Assembly: GCF_030323865.1 (NCBI RefSeq) | Contig: NZ_CP066365.1 | Location: 1-36,830 of the forward strand | From: Pseudarthrobacter defluvii | GTDB lineage: Bacteria > Actinomycetota > Actinomycetes > Actinomycetales > Micrococcaceae | Direction: 5' to 3' | DNA: 36,830 bases | Shown: positions 1-36,830 of the stretch, piece by piece | Numbering within the stretch: position 1 is the stretch's first letter | How the letters are laid out: each line of letters starts with the position of its first letter | Made by a program: the position numbers and the translations under genes | The notes under the pieces: generated by a model | Seen by the model: the letters and a program-made list of their open reading frames with translations, nothing else | What the model was told of the DNA's origin: nothing | Database searches by the model: none

Positions 1-1432
1 TGCCGGACTGACAGTCGTTATCGCCCTGGCCGCCCTGGCCGTACCGGGTCTTCCGTTCCTGACCATCATGGGCCTGGCAGGTGCCGGCACAGTCGCACTG
101 GCCGTGGCCGTGGCCCTGACCCTCACCCCGGCAATGCTCGGATTCATTGGAACCCGCATCCTGTCCAGACGTGCCTGGGCCAAGGCACGCGCCAGCAACG
201 CCGCCGCCGACGAGAAAGCGGCTTTGGCGGGGCTATCGACCGAAGCCCTGGAAGAAGCTGAGGACCAGGAACACAGCCGCCACGGCTGGGGCGCGTTTGT
301 GACCCGCCACCCCATCATCATTTTGACCGTTACGGTCTTGGCCCTGGCCATCACAGCACTTCCGGCGGCACAACTGCGGGTGGCCCTGCCCGACGGAGGC
401 ACCGAGCCGGTGAACTCCGACGCTTACAAGGCCTACACCACCCTCGGTGAGTCCTTTGGTGAAGGCGTCAACGGCCCCATCATCGCCGTCGGCAAGCTTC
501 CGGCAGGACTGAACGCTGCCGAATCAGAAGATCTGCAGTATGACGTCGCGGACCGGCTCAGGGACGTCAAGAACGTCACCGCAGCCCTGCCCGTCCTCGT
601 TAGCGACGACGGACGGACCGCGATCTTCCAGGTCATCCCTGCCGAGGGGCCAGCCAGCGCCAGCACAGAACAGGTCGTCGCCGACCTGCGCAGCGCCGCG
701 TCAGACATCGAAACTGACACCCAGGTGAGCATCGGCCTGACCGGCCAGACAGCAGCTAATATCGACGTCTCCGAGAAACTCCTCAACGCCCTTCCCCTGT
801 ACCTGGGCGTGGTCATCGGGCTCTCGCTGGTGCTGCTGCTGCTCGTTTTCCGCTCCATCATGGTCCCGCTGCTGGCAACCGGCGGGTTCCTGCTCTCGAT
901 GGCAGCAACCTTCGGTGCCATCGTCGCCGTCTACCAGTGGGGCTGGCTTGGCGAAATTTTCGGGGTCCACAACCCGGCGGCGGTCCTGAGCTTCCTGCCG
1001 ATCATCCTCATCGGCGTACTGTTCGGGCTGGCCATGGACTACCAGGTATTCCTGGTCTCGGGCATGCGCGAATCCCACATCCACGGAGAAGACGCCCGGA
1101 CCGCCGTCCGGACCGGCTTCAGCCACGGAGCACGCGTCGTTACCGCCGCGGCAATCATCATGACAGCCGTCTTCGCAGGATTCATCTTCTCTGGGCTGAC
1201 CATGGTCCGCCCCATCGGGTTCAGCCTCTCCTTCGGTGTTTTAGTGGACGCATTCCTGATCCGGATGACCATCATCCCCGCAGCGATGCACCTCCTCGCC
1301 GAAAAGGCCTGGTGGATACCCCGATGGCTTGACCGTATCCTGCCCGATGTCGATGTCGAAGGCGCGAAACTCCCGGCCGCACCGGTTCCCACCGGGCTGC
1401 CCTCTGCACACCTGGCCAGCACCCGCGACTGA
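1..1432 (+). CDS. MMPL-family exporter, C-terminal half (gene continues from the right end of the window)
   Basis: The reading frame is already open at base 2 and ends at the TGA at 1430-1432. It encodes the last membrane segments of the first MMPL repeat, a soluble loop after the strand/helix starting near 'RHPIIILTV', and a complete second repeat with about five hydrophobic helices (about 780-1320). It lacks an N-terminus here. Its missing start lies at 35728-36830, and the junction completes one Phe codon, so the two pieces form one gene of 844 codons on a circular molecule. MMPL proteins are RND-type inner-membrane exporters of lipids or drugs driven by proton motive force. The substrate cannot be read from the sequence. 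The TetR gene upstream of the other half is the likely regulator. The family call is secure; the substrate is unknown. Confidence 0.93.
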   Translation, partial: AGLTVVIALAALAVPGLPFLTIMGLAGAGTVALAVAVALTLTPAMLGFIGTRILSRRAWAKARASNAAADEKAALAGLSTEALEEAEDQEHSRHGWGAFVTRHPIIILTVTVLALAITALPAAQLRVALPDGGTEPVNSDAYKAYTTLGESFGEGVNGPIIAVGKLPAGLNAAESEDLQYDVADRLRDVKNVTAALPVLVSDDGRTAIFQVIPAEGPASASTEQVVADLRSAASDIETDTQVSIGLTGQTAANIDVSEKLLNALPLYLGVVIGLSLVLLLLVFRSIMVPLLATGGFLLSMAATFGAIVAVYQWGWLGEIFGVHNPAAVLSFLPIILIGVLFGLAMDYQVFLVSGMRESHIHGEDARTAVRTGFSHGARVVTAAAIIMTAVFAGFIFSGLTMVRPIGFSLSFGVLVDAFLIRMTIIPAAMHLLAEKAWWIPRWLDRILPDVDVEGAKLPAAPVPTGLPSAHLASTRD

Positions 1433-1695
1433 CACAATTTTCTTCAGCGCCTGCCGCACCATTGCCCCAGCAGCACGATCGCTGCCGCGAACCAATCCCA
1501 TAACGGGCCGAAGATGAGCAAGAGCCGAGTTGTACTGCTAACAGCCAGCCCGTGATGAGGAAGGTCTGCTGAATATGTCAACTCTCTTTGGCCCCGGCAG
1601 GACGGTCATATCTGGCCCCGTTCGGATCGCTGCTGGATGGTGATGCGTGGCTTTCGAGGTTCGTCTTTGCGGGGGTTGGAAACTTGGCCGGTGTG
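1433..1695. other. intergenic region after the MMPL gene
   Basis: About 260 bases between the MMPL stop codon and the SulP terminator. No open frame here has a convincing start, codon use or recognisable product on either strand. I see no repeat or RNA element. Confidence 0.5.
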
Positions 1696-1735
1696 CAACT
1701 GAGGCCCCTTCCTTCGCAGGAGGGGGCCTCAGTTG
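1696..1735. terminator. bidirectional-looking hairpin terminator between MMPL and SulP
   Basis: A 13-bp perfect stem (CAACTGAGGCCCC at 1696-1708 with its complement at 1723-1735) closes a 14-nt loop that can pair further internally. It lies 12 nt beyond the SulP stop codon (read on the minus strand) and downstream of the convergent MMPL gene, so it probably terminates both. No strong T-run follows on either side. Confidence 0.75.
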
Positions 1736-1746
1736 GTCTTGGTGGG

Positions 1747-3270
1747 TCAGTGACCGGCGCTGAGTTTGCCGCCGAGTCGTTCGCGCATGGCGGTGCTGGC
1801 CTGGTTGAGGCCGATGATTTTCACCTCTTTGCCGTGGTGGTGGTACTTCTCCGTGATGGCGTCCAGCGCGGCGATGGTGGATGCGTCCCAAAGGTGGGAG
1901 GCGTGCATGTCGATGACGACGTGCTCAGGGTCCAGGGCGTATTCAAACTGGGTGTAGAGGTCGTTGGAAGAGGCGAAGAACAGCTCTCCGTCAACGACGT
2001 AGGTGGCGGTTTCGTGATCGCCGGTGGTGGTCACGGTGCGTTCGACGGTGACCAGGTGCGCGACGCGGCGGGCGAACAGGACCATGGCGACCATGACGCC
2101 GACGCCGACACCGATGGCCAGGTTGTGGGTGGTGACGGTGCCGATGACGGTCGCGATCATGACGGCCGTTTCGCTCTTGGGCATGATTTTCAGGGTCCGG
2201 GGGTTGATGCTGTGCCAGTCGAACGTGGCGACGGAGACAAAGATCATGACGGCCACCAGCGCGGCCATGGGGATCAGCGAAACGATGCCGCCCAGGACGA
2301 CGACGAGGATGAGCAGGAAGACGCCGGCAAGAAAAGTGGAGATCCTGGTGCGGGCGCCGGATGCTTTGACGTTGATCATGGTCTGGCCGATCATGGCGCA
2401 GCCACCCATGCCGCCGAAGAAACCGGTGACGACGTTGGCCACGCCCTGGCCCCAGGCTTCCCGCGTTTTGTGTGAGCGGGTGTCCGTGACGTCGTCCACG
2501 AGCTTGGCGGTCATGAGGGACTCAAGCAGCCCCACGAACGCCATGGCCAGGGAGAAGGGGAAGATGATCTGCAGCGTCTCCAGGCTGAACGGGACATTAG
2601 GGATGAACAGTGTCGGCAGTGCATTAGGCAGTTCGCCCTTGTCACCGACGGTGGGGACCGCGACGGCTGCGAAGACGGTGATCAGGGTCAGGACGATGAT
2701 GGCCACCAGCGGTGCGGGGATGGCCTTGGTGAGTTTGGGCAGGCCGAAGACGATGACCAGGCCAAGGGCGACGAGGGGGTAAACCAGCCACGGGACGCCG
2801 ATCAGTTCGGGGACCTGGGACATGAAGATCAGGATGGCCAGGGCGTTGACGAAGCCGACCATGACCGAGCGTGGGATGAACCGCATGAGCTTGGCGACCC
2901 CGGACAGGCCCAGGATGATCTGGAAGATACCGGCGAGGATCACGGCGGCGACGAAGTAGTCCACGCCGTGGGATTTCACCAGTGGTGCGATGACCAGGGC
3001 GATCGCGCCGGTGGCTGCGGAGATCATCGCCGGGCGGCCGCCGACGAAGGCGATGGTGACGGCCATCGTGAAGGAGGCGAAAAGCCCGATCCGCGGGTCG
3101 ACTCCGGCGATGATCGAGAAGGCAATGGCTTCCGGGATCAGGGCCAGGGCGACGACGAGGCCTGCGAGGACTTCGGTCTTAAGCCGGCGCGGTGACATCA
3201 GGGTGCCCCGGACTGACTGCAGCTGCTCGGGGGTGAACGCCGGGGCGTGTTCGGTTTGTGTGGCGGCCAT
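1747..3270 (-). CDS. SulP (SLC26) family inorganic anion transporter with STAS domain
   Basis: A 507-residue membrane protein of the usual length for bacterial SulP proteins. After a short cytosolic N-terminus comes 'EVLAGLVVALALIPEAIAF', the typical SulP first-helix signature. A series of hydrophobic helices runs to about residue 390. The C-terminal ~100 residues form a STAS domain ('VVIDMHASHLWDASTIAALD'). The family moves sulfate, bicarbonate or related anions across the inner membrane, and the substrate cannot be decided here. The ATG at 3270 has GGAG about 8 nt upstream. The gene is divergent from a MerR regulator, with a perfect inverted repeat between them, which suggests shared control. 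A strong hairpin follows the stop codon. Confidence 0.93.
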   Translation of the reverse strand: MAATQTEHAPAFTPEQLQSVRGTLMSPRRLKTEVLAGLVVALALIPEAIAFSIIAGVDPRIGLFASFTMAVTIAFVGGRPAMISAATGAIALVIAPLVKSHGVDYFVAAVILAGIFQIILGLSGVAKLMRFIPRSVMVGFVNALAILIFMSQVPELIGVPWLVYPLVALGLVIVFGLPKLTKAIPAPLVAIIVLTLITVFAAVAVPTVGDKGELPNALPTLFIPNVPFSLETLQIIFPFSLAMAFVGLLESLMTAKLVDDVTDTRSHKTREAWGQGVANVVTGFFGGMGGCAMIGQTMINVKASGARTRISTFLAGVFLLILVVVLGGIVSLIPMAALVAVMIFVSVATFDWHSINPRTLKIMPKSETAVMIATVIGTVTTHNLAIGVGVGVMVAMVLFARRVAHLVTVERTVTTTGDHETATYVVDGELFFASSNDLYTQFEYALDPEHVVIDMHASHLWDASTIAALDAITEKYHHHGKEVKIIGLNQASTAMRERLGGKLSAGH

Positions 3271-3393
3271 TTCTGGCTCCGTTCGTGGTCAAGAAGACGC
3301 GCGGGTGCGGCTTCGTTGTGCAAGTGACTTTGGGGGCGCAGCGCCGCGCCGGGGAGGAGGGGGAATTAGGCTTGAAGGTCTCACCCCACACGA

Positions 3394-3423
3394 AAACCCT
3401 ACCCTAACGTGATGGTAGGGTTT
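3394..3423. promoter_or_regulatory. inverted-repeat operator between SulP and MerR
   Basis: Perfect 10-bp arms AAACCCTACC (3394-3403) and GGTAGGGTTT (3414-3423) are separated by 10 nt. A nested ACCCTA-N9-TAGGGT is also present. This resembles the dyads bound by MerR proteins inside promoters with long spacers. It lies 26 nt before the MerR start codon and about 125 nt before the divergent SulP start. That MerR binds it is an inference from position and shape. Confidence 0.7.
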
Positions 3424-3449
3424 AAATCCGAAAGAGGACGGAGGCGCTG

Positions 3450-3830
3450 ATGATGGCCAAGACCAGCAGCACCAACACCATGCATATCGGCGAGCTGGCA
3501 GAGCGGACAGGCCTGTCCCTGCGGACCATCCGCCACTATGACGATGTCGGGCTGCTGCCGGCAACGGCCCGGACTGATGGTGGTTTCAGAGTGTTCTCGG
3601 AGGACGACTTCGAACGCCTCATGGTCATAAAACAGATGAAGCCGCTGGGGTTCTCGCTCGAGGAAATGGCTGAGATCCTTGCGCTGCTCGCCGGCCCGGA
3701 GGGCGCTGCCCCTGAACGGTCCGAGGTGCTTGCCGGGTTCCTGGAACGGGCCGTGCATCAGCGGGCGAAGATGGCCAGGAACTTGGCCCAGGCAGATGAA
3801 TTCATTCAGAGGCTCGGCGGCGGGGTCTGA
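3450..3830 (+). CDS. MerR-family transcriptional regulator
   Basis: A 126-residue protein. Residues about 10-80 form the MerR winged helix-turn-helix ('HIGELAERTGLSLRTIRHYD', then 'GFRVFSEDDFERLMVIKQMK'). A short C-terminal dimerisation helix follows. There is no large effector domain and no conserved cysteine pair for metal sensing, so the signal cannot be predicted. Two adjacent ATG codons (3450, 3453) follow GGAGG at 3440-3444. The gene is divergent from the SulP transporter, and a perfect dyad sits in its own upstream region, so autoregulation plus control of SulP is the likely arrangement. Confidence 0.9.
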   Translation: MMAKTSSTNTMHIGELAERTGLSLRTIRHYDDVGLLPATARTDGGFRVFSEDDFERLMVIKQMKPLGFSLEEMAEILALLAGPEGAAPERSEVLAGFLERAVHQRAKMARNLAQADEFIQRLGGGV

Positions 3831-3857
3831 CGAACGGCGGGTCACTCACGGTGTGTT

Positions 3858-3985
3858 TTATTGGGCTTGATGCGCGATCGTGTGGGCGAGGCGGTAGGAG
3901 TCCGTGCCGGTTTCGATGATGGCGCCGTTGAAAGTCAGCCGGTCCACGATCGCCGCGCAGAGCCGCGGGTCAGTGAAGGTTTTGG
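3858..3985 (-). pseudogene. IS21-family IstB helper ATPase, C-terminal remnant
   Basis: On the minus strand about 41 codons read as the typical end of IstB, including 'IVDRLTFNGAIIETGTDSYR', and finish at TAA (3858-3860). Similarity begins abruptly near 3985, just after an in-frame TGA. No istA, no rest of istB and no terminal repeats are visible. It is a left-over of an insertion sequence at the edge of the 3.9-5.0 kb scar. Confidence 0.75.
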
Positions 3986-4260
3986 TTCAGCCGCAGGCAT
4001 CCACCCCTGTGCACTGCCTAATCGCGAAGGGGCTGGCTGGGCTCACTCCAAACCCTGACCGTGGCGCAAGCGAATCCTGTTGCGGCCTGGCAATCGTCAC
4101 CGTCCCAGAAAACAAAAGCTTTTCAAGACACTGTTCCGGGCCTCGGGAGGAGCTGGAGGGGGACTGAGGAAACCGGGCCGGCCGATGTCCCGGAAACACG
4201 TCTCACCGTAAAACGTCTCAGTGCAGGCCTATGAGGGATTTTTTGAGTCAGAATGGTCTG
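3986..4260 (+). promoter_or_regulatory. region upstream of the resolvase, possible res site
   Basis: No gene. Just before the recombinase there are two direct copies of ACGTCTCA (about 4198-4220) and the near-palindrome TCAGAATGGTCTGA (about 4249-4262). Such short repeats are what a resolvase recombination site usually looks like. I could not find Tn3-type terminal inverted repeats. Confidence 0.35.
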
Positions 4261-4857
4261 ATGAGGCAATTGGGCTATACGCGGGTGAGTACTTCGAACC
4301 AGGATGCCCAGTTGCAGCTCGATGCTCTGCTCTCCGTCGGCGTGCAAAAGCGCGACGTCTTCGCCGACGTGACCTCGGGTAGTAAGACAGCAATCGAACG
4401 GCCCGGGATGAAGAGGCTCCTCGAATATGCAGAGAAGGGCGACACCGTTGTCGTGTGGCGGGTCGATCGGCTGGGCCGGTCATTAATCGACGTGCTGAAC
4501 ACCGTGAACCTGCTGCGCGAACGCGGCGTCCAGGTCCGATCCATCTCAGACGGTATCGATCCGGCAACCTCGACAGGCCGGTTGATGCTGAACATGCTCG
4601 CCACCTTGGCCGAATATGAGCGCGAGCTGATCGTCGAGCGGGTCAATGCCGGTATCGCTGCCGCCAGACAGAACGGAACGCGCTTTGGCCGGCCGCTGAC
4701 GGATCCGATTGTCGTTGCGGACAAGCTGGCGATCGCGCAGGATGCCCGGTCGAAGGGACGCACCGCCGAAGACGCCGCCCGTCTCGTTGGATGGAGCCGT
4801 GCCACGCTCTACCGCCACCAGCAAGCCCTCGCCGCCCGCGAGAGCACCAGAACGTAG
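4261..4857 (+). CDS. serine recombinase (resolvase/invertase family)
   Basis: About 198 residues, the normal length for a Tn3/Pin-type resolvase. The catalytic N-terminal domain starts 'LGYTRVSTSNQDAQLQ', where the Ser of 'RVS' is the nucleophile. It continues with 'VWRVDRLGRS' and 'LATLAEYERELIVER' and ends in a helix-turn-helix for site binding ('KGRTAEDAARLVGWSRATLY'). An ATG at 4231 is in frame, but the conserved protein begins at 4261, so I prefer 4261. Immediately after its stop codon the same frame continues into the start of a transposase. The gene looks like the surviving resolution module of a transposon whose transposase was lost. Confidence 0.88.
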   Translation: MRQLGYTRVSTSNQDAQLQLDALLSVGVQKRDVFADVTSGSKTAIERPGMKRLLEYAEKGDTVVVWRVDRLGRSLIDVLNTVNLLRERGVQVRSISDGIDPATSTGRLMLNMLATLAEYERELIVERVNAGIAAARQNGTRFGRPLTDPIVVADKLAIAQDARSKGRTAEDAARLVGWSRATLYRHQQALAARESTRT

Positions 4858-5022
4858 GTAATCCTGAACGGCGATGAGCGCTGGAAGGTCCTTCGGCTCT
4901 ACGTCGAGGACCAGATCCCGCTTGCCGCCCTCGCTCGCGAAACCGGGATCAGCACCCGCACTCTTCAACGCTGGCTCCGGCTCTACCGAACTGGTGGCGC
5001 GAGTGCTCTTGACCAGCCTTCA
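4858..5022 (+). pseudogene. Mu/TniA-type transposase, N-terminal fragment
   Basis: Directly after the resolvase stop codon the frame encodes about 50 residues with a clear helix-turn-helix ('LAALARETGISTRTLQRWL' preceded by 'GDERWKVLRLYVEDQ'), as at the start of DDE transposases of the TniA/Mu type. There is no good start codon. Similarity stops at about 5010-5022, where the truncated helicase frame takes over. The catalytic domain is absent. Confidence 0.6.
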
Positions 5023-5174
5023 AGAGCATCGGCGTCAAAGCCGAAACCATCGAGGCCTACCAGGAATCGATCATCGCCGACGTCCGGCAGACCATCGTCA
5101 ACGCCCAAGCGGAAGGCGAGGACCGCACGACCATCAAGAAGCTGGAAACCAAGCTTCAGGCCGAAGAAGAACGC

Positions 5175-7382
5175 ATGAAACGGCTCATGGACACCGCCCC
5201 CGATCCCGGTCTGACCTTCGAAGACACCGGCGTCGACTACCTCTTTGTCGACGAGGCGCACGACTACAAAAACCTTCGAACCGTCACGAACATCAAGGGC
5301 GCCGAAATCGCAGGCTCCATGCGGGCCACCGACATGCACCTGAAGCTGGAGTACCTGCGCCGTGTCCACGGTGAACGGGTCGTCACCATGGCCACCGGAA
5401 CCCCCATCGCCAACTCCATCACCGAAGCCCACGTCATGCAGCGCTACCTCCGTCCGGACCTGCTCCAGGCCGCCGGGGTGGAAAACTTCGATGTGTGGGG
5501 TGCGACGTTCGGTGAAACCGTCACGGCCATCGAGATGGACGCCGGCGGACGCCTGAAAAACAAGCCGCGCTTCGCCAAGTTCAAGAACGTTCCCGAGATG
5601 CTGCGCAGCTTCCACGTCTTCGCCGACGTGAAGCTCTCCGAAGACCTGAACCTGAAAACCCCTGACCTGGCCCGCCGCCCCGGCGACGGCGAACGCCAGC
5701 CCGAACTGGTGCTCATCCCGCAGCCCCCCGAACTGGCCGACTACATGAAAGGCCTCGCTGACCGGCTGGACTCCCTCTCCGGCTGGGCCGAAAAGGGTGC
5801 GGACAACGCCCTGAACGTCTACAACGACGGGCGCAAGGCCGCCCTGGACCTGCGCATGGTTGGTATCGAACCCGAATCCGGAACCAAGATCGACCAGGTC
5901 GTCGCCAAGACCCTGAAAGTCTGGGAAGAGAACCGGGACAACCAGTACGAGACCAGCTTCGAGTCGGGCACCCCGTCAACCACCATGGGCGCGCTGCAGA
6001 TCATCTTTTGCGACCTCGGAACCCCCTCCAAAGACACCGGCCCGGACGGCAAACCCGTCTGGACCGCCTACCAGCAGATCAAAGACCAGCTGGTTGCCGG
6101 AGGGATCCAGCCCGAACAGATCCGCTTCATCCAGGAAGCGCCCAAACCGGACCAGAAGGCACAGCTCTTCGCCCAGTGCCGCAGTGGCGAAGTCGCCGTC
6201 CTCATCGGCTCCACCGCCATGATGGGCACCGGGACCAACGTGCAGCTGCGCGCCAAAGCCATCCACCATGTCACCTGCCCCTGGCGGCCGGCAGACCTGA
6301 CCCAGCGCGACGGACGCATTATCCGCCAAGGCAACGCCAATTCTGAGGTCTACAACTTCCAGTACGCCACCGTCGGAAGCTACGACAGCGCGGCCTGGGA
6401 CGGCATCCAGCGCAAAGCCACCATGATCCAGCAGGTCCTCCGCGGCCGCCTGGACATCCGCGAAATCGAAGACGTCGGGGACCTGGCGCTAAACGCCGCC
6501 CAGATCAAGGCGGCAACCAGCGGCAACCCGCTCGTCATGGAGAAAATCGAAGCGGACGCCGAGCGGACCAAACTCGAACGCCTCAAACGCGCCCATGAAA
6601 AAGGCCAAAGCACCCTTGGCTGGACCAGATCCTCAGCCGAAGCCGCCATCACCAGGGCAGAAGCAGCACTGCCCGCGGTACAGGCAGCACTGCCCCGCAT
6701 CACCTCCACCGCAGGAGAAAACTTCACCGCAACTATTGACGGTCGCGCCTACACCAAACGCACAGAAGCGGTTGCCGCCATCTCCGAGTGGGTCCGGACC
6801 CACACCCCGGACTACGGCAATTACTACCGGCAGGAACGGGACTACGGAACCCTTGCCACCCTCGGCGGGCACCAGCTGCAGGTCCGCAACGCAGGGGAGC
6901 ACTCCCGGCTCGGCTCATATCAGGACCTGGCCATCACCATCAAAGATGTCCCCGCTCCTCCCTTGGTCCTGACCCGGATGGAACTGCTGGAAGGAAGCAG
7001 CGGAATTATCACCAAGCTCGAAAACAAAGTGGCCACACTGCCGGACTATGAAGCGCAGCTCCGCCAAACCATCCAAGAGAAGAATGGCATCCTTGCCGAC
7101 GTGGAAAAACAGGCCGGGAAACCATTCAAATACGAAGACAAACTCACCCAGGCGCGGGTGAAATGCGCAGAGCTGGACGGACGGCTCAAAGCCTCCATCG
7201 AACCATCCCAGCCCCAAGAAGCGCCCAGCACCAACGAGATGGACCCAATGGCGGAGAAGCACAGGCGTCTGCTTGCCGCCAGCTTCCCCTCCCGGCCCAG
7301 CACTACAGGACCTTCTGTCGGCCCCGGCCACACCCGGAGCTCCCAGCCGCTGCGCGACAGGAGCCCGGGCTGGGAACGCTGA
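5175..7382 (+). CDS. N-terminally truncated SNF2-like helicase of the large plasmid methylase/helicase type
   Basis: The open frame extends upstream to about 5023, but the first ATG is at 5175, giving 735 residues. Visible motifs are Walker B 'FVDEAHDYKNL' (about residue 24), a Ser/Thr motif III-like 'TMATGTPIANS', and the second RecA lobe with 'GTNVQ' and 'LTQRDGRIIRQGN'. A coiled C-terminal tail follows. The Walker A motif and everything before it are missing, replaced by transposase sequence, so the ATPase is very probably dead. The relatives I recognise are very large proteins on actinobacterial plasmids and phages in which an N6-methylase precedes the helicase, with a proposed anti-restriction role. 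That function is an inference. A hairpin terminator follows. Confidence 0.75.
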   Translation: MKRLMDTAPDPGLTFEDTGVDYLFVDEAHDYKNLRTVTNIKGAEIAGSMRATDMHLKLEYLRRVHGERVVTMATGTPIANSITEAHVMQRYLRPDLLQAAGVENFDVWGATFGETVTAIEMDAGGRLKNKPRFAKFKNVPEMLRSFHVFADVKLSEDLNLKTPDLARRPGDGERQPELVLIPQPPELADYMKGLADRLDSLSGWAEKGADNALNVYNDGRKAALDLRMVGIEPESGTKIDQVVAKTLKVWEENRDNQYETSFESGTPSTTMGALQIIFCDLGTPSKDTGPDGKPVWTAYQQIKDQLVAGGIQPEQIRFIQEAPKPDQKAQLFAQCRSGEVAVLIGSTAMMGTGTNVQLRAKAIHHVTCPWRPADLTQRDGRIIRQGNANSEVYNFQYATVGSYDSAAWDGIQRKATMIQQVLRGRLDIREIEDVGDLALNAAQIKAATSGNPLVMEKIEADAERTKLERLKRAHEKGQSTLGWTRSSAEAAITRAEAALPAVQAALPRITSTAGENFTATIDGRAYTKRTEAVAAISEWVRTHTPDYGNYYRQERDYGTLATLGGHQLQVRNAGEHSRLGSYQDLAITIKDVPAPPLVLTRMELLEGSSGIITKLENKVATLPDYEAQLRQTIQEKNGILADVEKQAGKPFKYEDKLTQARVKCAELDGRLKASIEPSQPQEAPSTNEMDPMAEKHRRLLAASFPSRPSTTGPSVGPGHTRSSQPLRDRSPGWER

Positions 7383-7424
7383 CAGCACTGCCGAATCACT
7401 AGATTCGCCTGGCAGAAACAGAAG

Positions 7425-7465
7425 AGAACACGAGGGGCCGGCAAAAGCTTGGCCCCTCGTGTTCT
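7425..7465. terminator. strong hairpin terminator
   Basis: A 15-bp perfect stem (7425-7439 with 7451-7465, AGAACACGAGGGGCC) has an 11-nt loop. It lies 43 nt after the helicase stop and before the convergent DUF2188 gene, so it can serve both strands. Confidence 0.85.
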
Positions 7466-7504
7466 TGCCCTCAGCTGCGTTCTAGCAGTAAGCCGGCCGC
7501 AGGA

Positions 7505-7732
7505 TCATCCCGGGACGTTCCGCGGATCGTTGCCGTAGCTGTTCTTCGATCCAATCTGGCCGTCCTGGTTCTTGATGACGTGCTCGACCTTGTCCGCCTG
7601 GGCTGCTTCGCGGCCCGCGGCCGCCGCTTCATCCTTCGTGCCGTAGCCGGCGCCGAAAGCGCGGTCGCTGCCCTCGCGCTTGTTCTTCCAGGCACCGTCT
7701 TCGTAGTACGTCTCGATGTCACCTTGAGCCAC
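7505..7732 (-). CDS. DUF2188-like small protein
   Basis: 75 residues starting 'AQGDIETYYEDGAWKNK' and ending 'GSKNSYGNDPRNVPG', which is the pattern of DUF2188 proteins: a small domain for beta-strand plus helix with 'VEHVIKNQDG' and the terminal SYGNDP box. The start is a GTG at 7732, supported by GAGGGAG six nucleotides upstream. The upstream in-frame ATG at 7777 would add 15 unrelated residues. Function is unknown. It is convergent with the helicase and separated from it by a strong terminator. Confidence 0.8.
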   Translation of the reverse strand: MAQGDIETYYEDGAWKNKREGSDRAFGAGYGTKDEAAAAGREAAQADKVEHVIKNQDGQIGSKNSYGNDPRNVPG

Positions 7733-7787
7733 TGCACACTCCCTCTGCCGGTCGGATCCTGACGCCCGCTGCTTCATGCGGGTAGCG

Positions 7788-7821
7788 AAAAGCCCCGCAG
7801 CACTTGTGACCGCGAGGCTTT
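7788..7821. terminator. possible hairpin upstream of the three-helix-bundle gene
   Basis: AAAGCCCCGC and GCGAGGCTTT pair with one mismatch around a 13-nt loop, with T/A tracts at the ends. It may be a weak terminator or part of a 5' region. The following stretch also holds the 10-bp palindrome AAGCATGCTT (7884-7893) in an AT-rich, promoter-like segment. Confidence 0.4.
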
Positions 7822-7934
7822 CCTCGAAACCACTTCACCTGATGGGGGCCAGGCGAAGAAGCTTGACTCCAAACAATAATAGCAAGCATGCTTATGATTC
7901 AAGCTGCGGCACAGGCTCGATGATGAGGGGAACG

Positions 7935-8135
7935 ATGGAGTGCAACGAAGAACAGCACGCTGTGGTGTCGGTGATCAATAGCCTGGCCGGCAGATTTCCC
8001 GGACGCGCCAGGACCGACATCGAGGACGCCGTCTGCGAAGAGTATTCAGCCTTTAACTCAGGTTCTGTGCGGACGATGGTCCCCGTACTGGTCGAGCGCG
8101 CCGCCATCCAGCGACTCCAAGGCGGCCGAGTGTAG
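7935..8135 (+). CDS. three-helix bundle dimerisation-domain protein (DUF3562-like)
   Basis: 66 residues. The core reads 'VVSVINSLAGRFP' and 'IEDAVCEEYSAFNSGSVRT', then a third helix 'MVPVLVERAAIQRL'. This matches the small all-helical domain common in actinobacteria and annotated as a three-helix bundle dimerisation domain. I chose ATG 7935 because GAGGGG lies just upstream and the domain starts there. In-frame upstream ATGs (from 7776) lack a ribosome site. The exact function is unknown. Confidence 0.75.
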   Translation: MECNEEQHAVVSVINSLAGRFPGRARTDIEDAVCEEYSAFNSGSVRTMVPVLVERAAIQRLQGGRV

Positions 8136-8538
8136 AAGCAACCTCGGATACGTTCCCCATGGTCCATGCCCTGCGCTGCCGGGGAAACCATCCGCCGTGG
8201 TCGATCTTCGTTCAGCAGGGACGACACCAATCCAGCGCTGCCATTCCCGCCAGGTGCCACCATCACCCAGGCGACCAAGGGGACTTTTCAGGCGCAGGGG
8301 GGCTGCCGTCGCGGCGAACCTGCGGGGATGACCACAGTAGCCGGCGGCGGGGCTGACCGTCCGTAGCCGTGGTCCAGGCGCAGGAAGTAGCGGCCCCTTT
8401 GACATACAAAAGGTTCTTTAAAGAAGCCCTAGAATAAGCGGTAAAACCCCTATTCATTCAGTTGAATGATTGCTAGAATTGAAGTAGCAAGTCAGCCAGA
8501 CGAACGAAACTCATTTGATACGAAACCAGGTGCTGAAA
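8136..8538 (+). promoter_or_regulatory. non-coding region with promoter-like segment before nrdH
   Basis: The first ~260 bases hold nothing I recognise. From 8399 the base composition drops to AT-rich. There is a TTGACA (8399-8404), the 12-bp palindrome TTCTTTAAAGAA (8414-8425), the dyad TCATTCA-GT-TGAATGA (about 8454-8469), and TAGAAT boxes at about 8430 and 8474 that could be -10 elements. Spacing does not give one clear sigma-70 promoter. The dyads are candidate operators for the nrdH-ssb genes. Confidence 0.45.
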
Positions 8539-8805
8539 ATGACTGCTTCACCCACCGCTTACACGGTCTACACCAAGCCTGAGTGCCCCAACTGCGAGAA
8601 GACGAAGGACTACTTCGACTCCAAGGGCATCACCTACACGGCCGTTGACATCACTGAAGTGCCGGCAGCGCTGGAGTACATCACCGCCGAACTCGGCTAT
8701 TCCCAGGCGCCCGTTGTTGTGAACAACTCCGATGACGAGGACCACTGGTCCGGCCTGCGCCGCGACAAGCTCGTCCAGGCGGCCATGATGCACAAGGCAG
8801 CGTGA
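8539..8805 (+). CDS. nrdH: NrdH-like glutaredoxin
   Basis: 88 residues with the glutaredoxin/thioredoxin fold of NrdH. It has '[19 protein letters not shown]' with the redox pair CPNC, and a cis-Pro region 'YSQAPVVV'. NrdH normally supplies electrons to class Ib ribonucleotide reductase in the cytoplasm, using thioredoxin reductase. No nrdIEF genes are in this window, so it would have to serve the chromosomal enzyme. The chosen ATG matches the conserved N-terminus; an upstream start at 8515 lacks support. The stop codon overlaps the GTG start of the next gene (GTGA), so the two are probably co-translated. Confidence 0.9.
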
Positions 8806-9680
8806 GGGCCGTGACCACCCCGCGCCCGGTCGTCGGGTACAAACTCAGCCCACGGATCCCGTTGGAGGTGGACCTGTTCCGGCAGGTCAACCCCAGCGGC
8901 AGGGTCCCCACCGACGTTGTGGACCCCTACACTGTGGAGCCCGCCATTGTGGAACCCCTCAGTGAGGACCTGTACGACGGCTACCCCGTTCCGGACGAGG
9001 GAGGGGATGACCGGTACTTGGAGGCGATTAGCCGCCGCATGCTGGGGGACGGCGGGCTCTGGGACGAACACACCGCGAACCAGTACCAGCCCGACGACCT
9101 CACCCACGAAGAACCGGGCGCGGCCGAACCTCAGAACGAACCCACACCAGACACCGAGAACATCACCAGCACACGAGGAAAAGGAACCATCATGGCCGGC
9201 GAAACCACGATTACTGTCATTGGAAACCTGACATCGGACCCGGAGCTGCGCTTCACTCCGAGTGGGTCGGCCGTGGCGAACTTCACCATCGCCTCGACGC
9301 CCAGGACGTTCGACCGTCAGTCTAATGAGTGGAAGGACGGGGAGACGCTTTTCCTCCGGGCCAGCGTGTGGCGGGAAGCAGCCGAGAACGTGGCCGAGTC
9401 CCTGACCAAGGGAACGCGCGTCATCGTCACCGGCCGGCTGAAGTCCCGTTCCTACGAAACCAAGGAAGGTGAGAAGCGCACCGTAATAGAGCTCGAAGTG
9501 GACGAGATCGGCCCTTCCCTGCGGTACGCGAATGCCAAGGTCAGCCGCACCCAGCGCAGCTCCCAGGGCAGCGCCAACAGCCAGCCCCAATCCGCCCCGC
9601 AGGACGATCCCTGGGCCGTGCCAGCCAACAGCAACGCCGGCGGCTGGGGGAACGGACCCGACTCCGAACCTCCCTTCTAA
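8802..9680 (+). CDS. ssb: single-stranded DNA-binding protein with in-frame N-terminal extension
   Basis: The frame opens at a GTG overlapping the nrdH stop and runs 292 residues without a break. Residues 1-130 are acidic, Pro-rich and not recognised. From Met131 (ATG 9192) it is a standard SSB: OB fold starting '[18 protein letters not shown]', a Gln/Ser/Pro/Gly-rich linker, and the acidic tip 'DSEPPF' that recruits replication proteins. A strong GAGGAAAAGGAA ribosome site stands just before 9192, so a normal 162-residue SSB is very likely made. The upstream 130 codons may be a separate reading start giving a long isoform. SSB coats single-stranded DNA during replication and conjugative entry. 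Confidence 0.9.
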
Positions 9681-9690
9681 AGCAATACAG

Positions 9691-9724
9691 CTGTCGGGGT
9701 CAGCAGATACGCTGGCCCCGACAG
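9691..9724 (+). terminator. hairpin terminator after ssb
   Basis: CTGTCGGGGTCAGC (9691-9704) pairs with GCTGGCCCCGACAG (9711-9724), with one G-T pair and a 6-nt loop, 10 nt past the ssb stop codon. Confidence 0.75.
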
Positions 9725-9768
9725 GCACCGCCCGATAATCCAGACCATGAGTAAAGGGACAGATAACA

Positions 9769-10218
9769 ATGACGCATGCAGATGACCTCCGCGCCTGGGC
9801 CAGAGGTTCATACACGACTGAGGCAGCTACGGAGCTTTTGCTGAAGGCATTCGGCGGCCGCTTCGCAGCCCCCGGCAATCCTTGGGTTCACACTGCCAGC
9901 ACTACCGAGGAAGGGTATCGGGAACACGCGTGGATCGACTTCGCTTCCATTCCTGAAGAAGCCGGCGCACTCTCCGGTGGAGAACGCAGGTTCCTGCTGC
10001 TTGCAGCGTCCCTGGCCGAGGAAGTTCCGGTTGTCCTGGGGGACGTTGTGCCCGGGCTGGACCGGGAGAACCTGGACCTGGTCCTGGCCGCTATCGCTCA
10101 TGCCGGCGGCAGCCACCAGCACTCCGATATCCGCATCAACGAGGACGGATCCATGACACGCGGAAAGGGCTATCTGGACAGCCTTCACCCGTGGCCCCGC
10201 ACATTGCGTGCCGTCTAA
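9769..10218 (+). CDS. hypothetical plasmid protein
   Basis: 149 residues, soluble, slightly acidic, with codon use like its neighbours. Recognisable traits are limited: an N-terminal helix 'DDLRAWARGSYTTEAATELLL', a middle 'GGERRFLLLAASLAEEVP', and a His-rich 'HAGGSHQHSDIRIN' near the end. A weak AAGGGA precedes the ATG. I do not recognise a family. It lies between ssb and a ParB-like gene and could be part of a maintenance operon, but this is only context. Confidence 0.7.
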   Translation: MTHADDLRAWARGSYTTEAATELLLKAFGGRFAAPGNPWVHTASTTEEGYREHAWIDFASIPEEAGALSGGERRFLLLAASLAEEVPVVLGDVVPGLDRENLDLVLAAIAHAGGSHQHSDIRINEDGSMTRGKGYLDSLHPWPRTLRAV

Positions 10219-10237
10219 ACCAGAGGGACTTTTGACG

Positions 10238-10501
10238 GTGAAGCCGAAGAGGTTCCCGGCGTTCACGCCGTACTACACCGAGGACCAGGCGGGGCAAGTC
10301 CGGGCGGCATTCAAGGCTGCCGGTCTGCAGGAAGGTGACGCCAGTGTTTCGGACCTTATCGTGCGGGCGACGATGCGTGAAGTGAAGCGGATGCAGCGCA
10401 AGTACAACGGCGGCAAGGCGTGGCCGGCGGTGCCGGCCGGCGAGCTACGGCGAGGGCAGCGGACAATGGATGAAATGCGGCAGCGGGACGAGGGAAAGTA
10501 G
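10238..10501 (+). CDS. small ParB-like / centromere-binding type protein
   Basis: About 87 residues from the GTG at 10238 (AGAGGG 10-11 nt upstream). An in-frame ATG at 10208 would overlap the preceding gene. The sequence 'RFPAFTPYYTEDQAGQVRAAF' followed by a helix and 'KYNGGKAWPAVPAGELRRGQR' resembles the small ParB-like protein encoded at 29394 ('NQGEMYPAWGEKLPGGRR'), with the same helix-then-Trp/Pro-then-GRR ending. I therefore read it as a second member of that DNA-binding family. It precedes an HTH gene by 2 nt. Partition role is an inference. Confidence 0.6.
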   Translation: MKPKRFPAFTPYYTEDQAGQVRAAFKAAGLQEGDASVSDLIVRATMREVKRMQRKYNGGKAWPAVPAGELRRGQRTMDEMRQRDEGK

Positions 10502-10503
10502 CT

Positions 10504-10791
10504 ATGGGTCAGTGGACTGAAGAGGTGGACAAGATGGAGAACCGCACGTCGCTGCCGCTTCCGAAAATGCTGACGATAGATCAGGTTCAGGAGATCCTGA
10601 ACCTTGGAAAACCGATGGTCTATGCGCTGGTGCGAAGTGGTGAGTTGAGGGCCGCGACGTTCGGCCCGAGGGGCATCTGGCGGGTCCGGGAGGATGATTT
10701 GGCGGCGTACATTGATGCCGCGTACGAGAAGACAGCGGAGCGCATCGCGTCCGGACAGGTTCCCGATGGCGAGGCTGCAGCGGAGGAATGA
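10504..10791 (+). CDS. helix-turn-helix protein, excisionase (MerR-like) type
   Basis: 95 residues with a central excisionase-type winged helix: 'MLTIDQVQEILNLGKPMVYA' then 'LVRSGELRAATFGPRGIWRV' and 'REDDLAAYIDAAYEKT'. Such proteins bind DNA as small regulators or as directionality factors. Two starts are possible: ATG 10504 with GAGGGA upstream, or ATG 10534 with GAGGTGG upstream, and the latter lies closer to the conserved part. No integrase is present in the window, so a regulatory role, perhaps in copy number or partition, is more likely than excision. Confidence 0.8.
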   Translation: MGQWTEEVDKMENRTSLPLPKMLTIDQVQEILNLGKPMVYALVRSGELRAATFGPRGIWRVREDDLAAYIDAAYEKTAERIASGQVPDGEAAAEE

Positions 10792-10808
10792 TCCTCGAAC
10801 GACGTGAA

Positions 10809-10848
10809 ACAGAAGGCCGGCATCCCTGACGGGCTGTCGGCCTTCTGT
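10809..10848 (+). terminator. hairpin terminator after the HTH gene
   Basis: ACAGAAGGCCG (10809-10819) and its exact complement (10838-10848) form an 11-bp stem with an 18-nt loop, 18 nt after the stop codon. Confidence 0.8.
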
Positions 10849-11166
10849 TGCGTTACGTTCAAGGTCACTTCTTGTGAACCCTTTCGTTGCGGCTGGTGCC
10901 ATTGCTTGGATCACGCGGGACCGCGGAAGGTGGTGGTGATTGGCGCCGCCCTGCAGCTTGTGGTTGTCACCGCCCTGTACCGGCCCGGGAGCCCCCCTGT
11001 GCCTTAGAAGCCAGCCCCTTGGAGTGGGTTCTGTGTGTACCCAGGGATGCTCCGCCGTGTAGTGCCTTGCTGTCCCTGCTGAAGGAAACCCAACCGTCCC
11101 TTCCGGCGCGTCGGCAGCGCCGGTCTTGAACCATGGGAAGGCTGCCGCTGGCACCCCGCGACCGTC
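10849..11166. other. non-coding stretch between terminator and repeat copy A
   Basis: About 320 bases without a supported gene. Short frames here have no ribosome site or family similarity. I see no clear promoter. Confidence 0.45.
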
Positions 11167-11322
11167 GAGGCTGTGCACATTCGCCGGTCCCGGCGGTGAC
11201 ATTCGTGTTCGTGGTGCGCTGGCGTCTGTGTGCAGCCGGTCAGGTGGGTCCCGTCGTGCACATGGGTGCGGGAAAAGCCCGGAGGATTTAGCTTTTGCCG
11301 TGCCCATGTGCGCGAGGGGCTA
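11167..11322 (-). repeat. copy A of a diverged inverted repeat (~156 bp)
   Basis: Read on the minus strand this segment aligns from end to end with 27690-27848 on the plus strand. Both begin at the TAG stop codon of a gene, then have a hairpin with AAAAGC/GCTTTT in the stem, then a TGCACA-rich stretch. Both end with the same 22-nt word (positions 11167-11188 here; core GCGAATGTGCACAGCC). In this copy the hairpin spans 11259-11310, with arms CACATGGG and CCCATGTG outside. Similarity by eye is roughly three quarters. Confidence 0.8.
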
Positions 11323-11622
11323 GTTGTCCTGGTCGATGCTCGGTTCGGACGTTGTGGGTGCATCGGCGGGCTTGGCCTGGGCTTTGCGGCGGCGTCCTGC
11401 GGCGGCTGGTTCAAGGCCTAGCTTCTTGAGTTCTTCGGGGCTCCAACCGTCGCGTGTGGCTTTGGCGTAGGCTCGCTTGTCGTCTCGCTCAGCGGCCGCG
11501 AGTTGTTCTTTCAGGTCGGTGACTCGCTGGCGTGCGTGGACAAGTTCCTCGACGGATTTGATGCGGGAGTTCAGGAGCTCGCGGGCCTGCGTTTTGGTGG
11601 CTTCGATGTTGATGGTGGCCAT
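11320..11622 (-). CDS. small coiled-coil hypothetical protein
   Basis: 100 residues starting 'MATINIEATKTQARELL'. Residues about 20-55 are an amphipathic, charged helix ('ELVHARQRVTDLKEQLAAAE'), and the C-terminus is basic and Ala/Pro-rich. No catalytic motif. The ATG at 11622 is the only good start (GGAACAG upstream). The gene lies 26 nt downstream of another minus-strand hypothetical gene, divergent from the mobilisation operon. A role in relaxosome or replication control is possible but unproven. Confidence 0.7.
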   Translation of the reverse strand: MATINIEATKTQARELLNSRIKSVEELVHARQRVTDLKEQLAAAERDDKRAYAKATRDGWSPEELKKLGLEPAAAGRRRKAQAKPADAPTTSEPSIDQDN

Positions 11623-11648
11623 GCTGGTTCTGTTCCTTTGTGGTGTGG

Positions 11649-12398
11649 TTAGCGGTCGAAGGCGTGGCTGACGGCTGCGCCGGTTAGCGTCGTGGGCGTT
11701 GCGGCCGCTGCGGCGGGTGTTGGGCTTCGCAGCACTTCCGGTGCCGGGTGGGGGAATGACAGTTGAGCTGTCTTTAAGGCTCTTTGGTGTTCCAGGGAGA
11801 GTCGTTCGGGCTGGCCTGCGTGGTCCACTTCGTTAAGCACTTCGGGTACCGACGTTCGCTGATATGCGCGTAACAGGTCTGCCTGACTTGGGATTTCCTG
11901 CGTGACCAGATGGGCGATGTCCTTGACGTGCGGCTGGAGCGCCGCGGGCACTACATCGCGGATGGTTTCGACGACGTTAGGGAGGATCGCTTCCTGATAG
12001 GAAGTGAGAGCCTTTGGGTCACGGTACTGAAGATATGTCTCGTCTGGCTCTTTTGGCAGCGGCGAGCCGTATGTGGGTATGGGCGCAGGCTTCTGTGGAC
12101 GCTCGGTGAGGGGGGTGGGCAGGTGGACAAAGGCATACAGCCCTTCCCCGCCCAGGCGAATGTGAGTGTCTGTTCCGGTTGCCTCTTGGAGGTGGCGTTC
12201 TGCCACGCGGTCAATGCGTTCTTCTATGTCTTCAGGCCATGCATCAGACCGTAGTTCACAGGCGGCTGTGAGGAGGTGAGTGCGGGGTGCCGGCCTGGCG
12301 GCCGCGAGGTCGATTGTGATTCTTCCGCCGAAGCCTGAACTGGGTTCGTATGTGATGCTGGCTGCCGGCAGCTGGCCGGTTGTGGTGTTTGGACGCAT
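11649..12398 (-). CDS. hypothetical protein divergent from the mobilisation genes
   Basis: 249 residues. I chose ATG 12398 because GGGGGAG lies 4-10 nt upstream. The longer in-frame start at 12485 has no ribosome site and would intrude on the oriT-like region. The N-terminal half includes 'GFGGRITIDLAAARPAPRTH', and the middle is rich in Pro and charged residues. No membrane segment and no motif I know. It probably forms a two-gene operon with the coiled-coil gene downstream. Confidence 0.65.
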   Translation of the reverse strand: MRPNTTTGQLPAASITYEPSSGFGGRITIDLAAARPAPRTHLLTAACELRSDAWPEDIEERIDRVAERHLQEATGTDTHIRLGGEGLYAFVHLPTPLTERPQKPAPIPTYGSPLPKEPDETYLQYRDPKALTSYQEAILPNVVETIRDVVPAALQPHVKDIAHLVTQEIPSQADLLRAYQRTSVPEVLNEVDHAGQPERLSLEHQRALKTAQLSFPHPAPEVLRSPTPAAAAATPTTLTGAAVSHAFDR

Positions 12399-12504
12399 TG
12401 TCTCCCCCTGAGAAGTGTCGTTCCGTGCCTTCAGGCTAGCGGGGTTCTGTAATGGGTGCGAGCAACACGCCGCAGAATGGAGCAAAGGCCCAGCCGTCGG
12501 AGCA

Positions 12505-12600
12505 AGCTATACACTTATGTGCTATAAGTGGACCTGATCCTCGACTTCGCGTCGAGGATACGTCACACTTGACGTGTGATCCCGGAAATTCCGGGGCGCT
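12505..12600 (+). other. candidate origin of transfer (oriT)
   Basis: Four hairpins in under 90 bp immediately upstream of the MobC/relaxase operon: CACTTAT/ATAAGTG (12512-12530), ATCCTCGAC/GTCGAGGAT (12537-12559), TCACAC/GTGTGA (12563-12579) and CCCGGAA/TTCCGGG (12581-12595). The segment is more AT-rich at its left end and is followed by the mobC ribosome site. Clustered inverted repeats next to the relaxase gene are the usual appearance of an oriT. The TAAGTGG after the first hairpin is a plausible nick region, but the exact nic site is not determined. Confidence 0.6.
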
Positions 12601-12628
12601 GCGCTGGGCATGAAAAGGCGGTACTGCA

Positions 12629-13021
12629 ATGGCTGAGGAACAGAGTTCCAGCCGTCGCCTGAACCGTCGTCGCCGTGCGAACATCGACGGTGAAACGCAG
12701 TACGTGCGCGTCTCGATGTCCGAACAGGAACGGACCCGGCTTTACGTACTGGAAGAGCAGACTGGACGCAGCCCGTCAGAGATCCTGGTTAGCGCAGCCC
12801 TGTACGCCCAGTCCTCCGATTCACTCGCGGAGCGTCGCGCTCTGGCTACTGAGTTCATGGCAGCGCGCCGCTACCTTGCCGCACTGTCCAACAACGTGAA
12901 CCAGCTGGCAAAGCACGCCAATGCCACCGACGAATTTCCCGAGGAAGCCCGCGTGGCCCTGGGACGGGTGCGTGCCATTGCCGAACGTATGAACGGCATC
13001 ATCGACGGGTTGGCAGGCTGA
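12629..13021 (+). CDS. MobC-like relaxosome accessory protein
   Basis: 130 residues. The N-terminus is Arg-rich ('RRLNRRRRANIDG') and leads into a ribbon-helix-helix-like segment ('TQYVRVSMSEQERTRLYVLE'). The C-terminal helical region ends 'AALSNNVNQLAKHANATDEF', the 'NNVNQxAxxxN' pattern typical of MobC proteins. MobC binds oriT and helps the relaxase open the nick site. AAGGCGG lies upstream of ATG 12629. Its stop overlaps the relaxase start (TGATG), so the two are translationally coupled. Confidence 0.85.
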   Translation: MAEEQSSSRRLNRRRRANIDGETQYVRVSMSEQERTRLYVLEEQTGRSPSEILVSAALYAQSSDSLAERRALATEFMAARRYLAALSNNVNQLAKHANATDEFPEEARVALGRVRAIAERMNGIIDGLAG

Positions 13022-14580
13022 TGATTCCGAACATCACCAAGGGTGACCGCATGGCCGGTCTGTTGGTGTACCTGGCTGGCCCGGGACGCTCCAACGAACA
13101 CACCGACCCGCACCTGGTAACCGGCTCCGCACCCATCATGGCGTGGCACAACGACGACCAGCTGAACCGTGACGCAGCCCTGTCTATTGCGCACCAGCTT
13201 GACCAGGCAAAGAACGTCCTGGGCGTGGATGTCAAGGGCGGACATGTCTGGCATTGCTCGCTGAGTTTGCGCGCAGAAGAAGGCGACCTTACCGACCAGA
13301 AATGGGCCGAGATCGCCAACGAGTTCATGGACGAAATGGGCTTTACCGAGGCCAGCGGAAAGGCCCCCGTGTCATGGGTGGCAATCCGCCACGGACACAG
13401 CAAAGCCGGCAACGACCACATACACATTGCTGCCTCCATGGTGCGCGAGGACGGTACCAAGTGGAGCAGTCACCTGGACTACAAACGTGCCCAGGAAACG
13501 GTCCGCTCGCTGGAGAAGAAGCACGGCTTGGAAGAACTGTCACCCGTCTACGCCATGCGCGGTCTGCGCCCCGGTGAACGCGAAGCAGCAGAGCGTCGCG
13601 GCGTCGAAGAACCGGAACGCCGTTCACTTGCTCGCAAGGTCCGGGCCTGCGCTACAGCCGCCCAGGATGAGGCCGAGTTTGTGCGTCGCTTCCGGCGGAC
13701 AGGTGCCATGATCAAACCGCGTTACGCAGCTGGCCGTGATGACGTCGTTGTTGGCTACTCCGTTGCCGAGCGTCCATCCAAGGGAGGCCGGCCCGTATGG
13801 TTCGGTGGCGGCCACCTCGCCAAGGACTTGACCCTTCCGCGACTACGCGGAGCATGGGCCGACAGCCCCGAACTTGCTAACGGTGCCGTAGCCGAATGGG
13901 GAGCAGCTGCCCGTGGCCGGCGTCCCGTCAACATTGGCCGCGAGACGCACGAACCAGATCCGCAGATGTGGAAGCAGTACAGCAACGAAGTGGCCCGGCT
14001 GCGGGAGAGCTTGCGAGCTGTCCCGCTGGATGACCACGCGACCTGGGCGCAGGTTGCCCGGGAGACGTCCGGGGCGTTCGCCGCCTGGTCAACTGCCACG
14101 GAATCGACACCCGGACCGTTGGCAGCTGCGGCCGATGAATTGTCCAAGACGGCACAGCTGAGGCGCTACCCGGTCCAACCGGTCCGCAGCGCCGGCCCAT
14201 CTGCCAGAGGTGCGTCTCTGGTTCTCATGGCGGCCACCATGGGAGGCGCCGGAACAACCGCGCAAGCGATCATGCTGCGCCAGCTGCTTAACGTGGCTAA
14301 GGCCGTCCACGACATGCACAAGGCATCCAACGACCTGCGCAGGGCACGCCAGATCAGTGACATGGTAAAGACCCAGCTGAGCCAGGTAGCGGCCGCGCTG
14401 CCGAGCGTCCCGGCGACGGTGCCCGCCGTAGACAGCGAGGCGGCCGAAGCTGTGCGGACAAGCGCAGCCGGCCAGACACCGGCACGCACCGCCGGCTCGG
14501 TGCTGCCGCCGAAGTACGAGCAGGCACGTACCCACGCAACTACCCGAGGCGAGACCACCCGCCCGGACATTGAGAGATAA
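13021..14580 (+). CDS. relaxase / mobilisation endonuclease
   Basis: 519 residues. The N-terminal ~180 are a relaxase domain: the candidate nucleophile Tyr17 in 'MAGLLVYLAGPGRSNEHTD', and the metal-binding histidine motif in 'RHGHSKAGNDHIHIAAS' (about residues 123-139). This is the MOBP/VirD2-like arrangement common in actinobacterial plasmids. The rest is helical and Ala/Arg-rich with no primase or helicase motif. The protein nicks oriT, stays bound to the 5' end and pilots the strand to the coupling protein. It is the second gene of a mobC-relaxase-coiled-coil operon. Confidence 0.92.
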   Translation: MIPNITKGDRMAGLLVYLAGPGRSNEHTDPHLVTGSAPIMAWHNDDQLNRDAALSIAHQLDQAKNVLGVDVKGGHVWHCSLSLRAEEGDLTDQKWAEIANEFMDEMGFTEASGKAPVSWVAIRHGHSKAGNDHIHIAASMVREDGTKWSSHLDYKRAQETVRSLEKKHGLEELSPVYAMRGLRPGEREAAERRGVEEPERRSLARKVRACATAAQDEAEFVRRFRRTGAMIKPRYAAGRDDVVVGYSVAERPSKGGRPVWFGGGHLAKDLTLPRLRGAWADSPELANGAVAEWGAAARGRRPVNIGRETHEPDPQMWKQYSNEVARLRESLRAVPLDDHATWAQVARETSGAFAAWSTATESTPGPLAAAADELSKTAQLRRYPVQPVRSAGPSARGASLVLMAATMGGAGTTAQAIMLRQLLNVAKAVHDMHKASNDLRRARQISDMVKTQLSQVAAALPSVPATVPAVDSEAAEAVRTSAAGQTPARTAGSVLPPKYEQARTHATTRGETTRPDIER

Positions 14581-14597
14581 CACCAGGAGGGGGAACC

Positions 14598-15386
14598 ATG
14601 AGTGAATCTGACGGCATCGACGAGGCCATCGAGGGAATGTCCCGCGTCGGGCTAACTGTCGCGGGCCGGCTTGGTGAGCAGCTGGCCCGGCAGCGCGAAC
14701 AGGCGTTGCGCCGCGCCCAGGCAGCCGAGGAACAGCAGGCCCGTGAGCTGCAGGCCCGGTTCGACGCAGAGCGCGCAGCAGCCCGTGCGCAGCTCGCCCC
14801 AGTGATGGACACCCGCTGGTGGGACACGGCCAGCGGCCGCGACGTCGAGAGGGTGCACGAGGCGGCCACTGCGTGGAAGGACAATGACCCGGCGGCGCGC
14901 AGCGCGGCCGAAGTCATCCGGGCCCAGTTGCAACGCCGCTACGGCCTCGATGTGGACAACCTGGGCGCCGACGATGCGTCGGTCTCTGCCGCCCTGGCGA
15001 AGGCCGAACGGGAGCGCGCACAGGCAGAGCAGGAGCGTAGCGCCGGCCGTGACGAGAACGCCCAAGCTGCACAGCTGCTCGCTGAGGCCGCCCGGGAGGA
15101 CCAGGACCGCGAACAGGACATGACCGAAGAGAACCAGCGGCCCAAAGCCTTGGGCGAAGAAGCCGGCGTCAAGTACGACTCGGCCGAGCGCCGGCAGGAG
15201 CTGGCAGCCAGTCTGGAGGGCGTGGCCGACCGCGAGGCGGTTCAGGCACGGCTTAGCGCCGACCAAGACCAGGGCACCCCGCCCAGCGCGGCCGTGGCCA
15301 CCGCACCTGGGCGCAGCCCGAAAGCCCGCAGGACGCACGGAGTCAACGGCCAGGCAAAGCTCCTGCAGAAGGGCATAACCCGCTAA
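14598..15386 (+). CDS. coiled-coil protein of the mobilisation operon
   Basis: 262 residues, very rich in Ala, Glu, Gln and Arg, with long predicted coiled coils (about residues 25-65 and 130-190). The C-terminus is basic ('RSPKARRTHGVNGQAKLLQK'). Automatic annotation often names such proteins after colicin import TolA-like proteins because of composition only. A strong AGGAGGGGG site precedes ATG 14598, 17 nt after the relaxase stop. The position suggests a relaxosome or transfer-related role; no enzymatic motif is visible. Confidence 0.75.
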   Translation: MSESDGIDEAIEGMSRVGLTVAGRLGEQLARQREQALRRAQAAEEQQARELQARFDAERAAARAQLAPVMDTRWWDTASGRDVERVHEAATAWKDNDPAARSAAEVIRAQLQRRYGLDVDNLGADDASVSAALAKAERERAQAEQERSAGRDENAQAAQLLAEAAREDQDREQDMTEENQRPKALGEEAGVKYDSAERRQELAASLEGVADREAVQARLSADQDQGTPPSAAVATAPGRSPKARRTHGVNGQAKLLQKGITR

Positions 15387-15533
15387 TAGGGGGCTTCGCG
15401 GGGCAGCCTCAAGATGACGATCACACCTGCTGATAGACCTGGCGCGCGCCGATTCAAGGCCCGCGCGCAGTTGCAGCCATACTATGACGTAGCCGTTTTG
15501 GGCGCAGTGAGCTTTTGAAGGGAACAGACTCTA

Positions 15534-17408
15534 GTGAGTGTCAACGAACGTATCACCGAGAATTTAGTGCGTGAGGCGTTCCGCAAGCTTGGCTACTTCG
15601 ACGACGCCAGTGACACACGCGTAGAAGAACAACGAAGTCAGATCGCTGATGTAAGGCGTCTACTGAAGGGTGCATCGAAGACCGGAGGTGCAGGATTCGG
15701 CGCTCCTGAATTCATTGTCACCTCGATGAGCATCCCAGACTTCATTATGGTTGTTGAGTGCAAGGGCAGCACTCGTTACCACGAGTCCCCTGGACACGAT
15801 AAACCAGCAGATTTTGCCGTCGATGGCGCCCTAACCTACGCTGCATCGCTGTCTACGAATTTCCATGTCATCGCAGTCGCAGTGAGCGGGCAGACTGAGA
15901 AGGAACTAACGGTATCAACGTATCTTCGAGCCAGAGGATCGTCGGAAGCTCAAGTGCTCACAGCACGTTCTGGCGCTTCAATTGATCAGATTCTGCCCTG
16001 GAATGACTACATCCAGGCCGCACAGTATGACGCCGCCGTGGAGAGCGCGCGAGTCTCTGACCTCATGGCGTTCTCCCGCGAGCTGCACATATTCATGCGT
16101 GACTACGGGAAGCTGACCGAAGCTGAAAAGCCATTGCTCGTGTCCGGCACCTTGCTCGCGTTGCGAAACACCGCATTCGCCAAGAGCTACGCGAACTATG
16201 CCCCTGCCGAACTACAGCGCCAGTGGCTGCGAGTAGTCAAGGACGAGCTGGAAGCGGCCGAGATTCCGCAGGCGAAAAAAATCAACATGACTCAGCCGTA
16301 CTCCACCATCGGCGTTCACCCCGAGCTGGGCAAGGCAACCCTCACTCATCCAAGGGGCGTCCTCTACGAGTTGATTGCAATGCTCGCCCAGCATGTCCTC
16401 CCCCTGACCCTGACATATGAGGGATATGACGTCGTCGGCCAGTTCTATGGCGAATTCCTCAAGTACACGGGCGGCGACGGCAAAGCGCTGGGCATAGTCT
16501 TGACGCCTCGCCACATAACCGAGCTTTTTGCGGACCTGGCGAACCTTTCCAAGACAGACATAGTCCTCGACACGTGCGCCGGCACAGGTGGCTTCCTCAT
16601 TTCGGCCATGAACAGAATGCTCAGCACGGCCATAACTGAAGACGAACGTGAGGCGATACGTAAGCATCAGCTCATCGGTGTGGAGCAGCAACCGGGCATG
16701 TATGCTCTTGCGGCTTCCAACATGATTCTCCGTGGGGATGGCAAGGCCAACCTTTATCAGGGTTCATGCTTTGACGAAGGAGTGTCCAAAGCCGTTAAGG
16801 CCCACAAAGCAAACGTTGGTCTGATCAACCCCCCTTACAACCAACGTGGGGCGGGCCTGAGCGAGCTTTCATTTGTGCAGCATATGCTCGACTTACTCGA
16901 CGCTGGCGGCACAGGTATAGCCATTGTTCCGATGTCATGCGCGACGGCCCCCAGCAGCGAGAAGACGAGCCTCCTGAAGTCACACACGTTGGAAGCCGTA
17001 ATGTCCATGCCGAATGAACTTTTTTCCCCAGTCGGGGTGATCACGTGCATCATGGTCTTCACCGCGCACAAGCCGCACGAGCAGTCAGACCGAAAGACCT
17101 GGTTCGGATACTGGCGGGACGATGGGTTTGTAAAGACGAAGCACCTAGGCCGTATTGACCAGAATCAGCGATGGCCAGGTATTCGAGATAGCTGGGTGGA
17201 AGCATTCCGCAACAGGGAAGTGCACTCCGGAAAATCGATCACTTACAAGGTAACGGCAGAGCACGAATGGTGCGCGGAAGCGTACATGGAGACGGATTAT
17301 TCTCTGCTGACCGAAGCCGATTACGAGGCGACGATACGTGAGTACGCCATAGCGCAGCTGCTCCTTGCAAGCCGAGCTGGTTCTGGACTCGATGTTGAAG
17401 ATCAGTGA
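15534..17408 (+). CDS. BcgI-like restriction-modification A subunit (nuclease fused to N6-adenine methylase)
   Basis: 624 residues. The N-terminal ~150 residues contain a PD-(D/E)XK nuclease core, 'IPDFIMVVECKGS' (D69, E75, K77). After a helical linker comes the HsdM-type methylase: 'LTPRHITELF' (about 323-332), SAM motif I 'DTCAGTGGF' (346-354) and catalytic 'NPPY' (432-435). One chain thus cuts and methylates, as in type IIB BcgI, whose A subunit is nearly the same length. GTG 15534 is preceded by AAGGGA. The start of the B subunit overlaps the end of this gene. Base composition is less GC-rich than the neighbours, which suggests separate acquisition. The system protects the plasmid and can act as an addiction module. 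Confidence 0.85.
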   Translation: MSVNERITENLVREAFRKLGYFDDASDTRVEEQRSQIADVRRLLKGASKTGGAGFGAPEFIVTSMSIPDFIMVVECKGSTRYHESPGHDKPADFAVDGALTYAASLSTNFHVIAVAVSGQTEKELTVSTYLRARGSSEAQVLTARSGASIDQILPWNDYIQAAQYDAAVESARVSDLMAFSRELHIFMRDYGKLTEAEKPLLVSGTLLALRNTAFAKSYANYAPAELQRQWLRVVKDELEAAEIPQAKKINMTQPYSTIGVHPELGKATLTHPRGVLYELIAMLAQHVLPLTLTYEGYDVVGQFYGEFLKYTGGDGKALGIVLTPRHITELFADLANLSKTDIVLDTCAGTGGFLISAMNRMLSTAITEDEREAIRKHQLIGVEQQPGMYALAASNMILRGDGKANLYQGSCFDEGVSKAVKAHKANVGLINPPYNQRGAGLSELSFVQHMLDLLDAGGTGIAIVPMSCATAPSSEKTSLLKSHTLEAVMSMPNELFSPVGVITCIMVFTAHKPHEQSDRKTWFGYWRDDGFVKTKHLGRIDQNQRWPGIRDSWVEAFRNREVHSGKSITYKVTAEHEWCAEAYMETDYSLLTEADYEATIREYAIAQLLLASRAGSGLDVEDQ

Positions 17409-18357
17409 GCTGTTCGAAGTCGGGTATGGCAACAAATTCGACTTCAACAAGATGACGCCCGACCCCAATGGAGTCTTTTTCGTAGGCCGGTCCGGAAGCC
17501 GGCAGGGAGTTAGCGGACGGGTCGCGCCGGTTCCTGGCGTAATTCCGCATGAAGCCGGTCTGCTGACTGTTGCGCTTGGGGGTGCTTCTCGTCTGGCAAC
17601 ATTCGTGCAGCACGCCCCTTTCTACACTGCCCAGAATGTCGCTGTACTCCGCCCGCGAACAGGCATGTCTTTGGAACAGAAGCTCTATTGGGCCACATGC
17701 ATTCGAGCCAACAGGTTTCGATACGAAGGGTTTGGGCGCGAGGCCAACAGAACGCTGGCCACTCTGGAGTTGCCTGATGAGACGCCTGCCTGGCTCAACC
17801 CGGTGCCGGTTGTGGAAGGCCTAGTTAAACAAGTGCCTCTCGTTACCACTGATCACACGACGAAGGACCACCTTGGTGGCACCGTTGGGGAACTTTTCGA
17901 CATCCGCTACGGCCAGAGCCTGGAACTCAATCGCTTATCACAGGTCATCCCGCCGCAAGGCGTGAACTTTGTGAGCCGCACTGATCGGAACAACGGCGTC
18001 TCCGCACGTGTCGAGGCACCCACGGGCGTTGTCCTTGGAGATCCTGGTGAACTTACCGTTGCCCTCGGGGGGAGTCCGCTGGCGACATTCCTCCAGCCGG
18101 AACCCTTCGTATGTGGCCGAGACGTGGCAATTCTGGAACCCAAGTCTGACATGACGGATGCAGAAAAGCTCTACTGGGCGATGTGCATAAAGGCGAATCG
18201 ATATAGGTTCTCCTACGGGCGTCAGGCGAATAGAACGCTTAGCTTGCTGAAGCTGCCCGCTATGCCGGCCGCACTCACGAGCCCAGGAAAGATTGACAAC
18301 ATACTTGGAATGGTTCGAGTTGAGCTTGAAGAAACCGCAAGGAATCTAGGTCCCTGA
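17392..18357 (+). CDS. BcgI-like restriction-modification B (specificity) subunit
   Basis: 321 residues from ATG 17392, which overlaps the A-subunit stop by 17 nt; a TTG at 17365 is also in frame. It consists of two tandem target-recognition domains that resemble each other closely: 'LFEVGYGN' to 'EANRTLATLELP' and 'LFDIRYGQ' to 'QANRTLSLLKLP', each with '-LTVALGG-', '-KLYWA-CI-ANR-'. By eye about half of the residues are identical. Such a subunit reads the two halves of a split DNA site for the A subunit. A hairpin terminator follows. Confidence 0.85.
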   Translation: MLKISELFEVGYGNKFDFNKMTPDPNGVFFVGRSGSRQGVSGRVAPVPGVIPHEAGLLTVALGGASRLATFVQHAPFYTAQNVAVLRPRTGMSLEQKLYWATCIRANRFRYEGFGREANRTLATLELPDETPAWLNPVPVVEGLVKQVPLVTTDHTTKDHLGGTVGELFDIRYGQSLELNRLSQVIPPQGVNFVSRTDRNNGVSARVEAPTGVVLGDPGELTVALGGSPLATFLQPEPFVCGRDVAILEPKSDMTDAEKLYWAMCIKANRYRFSYGRQANRTLSLLKLPAMPAALTSPGKIDNILGMVRVELEETARNLGP

Positions 18358-18385
18358 ACAGCCCTATTGGGAAACAAGCCTAAAA

Positions 18386-18409
18386 GCCCTGCCGGGGATT
18401 TTGCAGGGC
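18386..18409 (+). terminator. hairpin terminator after the R-M genes
   Basis: GCCCTGC (18386-18392) and GCAGGGC (18403-18409) form a 7-bp stem with loop CGGGGATTTT, 29 nt after the B-subunit stop codon. Confidence 0.65.
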
Positions 18410-18464
18410 AGCGGAAGGGGCCAGCATCCCCGCGGTGCCGGCCCCATGTTCGTGTCTGTCGCTG

Positions 18465-18770
18465 TTATGTCTCGCCCGGAACTTTCGTCTCGCTATCAGT
18501 CATGTCCTTCTCGATACTCCTGAACGTGGCAGCCATGGCACGCATCGCATCAGGGTCTTCGCTCCAATGGCGTCCGTTCCTGCTACAGGCATGGAACGAC
18601 GTTACATGGGACTCTTCCATAGCCTGGCGAAGCTCAACCCACGCAGCCTGCAGGTCAGTCCGCTGCTGAAGCATGAGAGGTTCGGGTTCACGGGGAGCGG
18701 CCATAACCGCAGGGGCCGGGATTACCGCAGCTGGCGTCCGACGCCGTCTGAGCAAGTTCCGCAGCCCCAT
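18465..18770 (-). CDS. hypothetical protein at the end of the transfer operon
   Basis: 101 residues. ATG 18770 is chosen because GGAGGG stands just upstream; the longer in-frame start at 18830 has none. The N-terminus is strongly basic ('GLRNLLRRRRTPAAV'), followed by an Ala/Pro linker and a helical part with 'HVTSFHACSRNGRHWSEDP'. No family recognised. It is 82 nt downstream of the membrane protein gene on the same strand and may be co-transcribed with the transfer genes. Confidence 0.65.
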   Translation of the reverse strand: MGLRNLLRRRRTPAAVIPAPAVMAAPREPEPLMLQQRTDLQAAWVELRQAMEESHVTSFHACSRNGRHWSEDPDAMRAMAATFRSIEKDMTDSETKVPGET

Positions 18771-18851
18771 TTTCACCCTCCTGATAGCAACAGCGTCCCG
18801 CCTTGGATTTGGGGGAAGCACGCTGGACAACCCTATCTATGTGCCCTGATA

Positions 18852-19373
18852 TCAAGAAAGAGGTGTGGGACGCTGCGCGCGTCCTTTCCACTGGCTGGAC
18901 CGTGAGGGAGGCTTCACAAGCTGTCTCTCTACGTCTTCGAAAGCGGATACCCAGGTTTTGGCATGCGCGGCTGACTTGCTCGCCCCGTACAGGTCAATGA
19001 TGCCGACCAGAATAACGCTCAGAGCAATTCCATAGACCAGGTACACCTGGTAGTCGATTGGTACTCCAACGAAGTCTGCATGTTTTAGCATTACCGGCAC
19101 GATCAACGCGATTCCTAGAGCAAGTGCGGGAAGGGTTGCGACTGAATAGAAGCTCGCCGAGAACCTGGCTGATTGCAGAAGGATGAAGCGTTTCTCTGGC
19201 GGGAGCGCACGGTATTCGGTGGCGTCGTGCTGGGTGGCAAGACGCCGCGTCAGGTGGGAGTGGTCCCACCTGCTTGCGGCTTTTTTCCTTTTGCTAAGGA
19301 AGTCGGCCAGTTCATTGAGGGAACGCCGGTCGGGACGCAACCAGGTAGCGATCCAGAGGATGATCGTCCGCAT
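18852..19373 (-). CDS. two-helix membrane protein of the transfer operon
   Basis: 173 residues. Residues about 75-97 ('YSVATLPALALGIALIVPV') and 108-127 ('YQVYLVYGIALSVILVGIID') are hydrophobic and probably span the membrane as a hairpin. Both ends are polar and basic. The ATG overlaps the stop of the upstream DUF4913 gene (TGATG), so it is translationally coupled to it. I do not recognise a family. Position suggests an accessory to conjugation. Confidence 0.7.
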   Translation of the reverse strand: MRTIILWIATWLRPDRRSLNELADFLSKRKKAASRWDHSHLTRRLATQHDATEYRALPPEKRFILLQSARFSASFYSVATLPALALGIALIVPVMLKHADFVGVPIDYQVYLVYGIALSVILVGIIDLYGASKSAAHAKTWVSAFEDVERQLVKPPSRSSQWKGRAQRPTPLS

Positions 19374-19798
19374 CAGAACAGTCCCGCTGGTGGTTCCTCG
19401 CAGGGCAACGGGGCGAGCTTGGATCGGTGGCCGTCGTCCGGGCTGCAGCCCTTGAACGGCCCGTCAGTTGAGAGCAGCGCCGACATGTGGTGGTCCGCGT
19501 GATCGCGCCACCAGACGCTCATACCGGTAGTTCCGTCCAGGCGCAGGAACTCCCAGGCCCTCCAGAGCGCTTCTAGGCGGCTGATGGCCTCCGCGTGTTT
19601 CCACCACTGCGGGCACCAGGTCACTCCGCCCTGCACGTTGAGCTGCCGGCGGTAGGTGGTAGCCAGCTTGCCGCTGACGAACTCGGCGACGTTCGGATAG
19701 AACAGCTCGGGCGCGTCCGTGTCGTCCTCATCCGGCTCCGTGGCGTCACCTCCGGAGTCCTCCAGCTCGTCGTCCCACTCCCCCAGGCTTTCATTCAT
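19373..19798 (-). CDS. DUF4913-like conjugation-associated protein
   Basis: 141 residues from ATG 19798, which lies inside the end of the coupling-protein gene (AATGAATGA). The N-terminal ~35 residues are acidic, then comes 'ELFYPNVAEFVSGKLATTYR' and a Trp-rich part, 'GGVTWCPQWWKHAEAISRLEALW' in two pieces, with 'WRDHADHHM' near the end. This pattern is that of DUF4913, regularly found beside TraG-like genes on actinobacterial plasmids. Its molecular role is not known. It is coupled to both neighbours by overlapping stop/start codons. Confidence 0.78.
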   Translation of the reverse strand: MNESLGEWDDELEDSGGDATEPDEDDTDAPELFYPNVAEFVSGKLATTYRRQLNVQGGVTWCPQWWKHAEAISRLEALWRAWEFLRLDGTTGMSVWWRDHADHHMSALLSTDGPFKGCSPDDGHRSKLAPLPCEEPPAGLF

Positions 19799-21560
19799 TG
19801 GGGGCACCTGCAGCAATCCATCGGTTGCCGGCAGGGGCCGCCGGCCGCTTGGCCGGATCGTGTGCAGCGATTGATGACCGCACCGCTTCGGCCTGCGGGC
19901 CGCTCATCCAGGGCACTGTCTCCAGCAGCGCAGCCGGAGCACCGGAGGCGAACATGATTGCGCGGCCACGAGGGAACGAGGCCAGATCCGAAACGTCCAG
20001 GGTGCGTTCCTTGCGATCATCGTCGTGACTGTACGAGGTGCCTTGCTTGGAGCGGCTTTTGGTCATGTTGGAGTACCTGTACTCCCCCACCAGCTGCGCG
20101 AGTTCGTTAAGGAATTCGGCTTCGGCGACGCCGCCGCCGTAGACCTTGATGTTGGCTGCGCTCCACAGCTTGCGCATCCCGTCGCGGCCCCACACTTCCA
20201 CGCCCTGGGACCAAGACTGCAAGATGGTCATCAGAACGATGCCCCTGGAGCCGTAGTGGCTGTAGAGGTTGGGCAGCTCGCGCCAGCGGCAGACGTTGGC
20301 CGCTTCGTCCAGGACGCCGACCATGGGTGTGGCGAGGCGGCCGCCGCGTGAGTGGACGGCGAGTTCTTCGGCGGCCTCGACCGTGGCCACGGTCAGCGCG
20401 GTCACGAGCGGGCCGGCGGTGCCCTTGCCTTCCTTGGAAAGGCTGTACAGCGTGCCTTTGGACCGGACGAATGCTGCCGGATCGAACTGCGGCCGCTCGT
20501 CGTTTTCGCCCTGCGGAGTCACCCAACGGGCGACCTGGCGGTTGGTGAGGCAGGATGCCATTTGCAGCGCCGTGCCGTACACGCCGCCGCGTTGCTTCTC
20601 GGGCGCGTTGACGACACCGCCGACAGCGTTCGAGGTCTGGAGAAATCCGTGGGCCTTGAGAATGTCCACCGCTTCGTCGTCCGCCGGCCTGGTCAGCCAG
20701 GTATGAACCTGTGTGATCGGCCGGCCGTCGAGAGCCGCCGCGAGCAGCAGTCCGGCCAGAAGGTCCTGACCGGCAGGATCGAAGTAGGCATCCGTTTTGG
20801 CATCCGGGCCACGGGAGCCGGCAGCGAAGTGGTCAGCCAGGCGGGCCGCCCGCACTTCGTCGGTGACGTAGGACAGGGGGTTCCACCACCAGGTGGGTTC
20901 CTCGAGGGCGACGGCCTGGGGATCGAAGACCCACACCGGCCCGTCGGCTGCGCGGACGTCGCGTGTGCCGTCAACGATGTCCCGCTTGTTGGAGGTCACT
21001 AGCGCAGCCCCCGGGGCGGCCAGGATTGCCGGGATGGCCCGCGAGGTTGTTTTACCTGTCCGAGGCCCCCAGATGTCGATGTGCATGTCTTCCCAGGAGC
21101 CGTAGACCATCTGGCCGCCCAGGACCGTCTTGCCCACCGGGACACCTGGTGAGCCTTTCACGCCCAGGCGCTCGGCCGTGGCCGTTGCTCCGCGCAGACT
21201 CAGTGCCCGCAGGTCCCGGCCCTTGGCCATGTGCTGGGCGGCGGCATCCACGCGGGACCGCTTAGAGCGGCGGCGCAGCACGGCGCGCACCACCAGGACG
21301 GCCAGGGAGACGAGGACGACGCCGAAGCCGATCAGTACCCACGTGGCGGCCGCAGGCCAGATGACCCTGTGCGTGAGCAGGCCGATGACCAGTTCGAACG
21401 GGTTGGCTGGCAGCTTTTGGCCGTCGCCGGCAATCATCGATCCCAGGTGAACGGCTCCGGTCACCGAGCCGACTCCCAGCGCCACGACGGTGATGAAGAT
21501 CCAGAGCAGGATCGTCTCGCCGTCGAGCTGGGACCGCTTGCCGCTGTTTGGCGCACCCAT
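19791..21560 (-). CDS. type IV coupling protein (VirD4/TraG family)
   Basis: 589 residues from ATG 21560, which overlaps the stop of the VirB4-like gene (TGATG). Longer in-frame starts up to 21725 lie inside that gene and are rejected. Two N-terminal membrane segments are present (about 17-39 and 70-94), then the cytosolic ATPase with Walker A 'GPRTGKTT' (165-172) and Walker B 'VGVLDEA' (about 414-420). 'GKGTAGPLVTALT' and 'LQSWSQGVEVWG' are typical of the family. The protein links the relaxosome to the transfer channel at the inner membrane and pumps DNA. It is complete, so it could also work with a channel supplied in trans. Confidence 0.92.
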   Translation of the reverse strand: MGAPNSGKRSQLDGETILLWIFITVVALGVGSVTGAVHLGSMIAGDGQKLPANPFELVIGLLTHRVIWPAAATWVLIGFGVVLVSLAVLVVRAVLRRRSKRSRVDAAAQHMAKGRDLRALSLRGATATAERLGVKGSPGVPVGKTVLGGQMVYGSWEDMHIDIWGPRTGKTTSRAIPAILAAPGAALVTSNKRDIVDGTRDVRAADGPVWVFDPQAVALEEPTWWWNPLSYVTDEVRAARLADHFAAGSRGPDAKTDAYFDPAGQDLLAGLLLAAALDGRPITQVHTWLTRPADDEAVDILKAHGFLQTSNAVGGVVNAPEKQRGGVYGTALQMASCLTNRQVARWVTPQGENDERPQFDPAAFVRSKGTLYSLSKEGKGTAGPLVTALTVATVEAAEELAVHSRGGRLATPMVGVLDEAANVCRWRELPNLYSHYGSRGIVLMTILQSWSQGVEVWGRDGMRKLWSAANIKVYGGGVAEAEFLNELAQLVGEYRYSNMTKSRSKQGTSYSHDDDRKERTLDVSDLASFPRGRAIMFASGAPAALLETVPWMSGPQAEAVRSSIAAHDPAKRPAAPAGNRWIAAGAPNE

Positions 21561-23152
21561 CAGTTTTCCCCCTCGTCGTGCCAGCGCTTGTTTGTATCGT
21601 GGAGCGATTTTTCGACACTGGTTAACTTCAAGGCCACGGGAACTCCTGGCCGGCCGCCGACTTTGAAGAGGAACTTTCCCAAGCCCGGTCGGACGCGCTT
21701 GCGTGAGCCGCCGACGTCGGTCCACGACCCGGGATCGGCCCAGGAGATGAGCCGGGCCTGCTCGGCACGCGAGAGCGTGACGGCCTTGTTCAGCTTCTCC
21801 ATCTCAGCCCCGGGCAGCGCCCCGCAGACGACCATGCCTGAGCGTTCCACGAAGCCGCGGGCCTTCATCCGCTCGGACTCAGTAGGCAGTGCTTCCAGGT
21901 CGCTCATGGTGTGCGTGATCATGGCCTGGCCAACTCCCTCGGTCCGGTTGAGGCGCGTGAGGGAGTCAACGCGGTCCACCATGCCTTCGCCGGACCGTAG
22001 CGCCCGCCAGAGCTCGTCCATGACGACGAAGTAGTTGCGGTGGGGCTCCAGGCCGGCATCGGCCAGGGTGTGCGCGACCTGGACGGTGGCGAACCCGGTT
22101 GACCAGCACGCCAGCAGGCAGGCCGCCTGGATGTCCCGCTGCGTGTCGGAGATCCCCGAGAGGTCGAAGACGACCGGCTTGGCGAGGTCCATCGGCTGGT
22201 CGGTGGGCTGGGAGAACATGTCCGAGAACCGGCCCGACCCGTCAAGGGAGTAGAGCGACTGGCGCAGCTGGTCGGTCGCGTCCAGGTAGCGGCTCATGTC
22301 GCCACGGTCCAGGGCGATTGCGCGCAGCTCGTCGGGGGCGTCTTTGATGACCTCGATCAGATCCCCGATCAGGGGCACGCGGTCCAGGCGTTCGTCCAGG
22401 ATGTGCAGTGCCCGGTCAATCAGGGATTCCTCATGCGCGCTGGGCTTCGCGTTGCGCACGATGGTGATCAGCGCCGTGATCATGTTCAGGCGCCGGTTGT
22501 GCGAGTCGGCCATGAGCTGTTCGGCCAGTTTCTCCGCCTTCACAGCTGCAGCGAGCAGCTGCGCGGCCGCTTCCTGGTCCGCGGCCCGGCTGGCCTCTGC
22601 CCGGTGTTCTTCGGCCGAGGAAAGCAGCCGGACAGCGGCACCGGTGGCCTCGCCAGGGTCCAGGACGTTCAAGTGCCCACGGCCGGGCCCCAAGCTGATG
22701 ACCTGCCCGCCCAGGGCTTCGATGAGGTCAACGTAGTCGGGCTTCAAATCGCCCAGGATCAACGGGTTGATCCCCCGGCCGGCAAGGCCCAGGACGATGT
22801 GCCGGACCAGCGTGGACTTGCCGTAGTGCGGCAGTCCGAGGACGAACATCGACGGGTTGTTGATCATGCCATGCATGAACCAGCTGATGGGATCTCCCCC
22901 GAACGGGGCTCCGGTGTCGGTGTGGACACCGATCGGCACGCCCACAATGGGGGTGCCTGACCCGCCCACGAAGGGCCACAGCCCGCAGACCTGGACGGAG
23001 GTGCCGCGCCACTCGTCGGCGGCCGTGACGTAGACGGCTTCGCCCTGGCCGCGTCCGCGCCAGCCCCGAAGGCCAGGCCGGCGGACGACGGCGGCCGGCA
23101 GCGTGCGGGTGCCGGCGGGAGTGCGCTTGTGCTTGGTCTTGCTGCCGAACAT
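21560..23152 (-). CDS. VirB4/TraC-like conjugation ATPase
   Basis: 530 residues from ATG 23152, which overlaps the SCO6880-like stop (TGATG). Walker A is 'GLPHYGKST' (106-114) and Walker B 'YFVVMDELW' (374-382). Between them lies a helical, Ala/Glu-rich insertion (about 180-220). The C-terminal part 'ATQMITHTMSDL'-like region and the following residues fit the HerA/VirB4 fold. These ATPases energise assembly of type IV channels at the inner membrane. The protein lacks a long N-terminal VirB4 domain; in actinobacterial systems the SCO6880-type protein encoded upstream is thought to fill this role. It sits in a tightly coupled operon. Confidence 0.88.
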   Translation of the reverse strand: MFGSKTKHKRTPAGTRTLPAAVVRRPGLRGWRGRGQGEAVYVTAADEWRGTSVQVCGLWPFVGGSGTPIVGVPIGVHTDTGAPFGGDPISWFMHGMINNPSMFVLGLPHYGKSTLVRHIVLGLAGRGINPLILGDLKPDYVDLIEALGGQVISLGPGRGHLNVLDPGEATGAAVRLLSSAEEHRAEASRAADQEAAAQLLAAAVKAEKLAEQLMADSHNRRLNMITALITIVRNAKPSAHEESLIDRALHILDERLDRVPLIGDLIEVIKDAPDELRAIALDRGDMSRYLDATDQLRQSLYSLDGSGRFSDMFSQPTDQPMDLAKPVVFDLSGISDTQRDIQAACLLACWSTGFATVQVAHTLADAGLEPHRNYFVVMDELWRALRSGEGMVDRVDSLTRLNRTEGVGQAMITHTMSDLEALPTESERMKARGFVERSGMVVCGALPGAEMEKLNKAVTLSRAEQARLISWADPGSWTDVGGSRKRVRPGLGKFLFKVGGRPGVPVALKLTSVEKSLHDTNKRWHDEGEN

Positions 23153-24537
23153 CACATGGCCTCGCGGATCTCTTCGGGCACCTTCAAATGCTTGGGCAGC
23201 ACCAGGCCAAGCGGCAGCGATGCGGCAAAAGCCGAATCCTGGGAGCCGTAGACCCGGCGCATTAGCAGGCGGGCGGACGGGCCGAGGTTGCCCTCCACCA
23301 CGGCCACAGCGTCATCCAAGGCGCTGGAGGACAGCACCGTGGCTGTGACGACCAAGCCGAAATTCACCAGGCCCGCCCCCTTGGCTTCTTCCGCAGCCGT
23401 GGCCGTCGCTGCGCGGGCGTCCACTAGAGCGCGCGCTGTCGGCCGGCTGGTGGATGAAGCCCGCGTCAGTGCGTTGGTCTGGTCAGACTCGACAATGGCG
23501 GCCGCCCGGCCAGACTCAATGGGCCTGTACAGCAGTGTGACGCGCTTGCGGGCGATCTCCCCGTGCGGGGCGACGAGACGGGCGAGCACGGACGCGAGGA
23601 CGTGGCCGCGCGGTGCTCCGGTCATCGTCCAGGACACCGAGTGCCCCGAGTCGTGGCGGTATCTGTCCCAGCCGGCCTGATGTGCCGAAGGGCCGACCTC
23701 GCCCCAGGTCAGGTCCACGGGTGTGCCCTGGTAGTGGGCTTCATCGATCAGGCGCGCGGCCGCAGGATCGTACGCGACCCGCACGACTTCGCACAGCTCC
23801 TGAGCGTTCAGGGGCGCGCATGCGCCGGCCCCGGTGGATTCCAGCCGCTCGGTCAGGCCGGGAAGGCGGGAGGCGAGATCGCGTGCGATCTCATCGGCGG
23901 TGCGGCGCTTGCCGCCGGCCCTGGCTGCCGCGCTAAATGTCAGTGTGACCCAGGCACGGATCGTGGCCGACCCTTGCGGGTACGTTTCCAGCGCCTCTCT
24001 CAGCATGGCCTTGGCAATGGCGGGCGCATCCTCATGGATATTCGACTCGACTTCCCGGCGCAGGCGCGCCCCGGAATCCGGAGCGGTCTCTACGGTGACT
24101 GAAGCGGCCACGACGGCCGGCTCATTCGACAAGGAAGCCAGCCAGCCTCCCCAGTTGGCCACCCAAGCGTCAATCTGCTCCGGATCGACCAGAGACGCGC
24201 CGTCAGGCTGCGTGCCGAAGACCACCGTGTAATGAGCCGTGGACGGAAGGTGGATCAACGCGAACGGCCGCCCGTAGGAGTCCGCGAACTCGTAGAGCTT
24301 TGAGCCGGCGGCGATCCCGGGCAGCTGATACTCGCCCCAGGGAGTCAACCCGAGCGGCCCGGAACGGTAGAGGTTCGCCTTCTTCCGTCGCGCCGAGCGG
24401 AACGCCAGGCGGGCAAAGGCTCTTTCGCCCACGGACTTGTTGTGCTTGTCCGTCACCGAGACGACGGCCAGTGCCATGCCGAGGACGAGCAAAGCCACAA
24501 GGCCGGCGGCCCAACCACCGACGAAGAAGCAGATCAC
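23152..24537 (-). CDS. SCO6880-like conjugation membrane protein, 5' end clipped
   Basis: The conserved protein is recognised from 'AGLFIGLIVTVICFFVGG' onward: two N-terminal membrane helices, 'NLYRSGPLGLTPWGEYQLPG', 'YGRPFALIHLPSTAHYTVVF', and a long soluble part ending before the VirB4-like gene. The family's usual start, about 20-25 polar residues before the first helix, is missing. Upstream in frame the sequence is antisense to other genes. No ATG stands in a sensible place, and GTG 24537 or an upstream TTG would be poor substitutes without a ribosome site. The frame stays open to 25455, but that extension is not real coding sequence. The protein may therefore be made poorly or not at all. 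Confidence 0.8.
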   Translation of the reverse strand: MICFFVGGWAAGLVALLVLGMALAVVSVTDKHNKSVGERAFARLAFRSARRKKANLYRSGPLGLTPWGEYQLPGIAAGSKLYEFADSYGRPFALIHLPSTAHYTVVFGTQPDGASLVDPEQIDAWVANWGGWLASLSNEPAVVAASVTVETAPDSGARLRREVESNIHEDAPAIAKAMLREALETYPQGSATIRAWVTLTFSAAARAGGKRRTADEIARDLASRLPGLTERLESTGAGACAPLNAQELCEVVRVAYDPAAARLIDEAHYQGTPVDLTWGEVGPSAHQAGWDRYRHDSGHSVSWTMTGAPRGHVLASVLARLVAPHGEIARKRVTLLYRPIESGRAAAIVESDQTNALTRASSTSRPTARALVDARAATATAAEEAKGAGLVNFGLVVTATVLSSSALDDAVAVVEGNLGPSARLLMRRVYGSQDSAFAASLPLGLVLPKHLKVPEEIREAM

Positions 24538-24564
24538 CGTGACGATAAGGCCGATGAAGAGGCC

Positions 24565-24663
24565 CGCGGTGGCAACGGGAACTACGACGTGCAGCTCCTG
24601 CGCAGCGCAGCCGACAAGCCCTGGCAGGTCAACCGCTTCACACCCCCGAACGGCACCAAGTAA
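24565..24663 (+). pseudogene. 3' remnant of a plus-strand gene at the deletion scar
   Basis: About 30 codons ending at TAA 24661-24663 read 'GNYDVQLLRSAADKP' and 'WQVNRFTPPNGTK'. This looks like the folded C-terminus of a real protein: alternating strand pattern and 'WQVxRFTPP', reminiscent of conjugal-transfer accessory proteins with an NTF2-like end. Upstream the frame runs antisense to the SCO6880-like gene, so its 5' part has been lost. The stop lies 6 nt before the next gene. Confidence 0.5.
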
Positions 24664-24669
24664 GGACCG

Positions 24670-26076
24670 ATGATGGAAACCCAAGCACTCGACTTCCCCA
24701 AGATCGACGCCGTCCTGCGCGCCAACGGAACCGGCGAAGTAACAATCAACGGCACTTCCCACGCGATCCAGGCCGAGGACGAGGCCGCCGTTCTCAGCCA
24801 GGCGCTGCGGCTCATCACGGATACCGCCGCGCAGCTTGGCCGGCCTGTAAGGGTCAGTACCACTGACCCGGACGGCCAGGGCCTCATCGTCGTTTCTCCC
24901 GAGGGCATCGTCAACGAAGCCGCCCCTGCCAAGCCCAGCCCCCGGAGGCAGCAAGACCCGATGCCGGGCGCCACCGCCCCTGCGCAGCAGGCACCAGCTC
25001 CCGTAGAGCTTGCCGTCAAGGAAACACCGGTCCTTGCTGCCCCCGTCACCTTCGGCGAAGCCGCCAATCGCCTCCAGAAACCCTCGACAGCCGCCAAAGC
25101 AGCTATCCCGGAACCCGTCACGCGCCGGAGCCTCAAAGAAACTTCGTTCCTGGTCAGCGCGCCCGTCCTGGAGCCCGCTACGCGCGGCTGGCGTGGCACA
25201 CTGACCCGCCTGGGCTTCCGCATGGAACCCTCCCCCGAGGAACTGGCCGAGCGCGAAGATATCCGCACCGTGAGCCAGCACTGGCCAGGCCCCCGCACGG
25301 TGGCTGTCGTAAACCGCAAGGGCGGAGCGAACAAGACACCCACCGTCGTCATGCTCAGCGCGATCCTGGCCCGCTACAGCGGCGCGGCCACCGTCGCCTG
25401 GGACAACAACGAGTCCCAAGGAACACTCGGCTGGCGGACCGAGCAGGGCAACCATGCCAACAGCGTCCTAGACCTCATCGACTCATCCCAGACGCTGCTC
25501 TCCCCCAGCACCAACGCGGCCGAAATCGCCCGGTTCGTCCACCACCAGACGTCGGACAAGTTCGACGTCCTGCGCTCGGACGAGAACGAGGAAGGCGACC
25601 ACGAAGTGACGGCCGAGGAAGTGGACATTGCCCACCAGGTGCTTACCCGCTACTACCGGCTAATCGTCATGGACTCCGGCAACACCGCCCGGGCAGCGAA
25701 CTGGCGGCGAATGATCCACCACACCAACCAACTCGTGGTCCCTGTAACAGCCATTGAGGATCGCGCCGAGGCCGCACGCCTGACCCTCCAGACGCTCGAA
25801 TCCCGAGGCGGCCACGACGCCGCGCTGGCACGGAACGCCGTGGTGATCGTCTCGGAGTCCACCGACGCCAAACGCAGCATGAGCGGTGACGCGCTCAAAC
25901 GCGCCAAGGACGAGGCCCGCCGCATCGCTGACGGCTTCGCCCCGCACGTCCGTGCCGTAGTCCGCATCCCCTACGACCCCGCCCTGGTCAAAGGCCCCAT
26001 CCGCTACGACGCCCTCCAGCCCGCAACACAGCGTGCCTGGCTTTCCGCCGCGGCTGCCGTTGCGAGGGGTTTCTAA
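24670..26076 (+). CDS. MinD/ParA-like ATPase with N-terminal extension
   Basis: 468 residues. Residues 1-85 form a small domain, 86-195 a Pro/Ala-rich linker, and from about 210 a deviant Walker ATPase: 'VAVVNRKGGANKTPT' (Walker A 216-224, with Asn instead of the usual Gly before Lys-Thr), 'VAWDNNESQGTLGW' and 'YRLIVMDSGNTARAANW' (switch II). Proteins of this architecture occur with conjugation loci in actinobacteria, where they may position the transfer machinery; a role in partition is also possible. Two adjacent ATGs (24670, 24673) follow AAGGACC. It lies 6 nt after the remnant of a plus-strand gene, so the former operon head is gone. Confidence 0.82.
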   Translation: MMETQALDFPKIDAVLRANGTGEVTINGTSHAIQAEDEAAVLSQALRLITDTAAQLGRPVRVSTTDPDGQGLIVVSPEGIVNEAAPAKPSPRRQQDPMPGATAPAQQAPAPVELAVKETPVLAAPVTFGEAANRLQKPSTAAKAAIPEPVTRRSLKETSFLVSAPVLEPATRGWRGTLTRLGFRMEPSPEELAEREDIRTVSQHWPGPRTVAVVNRKGGANKTPTVVMLSAILARYSGAATVAWDNNESQGTLGWRTEQGNHANSVLDLIDSSQTLLSPSTNAAEIARFVHHQTSDKFDVLRSDENEEGDHEVTAEEVDIAHQVLTRYYRLIVMDSGNTARAANWRRMIHHTNQLVVPVTAIEDRAEAARLTLQTLESRGGHDAALARNAVVIVSESTDAKRSMSGDALKRAKDEARRIADGFAPHVRAVVRIPYDPALVKGPIRYDALQPATQRAWLSAAAAVARGF

Positions 26077-26145
26077 ATGTTGTCGGAAGCGACACGCCGT
26101 GCTGTATGCCAAGGCCGGAGCGTTTCAGAAACTAACGTGACTGAC

Positions 26146-26376
26146 ATGGCAATTCAGAAACGCGCACGCGGAGGACGACCTTCTAAAGGGGATCGTCACG
26201 TTCTGACTACCCGGCTCCCCGTTGCAGATGCAGAAAAGCTGTTCGCTGTAGCAGACCACCAAGGGCAGTCAGCTAGTGAGTTCATCGCTCATGCCGTCGC
26301 TGAAAAGCTCGCAGCCATCGACATGACGACCGTTACCGGCCAGGAGGAACTGCCTATCGGCCGCATGGCATCTTAA
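26146..26376 (+). CDS. ribbon-helix-helix-type small DNA-binding protein
   Basis: 76 residues from ATG 26146 (an in-frame GTG at 26137 and ATG at 26077 are alternatives). The start is basic ('AIQKRARGGRPSKGDRH'), then a beta strand 'VLTTRLPVADAEKLFAVAD' and a helix-turn-helix-like 'QSASEFIAHAVAEKLAA', the pattern of RHH/CopG/Arc proteins. It may regulate the ParA-like gene upstream or the replication gene downstream. A perfect terminator follows immediately. Confidence 0.72.
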   Translation: MAIQKRARGGRPSKGDRHVLTTRLPVADAEKLFAVADHQGQSASEFIAHAVAEKLAAIDMTTVTGQEELPIGRMAS

Positions 26377-26380
26377 ACGC

Positions 26381-26407
26381 CGAAGGCCCGCACTAGGCGG
26401 GCCTTCG
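26381..26407 (+). terminator. hairpin terminator before the replication gene
   Basis: CGAAGGCCCGC (26381-26391) and its exact complement (26397-26407) form an 11-bp stem with a 5-nt loop ACTAG. Confidence 0.85.
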
Positions 26408-26498
26408 TATCAAGTTCTTCCAGCTCTTCACCATCAGATCTTGGCGGGTCCCGGTGAAAGGCTCCTACTTCCACACCCTCTAGGAGGGTCCTTCAGTT

Positions 26499-27692
26499 AT
26501 GCCCCTAAGTGTACACGCACGTCCTTTGGCGTCCACAGAAAACGCCGTGCTTCCTCCGCGTCGCCGACGCGTAAACCGCAGCCAGGAGACGACTTCAGCC
26601 GTCGTGCTGGCCGCCGTGCCGGCGGGCATGGTCCGCGCAGCCCACGGGCGGCAAACCATGGCAGCCCTCCTGCGGCACGAGAAGTTCGCCCTGTCCAACC
26701 GCAATGGCCGGGCGACCATCGTCTCCGTACTCCGTGCCCTGATCGACCGTGCCGATTACGAGAGCATGACGAGCCGACCAGGCTGGGAAGCCCTTATTAA
26801 GGCCACGGGGACGTCCAGGACGACCGTCGCCCGGGTCCTTCGACTACTGGCCGCCTGGGGCCTGATCGGCCGCGTAGCGTCCGGCAGGCAGGCCAAGTAC
26901 GCCGCCGCCGGCCCGGACGGCGAACGCATTAACGAAGCAGCCGTCTATGTTCTGTGCGCACCGTCGCCGCTGGCGCTTGTTCATAAAGTTGGCACCCCTC
27001 CCGCCCTAGGCGGTTCTCACCTTAGAAAGAAAGAAATAACCCATGCACGCGCGCGAGAAAAAAACTCACTAAATGACGTGGCTCCGCCACGGCTCATTCC
27101 TGCAGGCGCCGCAAGCGGCGCACCTGCCACCCAGGTGCCATGGCGTCCAGAACTGCTATGGCCAGCCCACCGGACGCCAAAACGCCAAGTACAACGTGTG
27201 GCCGCCGCGTCCGAGATCCGCTACCGGAGCTTTCCCCTGCGTTGCATGACGGCCAAGGACGTCGCCAGCTCCTGCCGGGACTTTTTCCTGGCAGGATGGA
27301 CCGTCGCAGACATTCTGCACGCCCTCGACTGGCGGCCTGACGGCACGCTGTGGCCCCACAGCGGTGCACCGGACACCAAAGAAGCCTGGCGGATGCGCGG
27401 CTGGCTGAGGCACCGCCTCAACGCCTGGCGCACCGAGGCCGGCGAGCCGCTGCGCTCCCGCGACCAGCAGGCAGCGGCTCGCGCAGCTGCTCTCCACCGC
27501 GAACAGGAGGCCCAGCACCGACGGATCCTGGAACGCCAGGCCGAACATGCAGCCCAGCTGGACGCCGGCGACTCCCCCGCCAAGGTCACCGCTATTGCGA
27601 AAATCCGCGCCATGTTCGACGCCAACAAGCGCCCCAGTGCCGGCCGGCGCGCGGCCGCGAAGCCGAACCGACCGGGTCCCCTCGATGGGTAG
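26499..27692 (+). CDS. putative plasmid replication initiator (helix-turn-helix protein)
   Basis: 397 residues. Residues about 60-145 carry a winged helix ('GWEALIKATGTSRTTVARVL' then 'RLLAAWGLIGRVASGRQAKY'). The C-terminal part has 'GWTVADILHALDWRPDGTLW' and 'WRMRGWLRHRLNAWR', a pattern I associate with replication proteins of actinobacterial plasmids. A helical basic tail follows. AGGAGGG stands about 11 nt before the ATG. It is the only gene in the window that looks like a replication initiator, and it is followed by TGCACA-rich repeat copy B and then by the parAB locus. The DNA-binding role is clear; initiation of replication is an inference. Confidence 0.6.
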   Translation: MPLSVHARPLASTENAVLPPRRRRVNRSQETTSAVVLAAVPAGMVRAAHGRQTMAALLRHEKFALSNRNGRATIVSVLRALIDRADYESMTSRPGWEALIKATGTSRTTVARVLRLLAAWGLIGRVASGRQAKYAAAGPDGERINEAAVYVLCAPSPLALVHKVGTPPALGGSHLRKKEITHARAREKNSLNDVAPPRLIPAGAASGAPATQVPWRPELLWPAHRTPKRQVQRVAAASEIRYRSFPLRCMTAKDVASSCRDFFLAGWTVADILHALDWRPDGTLWPHSGAPDTKEAWRMRGWLRHRLNAWRTEAGEPLRSRDQQAAARAAALHREQEAQHRRILERQAEHAAQLDAGDSPAKVTAIAKIRAMFDANKRPSAGRRAAAKPNRPGPLDG

Positions 27693-27848
27693 CCTCTCCC
27701 CCACATGTGCACAGCAAAAGCTCTACCCTCCGGGCTTTTCCTGCACACATGATGGACGACAGGAACCAACCGACCGCCTGCACACAACCGCCCAGGTCAC
27801 CACGCCCAGGAACCCCACCCAACACAACCGGCGAATGTGCACAGCCTC
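27690..27848 (+). repeat. copy B of the diverged inverted repeat (~159 bp)
   Basis: Begins at the stop codon of the putative replication gene. A hairpin with 18-nt arms and three mismatches spans 27704-27751 (AAAAGC/GCTTTT next to a 12-nt loop). Four TGCACA words follow one another within about 140 bp, and the segment ends with the 22-nt word shared with copy A (27827-27848). It could be a conserved terminator, an initiator-binding region or both. Confidence 0.8.
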
Positions 27849-27982
27849 CTGCAGTCGGCACTAGACTTCTGGCACGCTGGCTTCCGGATGGTCCCGCCTG
27901 AACGAAGGCTTGGATGTGATGCAGATGAACCAGCCAGCACCTCCACCACCATCACAGCCACCACCCTGTTGTAGGAGAAGCC

Positions 27983-28219
27983 ATGGAAACCAGGTACGCC
28001 GCGGATATTTACGAGCAGCTCAAGACCCTTCGCCACCAGCTGGAGCAACTCGCCGACGCCGGACGGATCGTCATGAGCAGGGACAACCTGAACAGCCGGC
28101 ACGACTCCGGGGACGCCCTCGCGGAAGCTTTTGGAGCCTTGGACGCTGCTATAGACGCGACATGCTGGATGGAAACCCTGGCAACTGTGGATGGAGAATA
28201 CCCGCTACTTGAAAGCTGA
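27983..28219 (+). CDS. small hypothetical protein
   Basis: 78 residues, acidic and mostly helical ('YAADIYEQLKTLRHQLEQLA', 'GDALAEAFGALDAAIDAT'). GTAGGAG stands six nucleotides before ATG 27983, which supports real translation. No family recognised. It sits between repeat copy B and the partition locus. Confidence 0.65.
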   Translation: METRYAADIYEQLKTLRHQLEQLADAGRIVMSRDNLNSRHDSGDALAEAFGALDAAIDATCWMETLATVDGEYPLLES

Positions 28220-28324
28220 TCCGGTCCTATCTCGACGCCGATAGCGGAAGCTCTGTGCTTCCCCTGTACTGCACAGGAACTATCTATCGAGCGGAGCTGG
28301 CGAAGAGCCACCAACAGACATGGG

Positions 28325-28467
28325 TTCACTTGCAAAAATTGAATAGACAGCGAATCAAGTAAAGATTGTTTCGCTGTCTTTACTTGATTCACAAGTAAAA
28401 AAAGTAAAGACACGCCAGCAAGCTTCACAAGTGAAACAAGTAACGCTGTTTACGCTGGGAATACTTG
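28325..28467. repeat. CAAGT/ACTTG repeat locus with interlocked hairpins upstream of parA
   Basis: An AT-rich island just before parA. Seven copies of CAAGT or its complement ACTTG occur in about 140 bp (28328, 28356, 28382, 28392, 28428, 28437, 28463). Two inverted repeats interlock: AGACAGCGAA (28345-28354) with 28370-28379, and GAATCAAGTAAAG (28352-28364) with 28378-28390, both perfect; they share bases and exclude each other. TTCAC-AA-GTGAA (28425-28434) is a third dyad. Position before parA-parB fits a centromere (parS) and/or autoregulatory operator; an iteron-type origin is the alternative. Confidence 0.7.
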
Positions 28468-28482
28468 CGAAAGGGAGGCTCG

Positions 28483-29397
28483 ATGAAACACGACCTGAAC
28501 CGTGGCGCGCTCAGCAGAGTGATCGCGGTAATCAACGGCAAAGGCGGGGTCTTCAAGACCAGCCTCGTCGCCAACGTGGGGGGACTCCTCGCAGAGGCTG
28601 GCTCACGCGTGCTCCTCGTGGATCTTGATCCCCAGGGCAACCTTGCGGAGGACCTGGGCTACTCCGAGCAAGGGGACGGCGGCAGGAGCTTGGCTGCCGC
28701 CCTGTGCTTCGGTGCCGAGCCAACGCTGCTTGTGAGTATCCGACCCAACCTGGACGTCATCGCCGGCGGACCCGAGCTCGACGATGCAGCAGCTTTTCTG
28801 GGAGCGAAAGCCCAAAAAGACCGCGACGCAGCCCACCTGGCGCTGGCAAAAATGCTCGCAACCGTGGCGGGGGAGTACGACCTTGTCCTACTTGATTGCC
28901 CGCCCGGCAATGAGCCGCTGCAGGCAGCGGCGGTCGCTGCCGCACGCTACGCACTGGTCCCGCTAAAAACAGACATGTCCAGCCGTAAAGGCGTCGCCGC
29001 CGTGGCAGCACGCATGGACAGTGTCGTGGGACTCAATCCATCACTCGACCTTCTGGGTGTTGTCCTTGTGGGAACCGGAACCAACTCCAAACAAGTCCAC
29101 AAAGTCACCCGTGATCACCTCATTGCAGACTTCGGCACCGACGAAGTGTTGTTCCCAATGACCATCCGTCACGCAGAAGCCACTGCCCAGGCCTGCAGGG
29201 AACGGGGCATACTGGCCCACGAACTCGAACGGGAGCTCAGCAAAGCCCCGAAATGGTGGGAGGTTCTTCGCGGAGAAGCCAAGGCCACGCACGCAGGCCC
29301 AAAATCAGCGTCCAGCGTTGCAGAGGACCTGCATGCCGTCGCCATGGAAGTAACGCGGCGCGTAGCCGCCACGGAATCACAGGAGGTCAGCGCATGA
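28483..29397 (+). CDS. parA: ParA-family partition ATPase
   Basis: 304 residues. It has a deviant Walker A 'VINGKGGVFKTSLVANVGG' (Phe where most ParA have Gly), 'VLLVDLDPQGNLAEDLGY' (switch I/Walker A'), and 'YDLVLLDCPPGN' (switch II). Complete length for a small type Ib-like ParA without N-terminal HTH, though it carries a longer C-terminus. ATG 28483 follows GGGAGG; an in-frame start at 28465 has no site. Its stop overlaps the next start (ATGA). ParA drives segregation of plasmid copies over the nucleoid together with the small centromere-binding protein encoded next. Confidence 0.9.
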   Translation: MKHDLNRGALSRVIAVINGKGGVFKTSLVANVGGLLAEAGSRVLLVDLDPQGNLAEDLGYSEQGDGGRSLAAALCFGAEPTLLVSIRPNLDVIAGGPELDDAAAFLGAKAQKDRDAAHLALAKMLATVAGEYDLVLLDCPPGNEPLQAAAVAAARYALVPLKTDMSSRKGVAAVAARMDSVVGLNPSLDLLGVVLVGTGTNSKQVHKVTRDHLIADFGTDEVLFPMTIRHAEATAQACRERGILAHELERELSKAPKWWEVLRGEAKATHAGPKSASSVAEDLHAVAMEVTRRVAATESQEVSA

Positions 29398-29768
29398 GCG
29401 CCGCCCAGAGCTCCAGCCGTCCAACGCTCGGCCTACCGCCTCGCCCGACGGCAGCACCGCCGACTGCCGATGCACCGCTAGCCCGGATGCTGCCTGGCCG
29501 CCGGCAAGAGTCGGCCGCGAAGAAGGAAGAGGTCAAGGATGCCGAGACGGCGCCCATGACCGTAAGCATCCCCACCGCCATTCGCAATCGCGCCAAAGCC
29601 GCCTACAAGGCGACCAGCTACGTCGAGGGGGACAACACCTGGGCCCATTTCGTTGCGAAAGCCATCGAAGCAGAAACCCTACGGCGCGAAGCCGAACACA
29701 ACCAAGGCGAGATGTACCCGGCCTGGGGGGAGAAGCTGCCCGGAGGCCGGCGACTTAAAGAGAGCTGA
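29394..29768 (+). CDS. ParB-like small centromere-binding protein
   Basis: 124 residues from ATG 29394, overlapping the parA stop. The N-terminal ~50 residues are disordered, Pro/Ala/Ser-rich ('RPTLGLPPRPTAAPPTADAP'). The C-terminal half has a strand 'PMTVSIPTAIRNRAKAAYKA' and helices 'NTWAHFVAKAIEAETLRREA', as in ribbon-helix-helix centromere-binding proteins of actinobacterial plasmids. It ends 'YPAWGEKLPGGRRL', similar to the protein at 10238. It likely binds the repeat array upstream of parA. Confidence 0.8.
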   Translation: MSAAQSSSRPTLGLPPRPTAAPPTADAPLARMLPGRRQESAAKKEEVKDAETAPMTVSIPTAIRNRAKAAYKATSYVEGDNTWAHFVAKAIEAETLRREAEHNQGEMYPAWGEKLPGGRRLKES

Positions 29769-29787
29769 AAAAGATAAGTAGATAGCT

Positions 29788-30375
29788 ATGAGCATCATTT
29801 GCAACGTCGAGCGGATCGACAACAACATGCCCTCAACATTGTCATGCACAGCTCCTGACCAGGCGCCAATGTGGACGGACGTATTCTCAGCGTTGGGAAC
29901 CGTGGGGGCGACTGTGGTTGCCCTGATATTCGGCCTTATATCGCTGAGGCTGGCGCTACGAGATCACAGAGCACGCAGGCAGCAGGACATCGAAAGGTTC
30001 GAGGAAAAGTACGAGGCCGAGCAGCGACAGATTCGCAGCCAGGCTGAACGGGTAGCTTCGTGGGTGGAGGTCCGCCAGGAGTACCCAACGCACGTTGTGG
30101 TCATTCAGAACTCTTCCGATCAACCAATTTGGGAGATCGCGGTTCACTACCCCCACCTCAGCGAGGGAGAAGCCTCGTTCACCGTCATTCCAGCGAATGG
30201 CAAAAAGGAGCTACCTATGCAGCCCGTGGGAAATATATCCGAACAAGCAACAGATCTCTTCTTCCGAGACAACGCCGGAAGACTTTGGTATCGGCCCGCC
30301 AAGGCACCCGGCGAGCTTCATCTGCGCCACGAAGCAGCGTCCGGTGAAGATGCTCATGTCTCTTTGAGCGCCTAA
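29788..30375 (+). CDS. hypothetical membrane-anchored protein
   Basis: 195 residues with one clear membrane helix ('TVGATVVALIFGLISLRLAL', about residues 38-57) followed by a charged coiled segment and a soluble beta-rich part ('YPTHVVVIQNSSDQPIWEIA'). No signal peptidase site is evident. The ATG at 29788 has only a weak ribosome site; ATG 29827 or 29869 could be the true start, and the latter lies just before the membrane helix. Lower GC than its neighbours. I do not recognise a family. It follows parAB by 19 nt. Confidence 0.65.
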   Translation: MSIICNVERIDNNMPSTLSCTAPDQAPMWTDVFSALGTVGATVVALIFGLISLRLALRDHRARRQQDIERFEEKYEAEQRQIRSQAERVASWVEVRQEYPTHVVVIQNSSDQPIWEIAVHYPHLSEGEASFTVIPANGKKELPMQPVGNISEQATDLFFRDNAGRLWYRPAKAPGELHLRHEAASGEDAHVSLSA

Positions 30376-30806
30376 CCCAAAAACGGCCGTTTCTGACCCG
30401 CTTGCGGCGAGCCTCCAAAAAAGTCAAAAAGGTTGTGGACTTCGGAGCTCTCTGGCGGTGTTCTGGTGGCGCTCTTTGTCGTCAGTTGCCTATGACCAGG
30501 GGTGGCGCGGCTGTTTCGATGACGTCATCTGTGATGGTCGCAAGTTGGTTGATCTTTACTACAGGGATGACTTGGGGGAAGAGTCGTTCGAGGAGCCGGA
30601 AATGCCGCGGATGATTCGTTCGATTGCGGCTATTGCTTGGGCATCAATGAAGTCGCCGGCCCAGTCCTAGATTGAATCTACTGCTCTTAGTTGTAGGTGT
30701 GTCTTGTCGGGGATTTTCGGACGCACTGAAAAATGTGCCGTGAGGGCCTGTGCGTTCTCGCTCGTGGTCCTGGGTCATAACAGACCGACCAGGGGTAATC
30801 GACTGG
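30376..30806. other. non-coding or decayed region between backbone and cargo
   Basis: About 430 bases with lower GC and no supported gene. A minus-strand frame ending near 30490 reads like a protein C-terminus ('RLLERLFPQVIPVVKINQLA') but has no start and an upstream stop, so it may be a decayed gene end. No repeats or RNA elements seen. Confidence 0.4.
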
Positions 30807-31217
30807 TTAGGCCCTACTAATTCCATTGCTTTCCGGCGTGGAGCCATCGAAAGCATCGCTTTGGACCTTCCAGCGGTGCGTAATGATCGCAGCGGCAGCT
30901 ACGGATAGCGGGACGAGCGGTACATGCCAGCAAATCGTTGCGGTGATGCCCGCGGCAAAGATCGCTATCGTTGTGAGCCGTTTGGTGGCCGCCAGACCGG
31001 CGATCCTCCGCCGGTGGGTGCGCACGGGATGCCAGCTCGCTCGGGCCCGTTCAGATGGGGGTTCGTGCTCGCGGATCAGGGCAACTAGGGCCGCCGGCGT
31101 ACCGGTGATGCTGGCAACGCGCTCGGCCGAGATGCCACGGGCGAGCAGCCGCGGCACAAGAAGGACCCTCACGCTGGGCTGATCGCTTCGTGCCCGAGTT
31201 GGGCTGATGTCTTGCAC
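30807..31217 (-). CDS. small predicted membrane protein downstream of the magnesium module
   Basis: 136 residues from GTG 31217. The N-terminal part 'RLLARGISAERVASITGTPA' looks like a short helix-turn-helix; residues about 80-115 are hydrophobic ('TTIAIFAAGITATICWHVPL') and could form one or two membrane helices. It lies 42 nt downstream of the MgtE-N/CBS gene on the same strand and may be its operon partner. No family recognised. The start codon is uncertain. Confidence 0.55.
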   Translation of the reverse strand: MQDISPTRARSDQPSVRVLLVPRLLARGISAERVASITGTPAALVALIREHEPPSERARASWHPVRTHRRRIAGLAATKRLTTIAIFAAGITATICWHVPLVPLSVAAAAIITHRWKVQSDAFDGSTPESNGISRA

Positions 31218-31259
31218 AATGATTAATATGCACCTTGGCTGTCACGGGCGCCAGTGAGA

Positions 31260-32525
31260 TTATCCTTCCCTTCCTGTTTCGTGGTGGTTGGACTCGCGGC
31301 GGGACCAGTCTTCGGGGATCGCGGCCTCGAGGGCATCGTCGACTGTGATGGAACCGATAATGCGGCGGTCTTCGGCGATGACCGGCATCGCCAGGAGGTT
31401 GAAGTCCGCCATGCGGGTTGTGACGTCAATGACGTCGTCGCCGGGTGAGGCGCAGACCAGGTCGTGGTCAGCGACCTCACCGAGGGTCGTAGCGGGGTCG
31501 GCCTGGACGGCGTGGACCAGGCTCAGGGTGCCCTCGAGTTTTCCGTCGGGGGCGAGGGTGTAAATCACGCTTAGAGCCTGGGGTTGGAGGAGGCTGGCTC
31601 CGCGGACCGCGGTGAGGGCGTCGGCGATGGTGGCGGTTGATGGAAGCGCGAGGAAATCGGTGCCCATGAGGCCGCCTGCTGTTAGCCCGTGGTAGCCCAG
31701 GAGCCGGTGGACAACGGCTCGGTGGGGTTCGGGCAGCAGATCCAGGACAGGGGAGCGGCGCTCCTGTGGGAGGTCCATGAGCGCGTCGGCGGCGTCGTCG
31801 GCCTGCATGCGTCCGAGGACTTCGGCGACCTCAGCGTCGGTGCGGTCCCGGAAGAGTTCCGACTGGGAGTCCTCGTCCAGTTCTTCGAAGACATCGGCCT
31901 CGAGCTCGGGATCTTTGTGAACCTCGGCCAGGAGTTCGTTTTGTTCGTTTCCGGTGGCCTCTTCGATGATGTCGGCGATCTGGGCCGGCTTCAGTGCGGG
32001 GATCCGCCCGGTAACGGCGCGTACCTGGGCGGATCCTGCATGGCCGATGAGCGGTTCGAAGTCCTTCCAGTCCCGCTGCGGGTGTGCCGCGTGGCGGGAC
32101 CCGAGGCTGAGCCACCGGCGACGGTGAACGTCCAACCCGGTCGCTGCCCATCCGTCCAGGACAGGCGTGAGGTAAATGTCGTAGGCTTTCACGAACGCTG
32201 CCCGGGAGACGTCGATGAGGCGATGTCCGAGGACGTCCTCGGAGAGGAGGACTTCGCCGTCGCGCCTGCGGAACTCGCCCACGTCGCCGGTGCTCACGGC
32301 AAGCTGAACGCGGGTGGACTCGAGGACGGCCAGGTTGGTCGCTGCGACAAATACCCGGGTGTTGCCGACGGCGACGACGAGGCCGGTGAGGAGGGGGTAG
32401 TCGCCGTGACGGAGGCGGACGATGAGGTCTGCCAGGGTTCCCATGCGGTGTCCGTCGACGTCGGTGACGGGTTGACGTAGGAGGGTGGAGAGGGACTGTG
32501 TTGCGGTCGGCGCTGCGGTGGTCAT
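31260..32525 (-). CDS. soluble MgtE-type sensor protein: PRC-barrel, MgtE_N and CBS domains
   Basis: 421 residues without any membrane segment. The N-terminal ~100 residues look like a PRC-barrel ('VTDVDGHRMGTLADLIVRLR'). Residues about 185-290 are the MgtE N-domain of helical repeats ('ADIIEEATGNEQNELLAEV', 'GRMQADDAADALMDLPQERR'). A CBS pair follows ('FLALPSTATIADALTAVRGA' and 'FNLLAMPVIAEDRRIIGSIT'). In MgtE channels these domains bind Mg2+ and gate the pore; here the pore is absent. It lies 72 nt after the NRAMP-type gene in the same transcript, so it is a plausible detached Mg2+ sensor for that transporter. Start ATG 32525 follows GAAAGG. Confidence 0.88.
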   Translation of the reverse strand: MTTAAPTATQSLSTLLRQPVTDVDGHRMGTLADLIVRLRHGDYPLLTGLVVAVGNTRVFVAATNLAVLESTRVQLAVSTGDVGEFRRRDGEVLLSEDVLGHRLIDVSRAAFVKAYDIYLTPVLDGWAATGLDVHRRRWLSLGSRHAAHPQRDWKDFEPLIGHAGSAQVRAVTGRIPALKPAQIADIIEEATGNEQNELLAEVHKDPELEADVFEELDEDSQSELFRDRTDAEVAEVLGRMQADDAADALMDLPQERRSPVLDLLPEPHRAVVHRLLGYHGLTAGGLMGTDFLALPSTATIADALTAVRGASLLQPQALSVIYTLAPDGKLEGTLSLVHAVQADPATTLGEVADHDLVCASPGDDVIDVTTRMADFNLLAMPVIAEDRRIIGSITVDDALEAAIPEDWSRRESNHHETGREG

Positions 32526-32597
32526 CAAGGGCCTTTCGTGCTCAAAAAGCGTCTGGGGGTGACTTTATGTCATTGGGGGCAGGTTTGAGAGATGCTG

Positions 32598-34301
32598 TTA
32601 TGAGCCCGCGAGGGCGAGCTGCACGACACGGACGATGACCAGGATCATCGCCACGAGCAGGTAGAGGCGCAGGACGCTCAGACCCGCCCTTCTGGCTGTG
32701 GAAAGCTGGGGCCGCCGCAGCAGGGCAAGCGGTGGCATCCGCCACTCCGAGCGCTGGGACTGGTCTAGCTGCTCGGGAACCACAAGTTTGCCCGTGGCCC
32801 GTGCCCGTGCACGGACCACCACGAGCGCGACGGCTGCCAGGACGGCCAGGACGGCACCGCCGCCAAGGATCTCCAGGATCGTCGTTCCGTCGATGTCCGG
32901 GAAGAGAACCGCCGCGGTGAGAACGACGGAAAGGATCACGAGAACAGCGATAACTGCCGAGGTGAAGATGTTCATGCCGCGTCCGTTAACCCAGGGCCCC
33001 ATGACTTCCTTGTCGTTGCAAAGCAGTAACAGGAACACCGTCGCGGAAGGCAGCAACACGCCGGCGAGCACCTGCACGCCCACGGTGAGCAGGCCAAGGG
33101 GGCTACCCGGGATGATGACGATCACCGCGGAGAGAAGGATGAGGGCTGCGAAGGCTGCGTAGAAGCCCTTGGCTTCACTGGGCTTGCGATGCAGGGAGTG
33201 CTTCAGCCCGAGAACATCGCCCAATGCGTAGGACGTCGACAGTCCAACAGCAGCGGCGCCGATGATTGAGGCGTCGATGAGGGCCAGTGCAAACAGTATC
33301 CCCGCGGCGTGACCCACATATTTCCCCAAACCCTCCGCCACACCGCCGGCGTCGGTGAAGTGCCCGAACTCCGGCCGACCCCCGAAAGTGAAGGCGGTGA
33401 AGGAAATGATCGCCGCAGCGCTGAGGATCACGATGCCGATTCCAAGCCACAGATCCACGCGTTCGTACTTCATGTAGCGGGGTGTGATCCGCTTGTCGAT
33501 CACATAAGACTGCTGGAAGAACAGCTGCCATGGGGCGATGGTGGTGCCCACTACAGCGATGATCAGCAGCGTGACGTCGGCGATGTCGGAGCCTGCCGGG
33601 ATGCCGGGGACCACGAAGTCGTGAGCCATCTGTCCGTAGTCCGGGCCGGCCATGAAGAAGACGGGAACGAGCAGGAGTGAGCCGATGATCAGGGCCATGC
33701 AGACCCGTTCGAAACGCTGGAATGAACCCGTGCTGGCCGCGCCTATGACGAACAGGGCAGAGACGACCACACCCGCCACCTTGGGCACGCCAAGGTAGTC
33801 GAGTCCAATCGAGATTCCGATGAACTCCGTGACGATCGTGAGCGCATTGAGGATGAACAGGTCAATGGCGCTGAACGCTCCCCAAAACTTTCCGAAGCGT
33901 TCGAGGATGAGTCGGGCGTGGCCCACTCCGGTCACCACACCCAGGCGCAGCACCATCTCCTGGTTGACGAACAGGACAGGAACCAAAAGCAGCAGCGTCC
34001 ACAAAAGGGACGTCCCGTAGTTCTGCCCGGCCTGGGTGTAGGTGCCGAAGGCACCGGCGTCGTTGTCGCCGACCATGACGATCAGGCCAGGACCGACGAT
34101 CGCGAGCAGGGTCTTCAATCGCCTCTTCCAGCTCGACTGAGCCGAGGAATCCTCCAGCCGGATGGTTCCAAAGGCGCCCTTAATGTCGCCCACGTGGGCA
34201 GAGTCGAGGACTGCTGAGGTTCTGCCGTCGGCCGGGAGTGCGGGAGCGGCAGGTAGGGACCGGCCCGGTGGGGTCGTCTTGTTCATGGGGATCTTGGGCA
34301 T
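32598..34301 (-). CDS. NRAMP-family transporter, probably of the magnesium-transporting (NRMT) clade
   Basis: 567 residues with about 11 membrane helices and a polar N-terminus of ~60 residues. TM1 reads 'GPGLIVMVGDNDAGAFGTYT': the canonical DPGN metal motif is DAGA (residues 81-84), keeping Asp but losing Asn. TM6 reads 'VGTTIAPWQLFFQQS' (APW at 256-258), where Mn/Fe transporters have MPH; the soft Met ligand is gone. Loss of these ligands is a trait of NRAMP-related magnesium transporters. An M-box Mg2+ riboswitch precedes the gene and an MgtE-type sensor follows it, which both point to Mg2+ import. Start: ATG 34301; its GGGAGG site is 14 nt away with a GGAAA/TTTCC hairpin between, so ATG 34286 is an alternative. 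Confidence 0.85.
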   Translation of the reverse strand: MPKIPMNKTTPPGRSLPAAPALPADGRTSAVLDSAHVGDIKGAFGTIRLEDSSAQSSWKRRLKTLLAIVGPGLIVMVGDNDAGAFGTYTQAGQNYGTSLLWTLLLLVPVLFVNQEMVLRLGVVTGVGHARLILERFGKFWGAFSAIDLFILNALTIVTEFIGISIGLDYLGVPKVAGVVVSALFVIGAASTGSFQRFERVCMALIIGSLLLVPVFFMAGPDYGQMAHDFVVPGIPAGSDIADVTLLIIAVVGTTIAPWQLFFQQSYVIDKRITPRYMKYERVDLWLGIGIVILSAAAIISFTAFTFGGRPEFGHFTDAGGVAEGLGKYVGHAAGILFALALIDASIIGAAAVGLSTSYALGDVLGLKHSLHRKPSEAKGFYAAFAALILLSAVIVIIPGSPLGLLTVGVQVLAGVLLPSATVFLLLLCNDKEVMGPWVNGRGMNIFTSAVIAVLVILSVVLTAAVLFPDIDGTTILEILGGGAVLAVLAAVALVVVRARARATGKLVVPEQLDQSQRSEWRMPPLALLRRPQLSTARRAGLSVLRLYLLVAMILVIVRVVQLALAGS

Positions 34302-34409
34302 GGGAAACCAGCTTTCCTCCCGGCGGTGGCCGGGCGGTTGTGAAGCGGGCACGCCGGAAGCCCTGTAAGGGCCATCATCGGCATGCTGAGTGAAGGGTGG
34401 ACCGCGCTG

Positions 34410-34474
34410 AAGTCCGGTCAGGACTTAAATGAGGAGGGGGTACTATCGCCACTCGCCACGGCGAACCACCTCCT
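34410..34474 (-). promoter_or_regulatory. leader between M-box and transporter: possible leader peptide and SD hairpin
   Basis: On the minus strand AGGAGGTGG (34474-34466) is a near-perfect ribosome site. Six nucleotides later a GTG (34459) opens a 13-codon frame (VASGDSTPSSFKS) that stops at TGA 34420-34418. The same ribosome site can pair with CCCCCTCCT (34440-34432), 8 of 9 positions. AAGTCC/GGACTT (34410-34426) forms another hairpin. This may be the expression platform of the riboswitch; the peptide is speculative. Confidence 0.45.
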
Positions 34475-34522
34475 GGGCATCGACATCGTGTGCCTGCAGA
34501 GGCTCGGTCAGAGCGACCGGGC

Positions 34523-34700
34523 CCTTCCTCGTAAGACCTTCAGCACTCCGCGTCGTGACCCCCGGCCCAATGCCGGGGGAGCCAATCGGGGTTGCCCCTT
34601 AGTCCGGGGGAACCTGTCCTGACCCGTGGCGTCTCTCGACGTTGGGGGTCGCTGGCGTTTGTACGCGAAGGAGCCTCAGCTAACAAACGGCACCTTGCGT
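34523..34700 (-). ncRNA. M-box (ykoK leader) magnesium riboswitch
   Basis: Minus strand. The conserved M-box blocks appear in order: GTTAGCTGAGGCTCCT (34684-34669), then ACAAACGCCAGCGACCCCCAA, broken by the P-helix, then the core GAGACGCCACGGGTCAGGACAG in two parts (about 34635-34614), a GC-rich variable helix (34600-34560), and the 3' block AGTGCTGAAGGTCTTACGA (34547-34529). These correspond to the GAGGCUCCU, GACGCCAnnGGGUCA and AGUGCUnAAGnUCUACGA segments of known M-boxes. The element lies about 220 nt upstream of the NRAMP-type start codon, in the right orientation. M-boxes bind Mg2+ and switch off Mg2+ importer genes when Mg2+ is plentiful. Confidence 0.88.
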
Positions 34701-35023
34701 CGCTCATGATACACACAAAACCTTAAGCAAAAATGACAAGCTGCCGGCCGTCTCCAACGGGCCGGTCCTGTCCCCGATTTCGCATCCGTTCCCAGGACGG
34801 AATATAGCCGCCCCTGGGCCAGCACTCTCCTGAGCATGTCTCATAAAACAAAAACGGCCCTTTTTGCCTGTGTCGCCGGCGAAGCTCGAAACCCCTCCCA
34901 TGTGACTTTCGGCAGTAAATGGCGGCTTTTTCACGGCACTGTTTGGCGGCGCCCTGCCTGGAATGAGAGCCCGGGCGTCCACCGGGTTCCATTGCACATG
35001 AGTCCTTGGCCGTGCACTGCCGG
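34701..35023. other. divergent intergenic region between the magnesium module and TetR
   Basis: No gene. It must hold the promoter of the minus-strand riboswitch transcript (AT-rich around 34705-34735) and sequences upstream of tetR. An AAAAACGG run near 34850 and scattered short dyads are visible, but no clear -35/-10 pair. Confidence 0.45.
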
Positions 35024-35060
35024 GCAGGTTTTGCACTAAGTGCAAACCTGCGCGTAGGCT
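35024..35060 (+). promoter_or_regulatory. TetR operator overlapping a promoter
   Basis: A long dyad, GCAGGTT-t-TGCACT-A-AGTGCA-AACCTGC (35024-35051), symmetric except for one extra base, overlaps TTGCAC (35031-35036, -35) and TAGGCT (35055-35060, -10) with 18 nt between. Transcription would start at about 35067, which is the A of the tetR ATG, and no ribosome site precedes it. This suggests autorepression and a leaderless mRNA. Confidence 0.7.
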
Positions 35061-35066
35061 TTTTCC

Positions 35067-35696
35067 ATGAGTGGTTCTCCGGGCACTGTCCGCCCCGTGC
35101 AGCTCGGGTGGGAAGCGAATAAAGCCGCGACCCGCAAAGCAATTGTGGAGACGGCGATGAATCTGGTCCGTACGAAGGGGCCAGCCGGGTTTACAGTGGA
35201 CGACATCGCAGAGGCCGCGGGGGTGTCACGTCGTACTTTCTTCAACTACTTTCCCAGTCGCGAGGCGGCCCTCGTGGTCAGTATCGAGGAGTTCCTGGAC
35301 CACGCAGCGGACCAGTTCCTGTCCCGGCCGGCGCAGGAACCGCTGGTCGAGTCCATGTACGAGGTGCTGATTGCCCTGGCCGATCCCATTCATCTGGCCG
35401 CGATGGCCGAGGTATACGGACTGGCCGGGACTGACGCGCAAATGAACCGGTTCCAGCTCCAGGGCTGGGAGAACTGCGCCGAGAGGCTGGTCACCGCCAT
35501 CAGTCAACGCCCGGGGGCAGAACCCGCCCCCCTGTATGCCAGCGCCCTGGTCAGTTCGGTGCTCGCCTCCGGGAAAGCTGCGTTGTCCGAGTGGTACCGC
35601 CGCACCGGCGGTGACGTTACCGAGGAATCCCTGACGCTTCTGCGCCAGCTCCTTGTTGACGTGGTCGGATACCTGCGCCACGGCTTCACCCTATAA
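35067..35696 (+). CDS. TetR-family transcriptional regulator
   Basis: 209 residues. The N-terminal helix-turn-helix is clear ('AIVETAMNLVRTKGPAGFTV', 'DDIAEAAGVSRRTFFNYFPS'). The C-terminal ligand domain is helical and variable, so the inducer is unknown. A palindromic operator overlaps its promoter. The stop is 31 nt before the MMPL exporter start, so TetR and exporter probably form one operon controlled by TetR; this is a common arrangement for MMPL and other RND exporters. Confidence 0.93.
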   Translation: MSGSPGTVRPVQLGWEANKAATRKAIVETAMNLVRTKGPAGFTVDDIAEAAGVSRRTFFNYFPSREAALVVSIEEFLDHAADQFLSRPAQEPLVESMYEVLIALADPIHLAAMAEVYGLAGTDAQMNRFQLQGWENCAERLVTAISQRPGAEPAPLYASALVSSVLASGKAALSEWYRRTGGDVTEESLTLLRQLLVDVVGYLRHGFTL

Positions 35697-35727
35697 CCAA
35701 CCCCTTTTATCAGAACGGCTGAAATCC

Positions 35728-36830
35728 ATGGCATCCCTGCTTTATCATCTGGGCCGGCTGGCCTATCGGCGCCGTTGGTGGGTCCTGGCTCTGTGGACCG
35801 CCGTGGTGCTTGGCACCGGCGGCGCTGCTATCGCGTTCCAAGGGACCATGAGTAACAACTTCAGCATTCCGGGCACGGAAAGCCAGCGCGTCCTGGACCA
35901 GCTCGAAAAGGAACTGCCCCAGGCGGCCGGCGGCAGCGGCGCCGTGGTATTCCATGCCCCGTCCGGCAGCTTCACCCCCGCCCAGAAGCAGGCCATCGGA
36001 GACGCCCTGGCCCGGCTGAAGGACATCCCGGAAGTCCAGGCGGCTGCCAACCCCTTCGAACTGCAGAGCCAGATCGACGCCGGATCGGCCCAGCTCGCCG
36101 AGGGCAAGGCCCAGCTGGAAAATGCCAAGAAACAAATCACTGAAGGCCGCCAGCAGCTGGATGCGCAGCAGGCACAACTGGACGCCGCTGCGGCCGCCGG
36201 GGTCCCGGGCATGGACCAGGCCCTCGGCCAGTTGAAAATGGCCCGCGACCAGCTGGACGCCGGCGCGAAAGAAATCGCCGCCAACGAGGAAGCTTTGGCA
36301 TTGGGCCAGCGCAAGCTGGACGCCTCAGCCGGGATGAGGACCGTGTCCGCCGACGGAAAATCAGCCGTCACACAGATCCAGTTCACCGAGTCCATCTACG
36401 AAGTCAAGCCCGAAGTCCGTGAAGAGGTGAAGGAAACCATCACGTCGGCCACTGCTTCCGGGGTGGACGTGTATCTGAGCCAGAGCATCACCCAGGACGT
36501 CTCCGAAGTCCTCGGCACCGCAGAAATCATCGGTGTGGGCGTCGCGGCCCTTGTCCTGATCGTCATGCTCGGAACCCTGGTCGCTGCCGGACTGCCGCTG
36601 TTGATGGCCATCATCGGCGTGGCCGTCGGTGTCGGCGGAACCTTCGCGCTCTCGGGCGTTATCGAAATGGCGTCCGTGTCGGTATTCCTCGCCCTGATGC
36701 TCGGACTGGCCGTGGGCATCGATTACTCACTCTTCATCGTCAACAGACACCGGACCCAACTGCTACACGGTATGACTATGGAGGAATCCGTGGCCCGGGC
36801 CACGGGAACCTCAGGAAATTCGGTCCTGTT
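35728..36830 (+). CDS. MMPL-family exporter, N-terminal half (continues at base 1)
   Basis: Starts at ATG 35728 ('MASLLYHLGRLAYRRRWWVL'), 31 nt after tetR. A first membrane helix (about residues 17-36) is followed by the periplasmic domain. This contains an unusual Gln/Ala/Leu coiled-coil insert (about residues 110-205, 'QLAEGKAQLENAKKQITEG'). The first helices of the RND core follow ('GLAVGIDYSLFIVNRHR'). The gene has no stop in the window: the frame continues exactly into base 1, making 844 codons. The coiled-coil insert is seen in some actinobacterial MMPL exporters; a particular substrate cannot be named. Confidence 0.93.
   Translation, partial: MASLLYHLGRLAYRRRWWVLALWTAVVLGTGGAAIAFQGTMSNNFSIPGTESQRVLDQLEKELPQAAGGSGAVVFHAPSGSFTPAQKQAIGDALARLKDIPEVQAAANPFELQSQIDAGSAQLAEGKAQLENAKKQITEGRQQLDAQQAQLDAAAAAGVPGMDQALGQLKMARDQLDAGAKEIAANEEALALGQRKLDASAGMRTVSADGKSAVTQIQFTESIYEVKPEVREEVKETITSATASGVDVYLSQSITQDVSEVLGTAEIIGVGVAALVLIVMLGTLVAAGLPLLMAIIGVAVGVGGTFALSGVIEMASVSVFLALMLGLAVGIDYSLFIVNRHRTQLLHGMTMEESVARATGTSGNSVL

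Follow-up and report, generated by a model that had tools for sequence, protein, structure and literature searches.

A conserved upstream open reading frame (uORF) in the leader behind an M-box Mg2+ riboswitch is what is new at this locus; the initial annotation had left it unmentioned. On balance, we favour reading the whole as a horizontally moving Mg2+-import operon, in which an M-box/uORF/Rho OFF switch would control an NRMT-type importer and an MgtE-like feedback sensor. This reading is built on the aptamer, the gene order, the family placement of the transporter, the conservation of the uORF and of Mg2+ ligands, and the co-inheritance of the two genes, all of which were observed directly.

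Plasmid setting and gene order

The window (the whole stretch of DNA analyzed, 36,830 nt) is probably the whole contig. No overlap was found between its ends, and the end sequence therefore gave no sign of circularity. Genes for a relaxase, a TraG-type coupling protein, ParA, a ParB-like protein and a resolvase were present, and a mobile plasmid is therefore likely, in agreement with the plasmid location proposed initially. The features of the locus are:

34518..34694, minus strand: M-box Mg2+ riboswitch aptamer (RF00380; cmscan 115.2 bits, E = 2.9e-25, full model 1-169)
34499..34530, minus strand: P1 3' strand (GAGGAAGGG) and the next stem-loop, ending CCTC, a candidate P1 competitor (consensus fold; by eye)
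34467..34474, minus strand: Shine-Dalgarno (SD) sequence of the uORF, AGGAGGTG
34418..34459, minus strand: uORF of 13 codons with a GTG start, M(V)ASGDSTPSSFKS-stop, motif conserved in relatives
34302..34417, minus strand: C-rich spacer of 116 nt from uORF to transporter, a candidate Rho-loading stretch ((C-G)/(C+G) = 0.18)
32598..34301, minus strand: NRMT-type NRAMP transporter P0001, 567 aa
31260..32525, minus strand: soluble PRC-like-MgtE_N-CBS protein P0002, 421 aa, starting 72 nt past the transporter stop
35067..35696: TetR gene, divergent from the operon

The plasmid also holds an MMPL gene at its left end (68-1432). A similar exporter was read by eye on the minus strand at the right end (35710-36830), with one stop in frame across 35763-36719; no Pfam match was found in 35763-36395. 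At 15534-18357, an adenine methylase gene and a specificity-subunit match, weak and below cut-off, resemble a type I restriction-modification system.

Transporter relatives were the best 80 of 577 confirmed, with taxon labels taken from record titles. The nearest among these 80 loci was from Sinomonas albida (91% identity), whose genus (g120) differs from that of the host (g1). In the family survey an M-box was present in 32/245 genomes, and among the 18 own-genus genomes listed, host included, only in the host. The simplest reading is that the operon was brought in by the plasmid.

The M-box aptamer

The minus-strand M-box that had been proposed at 34523-34700 was recovered by the RF00380 model at 34694..34518, a few bases off, with a score well above the gathering cut-off (115.2 vs. 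44 bits). It was the sole M-box found in the 4.51 Mb (4,513,380-base) genome, and is almost certainly functional. Genomes of 79 of the best 80 relatives of 577 were searched (L070 was excluded, and part of the search used stricter filters), and an M-box lay upstream of the transporter in 37/79; a cmscan recheck of 8 actinobacterial loci previously without one gave zero matches. In the class survey, 17/296 genomes carried an M-box.

M-boxes of other kinds were seen by eye in the host's own family. An apparent MgtC/SapB first gene lay directly behind the aptamer, with no uORF, at L121, L123, L127, L128 and L130, and L136 and L143 represent a second Sinomonas M-box type with an apparent small membrane protein directly behind.

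Sequence and conservation of the uORF

The uORF begins 59 nt past the aptamer. Leaders were compared for the window, 37 NrmT-linked loci and 29 other M-boxes from the 296-genome class survey (67 leaders). An ORF with an SD was present behind the aptamer in 67/67, and was 13-64 codons long in the 64 that were aligned. L101-L103, divergent in sequence, were left out of the motif statistics and retained in the duplex and strict tests; the statistics were therefore calculated on 64 aligned leaders, weighted as 42 clusters at 85% identity. Codon-5 anchors were placed manually in L011, L013, L043, L044, L080 and L099, as were start positions in L037, L044 and L049. The uORF of L049, with a weaker SD (GGGAG), was likewise assigned by hand, and two leaders start with CTG or ATT.

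The shared motif was M-S-x-[GS]-[DH]-S-P, with a sixth codon ending in A or T. Codon 5 encoded Asp in 21.3 and His in 16.8 of 42 weighted leaders, and Pro directly followed codon 6 in 24.6/42. Codon 6 ended in A or T in 64/64 aligned leaders, and where it encoded Ser (29.0/42 weighted) the codon was AGT every time, against an AGT share of Ser codons of 26/896 in the same-locus transporters and 5.3% in eight window genes. The codons of Ser2 were mixed (AGT, AGC and TCN). The D/H codon column lay 12 nt from the start codon in 62/64 leaders, and the distance from SD to motif varied from 21 to 34 nt across the 64. From the fixed start distance, the codon-6 bias and the mixed Ser2 codons, we read the selection on the uORF as start-anchored, apparently acting in part on the peptide and in part on the codon or nucleotide.

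A motif kept for its nucleotides (low structure, a rare codon, or a protein or RNA contact), with the peptide irrelevant, is a serious contender, if somewhat short of probable. The A/T-ending sixth codon and its AGT-only Ser are what such an element would leave, but it accounts poorly for a motif held at a set distance from the start and not from the SD, or for a Ser2 written with all three kinds of codon.

An in-frame ATG lies at 34486, upstream of the GTG start. The extended uORF from this ATG was not favored, because the SD would fall within that frame. By eye, the uORF core did not pair with the aptamer in a consistent manner.

Distribution of the uORF and controls

For the strict test, an SD, a start, codon 5 as [GC]AY and codon 6 as NNW were required, and expected counts were obtained from shuffles. 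The test was framed after the motif statistics had been calculated and the own-family leaders inspected, and the motif itself was derived from the NrmT-linked and class-survey sets. Strict uORFs were present in 34/38 NrmT-linked M-box leaders (0.30 expected); the misses were L043, L044, L068 and L080, of which three were from Streptomycetaceae. In the class survey 20/29 leaders matched (0.26 expected), by family 18/21 in f10, 2/2 in f24, 0/3 in f23 (looser forms) and 0/3 in f26. The f10 leaders were similar to that of a Mycolicibacterium plasmid.

The 45 M-box places in the own family comprised the window, 7 repeats, 15 without a locus and 22 new loci that were tested. Of these last, 7/22 matched (0.24 expected), six of the seven in Sinomonas (g120), two of them identical. 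The 15 misses were seven looser uORFs by eye (L122, L124, L125, L129, L131, L132 and L137), the ambiguous L126, and the five MgtC-like and two membrane-protein-like leaders described above (L121, L123, L127, L128, L130; L136, L143). With 7/22 new loci strict, family-wide universality was ruled out, and phylum-wide universality was ruled out by 0/23 strict matches among M-box leaders outside the class (0.30 expected).

Upstream of the 80 transporters (best 80 of 577), strict uORFs accompanied 33/37 with an M-box vs. 1/43 without. The single M-box-less match (L053, Fodinicola, 404-460, MSSDDGHSTALPSRLFPC) had no RF00380 match nearby even at E up to 1; because about 0.3 matches are expected in 43 loci at the shuffle rate, it may be a chance match. 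Four plasmids were fetched out of 49 matched records. All three with a further M-box (Mycolicibacterium, Arthrobacter and Leifsonia) carried a strict uORF, and no M-box was found in the stretch fetched from the fourth (Cellulomonas). On the Mycolicibacterium plasmid the uORF reads MSPSDSPYP and heads a CBS-NRAMP-MgtC operon.

A narrow pattern matched 17 places in 10 of 394 class genomes, with 0 in the reversed control. Since 16/17 places were in genus g15 of f10 (one was in g29, and the window was not matched), the test is mainly informative for the f10 form. An M-box lay ahead of 16/17 (12 surveyed earlier and four found on checking); near the uORF of L186 there was none at gathering score.

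Leader mechanism

Shut-off of the operon at high Mg2+ would begin with folding of the M-box aptamer. It probably proceeds without an intrinsic terminator, as reported for the pe20 M-box of Mycobacterium tuberculosis (Mtb). By analogy with pe20, the folded aptamer would withhold uORF translation and Rho would terminate transcription within the C-rich spacer; when Mg2+ is low, the uORF would be translated and transcription would continue into the operon. We consider it likely that the uORF is the regulated frame.

No terminator-like site was found on the minus strand of 34250-35060; as only 0.8 would be expected in shuffles of both strands, this absence is weak evidence. In the spacer, C exceeded G in 35/36 leaders, with a median skew of 0.17 vs. 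0.04 in transporter stretches, 12% of which reached 0.17.

The consensus fold computed from 10 Sinomonas-type leaders contained a stem-loop after P1 (column-shuffle z = -5.0); the extension of this stem-loop into the P1 strand was read by eye. Other subsets gave z of -1.3 (Arthrobacter-type) and -7.7 (family f10), and no consensus fold was found across 33 Micrococcales-type leaders. P1 and SD2 could compete for one anti-SD in 48/67 leaders vs. 46.45 expected from dinucleotide shuffles, which counts against the operon reading as a whole. An anti-SD switch was accordingly not supported above the shuffle level, the best duplexes (P1-3' strand with intervening sequence, intervening sequence with SD2) being no commoner than in the shuffles, and the exchange is kept only as a model drawn from pe20.

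A bolder and rather improbable proposal is that the uORF is an old, class-wide Mg2+-sensing element of Actinomycetes. The A/T-ending codon 6 and D/H-S-P would slow early elongation in a Mg2+-sensitive manner, giving a ribosome check in series with the M-box that might also work M-box-free (L186, possibly L053).

The transporter and its substrate

The altered metal ligands described in the initial annotation were confirmed, with NDAGAF in TM1 and TTIAPW in TM6 (D81-A-G-A84 and T253-T-I-A-P-W258). In phmmer searches against solved structures, EleNRMT (7qia) scored 191 bits and the next match, Bacteroides fragilis MntH, 95 bits; the host's own MntH gave the reverse order (DraNramp 328 bits, EleNRMT 55). 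The AlphaFold2 model (39 sequences, mean pLDDT 77.5, residues 1-32 under 50) had EleNRMT as its best structural match (TM 0.85 by target length). In a 25-row tree, in which C. acetobutylicum NrmT was not among the rows, three classical NRAMPs (the MntH group) split off at 100/99 and the transporter joined EleNRMT at 88/86, with long-branch warnings. The placement apart from Mn/Fe NRAMPs that the annotation had anticipated was thus obtained.

The published signature of the NRMT clade is DxxG-TxxA/T (Ramanadane et al., 2022, PMC8806188, in the part of the text covered). Among the best 80 of 577 relatives, TM6 read T[VI]APW in 80/80, in agreement with TxxA/T. TM1 read DAGA in 79/80 and DAGG in one; with DAGA and not DxxG, the protein is filed as NRMT-type, not strict NRMT, and this TM1 also weighs against the Mg2+-import operon reading. 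An N-tail motif (~30-47) and two C-terminal helices extend beyond the EleNRMT core, and were common to relatives with and without an MgtE-like neighbor.

That Mg2+ is a substrate is highly likely, and the transporter would import it in low Mg2+. In an unlikely alternative, the transporter carries mainly Mn2+ (or both ions), the MgtE-like protein answers Mn2+, and the M-box merely links expression to Mg2+ status. EleNRMT was experimentally shown to transport both Mg2+ and Mn2+ (PMC8806188, same part), TM1 here is DxxA and not DxxG, and the NrmT of A. capsulatum rescued a Mn2+ defect fully and a Mg2+ defect weakly (PMC4072509, in the part of the text covered), which likewise speaks against an operon for Mg2+ import. 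An M-box upstream in 37/79 searched relatives (best 80 of 577) argues the other way, the M-box having been suggested in the covered text of Shin et al. (PMC4072509) to mark those transporters of this kind that are specific for Mg2+.

Two further relatives were noted. The chromosomal NRAMP-related gene at L086 1411-4090 has DPSG/TISPY replacing DPGN/MPH, adjoins a CorA gene and encodes a protein nearer EleNRMT (152 bits) than MntH. Another NRAMP paralogue, at L087 1429-2655, has a metal site that reads DIGD and LTPYE, and sits on a very long branch.

The MgtE-like protein

P0002 had Pfam matches above cut-off to MgtE_N (178-279) and CBS only. It ends ~20 residues past the CBS, and no Pfam match to a pore domain was found. 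Of the soluble, poreless PRC-MgtE_N-CBS architecture proposed initially, MgtE_N, CBS and the lack of a pore were borne out, and the PRC of P0002 fell below cut-off (15.6 vs. 21.2 bits); PRC was above cut-off in a chromosomal paralogue (32.6 bits) and in some homologues. Foldseek on the AlphaFold2 model (mean pLDDT 81.8, pTM 0.56) returned MgtE cytosolic domains at the top (E = 2e-17). Superposition of the whole model on the MgtE cytosolic domain was poor (rmsd 14, TM 0.46 by target length), and its domain arrangement is therefore not to be trusted.

Ligands were mapped by alignment to Thermus MgtE (TtMgtE), with numbering taken as chain residue minus 3, an inferred offset. The TtMgtE Mg2+ ligands given in the covered part of PMC5882242 are D91/D247 (Mg4), D95 (Mg6), E59 (Mg7) and D226/D250 (Mg5). 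In P0002, D91/D247 correspond to D243/D397, D95 to D247, E59 to D211 and D226/D250 to N376/E400. D243, D244, D247, N376, D396 and D397 were invariant in 41 proteins, among them the chromosomal paralogue, with D211 and E400 close to invariant. E258 and D259 (Mg2, Mg3) were not kept (S408/R409, alignment extended by hand). With the Mg4 and Mg6 ligands kept and those of Mg2 and Mg3 lost, it is plausible that the protein responds to Mg2+ between its N and CBS domains, and implausible that it makes a plug-type contact. The lost Mg2/Mg3 ligands and the Asn in place of Mg5 D226 count against the operon reading. Even so, we would expect with good confidence that the protein binds Mg2+.

Pairing of transporter and sensor

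Adjacency of the two genes, which the initial annotation had put forward for survey, recurs in relatives. An MgtE-like gene lay downstream on the same strand in 38/80 relatives (best 80 of 577), with 54-222 nt between matched stretches, including 27/37 with an M-box. It was absent at 10/37 M-box loci and 32/43 M-box-less loci of the same 80 (two MgtE-less loci have <1,300 nt of DNA downstream), and thus the transporter can in some cases do without it in the vicinity. By taxon, again among the best 80 of 577, the 44 actinobacterial loci had M-box and MgtE in 26, M-box only in 10, MgtE only in 2 and neither in 6; the 36 proteobacterial loci had both in 1, M-box only in 0, MgtE only in 9 and neither in 26. 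The sole proteobacterial locus with both (L052) is from a metagenome bin labelled Proteobacteria.

Transporter and sensor distances were correlated across 39 loci (r = 0.827, Mantel P = 0.0005). In Dyella (L062) and Caulobacter (L063) the pair was 100%/99% identical and the M-box absent, a recent transfer between classes. Together, the correlation and the identical pair show joint transfer, not contact. No transporter-sensor fusion was found by Pfam annotation in the best 120 homologues of each protein, of thousands. No position was >85% conserved to different residues in partnered and unpartnered transporters; conservation of the C-terminal loop was 0.65 partnered vs. 0.48 unpartnered, a difference confounded with descent.

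With Mg2+ bound between the N and CBS domains, the soluble MgtE-like protein would most likely lower transport once cytosolic Mg2+ is restored. Gating of the transporter in trans is how we tentatively picture this; adjacent genes co-inherit irrespective of protein contact. It is also quite possible, if doubtful, that the protein does not touch the transporter and serves as a free Mg2+ buffer or sensor acting on another membrane partner. The neighbor is absent in 42/80 relatives (best 80 of 577), and a DUF1003 protein, not an NRAMP gene, directly follows the chromosomal paralogue, whose architecture is the same; same-strand adjacency and joint horizontal transfer speak against this alternative. 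That paralogue (L082 964-2926) is a second PRC-MgtE_N-CBS protein on the host chromosome, 31-33% identical to P0002.

Relation to published systems

The arrangement of M-box, NRAMP-related gene and MgtE-like gene, thought unknown in the initial annotation, has been in print since 2014. In the part of their text covered, Shin et al. (2014, PMC4072509) described M-boxes ahead of Nramp-related genes, two of whose products rescued a Mg2+-transport-deficient strain, one fully and one only at low millimolar Mg2+. A homologue of the MgtE cytoplasmic domain was next door in most of the group, and feedback was speculated upon; the idea of an MgtE domain gating the transporter in trans is therefore not new. 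The agreement of the parts on one substrate held as regards the parts and their common Mg2+ theme (covariance match, EleNRMT side, adjacency), and the novelty claimed for it did not. In the same covered text, the A. capsulatum NrmT, whose gene likewise lies beside one for part of MgtE, had Mn2+ as its main target, and a single co-expression test gave no added rescue. Titles and abstract openings of later literature yielded no test of gating. The operons of Shin et al. are like the present one in M-box, Nramp-related gene and adjacent MgtE cytoplasmic-domain homologue. They are unlike it in being mostly from Clostridia and Deltaproteobacteria ("actinobacteri" was not found in the main text), whereas here the operon is plasmid-borne and in Actinomycetes; most M-boxes, by their account, act via an intrinsic terminator, whereas the leader here has a uORF and no terminator-like site was found in it. 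Because the Mg2+ ligands are conserved, the question they raised in 2014, of a detached MgtE sensor gating an NRAMP-fold transporter, can be put to the test.

Among solved structures, EleNRMT (PDB 7qia; PMC8806188) is the best sequence and fold match and has an identical TM6 (TTIAPW), but its TM1 reads DAGG and not DAGA, and it lacks the extra N-tail and C-terminal helices. The Thermus MgtE cytosolic domain (2yvy) shares the N domain, CBS and inter-domain Mg2+ ligands with P0002; unlike it, P0002 has neither plug nor pore, has a PRC-like N-terminal part, and is without the Mg2/Mg3 ligands.

The leader has its nearest counterpart in Mtb. In the part of their text covered, D'Halluin et al. (2026, PMC12810186) reported that the pe20 M-box controls uORF2 via a translational platform and Rho, called the uORF2 peptide mycobacteria-specific, and reported an M-box-free homologue, to which the M-box-free uORF of L186 is a parallel. 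The two leaders (uORF2/Rv1805A in Mtb) share an SD and a short conserved uORF placed after the aptamer and before the first gene, and no intrinsic terminator. They differ in that the Mtb operon is PE/PPE (manganese-type and mgtE-type mycobacterial M-boxes were also listed), whereas here it is NrmT; the present motif lies ahead of NrmT in Micrococcaceae and Microbacteriaceae, and is mostly looser in Streptomycetaceae. As in Rv1805A, an SD and a short ORF with a conserved N-terminus follow the aptamer; the window has its proline at position 8, Rv1805A at position 7. Because the peptide letters are not printed in the text covered, the match relies on location, SD, proline and the copy on the Mycolicibacterium plasmid. 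No other report of this uORF was found in the open-licence full-text literature. A uORF called mycobacteria-specific in the covered text of 2026 thus also occurs with the M-boxes of Mg2+-transporter operons elsewhere in the Actinomycetes. This suggests that Mg2+ import was its original setting, and the codon-6 constraint and the M-box-free copy offer direct handles for experiment.
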